In this document: piece after piece, positions 1-64,000 of the stretch
Position numbering within the stretch: position 1 is the stretch's first letter
Layout: every line of letters starts with the position of its first letter
DNA from: Hydractinia symbiolongicarpus
Lineage: Eukaryota; Cnidaria; Hydrozoa; Anthoathecata; Hydractiniidae
Direction of reading: 5' to 3'
DNA: 64,000 bases
Assembly: GCF_029227915.1 (NCBI RefSeq)
Contig: NC_079886.1
Span: forward strand, 6,944,001 to 7,008,000
Notes under the pieces: model-generated
The model's database searches: none
What the model was told of the DNA's origin: nothing
What the model saw: the letters and a program-made list of their open reading frames with translations, nothing else
Made by a program: the position numbers and the translations under genes

Positions 1-1312
1 AATGATACGTTTATACTGTAAATGATAAATATTGTAAATTTATATCTAAGGGTTTAATTAGGCATAATTTCGGAAAAAAAAGTTTTCTTTCTTTTAATCT
101 GGTTGTTTTCACTTCAATTTTTTCCTGTCCAGAAGTTCCAAAAACTGAAATGGTGTTTTCCCTTTCACTTGAAATCAACGTCTTTAGTACCCAATTAATT
201 TAATTTTGTTGCTCATTTTTATCTCTATTATAATACCATGGAGCACACCGCGTAATGGACCAATCACGAGGCCCGATCTTCCCTAATAACGAAGTGCAGA
301 TTTCGAAACAGAATCTTGCTTCTTAAGCGCAGCTAGCCTTATTTATTCTTATTTTTTTCGTTTATTCGTACTTAGCGCTCAGTCTGCTGATAACGACAGG
401 CTGTTTCCTGTGTTTCAACTTAAGTTGCGATAAAGTTTTTTCGAAAGAGGTATTACGCCTATACGCATGTGCGACATAGTTTACATGTGATGAGTGCTCA
501 ACCCGGTTTAACGATTCATTTTTAAACTTTCGGAGAAACTTGTTTCGCAAAATAAAATAATACCGATCTATTGTTTTTTCTATGACGGGGTAACAACTGA
601 TTGTAAACTGTGTTTTTACTTCAGCTAAATTTGCAGTAAAGTTGTTCTTTGAAAAATATATTACGCCTGAAGAACTATAATGTTGTATGCATTTACTGGA
701 TTTACGAAATACTGCACACCTGTACTAAAGCATTTGTAGTTTTTATTGAACTTTTTACTCGGTGTTCAACAATCGATTGCACAGTTACTTGGAATTTAAC
801 CCTGGCGTTTTGACGCCCGAACCCGGCTAGTTTCTTTAAAATACCCTCAAAAGATGTTGAAGTCAATACTGCTGCCTTAACTGGCTTCATGTAGATTAAT
901 TTTTATCTAGCTAGATGTCTAGCTAGCTGCATAGGCTCATTTTAGCATTAGCATCTCCATATAAATATGGCTTGCCACGTAACAGTATAAAACAATCCTG
1001 TTTTTCTGCTAAAAAATTCTTGACGTAAACTAAGCAGATATTGTGAGATTATCTATTAGGCTATTTTGGTCGTCAAGATTAACTTTTCAAATAGATAGGT
1101 TTGCTAATGTTTTGTCCAGAAATAAATAATAAAATTTGTTGTTCAATGGTTATCATTAGCACCATTAGTTTTGACAGCATTTTTAAGAGCAGATTATCTC
1201 TTGTCAGCAAGAGGGTTGGATGCGGATATAAAAAAGATAACACTCGTCCCATAAAAGGATGCTTACAAAAGGAACATAAAACTAGTTTTAACACGAAGAT
1301 TCACTCGTTAAA
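1..1312. other. Upstream non-coding region
   Basis: No convincing coding exon is visible on either strand; the open frames are short and low in complexity. The last part should contain the 5' UTR and promoter of the Hedge-domain gene starting at 1313. An in-frame TAA at 1289-1291 lies upstream of its ATG, so 1313 is the first possible in-frame start in this exon. Confidence 0.5.
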
Positions 1313-3051
1313 ATGTTGCTTAGAATTTCGTTTACAATCTTTCTGTTAGTTCGTATCGACTTTATGGCATTCCATAAAAGTTTTAAAAGAATGCCAAATG
1401 TTCCAGAAACAAGTATTTTAGCCAGTGGACCGTTCATTAAACACGAATCGATTGAGAGCATGCAGCAGATTCAGCCTGCGAGATTTCTGTTTACAAAAAA
1501 GAATCGAACTATTTTCCTATGCAAGGTACCTTTTTTTTACCAGTTTTAAGCGTGATCTCTAGGCGTTGTGAGGTTTCTTTTTTCTTGTGCGTTGATTGCA
1601 GAAAGAATTTAAGTTAATTATTCAATTTCTGGGCGCTCTGCGAATTGGTTTGATTTTCAATTCCTATCCGTCCAGTATTTCTTGCAACTTTTGATAAAAC
1701 ATCCTAATCTACTAATTTTTATTTTTAACAATTAATTTTGTTTTTTAACCTATTTTTATTTTTCAAGGTGTTTTCTTGCGTTTAATTTTTTAAACACAAT
1801 TTTAAAAGAATTTAGCTATCTCTGTAAGTTGTTTTTGTGTCACTTTATATGCTTTGGAATGTCTTCTCAAACGCAGAAGGCTATGCCTCACTATGAAATA
1901 TATTGTCGCTCCTAAAAAAGATTTATGGGCATAAGCATTACAGGTGAGGAACAGCGATATAAATTTCTACCGCGTCAGATGTTCTTATTTATTTAAAGTT
2001 GTGGCGAATGAAGCAAGGCTAATAAAGCTTCATTCTAAATACCAAATTCAGTTCAAAACGCCTTGATAGATTACTCTAATAAATTAGTCGTCAATCCGTG
2101 AAAATCCACGGGTTCGCCCGTCCTTTATATGTGGTATTTTGTGTTTCCGTAGCAGACAGACAAACAGACAGACGATGGCTATAATTACAGAACCCAGTCG
2201 ATAGACCGTAAACAAAATCCACTGGTTCATCCGTCGTTATACATCATATTCCGTATTTCCGAAGCACGACCTTCTTCTTGCGCATTAACAAACAGACGGG
2301 ATCCACTATTATTAGAGTCTAGTCGTCAACACGCGAAAAAATCCACGGGGTTGCCCGTCCTTTATATGTCGCATTTTGTGTTCTCGTAACAGATAGACAA
2401 ACAGACAGACGGCTGCTTTATTATAGAGAAGTGTTGAAAACTTTTCCTCGCTTTTTATATTGCCTTTATTTCGGAAATTGGTAAAACCTCTGGGCTTATT
2501 GTTCTTACTTAAAAAGCACAGAGTTTGAATTAAAAAACCTTGACTGATGAGTAAAACAGACAATCAAAAAAAGAAATCGACATAATAAATCAAATTTCAC
2601 GATTAGCAAAAAAGTGTATCAGTTACCCATTGACTTAGGCTTTACAATCGCCAATTGTTAACGCGACAAAAGACTAAACTACCTGCTTTCTTTACTTCTA
2701 CAGGAATGCAATTTAAAGTTAAAAAAACTGATGAGCGTGGTGGAATCAAAATGGGGAAGCAAGTACTCTGTTGAAGTCTTAGAAGGATACGTTGGCATGA
2801 AGATGTCCTGCTTTTCAGAATTATCACTTCATTATGAGGGTAGAGCTTTAGATGTAAAGCTGGTCATAAATAATGCAACCAAGACATCATCTAGATTATG
2901 GAAAAACACGGCAAAGTATCAACTTTTACAACACCGGCTAGCTTTTTTTGCCTATCACAAAGCAGGATTTAATTTTGTTGAATTTAAACGAAAAAACCTG
3001 CATTTGTCCTGTAGAAGGGCGCTACAGGACTCAATTATTATGAGGAAATAA
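1313..3051 (+). CDS. Hedgehog N-terminal signal (Hedge) domain protein without Hint domain
   Basis: Two coding exons are modelled: 1313-1525 (71 codons) and 2704-3051 (115 codons plus stop), giving 186 aa. The donor is AAG|GTACC and the acceptor has a strong pyrimidine tract ending TTCTACAG; the intron is phase 0. Exon 1 has a hydrophobic leader, then PNVPETSILASG, matching the Hedgehog 'PNVxEKTLGASG' block. Exon 2 begins ECNLKLKKLMSVVESKWG, matching the Hedgehog RCKDKLNSLAISVMNQWPG region, and carries the diagnostic SLHYEGRALDV followed by LAFFAYHKAGFNFVEF and LHLSC. The length equals an N-domain precursor, and the stop falls 13 residues after the last Cys, where Hedgehog has the GG|CF cleavage junction, so no Hint domain follows. 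Known Hedgehog ligands are secreted morphogens of about 20 kDa. Here there is no CGPGR palmitoylation site, and a roughly 16-residue insertion follows RALDV. Intron 1 holds three Helitron-like elements. Alternatives: a fragment of a hedgling-type gene, or a decaying paralogue. The family call is firm; function is unknown. Confidence 0.85.
2084..2429 (-). mobile_element. Three Helitron-like mini-elements, head to tail
   Basis: Three adjacent copies (about 2084-2191, 2192-2318, 2319-2429) lie in the Hedge-gene intron. Read on the minus strand each starts TCTSTAATWATAGCC-like, contains a GCGMAATG/TATATAAAGGACGGGC segment, then a hairpin (CCCGTGGA / TCCACGGG type), then CTAA, CTGG or CTAG. A TC start, a near-terminal hairpin and a CTRR end are the established hallmarks of Helitron termini. 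No coding capacity. The middle copy is the most diverged. Confidence 0.65.
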
Positions 3052-5316
3052 ATGTGAAGGAAAAGAAAATCCAAGAACATTTATATATCGTCCTTGGAAC
3101 ATAGCTGTTCTGTTTATTTCTAAGCTGCGTTTTAACGGTAATCCATTACTTAACCCCTGACAAATTATTTTCCACTGTAGCAAAGATATGATACCACAAC
3201 ATTTTTCGAAGTGAAAAATATAAAAGATAGGATACCGCACTATTCCTTTTAAGGAAGATAGACAGGAGATAAAGCTGAACAGACAAGCAGACAGACAGAT
3301 GTAATATTATTGAAAAGTAGCATATATTTCCCTAATTTTATAATTCTGTTTATAGACCACTTTCCGCGTGATTTAATTGTTTTAATTTCATTTTTGAGAA
3401 CAATGGACATGTGCGCACTTTTGTGTAGGTATAAAAACTGGACTCGCGCAGGGAAAAATGACTTTTAATGAAGATTAAAGATTTCTTAGGTAGCATATGG
3501 TTCCTGAGGAATAGGAATTAAGTCTTAACTGTATTCTTCTAATTCTTTTTTAAATAAAAAGATATTTTCTACCTACAAAAATGCTCTTTAATGTGCAAAA
3601 CCCCGCAAACAAGTCGTTTATGGAATCACATAAAAATTAAATTTTAACTGTATTCTTCTAATTCTTTTTAAATAAAAAATTTTTTATGCGAATATTTCTT
3701 TTTTTAGATGGATTTCTTTTTTGACTCTGTTCTGTTGTTTATATTTTCTACCTACAAAAATGCTCGTTCATGTGCAAAACCCTGCAAACAAGTCGTTAAT
3801 GGGGTTACCTAAAAAGTTAACATACGCTTAATTCGCTATTTCCGGGTTTCTGTAACTAGCAGCGGAATTTTATTGTTAAACGCGGTTATTTTAGTTCTGC
3901 CATTTGTATACTTTCGCAAAATCGATATTATTACTAAATATGTAACATAAAAATATTGTAATAATTTAATTTACGTTCAATTACACTATGAGTTATTCAA
4001 AAAAGCAGTAAATAGTTACCTTAGCTGTTTTTAAACTGCAAAACTGTAGCTAACTACAGTTACAACCTCGGACATAAGAAGAGGATGAAATTCCAAAGCA
4101 CATAACGACAATTCTATCTAACGTATTGGCACTAGTTTTCAATTTCAATAACCCAGATTCCCGGATTTTTCAGACCATTCTGACTTGTAAAACGGATTGT
4201 TACAAGATGCAGACGTTGTGGTGAGAGGAGACTGCATATCCTCGACGTTGGTTACTTGACCTACACACTTGCTAATATAAAACCTTTGAGTCAGAAGGCA
4301 GCATACTGACTTCAAGAGTACTAGATAAATGATGCTGCTTGACCAATTTAAGGTATAGTCAGAAACAGTCTTTTCCTAAATGTCCAGATAAAATATCATT
4401 GTGGGACATCTACAATTTATGTTTAAGAACTTTTTAGAACTTTGTTGAAACGATACATCATATTTTAGTAGGTCTGTGTTAATAAAACAAGTTTTTAAGC
4501 ATATGCATTTGGAAATTTCATAAAATGCCGATTTTTTATTTTACAAAACAAATAAAAGCAGATTTAAAGGAACACAGAGGATTCACAGTTGAGTTTTGTT
4601 CTTAACCTTTGGCTCGCAATTCTTTACTGAAAATCTGACCCTAAAATAAAATGTAACATCTTTCCGATCCATTTACATGTGTAAAGGATACGTATTTGCT
4701 TAATATGGCTTCCACAAGCATGGTTCGTTTTTAACAATTCTTTGTCTTAATTATGCCAGTAAATTAATTCAAAAGTGAGTGACTTCACTTAACAAATGAA
4801 CTACGGTAAATCGGAGTTAAAAATATCTAATTACTGTATTCTAAGTAAACAATCAGTTATCGGGATACTATTTATAAGGCTCGGATTTTGTGTGTTTTCC
4901 GAAAAAAGCGCAAAAAAAACCGAATGTTGCGTCTTTTTATTATCATATGAAGCATTCTCTTCTGTTGAGAATGAAATACGGATGTGCTATGATAAATATT
5001 CACCTATATGTATACACACCATCCGGATATACTATCTGAGTTCATCACAAACGTATCGCGGCACGTAGTGTAGTGGGTTCGTCTGCGGCTTAATTAATCC
5101 TTTCCAATAAAAGGGTATCTTTGGAAACGCAAAGTTTAATATTTAACCAATGCATATAGCTATTACTTTGAGATAAACTGAAATCTTCTTCTCTCTCATT
5201 GGTTTATTACCTTCCCTTATCCTTTCAGGGACGTTAATTAATCACATCCATGTTTATTAGCAAAAGCAATACATTCTAGTGCTTCTAGGGTCTATATATA
5301 GGTAGTGGAGTTTAAA
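3052..5316. other. Intergenic region with a local tandem duplication
   Basis: No gene is seen. Segments 3511-3640 and 3641-3815 are diverged direct repeats sharing TGTATTCTTCTAATTC, CTACCTACAAAAATGCTC and CAAACAAGTCGTTAA-type blocks; the second has an extra insert of about 60 bp. The open frame 4796-5068 has no recognisable motif and ends in a SINE-like fragment. Confidence 0.5.
5057..5092 (+). repeat. tRNA-derived SINE head fragment
   Basis: A fragment containing CACGTAGTGTAGTGGGTTCG matches, in opposite orientation, the A-box half of the SINE at 10117-10205. The B-box half is missing here, so it is a truncated copy. Confidence 0.5.
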
Positions 5317-6000
5317 TTTAAAGGAGCTACGAAACAATTCCACCAGCATAATCCCTGCAATTTCCGAATGGCATGTAATAAACGACTCAAAAGTTCAAGG
5401 TAAAATAAATTATGCACATTTTAGAACCATATAGACGTGTAGAAAACCTGCTTTGAATAAATATTTTTTTATGGTGAATTTGCTACTTTTTTATTTTCTA
5501 AAAAAAGAAAAATTTTCCTTTAGCATTTTTTTGGCAGTAATTAAGCAAAAATCTGTATAATATATTAAATATCAGTAAATTGCAAGTTTGTTTTGACGAG
5601 AAACAGAGACAACACAAGGAGCTGTATATGTTTAAAAATGCTAAATTACTAGCTTAAAGACGGTAATTAATGCCTCCACATAGATTTTAAAGTCATTGTT
5701 GTTGATTCGACTGGCTTTATGTACAATGAACTTATAAGATTATGCAAAATTTCAAAAGATATAGCTAGCTAACTTGTTTGAAAGGTTTGAAGTATGTATT
5801 ATAATTAGAAAGTTTAAGTTCAAAGAAAAAGTAAGTACTTAAAAATCACTTTCAGTTATATTTAGATGCGCAATATGATATTTAAGATGACTTAAATTGT
5901 TTTTTTATCAGTGATCATGAACTTTTCCACCGCCAATAGCTCGACTTTCGTGTAAGTCACTAAAGTTGAAAACCAACAGCTGTTTTGTATCCTCTTTAAA
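5317..6000. mobile_element. 684 bp non-autonomous TIR element (copy 1)
   Basis: The ends are imperfect inverted repeats: TTTAAAGGAGCTACGAAAC at the left and the complement of TTTAAAGAGGATACAAAAC at the right. A second copy at 14535-15730 shares the same ends and several interior blocks (for example TTTTAAAGTCATTGTTGTTG and the CACCGCCAATAGCTCGACT-type block near the right end). No transposase frame is present. A right-end fragment of the same family is at about 19810-19890. Confidence 0.65.
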
Positions 6001-6300
6001 GGACAGAAAAACGGCATCTTATTCGCAAAACTAAAATCTGAAATAGCATGCAAAAGAAGTACAACATTTGAAAGCTTTTGGAATTTTACAAAATGAATAA
6101 TAATAAACTAAAGAAATAATAAAAAATAAAAAAAAAAATAAATAAATAAATGATAAACTAAAACTAAAAGGCTTTCAAAAATTTAAAAAAATTAAAATTA
6201 ATTTAAATGATTTGATTTTATCGTTGCTTTAACGAGGACTGCAATGTATTACTTTGTAATCGTATTGCGCTTTGAACTCATTTTGTCCCTTTGTAATCTC

Positions 6301-6470
6301 CAACCTATCGCAGTTTGTAATCCTTTCATGATGCACTTTGTAATCTCCAACCTGTCACAGTTTGTAATCCTTTCATGATGCACTTTGTAATCTCCAACCT
6401 GTCACAGTTTGTAATCCTTTCATGATGCACTTTGTAATCCCTTGACCTGTCATACTTTGTAATCCCACCT
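6301..6470. repeat. Minisatellite, ~46 bp unit
   Basis: Near-identical tandem units of TTTGTAATCTCCAACCTGTC followed by ACAGTTTGTAATCCTTTCAT and GATGCAC, about three copies, form the left arm of the inverted-repeat element. The translated ORFs here are repeat shadows. Confidence 0.75.
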
Positions 6471-7319
6471 TGTGACACTTTGTAATTACGGGATGTTTTT
6501 TGATCGGTACGTACGCTTTTAGCTTCTCTTGCACGAATTGAAATACTCTTTCCAAATATTTATAAGCTAATAAAACTTATAAATACTGGGTATTTCGTGC
6601 ATATAAAGCAGAAGTTTCTATTCTGTTGACATGCATGTATTTTCGTGTTAAGAATCTGCACAAATTTTCATCAAATTTAAAAATTCAATTTTTAGAACAA
6701 AATTGTATTTTTCTACAGGTAAGACTTATCTGATATTCTTTTTAAGTCACTTATTTTTTTCTTTTCTTTTTTTTTAATTATTTTTATGTGTTACACATCT
6801 TTTTTAAAATACAGAAGTCTGTCTAGAAGTTTCTTGTGAATAACTTAAGACTTAATAATTCAACTATAAACTTCAACTATAAACAAATCAAACATTACTT
6901 TGTTAATTGCCGGAAACAGACTGGAGCATGTATGGTCCTTTCATACTAACGTCGTGTATCTATTTGTAGCTATTTTCTGGTGATGAAACTTACGGGAGTA
7001 TTGCGACTACTGAAGTGTGTTGTATTATCATAAATGTGATAAAGTTATATAGTTGGAGAAAGAGCCAGGCGTTGGGATGTATTTGCCCCAATGACGTTAA
7101 CTCTTTGGATACTTTACATAACTTATTTAAATTATCGCTTTAGTGAGCTTCAGTAATGTAAAAACCTAATAGTAGAAATGTTACCTGTTAGAATTTCTAC
7201 GCGTTATGTAAACTTTAAGGGATATGTAGCTGTAATCGTCATTTTTTTTTCCTTACTTAATACAAAAAGCGTTTCAGAAACAATCACAGAGATATACGAG
7301 AGAAATATTCTGTCGCAAA

Positions 7320-7520
7320 ATATCGGAGATTACAAAGTTTAATACGATGGGACCACAAATTGCAGCAGGTCGGAGATTACAAAGTTTAATACGATGGGAC
7401 CACAAATTGCAGCAGGTCGGAGATTACAAAGTTTAATACGATGGGACCACAAATTGCAGCAGGTCGGAGGATTACAAAGTTTAATACGATGGGACCACAA
7501 ATTGCAGCAGGTCAGAGATT
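7320..7520. repeat. Minisatellite, ~51 bp unit
   Basis: Four near-identical tandem units each contain CGGAGATTACAAAGTTTAAT, then ACGATGGGACCACAAATTGC and AGCAGGT. One unit has an extra G. More diverged GATTACAAAGTGCGA units continue to about 7735. Confidence 0.8.
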
Positions 7521-7837
7521 ACAAAGTGCGATATAAAAAGATTACACAATTGCAATATGTTTGCGATTGCAAAGTGCTACGGAATTTTTACGGGATGTGA
7601 CAAAGTGTGACAAGGTAGGGTTAAAAATTGGGATAGGCTGGCGATTACAAAGTGCGACAAAATGGGTTAAAAATTGCGACAGGATTACAAAGTGCGATGG
7701 GATTACTAAGTGTAACGGGATTACAAAGTGATACACTGCAAGGACTGTCAATGTGCTAATGTTCTCTTAAACCTTGTTGGCAATTCAAACTGAAAAAGTA
7801 CAATTGATATTTGCCTGAGCTGCGATTCCATTTTTTT

Positions 7838-8899
7838 TCACTTTATTGCAAGATTCGTATCAACTTCTCTACTATGTCGATAAGTGTTATGCTGGTTTGG
7901 CAAAGGTACGCCATTAGCAGGACTTACTCGATTTTGTCTCCTCTTTTGTTTTATGTGAAAACAGCAAAGTAGATGGTAAAAATGTTTGCGATATTTGCTG
8001 CTACTGGCTGCATATATGGGAGGATTTATTGCAGAATTAGCGTATGCCAGCAGCAGGGCTACTTTAATTACTGTTATTGGCACTAATGGCTCATAGTTGA
8101 TTGTCTCAATCAAATCAATCAACCCGATCGGTACCATACATACAGAATAAAATGCAACAATTATAAAAACTACCTTAGATAATCTTATTTCATGTGTTAT
8201 TCTTTTTATTTTTTGCACGACGATATTACTTTGGGAACTTCTTTTCCTGCGTGATAGATCTATGATGTTTGTGTTAGTGCTGGAACGTATTTTATTATGC
8301 CTGGACTTATAAATTACGATGAAGATTTTAACGTACATTGTTATCATAATAAGCCAAGGTACAGTTAAGCCACCAATTTCAATGAAAATCACGTACCCCG
8401 ATTTTAGCACCGTACTAAATGTGCATACTGTAATTCGGGTATCATTCACGCTGTCTTTTTCACCATATATGAAGAACGGAAATGTTCCGATAATTAAAGA
8501 TATAGTCCACGATGCAAATATTCCAACGACAAGGGTTGTTCGGGATTCAGTTCTCGCGCGATACTTTAAAGGATATACTGCTCCAAAAAATCGATCTATG
8601 GTGATTAACAGTAGGTTCATATTAGTTGACGTAAACAAAAACACAGTAAGTGCAACACTGATTTTGCAGTCGGACAAAGCAGAGAAAGTATCTGTCCTGA
8701 AGTATTGCGACATCCGGATTGGTAGGCTTACTGTTGTTATCAGCAGGTCTGAAATCGATAGATTGAAGATGAGAATGTTTGTGAAGCCACGTAGATTCTG
8801 ACTGATTAATGTTGCAAGTATTACCAAAGAATTTCCAATGACTGATACAGTCATGATGATGGTTAAGAAGGTGACTGAGGTTATTTCTTCGGCATTCAT
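7838..8899 (-). CDS. Class A (rhodopsin-like) G protein-coupled receptor, intronless
   Basis: Single-exon 353-aa frame with seven hydrophobic segments. Landmarks: GN in TM1 (residues 22-23), LxxxD in TM2 (D51), Cys78 at the top of TM3 and Cys159 in extracellular loop 2 as the probable disulfide, DRF (102-104) in place of DRY, Trp131 in TM4, and NPPIY (292-296) as the NPxxY motif. TM6 has CMVP (254-257) rather than CWxP, so the usual toggle tryptophan is missing. An N-glycosylation site (NDT, 152-154) lies in loop 2; Cys312-313 after TM7 suit palmitoylation. The third intracellular loop is basic. A plasma-membrane receptor coupling to G proteins is expected; amine, melatonin or adenosine-like orphan is possible and the ligand cannot be told from sequence. 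Cnidarian genomes commonly carry expanded intronless GPCR families of this type. ATG at 8899 is the first Met of the frame. Confidence 0.92.
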   Translation of the reverse strand: MNAEEITSVTFLTIIMTVSVIGNSLVILATLISQNLRGFTNILIFNLSISDLLITTVSLPIRMSQYFRTDTFSALSDCKISVALTVFLFTSTNMNLLLITIDRFFGAVYPLKYRARTESRTTLVVGIFASWTISLIIGTFPFFIYGEKDSVNDTRITVCTFSTVLKSGYVIFIEIGGLTVPWLIMITMYVKIFIVIYKSRHNKIRSSTNTNIIDLSRRKRSSQSNIVVQKIKRITHEIRLSKVVFIIVAFYSVCMVPIGLIDLIETINYEPLVPITVIKVALLLAYANSAINPPIYAASSSKYRKHFYHLLCCFHIKQKRRQNRVSPANGVPLPNQHNTYRHSREVDTNLAIK

Positions 8900-10116
8900 A
8901 TTGAGAAGGGCATACCAGTACTTTGCTAAAATAAATTAACTTTTCTAAATGATAAAAAATAAAATTTCATTTCACCTAAAATTGATTTCACTGTCTTTCT
9001 TTTCGACGGAATTTCTGTAAATGTGAAAATCCAGTCAGCCAGAGTGTTTACTCTGGTTCCATAGAGAGTGAATTCTCCAGTCAAAAGCGTCTCATCACCA
9101 ATAGTTCACTGTCTGGAAACTCTCTTTAAAAAAACAACGATAATTCCTAAAACTTAAGCATAAATAAAGATCTTTCACAAAATAACCCAACAAAATTATA
9201 TTTGTGTTACGTGAAACTTATACAATCTGTTTGTAGGGAATCTAATAAAAAAAACAACATTTCCATACAAAATTGCGAAACATATAGATGAAAACTGTAA
9301 TTTTCATTTACTCAATTTGAAAACCTGAACAAAAACTTGATAGATATCCTAATGATATAAGCAAACAGCATAATCGATATATATCTCCTTCTGTAACTCA
9401 ATTATAGAAATTTAAGTTTGTTTTTTACTGTATCATAGCAACAAGGAGATATAAATAAGACGAAAATAATTACGTGCAATTTCCAGCTATACCAAACCTA
9501 ATCAACTTTTGTGGACTTAACCGCGATTAAGTTGTTTGCGAAAATTCTTTAAATTGTTTCAAAATTCAAACGTTATTTATAATATAATCTCAGGATGCAG
9601 TCGAGGTTGTGGAGATGCTATTAGTGTTTTGCAGAATTTACGTAGACCAACTCAAGGTCATTTCATGAAAAAATCTTTATATATTAGATAAACTCTGTGA
9701 CAAAAGCATACATTTTTAGGCCTTCGTTAGGGAAAACACTTATAAATTTTACCTTTCAATAGCCTTTATTTACACTAACTAAAACACATTTTGACATAAT
9801 TCACTATTGTTTCGTATCTTAACACAATGTAAAAAGTCTATCTTTGTAACGCCGTCAGTCATTAAATAAAAACTTATTTAATGGTATGTGATAGGTTTCT
9901 TAATTTTAGCCTTTTTGATGGGACACTTCAAGATTTCATTGTCGCTCAAACCGTCAGTTATGTTGTAAATATTACACCTTATAATTTCGATTTTGTTGTT
10001 GTCAAAAGCAGGCTAACATTTAAGGGTATGCTGCTCGACCGACCTAATATCAGCTTAGACGTAATTACAGAAAAGTAATATTGTAGAAGAACTACTTTGT
10101 TCATAACTAACATACT
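8900..10116. other. Intergenic region upstream of the GPCR
   Basis: It should contain the GPCR promoter. A small hairpin, GCCAGAGTGTTTACTCTGGTT, lies near 9038-9058. The 65-codon frame at 9881-10078 has no recognisable motif. Nothing else stands out. Confidence 0.4.
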
Positions 10117-10205
10117 GCCCGGCAGTGAGCGGGATTCGATCCGCGGTCTTCAGAACTGGGAGTCGCAGACGAACCCACCACACTACGTGCGGTGGGATCG
10201 TCTGA
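10117..10205 (-). repeat. tRNA-derived SINE head or tRNA pseudogene
   Basis: On the minus strand it shows an A-box-like CGTAGTGTGGTGGG and a B-box-like GGATCGAATCC inside a T-arm that can pair (GCGG with CCGC). The spacing fits an RNA polymerase III internal promoter. A truncated relative is at 5057-5092, which favours a dispersed SINE over a functional tRNA gene. Confidence 0.6.
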
Positions 10206-12945
10206 TGATAAATATTTACCTATGTACAGAAATGTAATTACATATAAAAGTATATTTTTGCGTTCCAGAACGATCAGTATAAAAAAAGACAGTAATTATT
10301 ATTGACGCTCATATGATGCAACATTTAGATTGAATCCTTTTCAGGTCTTTTTTAATTATCGTTTTTTCTTTATTAAGTACGTTACCAGCCCAAAAAAAGT
10401 CGCCTCAGATTTTCGCCACCACTAAAGGTTTTCTTTACTGAGGATCGACTTTTCTTATGCCCATCATGTATTTGGATTTCTGCCTTCCGTGTTCAGACTT
10501 TTTCGTTTAGATTTAAAACTTCTACACTCTTAATTCTTTAAAAGTCACCATTCGCACTTTTCCATGCAGCATTTCGACTTTTTATTATACACACCCTATA
10601 AAGGACTTACCATCATTGCGCTTTAATAATACATTGCACTGAATTGGAAAACTGTCAGCTGTCCCCACGACAAAGGACTGTCTTTTGGTCGGTGAAATAA
10701 CATCTGTCTAATATATAACATGATGGTTATGTCTTTTATTCTCCATTCTAACTGGCGTGGTCATTAATTGCTTTTAGAATAAAGTGCTGGTTGTTTCAAC
10801 TTTGTGATTTGTTAAATTTTTATTATTATCAGTCTGGTTTTCAGTTAGCCAGACTGCAACTTGGTTGTACAGGATACTTAAATTTTTCTTAATTAATCCT
10901 GTGTAAAAAATATGTGGATATTTTACTAATTCATTATAATGCCATAAATAAGTTGTACAAGAATTATTGCAAGCCTGTGAAAGCCTACTTCAAATATTCT
11001 ACCGTTACCCAAGAAAGTGTTATCTTTCGTAGAAAGAGATTTTTGGGGCATATGGTACGAAAAAACCCTGAAGGGATCATTACTGTATCCACTATCGAGT
11101 ACAAAGACAGTCAATTGGTCGTCATTTTATACCTTGCGTGACTTTTCTGACTCATTGGAATCAAAACATGCGTAAATAATGTCATTGAACTCTCAATACA
11201 AGAATCTTCATATCAAATGACAAAAATTGTGAATGTGTAGGGTTTGAATGAAAAAGTTTGGGTATGAAATGGATAAGGCTATGTAAAAGTGTGATTATAA
11301 ATAAAAGAAGAAGAACGATAACAAAAAATATTTAAATAAAAAAAGTTTAATCATAATATTTTGCACCGTTAGACAACTGCATTTTGATTATTTACCGATT
11401 ATTTTTGTTGTTGTTGTTGTTGTTGTTGGAATGATTCCAGCATTATAGAAGTTCTTTAATTATTCATTATTTTTTATAAAATTGCGGCGGTAACATATTG
11501 CCAATTTTAAAAGAGGAAGACAAGTATTATAAAAAAGTGCTTTCTAATATAACTGTGACGTTTTTCCGGTCCAGCTTTAACATTTTTTAACAGTTATAAA
11601 ACATTAGCCTTAACCCTAAAGGGGAAATTCCACTGTGATCGCAAAGCATTGGAAACAGAAATGCGCGCACAAACGCAAAGTGGCGGCGATTCAAGCAAAT
11701 TCTTTGGTTGAAATCATGAACTTACGTTAGTATACACTTCAGTACTCACAGCGCTCTCAAAAAAGTCAAAATGATTTTACACAATATAGGGCACTTCAAT
11801 ACGTGCACCTTGAACTGGCGTTCTAAAAGATTAAAGTGGACTTTCGACTTAAAGGCGCTAGGTCACCATCAATGTTTAAAATTTCCACCACCTTTTTAAA
11901 TTGGAGAAAAACAGAAAAATCTTAATAACTCTACCTCTCTGCAACCTCGGAGGATCTATGTTCCTAGCAACAACGGACATTTTTTTCAAGAGCTGATTGA
12001 ATGATGGTCACAATCTCTCTTCAACGGACTGGACATAACTTTTAAAGCCCTAATTTACAACTAGCATCTTTAACGAAAACGCTCAAGAAATCCTATAGGA
12101 GCAGTTAGATTTTGCATTAAGCAAAAACAACGAGATTATAAAAAAGATGATATTTTAAAGTAAAATTCGCTAAAACACTCTATAATTTCAAAGTTGATTT
12201 TTGGGAAATCCTGTGTCTGGTTCAGCTTTTGGGATGAAAGATATTTACAGTTATATTCTTTACGACCTTTCTTCTCTAAAGATTAATCTTTTTACACACG
12301 CTCACGTCGACTTCGCCATACCATAAAACCCCAGACAAGTTTTTGAAGCAATTATAAACAAATTTGAGAGGAATTAATCTATGTAACAAGCACCTATATA
12401 AATATAAAACTTTTAACATGTTTAACAAAAATAATTTCAATAAACTAAAACAGAATGACCGAATTAATGACATTAAAAATAGCAAATAGACAAAAAAAAC
12501 CCACAAAAAATACGTAGCAAAAATTATGAGTCTGCTTTCAAAACAACCACAGCAAAGTCAAAACAAAACTAAACAGAAAGATGACAAAATGACAAAACAA
12601 AACAAACAAACTAAACTAACCAGTTTTAACGATGTTTGTCCTTAATTCTGTTAAGTTTAAGACTTTGTAGGCTACGAAAGTATTAGGAATAATTAAAGAA
12701 AGAAATTAGCTTGCAACCTTTCAACTATTCGAAACAAACAACGGAAACAACGATAATTAGAATGTACCATAGCTGTCTCTCCTTTTGTCTGTTGATTCAT
12801 AAAAACACTTTTCAGTTAACTTTACGATCCTTATTAACTATATATTTTCTTGTTTATTTTATTTGTTTTCCCTTTTAATATAATTTGTTTGTTTAATAAT
12901 AACATCCAAACAAGATTTACTTTCATTCAAAGAGTTGTATTATTC
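10206..12945. other. Gene-poor region
   Basis: No convincing gene. A frame at 10914-11141 contains RRKRFLGHMVRKNPEG, resembling the 'RRLRWLGHVLR' tail common in LINE reverse transcriptase relics, but there is no supporting context. A short (TTG)n lies at 11406-11428. An AGTCTGG/CCAGACT hairpin lies near 10828-10856. Confidence 0.4.
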
Positions 12946-13136
<191 letters not shown>

Positions 13137-14534
13137 GCTGCGTTAAAACCTGCAGGCTGTTACGCAAAATTTATCACCGGTTCAAAGGTTCAAAGTCATT
13201 AAGTAAGTGATTCTAAATTTCTCTGTTATTTTCTAAAAATGTTTTGTATAATACAAATCAAAGATGTACAAATTTTGAGAAATGCTCTTAGTTGAGTTAC
13301 AACTAAGAATGTCTTATGTCTTTAAGCCGCGTGAAGATTGAATATAAAATAAACATAGCTACATCGATTCGTTACAACATTGTGTGAGACCGAAGAGTGA
13401 AAAAGTCACGTAGTCAAGTAGAGAGATCAGTTTAGATTCTGAAATTTACAGCGATTATAAATGGCTTGCCAATGTAGAAAATTCTTGTGCATCTCAATTG
13501 TTCTTTATGTATAATAAAAACATTATGTTGCACGGAAAAATGTCTAATTATACCGACCGCTAACATTTTTATAAGCTGGTCATTTTACCATAACTTTGCC
13601 AGAAACTTAATTCTATTTCAATTGAAACACAAAAATAATAATATTTGCATAACATATGAATACAGCTGTTTTTACCTGCTTCTTATTACCATGCAAAAAT
13701 TATTCGGAAGGCTAGGTTATTAAATAGTTTGTTCTCCAGCATATGGTTACTTCTAAATGCTTTTCCCGTTCGAAAGAAATAGAAATGTACCATTTTCGGA
13801 AGTAACTCACTACTCCCCTACGGTTATCCTGTATCTCAAAGCATGAAAAAACCCGAAAGATATGTTAAATAGCTTTTGTTCTAGAAACTTTAAACAGAAT
13901 ATGAAAATTCTCTCAAGAACTAAAGCAATTGGATTTTAACTATACAGTGGAATATGATCAAATTTCAAGCTTTCTGTGACGTCAAAGAAAAGGTGCTGAC
14001 ATAAAAAAAACTTATTGCCGCTAATTCGATTCCTTCTTGACGTACTATAAGTGTGTCGAATTTGATTAAATTTCGCAAGCCTATGAAAAGTTATTCTCTC
14101 CGGTCAAAACGTAGGACCGAATAGGGTTAGGAGGTTGATATGCTATCTGTTTTGTCAAATTTGATTTGTGGAATCCGAAGTTTAGATTTGAAAGTAATGG
14201 TACGATACATGATCTATTTTATCGACTACGATTTATTTAACTCTACAAATTCATAATGTATCACCCTTGACACAACTCGTCGAGTCAGACCTAAATAAAA
14301 GCAAGAAGGTGTAGCTAGCTAGCTAGCTAGCTATTAGTAAGATTCTTGCATGATCTTAAGTATGGGGCTATAGTAGCTAGTTAGTTGTTGAATAACCTTA
14401 ATAAACCTTAATTCTGCAATTATATTTAGCTCACAGAAATTATAAATGCTTGAAGATATAATGTCCTTCTTACAAGAATTAAACAGCACAACTCTAATAA
14501 TGCTCCGGCCTGTACCGCGAAATGTTGTCTGAGG
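13137..14534. other. Intergenic region
   Basis: No gene recognised. An (AGCT)n run of about 22 bp lies at 14312-14333. GGACCGAATAGGGTTAGGA at about 14112-14130 is a fragment of the TTAA-flanked MITE family seen intact at 62575-62666. Confidence 0.45.
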
Positions 14535-14623
14535 TTAAATGAGCTACGAAACGAATTATTAAGCGCAATCACTGCCTATTCTGAAAATTGCGGTGTATTA
14601 AAAAACCACTTAAAAGGTCAATG

Positions 14624-14885
14624 TAAAGGGGGAATTCCACAAAGCGAATTGCACAGGAGTTTTGTTTGTTTTAATTTTGCATCGAAATATTCGCTTCGCT
14701 AAAAAGTAGAAACGGTTCCTACTTTTTCGCGGATAAAAGTTTCACTGCTAGTTTTTGACCAATCAGAACGCGGTTAACTAATGTAAACAATGGATTTGGC
14801 GCCTAATTTATTTTGTTGTGAAAATTAAAAAGCAAATTCGCCATCGTATTCGCCGTTCAATTCGCTTCGTGAAAATCCTCCTTTA
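14624..14885. mobile_element. ~260 bp MITE nested in the TIR element
   Basis: The terminal inverted repeats are AAAGGGGGAATTCCACAAAG (continuing CGAATTG) and the complement of AAAGGAGGATTTTCACGAAG (continuing CGAATTG). TAAAG occurs at both boundaries. No coding capacity. Its absence from copy 1 of the host element supports insertion. Confidence 0.6.
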
Positions 14886-15122
14886 AAGAAAATATACACC
14901 TTAGAACCAGATAAACGTTTTTTTTTATTTTCTAAAAAAAAATATAATAATTTCTTCGGTATTCTTTTTGGCGGTAAAATAAGCTACAGTCTGTAAAATG
15001 ATCAGCAAATCAAAAGTTTGTTTTGACTAAGGAACAGAAAAAATGTATGTTGTAGCTTTAAGAAGGTAATTAATACCTCTAGAAAGATTTTAAAGTCATT
15101 GTTGTTGCGTAATATACTTGTA

Positions 15123-15455
15123 CTAGTCGTTAGCCCGTGGAAAAATCCACGGAGTCACCGTCCTTTGAATTAACCCGTTGCAACAAAGTGGACAGAAATA
15201 TATCGCATTTGGTATTGATGCGCATTTCAAAAATTTCGTGTTTCTGTTACGGGGCACGGCTTTCGCGGACACACAGACAGACGACGGCTATTATTAAAGA
15301 GACTAGTCGTTGCCCGTGGAAAAATCCACGGGTTCGCCTGTCCTTCATATTTACCCGTCGCAACAAAGTGGATAAATCGTGTCTCTGTAACATTATTTTC
15401 TAACTCAGCGGGGGTCCGCGGAGAGACAGACAGACGACGGCTATTATTATAGAGA
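15123..15455 (-). mobile_element. Two Helitron-like mini-elements, head to tail
   Basis: Copies at 15123-15302 and 15303-15455 abut exactly at AGAGA|CTAG. Both contain the perfect hairpin CCCGTGGAAAAATCCACGG(G). On the minus strand the outer ends are A|TCTCTATAATAATAGCC and CGACTAG|T, matching Helitron insertion between A and T. Both include the GACAGACGACGGCTATTAT-type block. Confidence 0.7.
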
Positions 15456-15730
15456 TGTTTTTATGCAAAATTTTGGATACAGCTAGTTCAGAATGTTTAA
15501 AGTTTATTTTATTAGAAATTTTGAGTTAAAAGTTCTTATATAAAATAAATGATGGGTATATAATATATGTAGGGAGATTTTTTGTTATATTCAGTTAAAT
15601 TTTGATACTCAATATCATATTTAAGATGATTTAAGATGTTGTTTTTGTGTTTAGTAATTATGAACATTAGCTCAACTCTCATATAAGTCACTAAGGGCAA
15701 AAACCAACAGCCGTTTCGTAGCCCCTTTAA

Positions 15731-16884
15731 GTACTGACTGAGCTTTCCAATGCTATATGAAGACGAAATTTTGTTGCCTTCAGTTTAAAACTGAGATGAA
15801 AAATTTGTAATGGACAAATTGGTGAAATACACTGCTATAAAATACTGACCTGTATGTAATTCCTGGTTTGTAGTTTTCTAAGAAATAGAAAATAGAAAGG
15901 ATGCCTTTTTTCCTTCCAATTCTTTTGAAAACCGGTAAGTTTCAATTTCTCCTCCACGTCACTTACCTTTTGTTTTCACTTGATACCGTATTAAAGAACG
16001 TAAAATTATCCTTGTCTCCACTGCTTTAAATGAGTTTAAGTTTGTTACTAAATTTATCACCTCCTATCGGTTATATTTATATATAAACACGGTAAGCTGT
16101 GGATAATTCTGCTAAGACTTTTTTTTGACAATAAGAATGACTGTCAAATGACTCACAAAAAAACAAACGAAAAAGCAATTGTTTTCATAAATTGCTTAAC
16201 ACTTCACATTTTTTGTCAGTAAATGAAGAATTTTAAATCTTTTTTTAATTTCTCAGGTTTAATTTTTCCTGAACGTAACTTAATTTTACATTTCCCCTTC
16301 ATCAAAGATAAAAAAACGTGCACCACGTAATCCTTCAAAATGTTGAGTACGTGACGGATATTAATAATCCCATTACTTAGTCATTAGACTCACGCCCCAG
16401 AAAGTCAAGTCATGCTCAGTCAGACTTTTTCTGACTGTTTAATAGATTTCAATATGGCTAAATTCAAAGCAGATAATATATCTAAATTGAAATTATAAAG
16501 ACCGTACCCTAGGCAATCATTTCTGCCATACTAGACCTAGGCGAACCTGTATCAGTTTACTTGTCTTTTTTATATCCTAAAAGTCAAACGATTTTCCCTT
16601 TGACCTATTTTTATGATTTCGTGTACCTTCGAAGCCGGGTATTGAGTATAGTGTGACTGACGCACTTTTAACATTGTTTAGCTGGCCTACTTATCTGCCA
16701 AAGTTGGCCATTTTAAGAATGAAAAAAAAAATGTGCTATAAATATACTATAAAATACTATAAAAATTCTAAAACATACATTTACAATTATAAAGCATATA
16801 ACTCATCGAAGTAATTTTTGCGGGAAATGTTTTCGCGTTCTTTCCGACACCCCCAAAAAATGTTTAAAGTAACAATAAATGTTT
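15731..16884. other. Intergenic region
   Basis: No gene or structured repeat recognised in this stretch. Confidence 0.4.
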
Positions 16885-17066
16885 GAAAAAGAAGAAGAAG
16901 AAGAAGAAGAAGAAGAAGAAGAAGAAGAAGAAGAAGAAGAAGAAGAAGAAGAAGAAGAAGAAGAAGAAGAAGAAGAAGAAGAAGAAGAAGAAGAAGAAGA
17001 AGAAGAAGAAGAAGAAGAAGAAGAAGAAGAAGAAGAAGAAGAAGAAGAAGAAGAAAAAGAAGAAGA
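16885..17066. repeat. (GAA)n microsatellite, ~58 units
   Basis: A run of GAA with one AAAAA interruption near its right end. Poly-Glu, poly-Lys, poly-Ser and poly-Leu frames here are artefacts of the repeat. Confidence 0.98.
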
Positions 17067-19536
17067 CATTTACTTACTAAAGACAAAAATAATTGTAGTA
17101 ATAGCCTCCAATAGCTGCAATAACTTTTGATGAAGTAATATTCATCTACGAAATTACGTTATTTACACTGTTTTTTATATATACTTTTTTGTGTTTCTTT
17201 TGTTTTATAAAGAATTTGTTGTTTGATAAGAAAAGAATAATTACTGTCTTCTTTTTTAGTATTTATGTTTTCACTTGCTCGAAATATGATTAAAAATACT
17301 ATTAACAAAGAAGGATTAAAAAAAAAAATTAAAATTAAAATAACAAAAATTTCCTGCTGTAAAAAACAACCTTTTTATGCTCTTAAATAAAACTAGATAT
17401 TTTCTATATCTTCATTCCAAAGCCTATTTATTTTCTATACTATTTTCTTCTATACTTCTATACTACATATACCGCTGGGTTTTTTCTTTGAGTGTATTCA
17501 TATTATGTTTGTGCGTTGCATGAGATGCAAAGGTAAATGAAATGGGAAGGACTTGCTTGAGAACTTTAATTTTCCATAATGTAACTCACATTATCATTGA
17601 TATAATTAATAAATTGACACCCTAAACCTATTTGGTATAGACGTTTAAATTCTTGAAAGTATAGGGTAGCATAGAGCATTCGCAGTCCTTAAATTCTAAC
17701 AACACAAATTCTGTATACGGAGGTATATACGTAGGCTAGTAACACAAATTACTGATGACAGCGCGCTTATTTACCGATCACCTGAGAACATTTTTAATAG
17801 ACTCTATTGTGTAGATTATTTCAGGCGCAATGACAACCTCGCCATGTTAATTTAAATCTATTCAGGTCAGTTTCTAATCCATCTGTCCCACCTTTAAATA
17901 GAGTATGCGCTATCCTGACTTTAACTTTCAGGGAGATTATTTCATAAATTTTGTCATTGAATTTTAGTTCAATTCAGAAAAATGTTTAAAATTTAGGTTT
18001 AAAATGAAGGTAGTGATAAAGAAGAAGATTGAACTCTTTTGTTTCTATTCATCCGTGATGCGATCAATTGCAAACCTATTCGTGTTGTCTTTTTAACTTA
18101 ATTCGGTCCGGGGGATTTCAAACATATTATAACCGGGGGGACTCCGCCCCCCTCCCCCCCCCCCCACGTCACAAAAGGAACAAAGTGGAAGCAATAAATT
18201 TTTGCTTGCGTCAGCACATTTTCTGTGACGTTATCAAAATCTTGAAAATTGTTTAAAATACCGCCATCTGCTTAAAATTCCATTACTTTAGTTCTAGAGC
18301 GAATTTTTACATTCTGTTTGAAGTTTCTGAAAGCTAAATAAATGTTATTTAATACAATTTCCGGTTTTTACATAGATCGCATGAATAATTCCAAAAAAAG
18401 TGCCCGAAAAAATCGGGATATTGGATTAATCACGTGTCCAAAACATGGAAAATGATTCTTCTTGGTAAAACAAAGTTGCAAACACCGAACAGGGTTAAAC
18501 TATGCTGCATGTCAATTTCACTAAATTTCATTGGTTGGGAAAACAATTGATAAGTAAAAGTTAACATTACGTAATTAATTATCGTGTCAAGAGTTTATTT
18601 CAAAATGTCTGACAAGCCTTTGTATCAACAAGAAAAAATACTGGAAATGGTACTAGGTGGATTGGGTCAGTAAACTGCCGCTTGAAAGATTTCCCCTTTT
18701 GAGAATTTCTCTTTTCAGTGAAGTGGGCATTTAAAATAGGGTATTGTTAACTGAGGTACCATTTATAAAGTGCCATGAGCTGCTGTGTATCTGCTTTCAT
18801 AAAAATATAAAGAGGTAGAATTCGAACCTGCAGTTGCTGCATTATTTTGGTTGCTTTTCAGACTTTGTAAACCATAAAATGAATTTAGAAATCTTGATTA
18901 ATATTCCGACCTGAAAATATATGCATACAAGTGTCAGCCACGCCATTTAGAAATACAGCAAATTATATAAAAAAGGAAAAACATCCCCAAAATAGCTCAA
19001 ATTGCTTAAAAATCTTGAAAATTTTAAAAGAGTTCTGTCTTTGCTTACAATGGAGGCCCATCTATTGCTAAAAGGTCTGGTGAAGCGCCCCAGTTGAGCA
19101 TTTAGTACAGGTAAACCCCTTACAGTGATGCGTCCTTTCTATAATTTCTTCAAAAGTTCAGTACAAATAAATGCACAGGTTGTTGTTAGTATGTCAACCA
19201 CTATATCGCCCTTGTGTAATATTGGAGGTGTCACCCGGCTTGAGGGGCTAGTACAGGCAAACCATTTGTAGATTGTGTCGCCTTTCACGCGTGTCTTATA
19301 TATGTAAATGAGGTTTAAAGGGATCAAATGTCTGTAGGTTGGACAGCTTGAGCTATTTATCATGTTTAAAACTTTTATCATCATTGCAAAGAGCTTATTA
19401 AATCAACATTTTACAAAATACCCCAAACCGATTATTCCCTGCAACCATTAATGCCAGTGGTATATCCAAATAATAAAAAGAAAAAGGTTAAGTAATACTG
19501 AGTTACATTGAGGATTTAGATTTACTCATTTTGTAG
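17067..19536. other. Gene-poor region
   Basis: At 18093-18166 there is a TTAA-type MITE fragment: a TTCGGTCCGGGGG end, an ACTCCGCCCCCC core and a poly(C) run. A small ATG frame at 18605-18665 (starting MSDKPLYQQEKILEM) ends near a possible donor G|GTCAGT and could be a first exon, but no partner exon is clear. Confidence 0.4.
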
Positions 19537-19737
19537 ATAGAGAGGTAATAGCAGTACCAAGTATGGACATACCAGTAAACATCAGTGGGTCAACTTTAAA
19601 GACTACGTACCCAGTCCTTAAAAAAAGGAAGGTAGCTGTAACTGCTACAATACCTGACAAAAAATATCGAGATAATGGCACTTTTTGGGCCAGTTTAAAA
19701 AGTTGGGAAACAGCATCAACTCGCAAATTCTCCGTTG
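19537..19737. other. Exon-like open segment, strand ambiguous
   Basis: Both strands are open with plausible composition. Plus strand: acceptor TTTGTAG, then an open frame including VPSMDIPVNISGSTLKTTYP and a possible donor GTTG|GTAGGC. Minus strand: a hydrophobic frame including SRYFLSGIVAVTATFLFL that ends with TGA at 19526. The protein is not recognised on either strand. The downstream part of the plus frame runs into a TIR-element fragment at about 19810-19890, so only 19537-19737 could be real coding sequence. Confidence 0.25.
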
Positions 19738-20466
19738 GTAGGCATCGGAAGTGCTACTTTCAGAAGCGTAGGTTACGTATGCAGCGTTTAACATGCTTTT
19801 GGCTTTGCAGTTTTTGTTCTCGGTGCTCAATAACGTTTACACCGCCATTAGCTCAACTTTCATGTAAGTCACTTAATTCAAAAACTTTTGTAACTCTTTC
19901 TATTTATTTTTTAAAAATCCTATGTGTAAACAAAGCGAAAATCTCGTACATATTTGGGTAAGTGATGAGTGCTCGTGGCTGTTCCTTAAACCAGCCAACT
20001 AAAAAGCGAGAAGTTAGAAAAAAAAAACATGGAAATAAAATAATTGCCGGCAGCATGTGGTTGGGAAAAAATTCCTCAAGATAGGCAATATACTCTTAGA
20101 CCACTGTGAGAAGAAGTGTGAGAAGTGTTTGTTAACTGGACCGTGAACAATCCATAAGTTTGTAGTAGCAATAGGATTAAGACAAATATTGAATTGTTTG
20201 AAAAAATTAATCTCATTTATGTAACAATTGTATTATGCATGAGCATTAACAACCGCGATTGTTGAATATTGATAAAAGTCGCACTCAACTTCAGTCATGG
20301 AGAATATCTACTGGTGTTGATATATAACTGAAAGAGTAAAGTAACTATGAACATCAAATATTGTTATTATTTTATAAGGTGAACGTTTTTTTATATGCAA
20401 TTCTTAATAAAGTATAATCTATCAAAATTTAACTTTATTTTTTTCTATTTTTCTAATACAATATTT

Positions 20467-20645
20467 TAGCGGAGATGGTGTAATAGTACCGTATTCGACT
20501 TGTAATCATAAGCTTACAGGTCCGAGTCTCCACTCTGGCGCACTTGAAATGCACTGTCGTTAGCCCATTTGGTGCCATCTACTGACCGCTTTACATGTAT
20601 CTGGCGGTAAAGTAGCAAAGTTACTAACGCATAAAAAATAAATAA
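20467..20645 (+). repeat. tRNA-derived SINE with A-rich tail
   Basis: The head reads GGAGATGGTGTAATAGTACC (A-box-like), then a TTCGACTTGTAATCATAAG anticodon-arm-like region and GGTCCGAGTCTCC (B-box-like). It is followed by a non-tRNA body with GCGGTAAAGTAGCAAAGTTA and ends in an AAAAAATAAATAAAT tail. Head, body and simple tail together are the classic SINE arrangement. Confidence 0.75.
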
Positions 20646-20848
20646 ATTAGGCAACCAAATTTGATGAACATCTGACTACCAACTAACGGTCTAACAACAA
20701 ATTTTAAGAGTTGTTCACAAGTAACATGACCTCCTCACCCTCCTCCCTCCTGGTGTCTTGGCCCTGAGTTGTTATAATGTAAAAAAGGCAAAGTAACAAA
20801 GCAACACGAAAATACCCTAATTTTTTAGCTGCTTTAATAGAACAGATA

Positions 20849-20987
20849 TCCACATTATAATACCCATATAGGTCATATAAGTCTGTCTGTTTTCAGGCAA
20901 AATGGTACCCCAAGTCGCGAGACGCACACAGTTCGGTAAAAAAAAACCCGGGCGATCCCGTGGATTTTTCCATGTGCCACTAACTAG
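20849..20987 (+). mobile_element. Helitron-like mini-element
   Basis: Begins TCCACATTATAATACCC after an A and ends with CCCGTGGATTTTTCCATGTG, a short spacer and CTAG before T. The body (GGTACCCCAAGTCGCGAGAC) matches the subtype at 24750-24863. Confidence 0.6.
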
Positions 20988-23064
20988 TTTTTTAATATTT
21001 CTTGTTGCATTGAAGAATTTAATATTTTCAATTATTGCTAGGAAGAAAAAATCCTCCTGAACTATAACTTAAAGACGTCGTTTATACTTTAGGACTGTCG
21101 GCTTAGAACATTCCTTACCAGGCCTCTTGGACATTTAATCACCATTGGTGTGTCTTTTATAAACTTAATTGCCGTAATTGAATAGATCAGAAATCTTTAG
21201 TTGTGTTCCTATAATAACGATAGCTACTTAACAAACAATAGAGCAACTTAATAATTGTTGTTGTTGTCTTAAATGAGAGTTGTTAAAAGTTATGTTGGAA
21301 AAGCACGGGCACTGCATGTAAGGAGCCAAATCGTCGAAAAAGTATAAAATTTAGATTATACTTGGGTGAGTAAAATCGGAAAAAGTTATGAAGTGTATTA
21401 CTGATAATTCTAAGGTCGCTGAAGAAACTTTTTAAAAAGCCCTTATAAAAGGATACCATTATTATGCGGAAAAGTTATAGAATATCATGGCATATAGAAT
21501 ATTAAATCTTCATTACGAACGCATTGGAAAGTTTTGAGTAGTATTTTTAATTCTAAACATTCCTGTTACAAGTCTTCATTTTTAGCCAAAAAGATTTAGT
21601 TAAATGGAAATATTTGAAACAAGATTTTAGCATTAATTAACAATTTTATACTTTGTAGAACATCAGCCAGGGCAGTATTTTCATTATTCACAAAAGTAAA
21701 ATCCAAAGAAGTAGCAACCTTTTTTTTTGCAATGCGAATGTTTGTGCCTCTGCTTTGTGTCTAGCAAATTATAATCTATTTAATTTCTCAAAGGGGATGA
21801 AATTTTGAAATTTTAATATCCTAGATTTAATAAATGCATTATTTGTACACATCGTTTTTTGTGGAAGTTTTACCAGCAGTAAGGTGCGAAAGAAAAAAAT
21901 CTATTCTTACGATTTTTTGATAAATCCAGACTCTTAGTTGTATTGTTCCTATAAGCTATGACAGACTCAGGCTAAGTACGTTTTTCATATGTTCTTGTTT
22001 GTTGACAAGATCAAGTCTCACATGTTCCTATAAACTACGTTTGTATCTGAATCTTGATGTAATTTTGCCGGGCTAGAAACTATAATTTGTTTATTTTTAT
22101 AACAAGCAAATATGGAAAGTTTCATTCTTTTTACTACAAAAAAAGTGTTACATTTTGTTGATCTGGTTAGAAAATATTTGAAAAAGTCTGCATTAATTTC
22201 TCCTTTATAGTCACAATATTTTTTCTTCCCTAAATCCCCTCCTCCATCCCCTCTTCCCTAAACCTCTCTCCAAGAAAGGTTAATATTTTAAGGAATAGGT
22301 CAAGGAATAGATAACATTTTCGTTCCATTTTTTACTTTAACAATTATCACTAAACAATAATAAACATTGCAACCAAAGTCTCATAAAGCAAAAACTCTAT
22401 ACATTGGTTGATTTTTATATTTTGGAAACTGAGCAACTGACGAGACTGTAAAAAATATCATAAAAAAATACACACGTGACAACCAACGCCCTTTTTATGA
22501 CTATATAATAGAAATCCACTCTCACAATTTTGTGAGAAGTAAAAAGAAGCAAGATATAACAAAGCCTATGTTAATTACAATAACTACAGCGCCTAATGTG
22601 TGATTAATTAGGAGATAAAATTTTGCTTCAATTTAAATTCTGAAAAATTAGGTTTTTAAATCAAATCAAAAAGATAATAAATTAAATGCAAAATTAACAA
22701 ATTATTCTGACCAGTTAAGCTATTCTTGACCCCAGGTCTCTTTGAGATTAACCTGAGCTATTTGAGATAAAGGTAATAACCTAAATTAGCTCTGGGATGA
22801 GAATGTATCTAAGCTTATATTTTTAAAAAATATCTTGAAAGGATTTTGATATAATAAGGATTTTGAAAATATATAAGTAGAAGCTTTTCGTTTTATTATA
22901 AAATCATCGTCAGTGCTTTATGTACAAGTAAAATTCGTTAAAAGGATTTATTTATAAAATGCAATGTCTGAGAATTTGCGTCAATTATCAGGAGAGTTTT
23001 ACGAATTCAATATACTTACAGATTAATGTACGTTTGTACTTTTCTATGTAAGTAGATTAAAGAA
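20988..23064. other. Intergenic region upstream of the transporter
   Basis: No gene recognised. The last few hundred bases should contain the transporter promoter and 5' UTR. Confidence 0.4.
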
Positions 23065-25179
23065 ATGGAAAAGAAAGAAGATAACGAACAAAACAGTAAA
23101 AAAGAGTGTGCGAGTGGGATGGACACACAAAATGGTAGTATTATGAATTGGGGGAGAATGCATTTGCAATCATTTTTATCTGTATTATCTTCCAAGGAAC
23201 TTGGTCCAGGAGAAGTTACAGCTATTGCGATGAGTTTGGTTTTTGGTAGCTTTGTAATTGTTCTACCATACACTGTCAATCTAGTTGGCTTACCGATATG
23301 GATAATAACCTTCATAGTTGTTATACTACTTGTGAGTTACTCGAATCACCTAATGAATGAATCCTGCTTGCGAATGCTCGAGGAATATAAGGGAGAGGAA
23401 TTCGTACGAGCACCACAGATGAAAATTGCAAAATTGGCCGGTGGGAATGCTTTTCAAAAGCTTGTTGTTGGAGCGCTATACACGAATTTTGCATTTTTTG
23501 CTATATCCTTAATTTTGGTTGCATCCACAGTACTTGGTGAAATAGTTTCGGTACCTGGAATATCTGAGATAAACAGCGTGAGATGTTGGGTTGTAATTTC
23601 CACAGTGTGCATTTTCCCTCTTGTACAGCTTGGATTTTACAAGGACTTAAAGCAGAGTGCCTTTATTGCTCTGACAACTTCATACATGGCTTTGCTAGTC
23701 ATTCTTTGTACGAGTGCTTACATATTGTTAATAGGTAAAATACCTACTGAAAGTGACAGCAAATATATTCACCCTTATCCTGGAAATGTTTTCAGAGTAT
23801 TTGGTACCGTATTTTATGCTGTTGGAGGCATTACAGTGACGACTCCTGAAATAATTGTTTTTGCAAATGAGCCAAAGAAAATGGACCAGAGTATTTTTGT
23901 CGCATACACCATGTTGACAGTCATTTATATGGGGTACAGTATCATAATGTATGGAGTATTTCGAGGAAGTATGAAGCCAACGACAACTGCCACTTTGCTG
24001 CAAGCTATTGAATTGAATGGAAACGCAGCAATCCCCAGAACGTGTATCTTTATTGTCCAGTTGGGAATAAGTCTGCATTTTATGTTAGCAGCTGTTCTGT
24101 TTTTAAATCCTTTATTTACAAATATAGAATCAAACTTCAAAATGCCTGTAGGTAAGATTACTAGCTATATACCTTAAGGGAACTAATTTTCGCGAGCATG
24201 CAATATTTTGTACATTTCGTAATATTTATTGTCCGCTAAATGTTGATGGAAAGTTATTACGCAAAATTAAATTCCCTCGAAATTATACTCGCAATTCGCG
24301 AAAATATATAATTCACCATTGCCTATTGAAAAGTAAGGTTGTTACAAAAAAAATGTTTGTTTGATATAAATATAAATGTTTTGAAAAACATTGACTTTCA
24401 TGGGTTTCCATCAGATAGCAAAAATAACTCATCGCAATTTAATTCTCATCTGTTCAGTACGTTAAAATAAATTTTCGCAAAAATTCGTTTCCTTTAAGAT
24501 AGTATATTGATATCTATTTGTAACCTGAAGAGTTATCGAATGAGTGATAGATTTTTCTAATTACAGTTTTTGTGTTGGTCGCTGAAATAAACCTTATCTC
24601 GTGTAAACGTAACAGTAATGGAAAGAATCTCTTTAATAATAGCCGTATTCCGTGTGTCTGTGCGCAAAAAAAGTCGTGTTACAGAAACACGAAGTGCGAT
24701 ATATAAAGGGCGGGCGAACCCGTGGATTTATTCACGGGCTACCGACTAGTCTATATTATAATGCCTGTATGCGTCTGTCTGTTAGTCACGCAAAATAGTA
24801 ACCGCGTAGCGAGACACACGAAATGCGGTAAATGAAGGATTTATCCAACGGGCCACCAACTAGTCCATTTCATTTTTATCCTTCATTCTATTTAGAGTTT
24901 ACCTGGAAAAGATTTGTTCTTCGATCTTGTGTACTTCTGGCTGTTACAACTGTGTGTCTACTTCTACCCAACTTTCAATCCGTCGTTTCTTTAATGGGCG
25001 GTACAGTGTTGGTTCTTTCTTCAACAATCCTTCCCATTATTATGTATGCAAGGCTCCACGAGTTAACTACATCGAAAAAGATATTTTTGTTTTTTGCTTG
25101 CTTATTTGCTGCTGTCTGTATGGTTGGAAATTTTGTCGTGTCGACTCAAGATATGGTCAATGGAGTTGCGTTGTCATAA
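23065..25179 (+). CDS. Aa_trans-family amino acid transporter (SLC32/36/38-like)
   Basis: Two coding exons: 23065-24151 and 24896-25179, joined by a phase 1 intron (GTAG|GTAAG; CTATTTAG|AG), giving 456 aa. The cytosolic N-terminus (about 50 aa) is hydrophilic. TM1 begins after LGPGEVTAIAMSLVFGSFVI and carries the LPYTV block typical of the family. About ten to eleven hydrophobic segments follow, including YTNFAFFAISLILVAST, GTVFYAVGGITVTTPEI, FIVQLGISLHFMLAAVLFL and, from exon 2, two final TM helices with MGGTVLVLSSTILPIIMY. Length and topology fit the auxin/amino-acid permease superfamily, which moves amino acids with H+ or Na+ across plasma or vesicular membranes. Substrate cannot be assigned. 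Exon 2 was needed because exon 1 alone runs into an intronic stop about nine codons past the donor. Confidence 0.88.
24172..24499. mobile_element. ~330 bp MITE in the transporter intron
   Basis: Imperfect terminal inverted repeats: CTTAAGGGAACTAATTTTCG at the left and the complement of CTTAAAGGAAACGAATTTTT at the right, both continuing GCGA-like. The left end starts 20 bp past the donor. No ORF. Confidence 0.6.
24628..24863 (+). mobile_element. Two Helitron-like mini-elements, head to tail
   Basis: Copies at 24628-24749 and 24750-24863. The first runs A|TCTCTTTAATAATAGCC to the hairpin CCCGTGGATTTATTCACGGG, a 7-nt spacer and CTAG|T. The second starts immediately with TCTATATTATAATGCC and ends CCACCAACTAG|T, 32 bp before the exon 2 acceptor of the transporter. 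Confidence 0.75.
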
Positions 25180-27096
25180 TAGAATTCGTAGGGAACTTTT
25201 TATTAAATAGTCCATCACCTCGAATTTCGAAAATGATCCTGAAATTAAGCTAGAAAATTTAGTAGAAAAAACACGCAGGTGAGACATGCGTTGTAGCTAC
25301 AATGTTTAGATGGCTAATCATGAAATTTATACCAAATGGAGTTAAAATGATTAATCTACATATATCAAGTTGGAATTGAAAATGTAATTAAGAAAATCAA
25401 TACGAGAAATCCAACAAGAAACTTGTTGTTGTAATTTTAATTTGATTTTATGTCTTGTCACTGGCCACAAAAAAATGCGGTGAGGAACAAAAGCTACTTC
25501 GGCGACAGAAGTTTACATTTTCAGTAATTTTCGAAAATTTGTTACAAACGCCTGAAAAAATTGCCTCATGTCCCTACAGCATGTCATAAACAGACTACAG
25601 GATCTAATGTTTAATTTGCGGACCACAAAATAAAAAAAATGTGAAACACGGAAAATTGTGACCAAACTATGTTTTGTGAATAAAAATTTGGTGTCATAAT
25701 TTAAATTTAACAAGGAGTTTAAAAGAACTACTATAAATTATTTTTCTTAAAAATAGAAAACATGCGTAAAGTTTTTAATGCCATTAATTGAGTAAGGAGG
25801 TAGTATGCAAAATTACCTAGTATGTAAGCGCATAGTATGTAAGCGTCCTTGTCCTCAGGGATTCTTGTCTTTTCGATAGGGATGTCAAGTCTTGACTTTA
25901 TAAAATGATAGAAGAGCTTTCTGCCTTGCTAGCGTCAAATAACAAAGATCGACCCAACGACAGTTTTTATTAGGGCTTGGTGTGTGTGAAGGACGGAACG
26001 TAGTTAGAGAAAGTTATAACTTTCTGACCCAGCAGCAACAAGTGTTAGATAACGTTTGGGAGAAAAAACAGCGGCTTTCATTGACTTCACGTCGTTTTTA
26101 TGAAACTACACAGAAGAAATTCCTAGCAAGGATTCAAAAAGTTATTTTTATGCAAAAATTGCTCGAAACAACTAGAGTTGTTCGATTTGTTATACCTATT
26201 CGGAAACGCAAAAACAGTCTGGTAACGGGATACTTCGAGTTATAAGGTCAGTTAATTCACAACCAGTGGTCATTTCTGTTTTTTGTTGAGTATCGTGAGG
26301 ACCATATATTTTAGGATCAAACATGTAATTTACGAAATATAAAGAAAATTTGACCGAAAAAATAGCGACATTGTATTATACTCACAGTACAGATAAAATA
26401 AGGACCAGACGTGTAATTTTTTGATAAAAATGCAATTTTACTAACCAAAGTAAAATAACGACGAAACGTGCGCAATAAAAATACTAAAACAAGATAACAA
26501 GGATTTTAAAAACCAAAAACTTATGCAACACGAAATGTTAACAACGAAATACTATAACCAACAATGGCCACTTTGCGTATTAGAGCGTGATTTTTACGAG
26601 GTGAAGCTACATAATGACTACACGTATAATTTGAGGATAGCAGGTCATTTCTTTTGGCGCGAAGATTGTGTTAGCGACTTTAGCATGTATATTAATCTGT
26701 AGCTGCAAATTTTTAAAGTTGTTGCGCTGATATTGGAGTCAACATGATTCTTCACCACTTTGTGCAAATTTTACCAAAGTGTAAAATCTTATTATGACTT
26801 CCTATTCACAATGGAGTGCTAAATATCGCATCACGAACCCTTCGTTTTCAGCGAATTGTGAGCTGAGTTATCAAGACTTCTCAATCTCGATGGTCTATAA
26901 ATCCTAATAAAACCAGTGACATTCAACAGAGAAGAAAGAATAACAATTTTTATCGAATAAAAGTATAGCAAGTGTTTGCACTACCAATAAATAAATTCAT
27001 TTGTATATAATATGTTACAATATGTTTAAAAAACTAAAACTAAAGTATATATATATACACCTAATTGACGTGTGTGGATAATATTGTTAAGTTGGG
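25180..27096. other. Intergenic region between transporter and CDK5
   Basis: Convergent gene ends, so 3' UTRs are expected from both sides. The 87-codon frame at 25982-26245 has no recognisable domain. Near 25820-25850 there is a short direct repeat of TAGTATGTAAGCG. Confidence 0.4.
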
Positions 27097-31033
<3,937 letters not shown>

Positions 31034-32720
31034 CCTTTAATTCTAAAAACAAAGTTTGATATAATGACAACTTCGAAAACTTAGCTAGATGCAGCTATGA
31101 TAAAACTGTTGTGTTGTATCCCAAAAATTGAAATAAAAAAACTGTAAAACTGTTTACAGTTCACGTTCAACAAAGATCAAACCTTTTTCTCAGAAAAAAA
31201 CATTGACAATAAATAACGTCATGTAAAAATATGCACCAAAAAATCGGAATCTATAGCACGCCAAAAGAAACTTTATTACCATCGCCTACATTTATAAATT
31301 CTCCTGCTGTTTAATTACAAAACTTTGTTTCTCTATTATGATACTACTTTTCACAATTAATCTTGTTTTAATACTATCTTGATATAAAATTTTGTCGGTG
31401 ATATTTAAAACTTTATTTGCTATATTTGAAAATTTCAAATACTTTCTCCTGGGGCATACACCATATATGCCATGGTTATGGTGTTCATAAGGACCTAAAT
31501 TTTTGACGTCATATAAAGCTGTGGTCTGACTCGTCTACTCGAATCCTGTGAAATGTGCGAAAGAGAAAAAGATTAGGTGGGTATCGTATTTTATTTTAAT
31601 TCATAATGTAAACTGAAAATATCAAACCTTTGTATTCTCTTAAAAAATTGTTTTTAAATTCTACGTTTTGGTTCCTCAATTAAGCATTTTCCTTGCGTGC
31701 GCCATGTTTTCTCTCCATGCTCATTTTTCCGCAGAAATTTATAATTGTAAAAGATCAAGAGTAAATCAAAATCGAAAGTCTTATATAAAACTCCAAAGTC
31801 TATATTATTAAAACTATTAATGTATTATACAAAGGGTAGTACGAAAATTAGTGTTTATATTTGAATTTATAGTATATAATTCAAACACTTTTAGGGCAGA
31901 AAACGTTTTTTTTTAAGGTACACGAGAAAGTTTATGCCCACGCCGCGCGAAGTCGAATGATAATCAGAATAATGATGGCAATAAAGTTCATTTTGGTGCG
32001 CCATAGGGATCCGAAAAAGGTTTGCAAGATTTAGGTAAGATGGCGCCGTAGTTGTGTTAACAGTCCAGCCAGTCATCATTAACCTTTTTAAATGTGTACA
32101 TTTTCCGCGGTTAGCTCTTTTGGCTTTTGTGGCAGGCAAAAAGATGCGTGTGGTAGGTGAAGTGACATCCTTTTCTGTTTCTTCACACGAAGGTATCATT
32201 ACGACTTTATATGAATAGCTTGCCACGCGGTAGCCAGAAGGGGCTTACCGCGGAAAATTTAAACATTCAGAAAGGTCTATAGCTAGGTATACAGATGTGC
32301 ATATTTTACATGGTTAGGTAGCCTCACAAATGTTGAGAGATTGCCCTGTCCATTATTTTGGGGGAGCCTTGCATGCATGGCTTCGATAAAGAGTTCAAAA
32401 GTATTTAAATGCTCCTTACAAGTTAGCTACACAGATCAATTGTGGTCAGCGCCTTGCTAGAAAACTCCCTGTAACATGTGGTGGTATATAGCTAGATCAA
32501 ATCAAAAATTTCTTTCATTTTTAACTAAATTCAGATGGTTCTCTAAATAAACACGATAGGAAGTGCACCAAAGTCTGCTAAAATCACCACTAAAAAATTA
32601 AATTAAGAGGACACAGTAAAAAATGTATATTTTATTATTTTCGATGTTTCTGGAGTCCTATGATTGAATGTTCTGGATTTTTCCGGATTACTTGCTCTGG
32701 AGTCAGTGTAACCAGAAGAC
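31034..32720. other. Region upstream of CDK5
   Basis: TTTTTAG on the minus strand lies nine bases before the CDK5 ATG and looks like a splice acceptor for a 5' UTR exon or spliced leader. AAGATGGCGCC near 32038 resembles a YY1-type promoter motif. A 111-codon minus-strand frame at 31891-32226 is not recognised; it could include an unrelated first exon. Confidence 0.35.
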
Positions 32721-32752
32721 AACTGCATGCTGATTTCTTTGACATAACATAA

Positions 32753-33521
32753 CAGTTAAAAAAGCGTATAGATGGTCACCGTTTTGTTCTTTCAATTCTT
32801 AATCACATGTCCCGTAAATCAGCACCTCCTACAAAATTTATAAAGACTGCTACTCTAAATCCTCTTTACTGGAACCTTAGCCTGGTTAAATTCTCTGATA
32901 TGATCAGATCTTATAATATCATTTTTCTTCTGAATATTTTTTACAAAACTTTTCCTGATAGCATTCTCAAAACCTTTAACATTAATTTCTTTTATTCTTA
33001 CCACACATGGGCAGGTGAAAAGGGCTTTTTAAATCTACCTCATGTCCACTCAGCTGGCTTTGGTAAAAAATCCATTAAATTTCTTGCAAATAATTCTTGG
33101 AACAATCTTCAAAATTCTTCACCCTGTAAAATTTCTAATAAAAATACCATTGAAATGAAAAAATCCTTCATAAACATTTCATAAACTTGTATAAAAACTG
33201 ATTGAATTTTCAAATTGCACCTGCTTTAATTTCTCTCCATTGTTGGTGTGTGATATATTGCTTACAGTTTTTGACAGTCCCTGTAAATTACAATTTATCC
33301 CTGTGATTACTTCGCCTAAATGTTTGTCTTGACCCTATGTTGTTTTGTGGTTTTGTCCCATGTTATTTTTTTTCAGGTAGCCATAACACTTTTTAAGCTT
33401 TTGCTTAATGGTGGTTATCCCTTCATTAGGTAGTTTTGACAAGCTTTTACATGAATAAATTTTTTGTTATTTTATTGAATTCATACTATCTGATGGAAAA
33501 TAACTAACTAACTAACTAACT
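32753..33521 (+). mobile_element. LINE retrotransposon 3' relic
   Basis: An open frame from about 32753 to 33184 matches the layout of the C-terminal tail of LINE ORF2: NPLYWNLSLVKFSDMIRSYN, then LNIFYKTFPDSILKTFNINF, FYSYHTWAGEKGFLNLPHV, GKKSIKFLANNSWNNL and a basic helix before the stop. This is the tail that follows reverse transcriptase in CR1/RTE/jockey-type elements. The 3' end is marked by (AACT)n at 33501-33521, the simple tail common in such LINEs. The catalytic part is missing, so it is 5'-truncated and dead. Confidence 0.7.
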
Positions 33522-35314
33522 GAGAAAAGGTTTATAAATCTTTTACTCTTGTTACAGCCAGCTAGCTGTTATAGGTGGTAGTTTAGCGAAGGGGGCAGCA
33601 TCAATCCTCAAGTTACCACGAAAAAATTTTTAAAATTTCTTTTTTAAACCGACCTACCTGCACCAAAAACATCAATGGGTTCAGTACAGTCTGAATGTAT
33701 AACCTACCGCGTACACGCTAATATCACACCTTTGGGTGGAGGACGATAGTCGTTTGTCTTTTGTTATAATATAATCCCTTAAGGCTTTTGCAAGTTTATA
33801 TTTGCGTGCTAAAAACAATGCACTCGCAAAGAAGTATTGGAGCAATTATATTTCTTGTAATAGCGAGATGCAATGTATAAATGTATTGATAAGCTATTCC
33901 CTTAAGTATTAGCGTGAAGTAATCAAATAATAAAAATCTTTCACAAAGTTTTATAATACATTGTGCGAGAATGTATTGTTGATGTAATTACTTAAAAAGA
34001 TTCCAGTGTGTTTAATTTAAAAAACATGAGAAGCATTGTTCACAACTATTAAATGACTCGTGGGTTTTTTTATTAAAAGAATACAACTACGGTTTATTTT
34101 TGTAAAACAAATGGTATATATTCTGAAATAAATACAATATCTACATTTCTCGATGAAAATATTTCCTTCTTAACAAACAACGTAAAATAAATCCTTCTGC
34201 ATACTTTTTTATTGAAACAAATAAAAACATCGCCGCTTTTCGTTTATATATAAACTTTTAAAATACGATCTAACTAAACTTTTATATTAACTATTATATA
34301 AACTATTATATTAACTAATATTTTATATATATATAAACAATTGATCGCGTGGGGTCATTGTTTATCAGCAAGGCAATTATTTTCTTAAAAAAACAAAAGC
34401 TATCGCAATGTTATTGTTCTGTGTAACTACATGCGAGTTTCGCATCCGTGGTAGATTCCATTCAGACTGTACTGTACCAACTGCAAAAAAACAAAAGCAT
34501 TTATGGTAGCTGTTACCTTATGGCTGGTATCTTAGTTTTATTATTTGCATTATGTGTGTGTGAAAGAGTTTAGGTCAAAAAAGTGCAAAAGAACAGTGTT
34601 AATTGAAAACATTGGGTACCCCAATTATAGGATGGGGTTTTTGGGTGGTAGTTTTATTCTACAGATCAGATAATTGTGTGCTCTCCTTTGCTGCTGACCA
34701 GATTTGCAGATGGAAACCATCCCATTATATTCAGACTAAATGGTTTCTATTAGTGTAAATAACGACTCGTAAATAACTTTTAAGAAAAGGCTTTTGCCAT
34801 GGAAGGTTTTTACAGCAAATCTTCAGCAGTTTTCGTTGACTTTGTTAATATTCATGTACGTAAATGTGTATGTTCAAATTAAATAAACTGAATGCTTAAA
34901 ACATATTTACCCCCCCCCCCCCCCCCCCCAACACTGTGATAAACTCCTGAGTACAGCACCTGATACCAATTACATGATGTTATGCATTAATTATAGCATA
35001 ATTATCAACAATTTTAAGTCAAGATTCTCCCCCAAAAAATAGATTTTAACGTTTTAAGATCTTTCATGAAACCAACTGGTTTTTTCATGAGAGACAACCT
35101 TTTAAAACTGCCTGTATATTGATGAATCTGTTTTTTTCAAATTCCTTAAAATTATATATTATATAAGGGAAAAAATATTTGCTAATTCATGTTATTTTTC
35201 AGCTGAAATAGCAAGTAACAAAACCAACCCTGATAATATGATAATTTATGTATTTATCATGGTGGATGCTTTTACTGCAAATTTTTGTTTAGTATTTTTA
35301 TTTATTTAGGCAAA
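33522..35314. other. Intergenic region upstream of uridine phosphorylase
   Basis: A 20-base poly(C) run lies at 34910-34929. No gene seen. TTTATTTAG at 35301-35309, six bases before the next ATG, looks like a splice acceptor. Confidence 0.45.
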
Positions 35315-38201
35315 ATGAAATTAACTAATCAACATTTAGGTCAACTGGAATTTGATCACTTCCATCATCTTGGCTTCAGCACAAATTCTAAGGACATTAA
35401 AAGTTTGTTTCAAGATGTTAAGGTTTGACAAAAACTTACATAATGTACCTATCATCGATATTGGCGAAATGTTAGAAACATAATCAGAAATATTAGTTAT
35501 ATATAATGTTGTATTAAATGCATGTTAATTTAATTTTTTAGTTTGTCTGCTTAAGTGGCAGTGTTGACAGAGTTTTTAACTATGCTAAATTTGTGAACAG
35601 CAAACTAAAGATGGTTAAAGAAGATGATTTAGTTGATTTATGTTCAACTGATCGTTATTCTATGTACAAAGTTGGGCCCATATTGATAGCAAATGTAAGT
35701 ACAAGAACTTAATCTCATAACTTTTGGTTAGACATAATATTTATAAGTAGCACAGTAAAATAACCAAATCTTTTTAATTAGAACAAACAATGACTTCATC
35801 AGGAAAATATAGTTTACATCAACTCATTGATGAAAAGAAGAATCATAAAAAAAGATAACATTTTTGAAAATACCAGTTTGATGATGTTCTTGTGCAGAAA
35901 ATTAACCTGAACAGTAAAAAGACGTATAAACAAGATGTTGCTTTTTTGTCATTGAATATATATATTTCCGTAATACTTTGTGATATTTCCATAAAATTAA
36001 TGTAGAGAAGTAGCAATCCATGCTAATTCATGATCTGTCAGTGTATCTCTGAAATTCATGTTAAGGACAGATTTAAATGTATAAAAGAGCAACACATTTA
36101 TTTATAATTTTTTTGTTTTACCAGCATGGCATGGGTGTTCCATCAGCCTGCATCATTTTGAATGAACTGTTTAAACTTCTTCATTATGCTGGTGCAAACG
36201 ATGTCACCTTTTTTCGAATAGGTACATGTGGTGGACTTGGTATATGTTTTTGTTCTTTATTTTTTTCATAAAAATTGGTTCAGACCAACAAACTTATTTA
36301 TTCTCAAATTCCAGTAGGAAATGTGTGTTTTTACTTTTCAATTCTTGACTGCCTGTTCTTGTTTTTAATGTTTGGTTTTCACCATAATTTCATAATTTTA
36401 ATATGCTGTTAAACTTTCTTTTTGCGAAAAAAAAAAACTTTTATGACATGGAAGGATAACGATTTTTAGATATTCCTGTAACATGATCTTGGAATCAAAA
36501 ACTTGCACCAATTATTTTCCAATGTTTCGGCCAGGGTTTGGCATGATTATTTCCAAGAAAATTACACATTTCCGAAATATTGACTTGACTTCAACTCTAA
36601 TGTTAACTGATATGTAACCAAGCTTATTTGTTTGTTAGGATTGGAACCGGGAACAGTCGTTCTAACTAAAAGATCAGTAAATGGGTTACTATTGCCAAAG
36701 CATTCTCAGGTAATTACATATACATGATTTTGTTGGAAATCTCTGAAAGCTCGACGGCTATAGCTAGCAAACTTATTTTAAATTGTCTTGTTTTTTTTCA
36801 GCTTCCAATCAGTTATGTTTGACAAGGTCTAAAAGCGTTTACAAAATTTTGTATTTTTGGGGAAATTCAAGGGTACTTGCTACTATCACGAAAAATTTTT
36901 AAGAAACATAATTACATTACCCTGGAGTAATTTTGAACAAATCCATTCTGGCACTGCTTCCTTTTCATAAAAAAAACATGAGAAAAACAAACATAAAATC
37001 ATAATGTAACCTGTAAGGGTAAATCTCGTATAAGTAAAGGAGGGTTCTGTCTTTTTTAATTCCAATCTGGACAAAGCAGCGCTTAAACCAAATATGTGTC
37101 AACAGTGGCCACTAAATAACTGAACTTTAAAAATAGCCAAAATATAAATTCATTTTGAGCATAATATTTTGGCTCTTGAGCTTGATCAAATATACACCTT
37201 ACATACAACATTTAGCCTTTTTTAAATGTAAATCTACACATATATTTTTCAAGCTGTTTCACAATAATAATTACTTAGGTTGTGCTTGGAAATGTTGTAG
37301 AGTATGATACAACTTTTGAGCATGGTTTATCAGAGGAAGTGTTAAGTTTGGCGAAAGAAGAAAAAGCACAATTTGATTTTGATGTTGTAATTGGAGATAC
37401 GATGTGTTCAGACGACTTCTACGAAGGTAAATGCTGTTTTATTTTCTTGATAACCCCCAAAGCACCAGTGACCAGGTATTGAAATTCTTGGCAAAATATA
37501 TATCACCCTTAAAATCCTGTTATAGTGATCTGATCTGATATTATAATTATCTGTTTTAAATTATGTTTCTTTTTTACTTTTCTTTTGCCTACTGTAAGTT
37601 GCTCCACTGCTTCCTTGTCGACCATATATCCATTTCTTTCCTTATTAATACATTTTATTGGTAATCTTGAAAAGATTTTATATTATTTTACCTCAAAATA
37701 AATCCAGCTGCAGTTATTATCTCAAGTGTCGCCCCTGCTACAAATATATGAGGAATCATATATTAAGTCCAACATGAACCGTTTTACGTCGCGTTCTCCA
37801 AAAAAAAACCTTAATACGTGATACAAAAATTTCGAAAATAAAATCCCTCTTCGGTCTTTAAAATTGGTTGTTTTTTCATTTATCTAAATCTTACGTTTTT
37901 AACAGGCCAAGCAAGACTGGATGGAGCATTTTGTCCTTACTCAAGAAAAGACAGGGATGAATTCCTGGAAAGAGCTTACGAAAATGGAGTGCGTAATATT
38001 GAAATGGAATCACTTGTCTTCGCATCTATGTGCATTCGCGCCGGTGTGAAAGCCTGTATCGTATGCGTCGTTTTAGTGAACCGGCTCAATGACAAAGACC
38101 AGATTTTAATATCAAAAGAACGCGTTAAGGAATTTGAAGCGAGACCAGGTGATTTAGTCTTTGAATTTATGAAACAGCATTTGAATTTAAACGATGGTTA
38201 A
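35315..38201 (+). CDS. UPP1: Uridine phosphorylase
   Basis: Six coding exons: 35315-35422, 35542-35694, 36125-36239, 36639-36709, 37279-37426, 37906-38201. All junctions are GT-AG and the frame is continuous for 296 aa (human UPP1 is about 310). The enzyme catalyses reversible phosphorolysis of uridine to uracil and ribose-1-phosphate in cytosolic pyrimidine salvage. Diagnostic segments in order: FQDVKFVCLSGSVDRV, STDRYSMYKVGPILIANHGM, a FFRIGTCGGLGLEPGTVVL phosphate-site region, VVIGDTMCSDDFYEGQARLD, and VRNIEMESLVFASMC, the nucleoside-binding EME motif. The order and spacing match animal UPP rather than bacterial Udp. The start lies six bases after a good acceptor; an upstream coding exon cannot be excluded because human UPP1 has about 20 extra N-terminal residues. 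Confidence 0.95.
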
Positions 38202-41200
38202 ACTTGCCGCATATGTCATCTACGGTATTATTAGATGGTAAAAAATGTTTGTCATAAAAAGGACTTTTATATAAATATAATAGCTAGTCCTTGACTCATA
38301 GAAATAGCTGCGGATATCTGCCTATTGTGTACATATGTTCGCTGCAAAAGGGTATCAATTTAGCTGGCACTCTCTAAACAAAATATGAGTATCAATTAAA
38401 ACAATAGTTGTAAGTCCCGTAGAAACTCTAATTTAGCAGACGAATAAATAGATAACTGAGAAAAAAAACAACAAGGACGTTTTGGTTCGTAACACGTGTT
38501 TCGTACACTTTAGCAAGCATATCTTACAGACGAAAAATAGATTGGTAAAAGTCGACTTATGATTGAATCTTATGCTTGAATAAGGTTTTTCTTGAAGAAT
38601 CAGTCAAAAAGATTTCGAATTATCGTTTGGAGTAGACAACATTCTTTTAGGCGATTGCGTGCCTTTGTTTGGGGTATGTTTTAGTAGCATTTTTAGTAGA
38701 AATTTATGATTTAGATAAGGTGGTCAATGTAATGCCAACCATAGACCTTTATGTGACCATCAGTAATTTTTTTCGTATTTCATATGTTCGATTCAATTGT
38801 TTTGCTTCAACCATCACTGTTAGTAAAATTGTTTTACAAATAAAACAATTTTAGTAATTTTTTAGTAAATTGTTTATAAATAAAACACAATTTTAGTAAA
38901 AATCTTTCTTTTTTTTATTTCGTTATTTACTTTATTAATATTTTTACTATTTATTTCGTGTTTTTTAATTATTCTATGATATTACATATTATAGACACTG
39001 TAAATTGCTTTAGACGGAAAAAATATTAGGAAAATCATTTTTTCTTTGTCTGTTCCCTACTTTTAGATCCACAGGTGAAATGGTGTGATAATTATTTTCA
39101 TCCCACAAATTGTTCCTCTACTTTAAAAGCGTTTTTGTAAAAGTCGAACCTCACATATCAACCTTTTCATGTGAAAAAAAGGTGATGTAAAATCTGCAAG
39201 AATGTAAAAAATATTTTTTGTATATGATGTTATATTGTTTCAGTTTGTCTAAAAAGTAGAAAATTAGGTTCAATTTTTTCTTCAACTCGCTCTTACGCCT
39301 TTTCTCTCGCTTTCACACACGTCACAGTAACAGAAAACTGAAACAAAGTCCCAGGAATGAGATCGTGCCCGAGGTTATTTAAAAGGTAGTGGGGATTCAA
39401 TTAATTATAGCGGATGAACTGTAAAATGTACACATATTAAACCGATACTTTTGATGTCTATACAAGGTGGTCACTCCTAAAATCTTTTAAAATAAGTACA
39501 AACGCTCAAAGGTATGTCCGGCTTTATTTGTATCATTCTCCTGAAATATTACCATCCAAAATATGGCATGTTTTTATTCCTTGTCTGCTGTTTTGACCTA
39601 AATTTAGGCTCCAAACATCATGAAACCTCTTAAAATTGTAAAGTAAATTTAAATCTGCTGGAGTGTTTAAACTGCTTGGGATGAAACCACAAACGGCTGC
39701 TACGTGGGATTATGTTAATTGGGGGAGTTTTTATGTCCAGCGAGTATAATGTGTACATTTTTTGTACAAAATTAACTGAACTAGAGAATTTTTTTCACGC
39801 GTTGCAGGTTAAATGAATACTTCAACAAAGATAAATGGAAATAGTACTCTACACTATAAAATAAAGGACTATTAATACGTTATTTCGACCTTCTTCACCT
39901 GTTGTCTGTAATCAAATTGGAACAGCACCATAAAAGGCTTGATACATATCCCCGTATATTTCAGTCCGCTGTTCGGGACTCCAGAGTAGCTACATAATTT
40001 TATATAAGGATTTTGTAAGCATATACAGGCTCCGATGGTTGATTTTTGAAGCATAGAATACTAGAGATATTGGTCAGTCTTGGCTGTATTTACTGTATGT
40101 ACTTTCTTCTTGTGTGTTCTCTCTGATGCCCAGGACATGTTCAGGACGTCCAAATGCAAAAAGCCTAACAAGTCCTAGGGACGAGGTTGTTTTCTTATAT
40201 TTTAATTAGATCTTTTTCTTTTTCTTCCTTACTATATTATCTTAATAAGATCTTGTTCTTTTTAAAGCTAAAAACAGCACCATTTCATCTATCGATAGAG
40301 TTTTATAAGGCCAGATTTTACCTCGTCCACAGGATTCTTACACCCTATGATATTCGGAATATTAGAGGCGTAGAAGCGCCCCTTGAGACGAGACATGAGA
40401 GATTTGAGTGTTCGATAATTATAATGTAAGCATACTCTAGACCTAATTGTGTTTTTCAAACGAGCATACTTAATTTCAAATCTTCACTTTCTTGTGCGAC
40501 AAAACATCATGCTGCATTTTCTACGATGGCCCCTATGGCTCGCTTCTCTTCTTAATAAAAACACGTCTCTTCTTAGTCAAAATACTTCTCTTCAAAAGAG
40601 GAAATCTTTTGTTCGAAACACTTTTCTTCCCAAGTAAGAAATACTTTTTCTCCGTGAACCCAAAATATTCCCGTACGCAATTCTGGCCCGGAATATTGTT
40701 TGAGCTAGATTGTGACAACTCACGTTTCCGAATAAATGACCGAGCACCCTCGCTCCCAGGGATTTTCCCGATCATCTCTTATATATCGAAAAGGCAAAAA
40801 ACGACACACCTGTTCCTGGCTATAAAAAAGATCAAGTGGTCTTAGTAATTACTAACTCTAAATTTAATAGGTGAAATAAAATTATATGGTGGTATTCCGT
40901 TTCTTAATAAGAAATTCTAATTTGGCTGGTCATTATTCCTATTTATGTATTGTTCTAAACAAAAGACCTATTGTTTTAACTTAAAACCCCAGCCTAATAT
41001 TCTTATAAAGCACATTTTTTGTAAAGAAAAGGTATGTTATAGTTTGCTTGGTTGACATTACCATGATTTTGAGGACTCTGGGCAGCCATTTTTTTTGCTA
41101 TATAATGTGTCTATTGATGAGTTACTGATCTGTATTGATTCGTGATATTATTTTATTCGTGCACATGCACCGGAACCTGTACAATATACAGATGCATGTA

Positions 41201-44200
41201 AATTGAGCACGTATTAGTTCAGCATGACCCTGTTATATCTTTCACTCATATTAGAGCACCAGTTTGTGTGATTATTTGTTATATGAAGGTTTTTGGTGCT
41301 ATAGGAAATGGATAGATGAGGTACTAGTATCTGAAAGATTAGTTTCGAGAGCAATATAATACTCTGCTTGCATTTTATTTAGATTTGAAGAAAATGATTA
41401 TTTTAAAAACGAGACAATTCTTAGAAAGCTCAGCTATATAAAAAGGGTTGACCTTCACTTTCAGTTCACAATTGAGACACTTAACGAACAGAAATGTTTA
41501 CGAAATTAGGTAATTTGTTCCACCTTTTGCTAAGGAAGTTAGGGATAAGAAACATTTTTGTTATCGACCTCTAATTTAGTTTGACATAGTTAGGAAATTC
41601 GGGAAAGGTCTTTTCGAACAAATGTGAATAAAAACCGCGGTCGCCGTTTTGACAATCATGAGAAATGTTTCACCTTTTTCTAAGCATTCATTAAGCAACT
41701 TTTCTATCAAATTTAAAAAAATTCTTTAGCAACACAAGTACCTTGTCAAAATAAAAGTTGTTTTTCAAAATTAAGTGTAACCTTCTAAGACAACATCGTA
41801 TACAAAGAGAACTCAGGTAACGTCACATGGCATATTGGCTCAACCGTTTTTTGGTCATGATTTTCTTGACTTTTGGGACCTGATAAATGTAGCTAATAAA
41901 GAAGCAAGAGATGTACCACGTGTGTCAACAAACATAAGGAAATTTTGAAAAGCATCGCATTCAAGATGGCGGTCAATAAGAACTCTTGAAACTAATCAAA
42001 AAGAATGTGTCGAATAAAAATAACTTTTTTCGAGTTTCTGATGTCTTTTTTTTCAATCCATAATGACACCAAATCATTTCATAATGAAAGTGTGATCAAT
42101 TACCTTAAATTTGATTGGTTCAGAGAAAAAATGAAAACAGATGAATATTACAAAAAAACACATTCAATGTGTTTAGGAATAGATATTCGTTGAATAATTA
42201 AAAAGGCGTCTCTTTTGATGAAAGGTGTTAGGCTGAAGATAATTCAAGCAAATCCAGTTTTCATGTTTGAAGAAATATATAAATTCTGATTCAGATAAAC
42301 ATTTGGCGGATAATATGTTTATTTTTCTTTTAGTTTAAAGAAATATCAAGGAAATGTTCGAGCTTGGAGGTAATGTTTCAACAATAAAGAAGTGCATGAA
42401 GTGCATGCTTTTCAAAAATAAATAAATATTTATTCTATTTTTTATCTTTATTTTAAATATTTTTAAGCTTTACTATTACGTTTCTTCTTTATTTATTACA
42501 ATAGTTTTTGTGACATACTTTTCACTACGTCTGAGGGCAGATTAATTGCTCTCACCCGCTGTGTCTCTTCAAAGTAAAAGAAAACAGTAGAACCATGGAA
42601 AAGAAAAGTACAATTTCTCTTGCGTAAGTATTTTTAATATTGTTTCCGTTTGTTTATGTTAGTAATAATCTGTCCAAATGCTCTGAAAGCTAAAATAAAA
42701 GGAGAAATCAACATTGCTAAGTTTATACACATGATAACAGCCACGAGTGTCTGAAAAAACAATGGCAAACGCACAAACTGCTAGCTCTCGTTTCGTATTT
42801 ATAAATTCTCCTCCAAAGGTGCTTTTATTGTTAGTCTCTCTCTCTTTCTCTCTTTACAAAAGGTTTTTAGTTATTAACATTACATAAATCAAACAATTTC
42901 TGAAATATCCATCCCATTTAGCTTAAATAGCTATAGACGAACTAAACAGCATTCATTATTTGCCATCAAAATAAATATATTTGGAATTGATCGTCGGAAG
43001 GAGTGTTAAGAGAAACAATCTTTCTTAAAGTGGGATAAAAAACATCACTTAAGCTACACCCAAATCTACACGTTTTTTTTAAGAACGTCAAAGTTTTAGC
43101 TTAGCCATGATGTGCTTATATTTTCACTCTTTAGGCCTCGAATGTTTTTATCCAACTTTTTCAAAAAGGCGGGAAATATAGAGTCAAATTTACAGATGAT
43201 GGTGAATATTTTTGAAGCGAAAATAAATAAATAAATAAATATCTTATTCTGAATATAGACTAGACTCATAGCATTTTGTTCTTAAAATCTCAAACAGAAC
43301 AGGCTAAGTACGTTCTTAATATGTTCTTATTATTTCAGTTAAATCTCAGCCTTAACGTTCTTTGAAAATTGGTTGTTAAAGGAAAAGGATATGTGATTGG
43401 TTTCTGTTTTCTTTTCTCCGTTATAAATTAATGAAAGTGCGCACACCAATTTACTGCGCACACAAGGGTGGGATAGTTAAAATATGGGCAGGAAGTATTT
43501 CCCTCCCATATTATGTAAAAGTTTACCATGCATTTTATTTCATCACAAAAGTGCGACAGAAATGAGGTGAATAAAAACAGATTTCTCAAATTCGAATTTG
43601 AAAGTTAACTTATAAAAAATCCAGTTAGCCCACTGCTGTGATATGTTCCGTAAATTCAAACATCTTGAATTTGCTAGCTACTGTGATGTGCTTCTGAGTT
43701 TAAGTCACATTATATGAACGTCTATCATTAATATTTCTCGCCTCATTCTTGTTTGTGAAAAGAAATATATATTTTATATTCAATTTTGTACTTGATACTT
43801 TGGATGAAATTTGACGGCATAAATTGTGCTTTGTGCTTTCAACATCCGCCCTAACTACAAAAATATGTATCTCCTAGGAGGACCAAATTTGCCTAGATGT
43901 CACTGTAGAAAGAGTAGAACATTTTATGCTTAAAAAAGCTTTTCTCCTTGTAACTTTAAATAAAAATATATAAACACAATTTGTCACTTCAGAAAAAAGC
44001 CTACTTACGATTACGAGAAAGATACTATTCTCCTGGTCAGCAAACGTCACGTGATACTTTTAAACCAATTACAGGTCCGTATTTTTCAGGGTAGCTATAA
44101 TGATTTAAAGGAAATCAAGCCGTTCACGCAGTCACCTCATCATAAGTAGAGGCTAAATTTTTCGTAAAATCTTTGTCTTTTAACTTCAAAACCTGTCATA

Positions 44201-45332
44201 TTGCGCAGTTTTAGGAGAGTTTTTGCTAGTTTAGCTTTAGTTTAATTTAAATACTTTAAATAAGTTCTTTGTTTAGCCAAAGCTTCTTCTGTGAGAGCTT
44301 GACCGTGAAACGTTTGTGTTTCCCTTAAGTGAAAGTTATACCGCGTGACATTCCGATCGGGAGGATTGTCGTGACTGCATACAAGAAAAAAAAATGATGA
44401 CATAGTTACCGAAAGTATTTTTATGTTGCCTGATGCATCAAACGATACATTTGCGTCATCAACGTAAATGAGAAGCCATTAAATCAACAATACATAGATT
44501 CTCTTTTGTTCAATAATTACTTCAAATAAAAACAGCGTCTGAAAAGATGAAAATGTGTTGAGCTTTTAAATGACATTAATAGTAAAAGAAAGAAGAAATT
44601 ATTTTTGTTTTGTATGGAATGGTGCATGTATGGAGATGTTATGCCTGTGTTTTCAACTTAGTTTTTGTTTTTGTTTGTGTTTCACGAGAGTAGATAAAAT
44701 TTGATGCTGATGAAGTTTCTGAACATGAGTTTGTTTTGTGCAATAATGCATGTATGTTTGTGTTTTCGCTTGCTTTTTTTGTCTTGTTTTTGTTGTTGTT
44801 GTTTTTGTTGTTGTTGTTGTTGTTGTTATTGTTTTTTTCCTCAAATATGATGTGTCCTTTAGATATAAATGTATATGTGCGTTTTAAGCCACATTGTGAA
44901 GTGTGTTTAATGAAAAGTTTATTATTGAAACTAAAAACATCCAGCGGACATCAGCAAAGATTTTTACTAGCATAATAAGATAACATCTTTCTTTTAAGCT
45001 TTTTCTACTACAAGTTATTCTTAAAGCGAAAATAAGAATGAGGTTTGTAATGATGTAGGGAACAGGCTTTGTATTTTTGCATGCTTTTTCATGGCTTGAT
45101 AGTTGGACTTCATCACGTGAAAAACGTTTTCTTTATTGAGCAAAAATTATGTTGCAATGTCAATAAAATGTTGTTGTTTTTGTTAAAATAAATGTTTATT
45201 TATTAAGCATAACGTTTATAAGCAGCAAGGGAATTTTTAAAGCATACTCTAAGAATATTGGTCGGTCTTGGTGAATCATTCTGATGCGTATTTTTTTCAT
45301 GGGTATTTTATTAGACTATAGTGTTAATAATA
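38202..45332. other. Long gene-poor region
   Basis: No convincing exon on either strand. Diverged dispersed repeats: about 40030-40290 and about 45235-45450 share GATATTGGTCAGTCTTGG and AAGCTAAAAACAGCACCATTTCAT-type blocks. (TTG)n stretches occur near 44788-44830. CAAGATGGCGGTC near 41962 resembles a YY1 site. Frames at 40187-40845 and 42005-42193 are unrecognised and probably chance. Confidence 0.4.
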
Positions 45333-45370
45333 ATAGTGTTAAATTAAAGACACCTTTAATTTAACACTAT
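45333..45370. other. Perfect 17-bp hairpin
   Basis: The arms ATAGTGTTAAATTAAAG and CTTTAATTTAACACTAT are exact reverse complements separated by ACAC. It sits within a diverged dispersed repeat and has no neighbouring gene. Confidence 0.85.
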
Positions 45371-47159
45371 CCTATTGTTTGGCCATGTGTTATTATACAT
45401 TCGTCCTTGTTGCTGTTATTTTGAAGCTAAAAACAGGATCATTTCATAACAATATACTAAAAGAATATTGTGTAGAACAGTAGAAAAATAAAAACAATGA
45501 CCAGCCTGGATAGAATTCTGATATTCTTTTCAAAAACGCATGTAGTTTTTAAAGTTATTTATCCAATAAGTATAACTTTACCATTATCTAGCATTTTTGT
45601 GCGTCTTCACTTGCTTGATGTAGTCGTGCCTTATTGATCAAACTTATTGCTATTGTACATAATAAGATAAATTCTGGAAGTCATGTTATCAAAGGAAAAT
45701 ACGTGAAAATATAAATTTATACGTTTTATATCAAAGAATGTAAAAATATAATATCTTTAGCACTGTAGGCACTAAGCTCATTCCTCCGACTTTTCCGCTT
45801 CAGGATGTATTTAAAAGGAAGAGAAGAAAAAGCACTGTGGACGAGATTAAACGGCTGCAAAACTTCATAAATACATGGAAAAAAGTCGTGCAGCACTTTG
45901 GTTTTTAGCTGCCCATTTAACTGATTAGCTGATGTTTCCGTAAATCTGTTTCGTTCAGAAAACACTCCAATTAAAACCTGTTAAGTCATACGATTTTTGC
46001 TACAATTATAAATTGAATCTACCCATCGCAACATAAACTTAAAATCCTAAAATTAAGGCAGTAAACATCAAATTAATATAACAAAAGTCTTCAAATATTC
46101 AAAATATTCAATGTGTTATAAGATATTGATTTCGGGTTTTTAAATCGACCAGCAGGCCTGGCTTTGTTTTATTACTTCTTGTGTGCATTGTTCACTGACC
46201 ACAACTATTTTTGTATGACAGAGAAATATGCGTCGAGTCACTGTGGCTTGTTTTTTTATGCATTAGTCATATGTCGCAATTTCTTGTCTGTCAATATCAA
46301 AATTGATGCACAACTTTAGTTTCCTAAAACAACACAAAACAGACGTGGAAAGAACCTGATAAAGCTTTTCTGCGTCTCAATAAAATACCATGGCACATTC
46401 TAACGTTTCTTTCATGTTAATTGGTTATAATGGCATTTTTGAAGATATATATAATATTATTCATTCACACACACACATCCAACATTTGTTGGCTTCTTAC
46501 CTGAAAGAAAACCACAAATATATCTTTATAGAAATATAATATTTGAAGCTACCGCCTTTTTATTGCAAATTTCGGTCACTATTATAATTTAAATGTTCAC
46601 ACAACATGATGTTAATTAGCTAATTGCTTTCAATCAAATTCAATTAGCTAGCTAGTATCAATAAAATTGTGGAGCTAGGAGCATATATTTTGTTATTTGA
46701 TAAGAGCTTAAGAAAGTAATAATGACAATAATAACGAAGTATTTGAGGTTTCTACAGCCTGACGTAAGTAAGGAACAAGAAATTGTTCCCAGCATCATTT
46801 AAGGTTAGCAATGACACACAAAAGTCACATTTGTTTTAATTAACAAGCATGGGTGAACATTCACTTCTAAACTCATAAAAGTCAGTCAAACTTAAGATTG
46901 GTCTATATCCATAATCTCTCTCTTAAATCTTTTGGGGAATGATAAATCCAAAATAATAATGGTGTTAATTCATGGAATTTAAATGATTAATAATTACTTC
47001 GCAAGCGCAAGCGCACGCGCATTAGAACTTTATGTAACTCTCACGTAACTGCGGTCCAGGCTAATATTATTTTTAGTTATGCATATATATGTCTTTGAAT
47101 GTCTTAACTTACAGCCTTTGAAAACGATATATATTTATAGACATGGTACTATTTTTATT

Positions 47160-47690
47160 AAACTTAAAAGTTATATATATTATATATAGATTTGTTTTAG
47201 CACCAAATATAGTTTCAGCGTCATATATATATACTTTCAACATTATATATATTTTCAACATCATATATAGTTTCAACATCATATATAGTTTTAACATCAT
47301 ATGTAGTTTCAAATCACATATAGTTTCAACATCATATATAGTTTCAACAACATATATAGTTTCAACAACATATATAGTTTTAACATTATATATAGTTTCA
47401 ACAACATATATAGTTTCAACATCATATATAGTTTTAACATCATATATGGTTTCAAATCATATATAGTTTCAACATCATATATAGTTTCAACAACATATAT
47501 AGTTTTAACATCATATATAGTTTCAAGTCATATATAGTTTCAACATGATATATAGTTTCAACATCATATATAGTTTCAACATCATATATAGTTTCAACAT
47601 CATATATAATTTAATCCAACGGTCTATATAGCTCCATTTTAGCAGCAAATATAGTTTCTTTTAAAACATATATAATTTCATTTCCTATAG
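47160..47690. repeat. AT-rich 17-18 bp minisatellite
   Basis: About 25 imperfect units of CATATATAGTTTCAACAT, with variants AACAACATATATAG, AACATTATATATAG and shortened AAATCATATATAG. The ORFs read from it on both strands (YIVSTSYIVST-type) are repeat artefacts. Confidence 0.9.
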
Positions 47691-48681
47691 CAAAATTCGT
47701 TCTAGTCCACAGAACTTATGTCAATGAATATTTGGGAACAATATGTATAATGCTAAACAAAAGAAAAAAACAAAAAATGTAATATAATAAACAATGCAAA
47801 TAAAGAGAACTTGGAAAAGGCAAGAAAGTTGGCATTGGCAAAAATACAAATCAATTATGTCACATCCAACTAAAAGAATTTATTGCATAACATATCTCAT
47901 AAAGAATAAAGTAGGTAAATGAACATAGATGACAAATATCAACGCTCATCCAAAAAAATCACATATATGATCAACTATATATAAAAATTTTAGTGCATAT
48001 CGGCTATTATTTCTGCATATATCGGTGTGTTGTAACATTTACATTACATGAAATTCTTTGTTTATGGATTTAGAAGATAATTCTAAACATCTCTCAAGTG
48101 TGTAATAACAACCAAAGGAAAAGGCGTGTTCGTTCATTTCTGGTCTGTACAAACACACTAGGTAATCAGAAACTTTTGGTTGTTTGCTGAACTTGAAACG
48201 TAGAAATGTAATTATCTCTATTGTTTATTATTATTAATTAAGGAGCCAGATTTAGTTCTTAGGAAGGAAACATGTAGTGCTAATGAGATTAACGTGTTTT
48301 TATAGATTAGTGAGAACAAAAATAAGTTTGTCGTGCTGTGTAATGATGGGACTGTAGTTACAATGAGAATATTTTCTTTCTGTCATGTTGCTTTGTGGGA
48401 CTTGAGAAGTTTCGTGGCCTCTATCATCGTCTTCGTTGTTGTTGTTTTTGTTATTTTTTGTTGTTGTTGTTGTTGTTGTTATTGTTGGTGACAATGATGC
48501 TGTTGTGTTTATTACCTGTTCTTTTTAATGTCATTGTTTTTATCACATGATCGCTATTTTTGTTTTGTTTTAGGTTTTTTATTGCATTGCAATTTCTTCT
48601 TTTTTAGATAAAATAAACACCATAAACGCTAAAAACATTTGTAAACAAAGCATAAACAAACAAACAAACAAACAAACAAAC
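47691..48681. other. Upstream region of the MGCC protein gene
   Basis: A (TTG)n stretch lies at about 48433-48487. TTTCTTCTTTTTTAG at 48593-48607 is a strong acceptor, so the mRNA probably starts its last 5' UTR exon at 48608. (AAAC)n immediately precedes the ATG at 48682. Confidence 0.5.
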
Positions 48682-49161
48682 ATGGGTTGTTGTTTACCGA
48701 CATTGATGTCACCTGAAAACGTTATTACAGAAGAAGACGGTAAATTTCAGTTTCGTATTCCCACTGGAGGTCTGACAATAATAAGAGGCTACATTCAACA
48801 AGACATTCCGGGTGGTACCTTATTTGTGACTAACAATTCCTTAGTGCACTGCACCAAATGCTGTGGTTATAACCGAATGAGCTTTCCTTTAATTGAAATC
48901 AAAGAACTACAATGCTTGGATAATTTTGGAAGTTCTTGCAATATCACCTTTCCCTGTTGTAGACAATGCCCGGATAGTTATATAGTATTTCGAACTAGAA
49001 TAGATGGAAAAGAGCATCAGATTGGCATAAAAGTGAAGGACTGTGAACAGGTGATAAAGAGATTGGGTAAAGTTGCAAAGAAATTGAAACGACAGCTAAG
49101 TGTTATTGCTGAAGAAATTTCAGCGAAAGAGAAAGATGACGCAAATTTGGATTATACATGA
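48682..49161 (+). CDS. Small predicted membrane-anchored Cys-rich protein (MGCC N-terminus)
   Basis: Single-exon 159-aa frame, ATG preceded by (AAAC)n, a good eukaryotic start context. MGCC is a classic dual acylation signal: Gly2 for N-myristoylation, Cys3 and Cys4 for palmitoylation, predicting attachment to the inner face of a membrane. The middle (residues 45-118) alternates short hydrophobic strands: GTLFVTNNSLVH, MSFPLIEIKELQCL, YIVFRTRI, HQIGIKV. It then enters a basic helix, CEQVIKRLGKVAKKLKRQL. This layout resembles a GRAM/PH-like lipid-binding fold (inference). Two Cys clusters, CTKCC (57-61) and PCCRQC (91-96), could bind metal or be further acylated. No family is recognised. The good start, composition and upstream acceptor suggest a real gene. 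AATAAA occurs at about 49539 and 49560. Confidence 0.8.
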   Translation: MGCCLPTLMSPENVITEEDGKFQFRIPTGGLTIIRGYIQQDIPGGTLFVTNNSLVHCTKCCGYNRMSFPLIEIKELQCLDNFGSSCNITFPCCRQCPDSYIVFRTRIDGKEHQIGIKVKDCEQVIKRLGKVAKKLKRQLSVIAEEISAKEKDDANLDYT

Positions 49162-50249
49162 AAAAGTAGCTAAGCTTGTCGCATACGAATTAGTTGCCAT
49201 GGCAGAAACTTAACCACCTATCAGATGCATGTACACAGCAATAACGTCACGCTTTGGTGAGCTTGTTATAATTAAAATCCAAGGTTTGTATAAAAGGAGA
49301 TGTTTACAGATACCGAATCAGAAAAGCGTAAAATATTTGTAAAATCGAACATTAAGGAGTTAGCTGCATATGTAACAAAGCAGACACTAGTACTGTTAAA
49401 ACAAATAGAGGGGAGGATCTGGACCTTACTGCATTGCGTAAGAAGAATCACCATTTTCAGTAGCCTTTAGTTTCAACAGTGGATTCAATTGAGCGATGAA
49501 GAAGTCCTCACATCATGCCACCAAAGACGCTCTATTTTAATAAATTTTAGGCGAACGTTAATAAAGTAAAACAAAAGACCTTTTACAGTGTTTTATTTTA
49601 AGTACTTCTACGTTTATTTTATTCCGTAGAATAGTGACGTAAGAAAAATATTTTTTTTTTTAGAAATACAAAAATGATCTAAAATACTCGATTTTCTTAA
49701 ATTTAGAAAACATGGCCAAACAACTCAGCCTAAATTGCTGGTTGAGCTTTGCATTTCTAAAAAAACTTTATTCGCTGTTTTGTTATTTCATGAGTGAACG
49801 GTACAAGTTGCATCAAGAATTATGCCAATAAATGGAAAAATCCACTTCAATATGGTATCACGTCGGTTCAAAACGCACGCGCAAAGCTGTGCAATGCTTT
49901 GGCACGCGTTTTTCATTTAATGAGCGCAAGAAGTGTTGTGAACTTGCTTGACTCGCCGCCAATTTGACTTTGCATGCGCATGTCTGTTTTCATTTAAAAA
50001 TATGCTGCGGGGATGCGCGATGGTAAGTTCGTCATACTTAGCAATCAAAACTTTCGGCCCAAGAGTGTTTCATAGAGTGGTTGCAGACAATAAAGCTAAT
50101 TTAGAGAATAGAGACAGGGGAATGAAATACGGTTTTTCACCATATACAATGACTAGAATGTATTCACTAAAAAAAACCAATGATCACCTAAGGGGCTTTG
50201 CCGAGATCTCGCTTCTATTAAAAGATTTCTCATGAAAAGTGAATTGCGA
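49162..50249. other. Downstream intergenic region
   Basis: 3' UTR of the MGCC gene up to the AATAAA motifs near 49540-49565. The frame at 49948-50235 borders repeat sequence and has no recognisable motif. Confidence 0.4.
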
Positions 50250-50339
50250 TCACATGAGAAAAAAGCCATCCCGGTTTGCCGAGAGCCCGCTTTGTTGAAC
50301 CGAGATCTCGGTTAGACGGGCTGGGAATTTCTTATGTGA
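50250..50339. mobile_element. 90 bp palindromic MITE-like element
   Basis: Ends TCACATGAGAAA and the complement of TCACATAAGAAA are inverted. Inside is a perfect 16-bp palindrome AACCGAGATCTCGGTT at 50298-50313, and GGTTTGCCGAGAGCCCG pairs imperfectly with the right half. A related CCGAGATCTCG occurs nearby at about 50202-50212, suggesting a neighbouring fragment. Confidence 0.55.
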
Positions 50340-52801
50340 CTTCTCCAGCGCAGCTAACCGGGTTAATTTTTTAGCTCGTGCGCATGCCTGAACTTTTAAA
50401 AGATCAATATGGCGTCACGTGACTCAATTTCAGTCCGCTTAGTGGGCTGGCTCGACTCATGTTATTCTTAATGCTGATGGTCAGATTTTTTTAGTAAACG
50501 TGAGTCAGTGTACAGAAATATTTGATCGGCAGAACAAAGACATATTAAGTGGAATGTTTTGTAACACTGAAGTCTTCAATTTTCAGGAAAGATTTTGGAA
50601 TAAAAATTAGTTTATTGTAAAGAGCAGTTTAAAAAGAAAAATTTTCTTAAAAAAATTTAATATTTACCATACCGCTACTAACATCATCTCAAAAGAAAAC
50701 AAGAAAAACATGCCTGTTGTAACTATCCAAAAGAAAATCTGGATGAAAGACATTCTGAAGGGGGTATTGGTAATCTTCGAGTCGTGAGTTCCGTGAGTTG
50801 CTAGTTATGACTTGCAGAGTTAGTGTGTTGTCTCATTTACGGTAAATGATTTCTGAAACAAAACAAATTGTTTCAACTAGTTAGTCATACATGCTTCTTT
50901 GTATTTGTAAGAAACAGACCTGAAGCTGGCTGTTCTTAAATTTAAAAGGTTTTTCAGGTTTGCTTGTTCATATTTTTTCTTAAAAATAAATACTCTTTCG
51001 TATTGGTAGCTTCAGAGATGATGGCAAAATAATTTACATCCTGGATTTTTCTTTTTTCTTTTCTTAAGCAAAATTTGTACTAGGGTTCTTAGTTTTACGC
51101 CGAGGCTGTTGTTACTTTGTTCTTATTTTTTAGACAAAATTTGAGGCTTGTGTTGTTATAAAGAAGCATGCATACCCTCCAGGTTAATAAAATTTATTAG
51201 TTAGCCATGCAAACAGAAGGAATTTTAGTGTGGTGTGAGCTATATATAAACATTTTTTGTATATATATACTAATATATATACTTTTTGTATATTGTATTT
51301 GTATTGTAGTTGTACGCCTGATGATCGTAAAAAGGTGAAATGTAGAAATTCTAGAAGATGATGTATATCCTAATAAACTTTATGAGAAGTATTAAAACCT
51401 ATTAAACATTAAAACAGATCTGTGTGTGTGTTGTGCTATAAAATTTTAATGAACATCATTTCCGTCTCGAGTCATTTGCATTTTCTTTAGAAAAATCATT
51501 CACACCACTGTCAAAATGGGTAAATATCAAAGATTTAATCTTTGATATTAACTGATAGTAGATTAGGAAGCATTAATTCATCGCGGTAATAATTGCGCTG
51601 CACAATTTTATTGGAATAAAGTCATTAGCACAGCTACAAAAGGCATTATTAGACAAATAATATATCTTCCTAGCCGCAAAATAAGTAACAAGGAAACTGT
51701 TAAGTTTGATACTAACGCAGGCAAAAAGTGTAACATTTTATCCACATAAGTAGATGCTATTATACGCGCTTTCTAAGTACATATGTAATAATAGAAGTGC
51801 ATCAATGATACAATCATTGTGAAGATGGATTGTGTGTTTTGGGAGGAATTTGGAAGGAGAAACTAAGAAAAGAAGGAAACAACAGAAAAGAAGGATACAA
51901 CATATGTATATAATTGAATAGCAATTCATTCTGTACTGTTTTGTTCAGAGTCGGGAATAGAAAGTTGACATTTTCTTACCATCGAAAAATCATGGTCATT
52001 TTGAGCCTCTGCGTTTACTTGTCCAAGGTCGCATAGTTCAGAAAAACTTTTACAAACATTGTTTTATTATTGCGGTATTCTTTAAACACGTGGAACAAAA
52101 TGTTTTGGTAAAAAACCCCGACTATTAGGGTTTAGCAACTTCTAGTAACGTTTAAGAGGCATATTCACTGGGTGTAACCGCAAATTTAATATTGGTATAT
52201 ATTTTAATATTTATATATTTTAATATCTGAAGATTGGCGGAAAACGCCCTTCCAGACGTCAACGATCTCATGGTTCAATGTTAAAATCACGTTGGAACGT
52301 TTCGATATTTTTGTAATTTAGAAAAGCTGTATTGTTTAATTGGCATCAAAATTAAGATAAAAATCTCCATCAGAAACCAAAAGATAGAAAGAGATACATA
52401 TTCACATTACACGACTACAATAATATAAAAAATGATAAGTACACTAGAAATTTTAAAGGTGCTACCAGTGCCCTTAAAACATTCACTAATTTTTATAATA
52501 ATGATCTATGGGAAGGTTCCGAATATTCCTGAACGACTTTCTCTCTAAATTCCTTGCTACTCTGTATAAATCCATATTATCAGTGTATGATATGTGGATA
52601 TTTAATACCATAAGATTATTCATTTCTTTGGTCAAGTTTACACAGTTAGAAGAAGAGAAAAGTGTCGACAATATTGTTTGTGTTTTGTGTCGTTTCCATA
52701 CCTCTTGGATTGGCTTACAGAAGAAATTGCATGCCTGTTGCAACTTGTACATGTTGGTGGGATTATTCATTCGTCCCTGTCTCAGCGTCTCTTGTTCTAT
52801 G

Positions 52802-52881
<80 letters not shown>

Positions 52882-55575
52882 AACATCAGTGGTAATATTA
52901 ACGATGTAAAAAGAAAAAGAATCATATACCAACACTGATGGTTAAGAAATTGTTATGTAAGTTAGGTGTGAACATATAAAAGTTTGGTCATAAAAACATG
53001 TATACAGTTGAAAATAACTCGTACATTCATATGTTTTTTGTCATAACCAACATATTTAACATTTCGGATGACATCCGTAATTTTCTAAATCTTCTCCTAC
53101 TTTGACCGACATTGTATTAACTTGAAATAGAGCTTCGTAAATCTCTAGCATGGTGGTTAAGAGCTCCGCTCAATGAACCCTACATTGTGTAATGACAAAA
53201 TAGACAACAGAGAAACTGTAACACAACATTTAGCAATTCCCTTTGAGATGATGAGCGAACGAAAAAGAGGCATATACCAGCACTGAAGGCTTAACAAATT
53301 TTCAAGTTAACAAGAAACCGCTTGTAGGTGTAAACATATGACTAAGCTTGGTCGTAAAAACATGCATACAAGACAAAAAAAAAACTGGTATAACCATATG
53401 TTATATTTAACATTTTGGATGACATCTGTAATTTTTCTAATATCAGTTGCATTTCCTTTTACTCTGTGTGTTTTCACATGTTAAGATAAATATATTGACA
53501 GCTTTTAGCTATGTATTTGTGTGCCATGTATCTTAAATAAAAACAACTTAGGCTATTTTGTCAGATTTTGTGTGCAGAGATTTTCTGATTAACTATTTAT
53601 ATCAGATTCTTGCGTTTATATTTGAATATGATGTCGTAATTTTTAATTTTATTTATAACATGGTTCCTTACGTGTGAAGTCTGCTGCTGCCTCAATCGTG
53701 GTAGCTATTTTACTGAGAAAAAAAAAACGAAGAAAACTGAAAGAAAAGGTTTCAAATATAATTTGTTGCAAATGTGAAAAAATTCCTTTGTTTTCTTATT
53801 ACTGTCTTTATACAGAGGACTTTTTACATTTTATAGAGCTTCTTCATTATATAACAGCTGGCTAGGTATTTTTAAAGCTGTTTGCGTTAAGAAAATATTC
53901 GATGGAATTATTTCAACTTGACCTATTACGTAATTTGAGAGACAGGATCGCTTTAGCTGGGGTAGCTACAATTGAAATACAAAAACATAATCATCAGAAA
54001 AAGAGACTTTGAGCTAAAGAAATCAATTCAATAAAAATTTCTATTTTTGACATTTTGATTTCTTGAAAGATGGGTCCGTCCTCCCGTGCATTCGAAATCA
54101 TACGCTTTTTTCTACCATTAATATTTAATAAGGCAAACTGTTACATCATTGGTCATATTTCTTCAGACAAAATCTGAAAAGATGAAATTTTTTAACTTTT
54201 CAGATTGTGTCCGACGACAAATTTGACGACAAAAAAGCGCCAAATTTTTCTGCTTATACTTTTAGCTTTTGTCGAATCAAATAAATCTGTCAAAACAATC
54301 TGACAAAACGTGAAAAGGTTTATCGGTTTGAATCAGACAACATTCCCAACAAACCTTTGATACTGAAAGTTCAATTTTGTCAACAATTTTTGCTAACAAC
54401 AGACTTTAGGTGTTTAGGTGATGTTTTTATTTAAACTCTCAAACATACAATAAGGTTTACGAAAAATATATTCCGCAAAATAAACTATCTGAATGATATT
54501 GCGTTTATATGGCGTATACTGATTTAAGCCCTCCACAATCGTCACGCGATTAATTTTTTCTCACTGTGAACCCTGTACTAAATCTATACTAAAACGCCCA
54601 AACTGAATGTGAGGCACTGTTTTTTAAAGTCACTTAATCGCTAAATGCAGTGTTTAACGCCGGATACTTGTATCGTTGTGAAGGCTACACTGGATTTGCG
54701 ACAAGCTGTATATTAGTACTAATGCGATCAACTTAGATATGTCCATCACATGTGTGGCCGGGTCACGCAGTTAGTTGTCATTTAACTCGACGTTTTGAAG
54801 CTTAGCCGACTGCCTAATAACCGAATATTTCACTTGTTCAATTCAATATCTCTTATTTTTCTCGTTTTGTTTTAGAAAGGTTTATTCCAATTAATTAAAC
54901 CATTGATCGAGTCATTAATTACATATAATAAGACCTGGATTTTAAAGCTCAGAATCGAGTTTTGGTAAACCGTTTTTGATGTTGCACACCATATACACGA
55001 TAAGTTAAGTGTTCGCTGAGTATTTAACAGCCTGTCTGGTATGTGATAATGCACTGAATATATAGTGTATTGTTTCACTGAAGTTACAGCTGGCAGATCT
55101 TTAAGGTTTACATGATTAGTGATAAAAAGTGACTGTAGTCAGCATACGTATTAGCAGTTTGTGTCGAACGTTAACAATATCAACTTGCCACAAAATGTGC
55201 CCAATGGACATATATATACACGTTCGTACTGGAAACGTTCCTCTGAGGATCGTTTCCATTTGACTGCTTTTTCTAGCTATGACGAAGAAATCTCCTTAGT
55301 TTTTTTTATTCATCAGATATGCCACAAAATGCACGTCGTTACAAAAATCTCACAAATTATTTGGGCTATAGCGGAAAATACAGTCAAATGCAAACGAAAA
55401 TTTAAATTCTTTTTGCAAACCCTTTGCCATTACCAATCTACACTCAATTTAGACAACCAGTCGGTGGCACGTGGAAAGAACCACAGGTCCACTCGTGCTT
55501 TGTATTGCATTGCGTGCGCCAGCTACCTGCGATATCATTTTGCGTGACAGACGTATACGGGTATTATAATATAGA
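50340..55575. other. Gene-poor region
   Basis: No convincing exon. It contains the (CTTT)n at 52802-52880. The segments 52910-53060 and 53260-53420 are diverged direct repeats sharing CATATACCAACACTGATGGTTAA-like and GGATGACATC blocks. Frames at 53674-53865 and 55161-55547 are unrecognised. Confidence 0.4.
52802..52880. repeat. (CTTT)n microsatellite, ~20 units
   Basis: Uninterrupted CTTT run; FLSFFLS and KERKKERK frames across it are artefacts. Confidence 0.97.
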
Positions 55576-55701
55576 CGAGTCAGTAACCCGCGGTTAAATC
55601 CAAGGGGTCGCCGGTCCTTTATATATCGCATTTCGTGTTTCCGTAACAGGACGCTGCTTTGGCAGATACACAGACAGGCGGAATACGGCTATTATTAAAG
55701 A
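55576..55701 (-). mobile_element. Helitron-like mini-element, diverged
   Basis: On the minus strand it starts TCTTTAATAATAGCCGTATT and ends near a decayed hairpin and CTCG (expected CTAG). The body has the family block CGCATTTCGTGTTTCCGTAA. Confidence 0.55.
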
Positions 55702-56768
55702 CACTAGCAGGGAGACACTTCGAAACGCCGGGTTAAGCCAAAAGTAAGTGTATGACCCGGCGTTGAACACTCGGTGGAGCCCTTTATAAGAGCGGTAAAC
55801 TGTGCCACATATGCTGGTGGAAAACTTAGTACAGATGTGCAGTATGTCGCAAATCGATTAAGGCGCATGCAACATTACTTTTTCTTATGTAACAGAGCTT
55901 ATAACTAAGTGTTGCCCGTCATAGCAAAAACCAGTTCCAACATTTTTTATTTTGCGAAATAAGTTTCTGTGAAAGTTCAAAAATTAATCGTGACACCGGC
56001 CTGAGCGCTTAAATCAGGTAAACCGTGTCGTACATGCGTATAGGTGCAATACCCTTTTTCAAAAAAAAAAACTTTATCGCATCTTCGGTTTAAATAAAAA
56101 CACATGACACAACCCGTCGTTACCCCGTCCAGTTAAAAAAGTCACTCAGTAATTTTATTTTGCAGAAAAATTATCTGTGTAGATAAGAATGCCTCCTACA
56201 AGCTGTGGTTACAAATTTTAGGTTAATGGTTTAGGAGACTGTACTCTCAAAGCAAAAATCTTTAGACTTTTGGCAAAGCTTAGTTCGTTTTATATTCATT
56301 TGTATGTTAAAACCTTGCTCTGTGGAGTTTAGAACGTAATTCACATTTTAGACATTTAGAAGTCGCACAATTTATTTATGTTTTCCTTTTTTATGTTATT
56401 CTCTTTGCGCTTGAAAAAAAAGAAAAAGAAAAAAAAAAGAATTAAAATATACTCGATAAATGAAAAATGAAGCTTTATATTAACAATTTTTAAAAAAGGC
56501 AAATAGCTCTAACTTGCGAACCGATGTTTTGGCACCAATAGTGTGCACTAATTGAATTTTCGCGCCCGAAGGCGAGGAAATTCTTTAAAACCGTCGTTTT
56601 TTTTCTTTCGGAGCATTTTTTGAGAAAAAATCGACCTTGGGATTTCATGTTCCTCTGAGAGGAGGATAGATAACTGATTAACTAACTAACCCTGTCCCAA
56701 ATGGTCAATTGCAACGTCACAGATTTAAACTTCGTACCCAAGCTCCCTAAGTACTGGGAAGTCATCTA
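55702..56768. other. Intergenic region before the satellite array
   Basis: No gene. GGCGAGGAAATTCTTTAAAA near 56570 resembles AGCGAGCGGAAATTCTTAGA near 57597, so the satellite array is bracketed by a related pair of direct repeats. AACTAACTAACC lies at about 56681. Confidence 0.4.
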
Positions 56769-57366
56769 AATGACGTTTCAGGCCAAAATTGGTATTTGTT
56801 TTTGACAAAATTTGGCACAGTTAACAAAAAAAGTATGCTGAACATAATGGTGACATCATAATTTTGATTTTTGTCACCTTACCGTCATTTTAGGCCAAAA
56901 TTGGTCCAAAAATTAAAACTACTTTATTATTGACAAAATTTGGCACAATTAACAAAAAAAGTATGCTGAACATGGTGGTGAGATCAAAATTTTTATTTTT
57001 TGCCACCTTAAATGTCATTTTAGGCCAAAATTGGTCCAAAAATTAAAACTACTACATAATGGTGACATCAAAATTTTGATTTTTGTCACCTAAATGCCAT
57101 TTTAGGCCAAAATTAGTCTAAAAATTAAAACCACTTCATTTTCGGCCAAATTTGGCACAGTTAACAAATAAAGTATGCTGAAAATGATGATGATAGAAAA
57201 ATGCGATTTTTTGTCACCTAAATGTCATTTCAGGGCAGAAATTTGTCCAGAAATCAAAACTACTTTATTTTCGACAAAAATTGGCACAGTTAATAAAAAA
57301 AGTATGCTGAAAATGATAGTCACATTAAAATTTTGATTTTTTGTCAACTAAATGCCGTTTAAGACC
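56769..57366. repeat. ~129 bp satellite, about five units
   Basis: Tandem units containing TTTTAGGCCAAAATTGGTCC, AATTTGGCACAGTTAACAAA, AAAGTATGCTGAACATG and TTTTGATTTTTTGTCACCTA. Unit starts (GGCC) fall at about 56781, 56893, 57023, 57105 and 57233, with a sixth start at 57363. Full units are 128-130 bp; two are shortened to about 112 and 82 bp. Confidence 0.85.
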
Positions 57367-58280
57367 ATAAACGTTTCAATCGCGAGCTTTCAACCATGAA
57401 TGATAGGCTGTATTTTTTGTTAGCAATTTCTTTTAAAATGTGAGTTTATTATGACACGTTTCGTTTTGTTTGCGTTTGTAATTAGATATAATGTCACTTG
57501 TGTGCTTTATCTTCAGAGCTTCATGCCATAAACCTCTTCAAATGTTTGGAATGATAACACAACAAATTAGCAGGTTGTCATCAAATATTTTGGTAGCGAG
57601 CGGAAATTCTTAGAGCCCCCAGGGCTTCTTGTTAAAGATACAACACAACTATAGAAAAAGCGCCTGTGCAAAACGAGAAGGTTAAAAAAGAGAAGTGCTT
57701 GACTGGCCGTAAATTTCACTAACCGCCTCTAAGACACGTGAACATTAAACAAAATCATTCCAGGTTTCTCTAAATTAAAATTATGGTCCGAGTTAAGGCG
57801 ATGTTTTTAACAGGTGGTGCGATTTTTGGCGCAATTTTAGCCAAAACTAAAAACTATGTGCTCCAGGGCTGATAATAAACGTTAAAGTTGTACACTAAAG
57901 ATAAATGAGCAGTGTACAGAGGCAAATGAATATGTTACTTCATATTATTTAGCTAAATGACGTATAAAAAACGTGGTAGGATATGCCATATAAAAAAGCC
58001 ATAAACCAATGCGCATAAATAAGGAATGTATAGAAATATGTGTTAACTCCGTTGGGAAGGTTAAAATTAAAACGATTTATCTCGGGCGTGAACACGAAAC
58101 ACTTCTTCTTACATGCAATATGACAACCACAATACGCATATTAAAAAAAATATCAATGGTATGCGAGAACATGAATGGTTATTCAACTGCGAAAAATCTA
58201 AGTTTAAATCTTCTGGCAATGAAAATCTTAGAACAAGACTTCAAGATATTTTGTGGGACAAGCTAAAGATTATATGCATA
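57367..58280. other. Region upstream of the first receptor module
   Basis: No separate gene. The open frame of the first receptor exon extends upstream to a Met at 58113, but those residues are hydrophilic and not receptor-like, so this is treated as 5' UTR. Confidence 0.4.
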
Positions 58281-60072
58281 ATGATAATTTACAAGTTGTT
58301 GGTTGCTTATCACATCACCAATTTTGTCTATTCTTTGTCTCGCCTTAGAATAAGTGTGTTGTTAGACCAACAAAACGTAAATGTGGGGTCACGCTTACAA
58401 ATGCAATGCGCATGCGTGCTAGTTAATCACAATGTTGGTTCCATCATGAAAGAGTATGGATATTACATAGAATTTGGTTTTGCTACAGCGAAACGCAACT
58501 CCATCCTTACAATTCAACAAGCAACTAAATTAGTATACAAAAAAAACACTAAGGCGATAATTGGACCATCATGCCAAAACTTGTGTTTATCTGTCGGTTA
58601 CTTGGCAACATACGCAAACATGCCAGTTCTGTCGTATGGTTGCTCGAGTGCCTTGTTATCTCGGAAAGACAAATTTCCAACCTTTGCGAGAACTAGACCA
58701 TGGACAAGATTTGTGCCAGAATGCATAGGTAATATTATTGTTTATGGACGTCGCGGTATGCAATTATTGAATTGATTTTTTGCTTAAAATTGGAGATTTT
58801 AATTCTCATAAGAAGAGAAATCAATGGACACTTTCCAAATTTTATTTATTTCCTTTGGGCTTTTTAAGAAACTTTGACAAAAAACAGATAAAATCTACAA
58901 ATTCCTAACTAAAAAATGATAAATTGTAGAATTTTTAAAATCATACTGCAAATAAACAACGTCCTGCAACAATCTCTATAATTATAGCCGTGTGTGCGCG
59001 AGAAATAAGTCGTGCTACGGAAACACGAAATGTGACATATAAAAACGGGCGAACCCGCTGATTTATCCACGAGCTACAGCCTAGTTTATTTAATTAAGCT
59101 ATATCTGATCCTTGTTTGAAAGTGAGGCTCGTAACATGAAGAAGCGTTTGACAATAATTATGTCACAAAAAGCAGGACTGCCGGAAAATCAAACGAGTTT
59201 AAAATGTACACGCCCGCAAATCAGAAATTTAAGAAAACATGAATTTCGGGAAGTGTCTGTTTGTATGTGTAAAAACATTTGAAGCTATTAAATTGAAAAC
59301 TTTTATATTCGTCGTGGGCAGATTGACTACCCTATCCATAATAGTTGATGTCTGTATTTTCTCTACAATTGAAAGATCCATATTGTACCCTTTGTTTACA
59401 CGGGGAATTGGGTTTCCTGTCTATACCTTGTGAACAGTAAGGAAATTTAATTTTTTAAGTTTGTATTTTCCTGGTTGCCAAAGAATACAAGATGCTTATT
59501 TCAACTTTAATTACTGTTCTTAAAAAGTCTGATTTGTGGTAGAGGTTTTGCTTCATGTGTGGAAGGTCATGGGTTCAATCCTCCAATTCCCTGGTCATCT
59601 TCGCCTATAAGACTGTAAATTGTGTCAAGCATTTAACAAGAGAATGCATTATACATCAGGCGGTTGGTTAATTTAACTGTTGCGGATGGTGTAGCTCAAA
59701 TGATAGCTTTAAATTTACTAAGAGCCCCTCCTTTTGTTAAAAACACTGACATTAAAAACTAAACACCTTACCCTAAAAATGCTTTAGATATTCGAAAGAA
59801 TTACCCAGACGTAGAAAAATATAAATAGCTGATGGGGACATAATAAAAGAACAAATCTTTTATTTTAGCAAAACTGATCAAAACAGCACTTCGGCGATGT
59901 GGTTGGAACAGGCTCAGTGTTGTCTATACCCGTGAGGAAGCATGGGTGAAACTGTTCGATAAAATCATGGCATTACTTCAGTTTGATAACAAAACAACCA
60001 TTAAACCTGTTATGAACATTGACAATATAGAAAAGAGGGAAATTGTGAAAACAATCAAATCACATTCTAGAG
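58281..60072 (+). CDS. Receptor guanylyl cyclase-type ligand-binding module, copy 1 (partial)
   Basis: Two exons are modelled: 58281-58728 and 59869-60072, both ending in phase 1 (ATAG|GTAATA, TTTTAG|CA, AGAG|GTAGGG). The start MIIYKLLVAYHITNFVYS is a plausible signal peptide and aligns with the signal of copy 2; the frame also has a Met at 58113. The domain is the ANF_receptor (type I periplasmic-binding) fold: AIIGPSCQNLCLSVGYLATY, MPVLSYGCSSALLS, FPTFARTRPW, then GWNRLSVVYTREEAWVKLF and ...TIKSHSRG. FPTFART-like motifs are characteristic of receptor guanylyl cyclase ectodomains. No counterpart of the next exon (VILF...) occurs before copy 2 begins, so it is either a truncated duplicate or an alternative first module. 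Its intron 1 (58729-59868) holds a Helitron-like element and a SINE-like piece. Confidence 0.75.
58973..59084 (+). mobile_element. Helitron-like mini-element in receptor intron
   Basis: A|TCTCTATAATTATAGCCGTG at the start; a decayed hairpin (CCCGCTGATTTATCCACGAG) and CCTAG|T at the end; 112 bp; body block GCTACGGAAACACGAAATG. Confidence 0.7.
59528..59680 (+). repeat. Possible tRNA-derived SINE
   Basis: GATTTGTGGTAGAGGTTTTG resembles an A-box and GGGTTCAATCC a B-box at tRNA-like spacing, followed by an unrelated body. No tail is clear. Weaker than the copy at 20467. Confidence 0.4.
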
Positions 60073-60079
60073 GTAGGGC

Positions 60080-60428
60080 TTCTTTTTCTTCTTCTTCTTC
60101 TTCTTCTTCTTCTTCTTCTTCTTCTTCTTCTTCTTCTTCTCCTTCTTCTTCTTCTTCTTCTTCTTCTTCTTCTTCTTCTTCTTCTTCTTCTTCTTCTTCT
60201 TCTTCTTCTTCTTCTTCTTCTTCTTCTTCTTCTTCTTCTTCTTCTTCTTCTTCTTCTTCTTCTTCTTCTTCTTCTTCTTCTTCTTCTTCTTCTTCTTCTT
60301 CTTCTTCTTCTTCTTCTTCTTCTTCTTCTTCTTCTTCTTCTTCTTCTTCTTCTTCTTCTTCTTCTTCTTCTTCTTCTTCTTCTTCTTCTTCTTCTTCTTC
60401 TTCTTCTTCTTCTTCTTCTTCTTCTTCA
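60080..60428. repeat. (TTC)n microsatellite, ~114 units, at a splice donor
   Basis: About 345 bp of TTC/CTT with one CTCC interruption near 60141. It begins about eight bases after the AGAG|GTAGGG donor of receptor copy 1. The long poly-Ser frame is therefore judged intronic: copy 2 ends its homologous exon at the same SRG| position. Confidence 0.95.
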
Positions 60429-60735
60429 TCTTAGTAGCTTTCCCGCGTAAATTAATTCATTCAGGTAAACTCTTTATAACTGTACATTTCGGACGTTCAA
60501 CTATTATAGCACATGTTCAGTTTATAGCTAGCAACCCGTTCCGCTTGAGTCTCTTGAATAGAGTTTTCTCAATTGTGTATTTTTGTAACCACGGCACTCT
60601 TTTTTGAAACGTACACAAATACTGAATCAATTCTATGGCTCTGAAAAATTGATTTATTCGATATGTTTTACAAGCAAAATTGCCTTGATAAAGTATTAAT
60701 TGACGATAAAAGTGTGAAAGCTATATACACGCAAA

Positions 60736-63627
60736 ATGAAGATTCTGCTGGTTCTTAATATTATCACTTTCAGTATAGCAAAGTTACCGCTAAGGCCATT
60801 AAAGATAGGGTGTTTACTTCAAAAATCTGATAGTCTTTATAAATATGAGTTTTTACGAGCCAGCATTGCTCTGGCTAAAAATAACTTAAATCATATTGTT
60901 GAGGAATTTGGGTACAATATAGAATACGTTGTTGAAGACAGTGGATGTAATGAAATAATGGCGTCCGGAGCTGCAGGACATTTAATATACGTAAAGAAGG
61001 TTCACGTATTAATAGGACCGTCATGCAGTGTAGGCTGTGTTCCTATTGGTTATTTAGTCGCATCTAATAATAGACCAATTATATCATATAGTTGCTCAAG
61101 TGCAATATTATCAATCAAATCAAACTACCCTACCTTTGCCCGTACTCGGCCATTTGCAAGAGTACTGAATGGGGTACTGGCTTGGTATTTAAGAGAAACC
61201 ATGCAAGAATTTAAGTGGAAGCACTTAGGTATAGTCTATTCGTCGTCGGATGTTTGGTCGAGTACGTTTGAGAAAATTGTTAACGTAATAAGGCGTCTTA
61301 ACTCTACACAAATTGACCCCACATACTCACTTGAATCGATGAGCGATAGACGTGAAAGTATGAAAGAGTTGAAGAAGAAATCAAGAGGTATGCTAGTATA
61401 ATTGACGTGCTGTAGTACCATTATTATTAAAATAGGCAAACTATAGAACCCTCTCCCTTCCACAAAGCGACTGCGTTGGTTTGCGAGCTAAAAAATGGCT
61501 TCAATACAAGTTAATTTTGAATAAGGCATGAAGTCATTGGGGACATTTCGTTTAATCAACGTTAAAAAGACGTCGTCAGTGACGTTGACCGTCACTGACG
61601 ACGTCACATTAACGTTGAATAAACAGAAAGTGCTGCTGGGTTCAGCTTCCAGCGACAAGCGACGAAACAGTTATCATATCGGTACAGCAACAAAGAAAGA
61701 TCTCTTCCTGCCTCGAAAATATAAAGCATAATATAAAATCAGCTAAACATTTTTGAGAGTGGAGGGCACGTTCTTAGCACAGCAAGCAGGGGCGAATTTA
61801 ATGTCAAGCTGAATAAAGCCAAGGCAGTTCCTGCTTTTCTATATAGATACTAATAAGCACATATTAAGATCTGTAATTCACTATTGAAATAAAATTAATT
61901 TTTTATTCACTATAAATCTTTAATTAACTTTTATCAATTACACTATACATAAGGGGAGGTTCGCACTTGCATAGTTAAAGCATAATTTAAAGCAAGGTTA
62001 CTAGTGTGGGTGCTGTTAAAACTTAACACAATTTAAGAAAAGTAATTTGCCTGTAACGATACACTAAGAAGCGAGGTGCAGCAAGGTGTTTTTTCTCAAT
62101 GATTTTTTTTTTAATTATGTTTCATTTTAAGAAAAACAAGAAAATATAATATCGTGTCCTCGTCCTTTTAAAACAAATTCGCAAACTGAACTTTAATGTG
62201 TTTTCCAGCCATCCTTTGACACTAGTTATCGAAGTCTCCCATTCAGGCAAAACCTTATTTTGCTTTTACAGTGAAACGAAATTTAACCTTCCCCTCAAAA
62301 AAATAAAATTGTTTTCAATGGCATGTTTTATCTAATTTATTTACATCCACCATCTGGATGGATCCAAAAAAGTGCCATATTCATGCGTAAGAAGTTTCTA
62401 GAAAGTCAGGTTGCGATGACATAAGAAGTAAAAACTCTTAGGGTAAATAATTAATATCACTGTTTTATTTCAAAAATGGTAAACTTTTAAAAACTGATTT
62501 ACACCACTTAGACAATGACTGCTTCAGTAAAACTAATACCTCATAGAAAAATTCAAAGAGCGGATTGGTGTGATTTAACCCTATTTGGTCCAGGGTTTTT
62601 TGAACATACTATGACCGGAGGGGGGGATGCGGACTCCGCCCCCTCCCCCGGACCGAATAGGGTTAAGATAAAACAGTAGAAACTTAAATGAAAGAAATAG
62701 CAGAGCTTGGGATAAGGTTAGGATTATACAAATCACATTGTACAATCTAAGCATATTTGAGTAAGAATCCTTTTATCTCATTGGTGTGCTGCATGTGGTC
62801 TATATAGATGTAGAAAAATGCATAGCAGATCTTGTATTTTAAATTTTTATAGATAAGATGTATATACAATAGAAAAGGAATCACAATTTTGGAAGCTGCC
62901 ATTGGAACGCTGTTGTTTAATTTTGTTCGGGAATTATTTTAATATGTTTTTTAGAGAATTATCAATTCACCATAAGCAGTATTTAAATAAGAAATATAAC
63001 GACGTCATAAGAAAATTGCTGATGTCAGCACTATTTAAATATTAATAATTTTCATTTATATTACTTGTTCCTATCCAATCAAAGAACCATTTCAAGAGTT
63101 TTTTTTAAGGGTCATTTGATGGCACAAAAGTAACGCAAAAATAGGGCGAAAAATAAAAGAAATTTTGGATTTAAAGGAAAAAGAATACACTGTTTATTTC
63201 TCCCTGCGACAAATCGGAATTTGCTCGTCTACACTTGGCTATCAAATGCGCCATAGAGTTCGTTATCGTTTAAAGTTGTCTTCATAGTTGAAAAGTTTAT
63301 TGTAGAAACTTGCTTTTTATGTTGTGTTGCATCTTTTTAGTTATCCTTTTCGTCTGTTATCAAATCGATGTTGCTGAAATGTTGTCATACGCGCACGAGT
63401 TGGGAATGTATAATGGAGAATATGCATTTATCACAATCGACTTCCATATTAAAGATAAATGGAAGTTAGAGCCATGGTTCAAAACAGACGAAATATTCCC
63501 GGGAATACTCAATGTGGGTGTGATGAACGGAAGGGGGGCACTTGGACCTGGTAAATTTGCAGAATACTGGAGAAACTTGAGTATCATAGCTAAGGAAGAG
63601 TATAGCTATGACATGGCTAATGAAACG
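60736..63627 (+). CDS. Receptor guanylyl cyclase-type receptor, copy 2 (5' part, runs off window)
   Basis: Exons 60736-61387 and 63341-63627 join in phase 1 (AGAG|GTATGC; CTTTTTAG|TT). MKILLVLNIITFSIA is a signal peptide. The ANF_receptor domain then shows KIGCLLQKSDSLYKYEF, HVLIGPSCSVGCVPIGYL, IISYSCSSAILS, YPTFARTRPFARV, FKWKHLGIVYSSSDVWSS, KKKSRG, and from exon 2 VILFVCYQIDVAEMLSYAHE and LGMYNGEYAFITIDF. This covers lobe I and the hinge-proximal part of lobe II. In natriuretic-type receptors the ectodomain is followed by one TM helix, a kinase-homology domain and a guanylyl cyclase domain; none lies in the window, so catalytic identity is inferred. The donor ACG|GTGAGA at 63627 leads to an exon beyond the edge. 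A clearance-type or other ANF_receptor protein remains possible. Confidence 0.85.
61540..61634. other. Long near-perfect palindrome in receptor intron
   Basis: Core arms GACGTCGTCAGTGACG (61569-61584) and CGTCACTGACGACGTC (61590-61605) are exact complements around a TTGAC loop. Outer arms TCAACGTTAA (61556-61565) and TTAACGTTGA (61609-61618) are also exact, with symmetric 3-base spacers. Weaker pairing extends roughly 15 bases further on each side. It could be a foldback transposon or a cruciform-forming site; it contains TGACG/CGTCA CRE half-sites. Confidence 0.9.
62575..62666. mobile_element. 92 bp MITE flanked by TTAA
   Basis: The terminal inverted repeats are TTAACCCTATTTGGTCCAGG and the complement of TTAACCCTATTCGGTCCGGG. 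The core has GGACTCCGCCCCCTCCC. Fragments of the same family occur at 18093-18166 and about 14112-14130. TTAA ends suggest piggyBac-like mobilisation, which is inference. Confidence 0.7.
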
Positions 63628-64000
63628 GTGAGAGACTAAATAGCATTCGTTTGTCTGCAAATGTGTTTGAACAAAAGGACAAACCTTAAAAATTTCTCTT
63701 ACATTTGATCATGTCTTTTGGGGGCTTTACAAAATTCTGATAAGCACGTACATGTGCGGGGCGACAGACAAAGGAAGAATAGGTGAGGGAAAGTGATTAA
63801 TTACCTAAACTTGCAATTTTGTAAAAATAAAAGACTTCTTTTTCCATCTATTATCTTCTCTTTAAAAAACAAGTTTCACTAACAGTCAGTGTGCTAATTA
63901 TGTTTTCTGTTCTTTTGTCCGGCATTGTTCTCAACGCGAAATCAAAATATTTACGTTAAACCGTACCCGTCATTAGGTTCGATGTTAAAATTGCCCACGT
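63628..64000 (+). other. Intron of the receptor gene to the window edge
   Basis: Begins with the donor GTGAGAG. No further exon is recognised before the end of the window. Confidence 0.6.

Follow-up and report, generated by a model that had tools for sequence, protein, structure and literature searches.

Can a Hedgehog signal (Hedge) domain stand as a gene of its own in Hydractinia symbiolongicarpus, separated from Hint, the part that attaches cholesterol, and, if so, where did such a gene come from and what may its product do? Hedgehog (Hh) ligands normally carry two lipids, cholesterol on one end and palmitate on the opposite end (PMC11036296). The question is raised by a two-exon ORF in a stretch of 64,000 nucleotides (hereafter, the window), which corresponds to C12:6944001-7008000 in the 480.9-Mb assembly (76 contigs) that we searched.

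A two-exon gene for a Hedge domain

The ORF was predicted to encode a 186-aa protein carrying the motif SLHYEGRALD. This model holds: on the plus strand, two exons with GT/AG borders (donor AAG|GTACCT, acceptor TTCTACAG|GAA) are joined in phase 0 and closed by a TAA stop at 3049-3051 (C12:6945313-6947051 for the whole gene). The features of the gene, in window coordinates, are the following.

1313..1525, plus strand: exon 1, coding for residues 1-71 with the hydrophobic N-terminus and the start of the Hedge domain, from the translation, the GT donor at 1526 and exon-1 homologs in paralog regions
1313..1369, plus strand: probable signal peptide, hydrophobic, residues 1-19, read by eye, as were the hydrophobic N-termini of paralogs
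1502..1510, plus strand: N-glycosylation sequon NRT (N64), within a loop that is shortened here and holds calcium ligands in SHH, from the alignment
1526..2703, plus strand: intron, phase 0, 1178 bp, at a position common to all ten intact copies and intron 1 of normal hh
2704..3051, plus strand: exon 2, remaining Hedge domain and stop with no Hint exon after it, from the translation and Pfam
2707..2709, plus strand: cysteine C73, aligned with SHH C102
2824..2853, plus strand: SLHYEGRALD (residues 112-121), the first M15/Hedge motif (SxHxxGxAxD), which includes the zinc ligands H114 and D121, from the alignment
3001..3012, plus strand: HLSC, with H171 as third zinc ligand and C174 as last Hedge cysteine, from the alignment
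3013..3051, plus strand: 12-residue tail RRALQDSIIMRK and stop, from the translation

The assignment to the Hedgehog signal domain is borne out by the Pfam HH_signal profile (PF01085, E-value = 1.9e-11, 44.4 bits against a cut-off of 22.1, residues 25-172) and by the 23 PDB sequences matched with E-values up to 1, all of which are hedgehogs; the best match is Indian hedgehog (3k7h_B, E-value = 1.7e-4). The motif SxHxxGxAxD is named in PMC3610138. Zinc ligands aligned with SHH H140, D147 and H182 are kept in the window protein and in all ten intact copies described below. A loss of the third ligand in the window gene was considered and rejected, since the alignment puts H171 on SHH H182. HLSC has the HxSC arrangement of hydrozoan-type Hh, where SHH has HIHC. 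For the SHH calcium ligands, which we take to be E89, E90, D95, E126, D129 and D131, the alignment retains one of the six in the window protein and none or one in six hydrozoan-type Hh sequences; with five of the six absent, calcium-dependent Hh contacts are unlikely for the window protein.

Neither CGPGR nor any cysteine before C70 was found in the window protein by sequence or alignment, and it has no G|CF-type cleavage site, the frame ending 12 residues past C174 (not 13, as originally counted). The prediction is thus correct in that the Hedge domain comes with no Hint, no autocleavage site and no palmitoylation site, and with these missing, the known routes of attachment are closed to both known Hh lipids.

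Other features were seen in the window. A single-exon rhodopsin-type GPCR gene (7841-8935, minus strand; PF00001, E-value = 5.7e-45) has 47-bp tandem repeats near it (6289-6465 and 7323-7527). An amino acid transporter (Aa_trans) of at least two exons lies at 23056-24174 and 24832-25176 (plus strand), and a long serine-coding microsatellite (near 60063-60430) is found between two ANF_receptor-type ligand-binding exons (58092-58772 and 60718-61398, plus strand).

Hedge-only loci and the complete hh gene on C12

A six-frame HH_signal search of the genome gave nine matches. Two of them are exons of a single C14 gene, and the other seven are C12 places, each having two exons with the intron at the identical codon and phase. 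A degenerate DNA pattern for the exon-1 segment SILASGPF had 13 matches in the genome, every one of them on C12 (reversed control: 0), corresponding to one normal hh gene and 12 Hedge-only loci, ten with intact and two with broken frames:

C12, intact copies: window gene, 18.131, 18.235, 19.215, 19.226, 19.232, 19.977, 19.987, 23.131 and 24.929 Mb
C12, broken copies (frame changes or stops): 24.936 and 24.944 Mb

Hedge-only loci thus number at least 12; copies without SILASGPF escape the pattern search, and the six-frame search missed the exons of normal hh and five loci that the Hint and exon-1 pattern searches recovered. Three copies at 24.929-24.944 Mb (L016, L042, L043), one intact and two broken, form a tandem array with a spacing of about 7-8 kb, which is a case of birth and death of copies. 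Exon-1 relics were also seen on the other strand near the 24.929 Mb copy. DNA similarity reaches past the exons in the close pairs compared and the intron is kept in all intact copies, which argues for DNA duplication and not reverse transcription. Chromosome 2 of Podocoryna americana is reported to be syntenic with Hydractinia chromosome 12 (PMC13119343).

The stop follows the last Hedge cysteine by 2-5 codons in nine of the ten intact copies and by 12 in the window gene, and nine of the ten stops fall short of the end point of normal hh exon 2. In the alignment, all ten have a gap at SHH C24-G27 and eight have a sequon at the place of N64. SxHxxGxAxD is present in eight copies, and a glutamate three residues ahead of the third zinc ligand (ExxH) in nine, being absent from the window gene and from P0002. 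The latter sequence, on a 955-base contig with its frame open to SCRRA, is 87% identical to the window protein over 101 residues of exon 2. Together with nine other intact copies of equal exon structure on the same chromosome, this indicates that the window gene is not a chance ORF.

A profile of seven family members, compared with 5.8 billion proteins, returned P0001, P0002 and the bacterial-type P0003 only; one of the seven intact genes in the profile has a protein record in that database. P0001, the NCBI model of one copy (compared with L014:6352-7041), begins at an internal Met, whereas the frame in the genome reaches up to a hydrophobic start further upstream; the annotation thus probably lacks the signal peptide. 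Single-sequence folding of P0001 gave a pLDDT of 33, too low for use. No description of the Hedge-only family was found among the literature listed, which included Hydractinia papers and a Podocoryna preprint, with supplements and most subscription papers outside the search.

A Hint exon, one of the checks named in the original prediction, was sought across the genome. The sole Hint match in the genome (C12:19837092-19837691, minus strand, E-value = 4.1e-41) belongs to normal hh, 12.9 Mb away. Two exons upstream of it complete a normal hedgehog gene of 411 codons including the stop (C12:19839606-19837065, minus strand; L022/L023), which carries CGPGR, PDVNEQSILASGPF, HIHVSCRR, HR|CF and Hint. 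The spliced product is identical over its whole length to the NCBI 'protein hedgehog-like [Hydractinia symbiolongicarpus]' (P0004), which supports our splicing approach. Intron 1 has the phase (0) and position of the intron of the Hedge-only family. Intron 2, in phase 1, lies seven codons and one base past the last Hedge cysteine, so that at the place of the window tail normal hh runs on to the exon-2 donor and the Hint exon. In this gene Asn replaces the zinc-binding Asp, and HR|CF replaces GG|CF. A further case of Hint shuffling was seen in the P0010 protein, which combines PF07648 and PF00050 (Kazal-type) with a Hint domain. According to PMC4072882, a Hydractinia transcript named hedgehog and annotated with a Hint module shows expression in the gastrodermis of gonophores; from the single Hint match, we infer that this transcript comes from normal hh.

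Derivation of the Hedge-only genes

The window gene and P0004 have in common the signal domain, intron 1, SILASGPF, HxSC and the chromosome, whereas the CGPGR, phase-1 intron 2, HR|CF and Hint exon of the latter are all missing from the former. We built a tree of 21 Hedge domains including Hh and one hedgling sequence, as the original prediction had envisaged (hedgling, P0004 and P0005 were flagged as long branches). The Hedge-only genes and P0002 form one group (support 100/98), which joins hydrozoan-type Hh (100/99), apart from human SHH, fly Hh, bacterial-type Hedge and hedgling. Within this assemblage, the grouping of the family with normal hh has a support of 63/78 (39/35 without hedgling), and neither hydrozoan Hh as one clade (p = 0.227) nor the family with the Clytia-type P0005 (p = 0.373) is rejected. 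HxSC, which places the last cysteine two residues further on than SHH does, is common to the family and P0004-P0009, and SILASGPF is common to the family and P0004 alone among the aligned sequences. Bona-fide hh genes with Hint are known in Nematostella and Acropora (PMC2362128). From the tree, the sharing of these two motifs and the Hint-bearing anthozoan genes, the Hint-less state is best read as derived, and the Hedge-only genes are most plausibly copies of normal hh exons 1-2 without the Hint exon 3, on one hydrozoan chromosome. We thus consider it very probable that the window gene belongs to a lineage-specific family that arose by partial copying of hh. The gene had been proposed to bear on how Hedge and Hint were joined or separated in evolution: with a complete hh on the same chromosome, a separate hedgling on C14 and the Hedge-only genes read as copies of hh exons 1-2, the separation stands and the joining does not.

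Two known systems invite comparison. Hedgling likewise has Hedge without Hint, but it is a giant adhesion protein (Hedge, VWA and cadherins); in the C14 hedgling gene, exons read by eye as VWA, many cadherin, Ig, EGF and transmembrane parts come after those for Hedge, whereas in the window gene no further domain comes after Hedge, and its kinship to hedgling is not close. In the nematode hh-related families warthog and ground-like, N-terminal domains with predicted signal peptides were multiplied without Hint; these domains are, however, not Hedge, and C. elegans is described as lacking a bona-fide Hh pathway (PMC1636047).

Possible roles of the products and competing explanations

The window product would enter the secretory pathway, form one disulphide and bind zinc; after its release it would be a soluble Hedge domain, often N-glycosylated, that bears neither cholesterol nor palmitate. 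As an extracellular, diffusible Hedge-fold protein, it may occupy or buffer Hh partners (Patched, co-receptors or matrix), and this buffering would tune the lipidated Hh from the parent gene. A copied Hedge-only family acting as a diffusible binding protein of the Hh system is our best explanation as a whole, at a little short of an even chance; binding or tuning within the Hh system, as a mode of action taken alone, is a tentative proposal. Parts of an Hh system exist, as the genome contains a Patched-1-like exon (E-value = 3e-10 to Patched homolog 1) and a Dispatched gene (E-value = 5e-80). Of twelve Patched-family matches read over short stretches, seven look PTCHD-like and two NPC1-like by eye, one exon matches Patched-1, one gene matches Dispatched, and one match (C9) was left unassigned. 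By eye, several PTCHD-like genes (C5, C7, C12, C15) are present beside Patched.

The strongest competitor, which we consider unlikely, is a neofunctionalised secreted zinc peptidase: a lipid-free Hedge domain would have gone back to an M15-like enzyme, and the window member would have lost the Glu. The main clue is ExxH, a new Glu beside the H/D/H zinc ligands. Bacterial Hh/DD-peptidases and M15 zinc peptidases (VanX, VanY) have a similar fold and zinc triad, and most family members carry ExxH, whereas the window gene has an Hh-type sequence, a eukaryotic gene structure and, like P0002, no such Glu. The zinc may be structural only. The Pfam M15 matches of P0001 are under the cut-off, five other copies scanned have none up to E = 0.1, and the window protein has none up to E = 1. 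Published experiments give the peptidase more weight. In PMC5844694, monomeric unlipidated HhN C85S caused no Hh inhibition in fly wings; of the two roles in the original prediction, free ligand or antagonist, this speaks against the latter in its simple form for a Hedge protein that is monomeric and unlipidated. Depalmitoylated Shh requires an N-terminal peptide for signalling (PMC11036296), and the lack of this peptide in the Hedge-only family counts against agonism. The ExxH of nine of the ten copies would also fit an enzyme better. We nevertheless give first place to the Hh-system reading, since the Glu is missing from the window gene and the Hh zinc site also serves as a surface for binding; HHIP complexes rank among the best structural matches. 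That the copies rebuilt a full M15-type site (H/D/H plus ExxH) and act as secreted peptidases, which might for instance cleave bacterial wall peptides or matrix, and that the window gene has since lost the Glu, would be a rather improbable course; if true, a morphogen domain was turned back into an enzyme.

A similarly small chance is given to the window gene being a dying duplicate, an unexpressed and functionless by-product of segmental duplication. Two of the 12 Hedge-only loci are indeed broken, exon-1 relics lie near 24.93 Mb, and the profile search, which used seven of the ten intact genes, found a protein record for one. However, ten frames are intact with a conserved core, and Nei-Gojobori dN/dS ratios for four pairs of copies, none including the window gene, are 0.39, 0.44, 0.43 and 0.15 (bootstrap 95% intervals 0.23-0.71, 0.26-0.77, 0.28-0.65 and 0.12-0.30), the last from a pair with saturated synonymous sites and dS set to the ceiling of 3. 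All four intervals are below 1, showing purifying selection on the pairs tested. The window gene itself has no close paralog (39-44% identity, synonymous sites near saturation); constraint on it is suggested by P0002, which retains an open frame at 87% identity over 101 residues.

It is very improbable that the gene model is an artefact and that the true transcript bypasses the stop to join a downstream exon. One GT lies inside the C174 codon (TGTAGA), but none between this codon and the stop, and several copies have TGC at the codon of the last Hedge cysteine. All ten intact copies stop 2-12 codons past this cysteine, the NCBI model P0001 also ends shortly after it, and a single Hint exon was found in the genome. 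Splicing into Hint, cadherin or VWA exons, which the original prediction had set against itself, has no sequence support, and we regard the stop at 3049-3051 as real.

Least tenable, and ruled out by the tree and topology tests under the models used, is close kinship with hedgling or an ancestral Hedge-only gene older than the Hedge-Hint joining: hedgling does have Hedge without Hint (PMC2362128), but placing the family next to hedgling (p-AU = 0.0008) or next to the bacterial sequence (p-AU = 0.0003) is rejected, with topologies chosen after seeing the tree and several long branches, the family has the intron, SILASGPF and HxSC in common with normal hh, and the C14 hedgling, which by eye carries exons of VWA-like and cadherin-like type, lacks the cysteines.

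With the Hedge-only genes read as partial copies of hh, Hedge and Hint would have been separated through partial gene duplication, in parallel to the nematode families that consist of N-terminal domains only. The products appear unable to receive either of the two Hedgehog lipids. As a natural, multiplied set of Hedge genes without Hint and CGPGR beside an intact hh in a laboratory animal, the family makes a lipid-free Hedge function testable, and it allows a test of whether the Hh zinc site can be catalytic.
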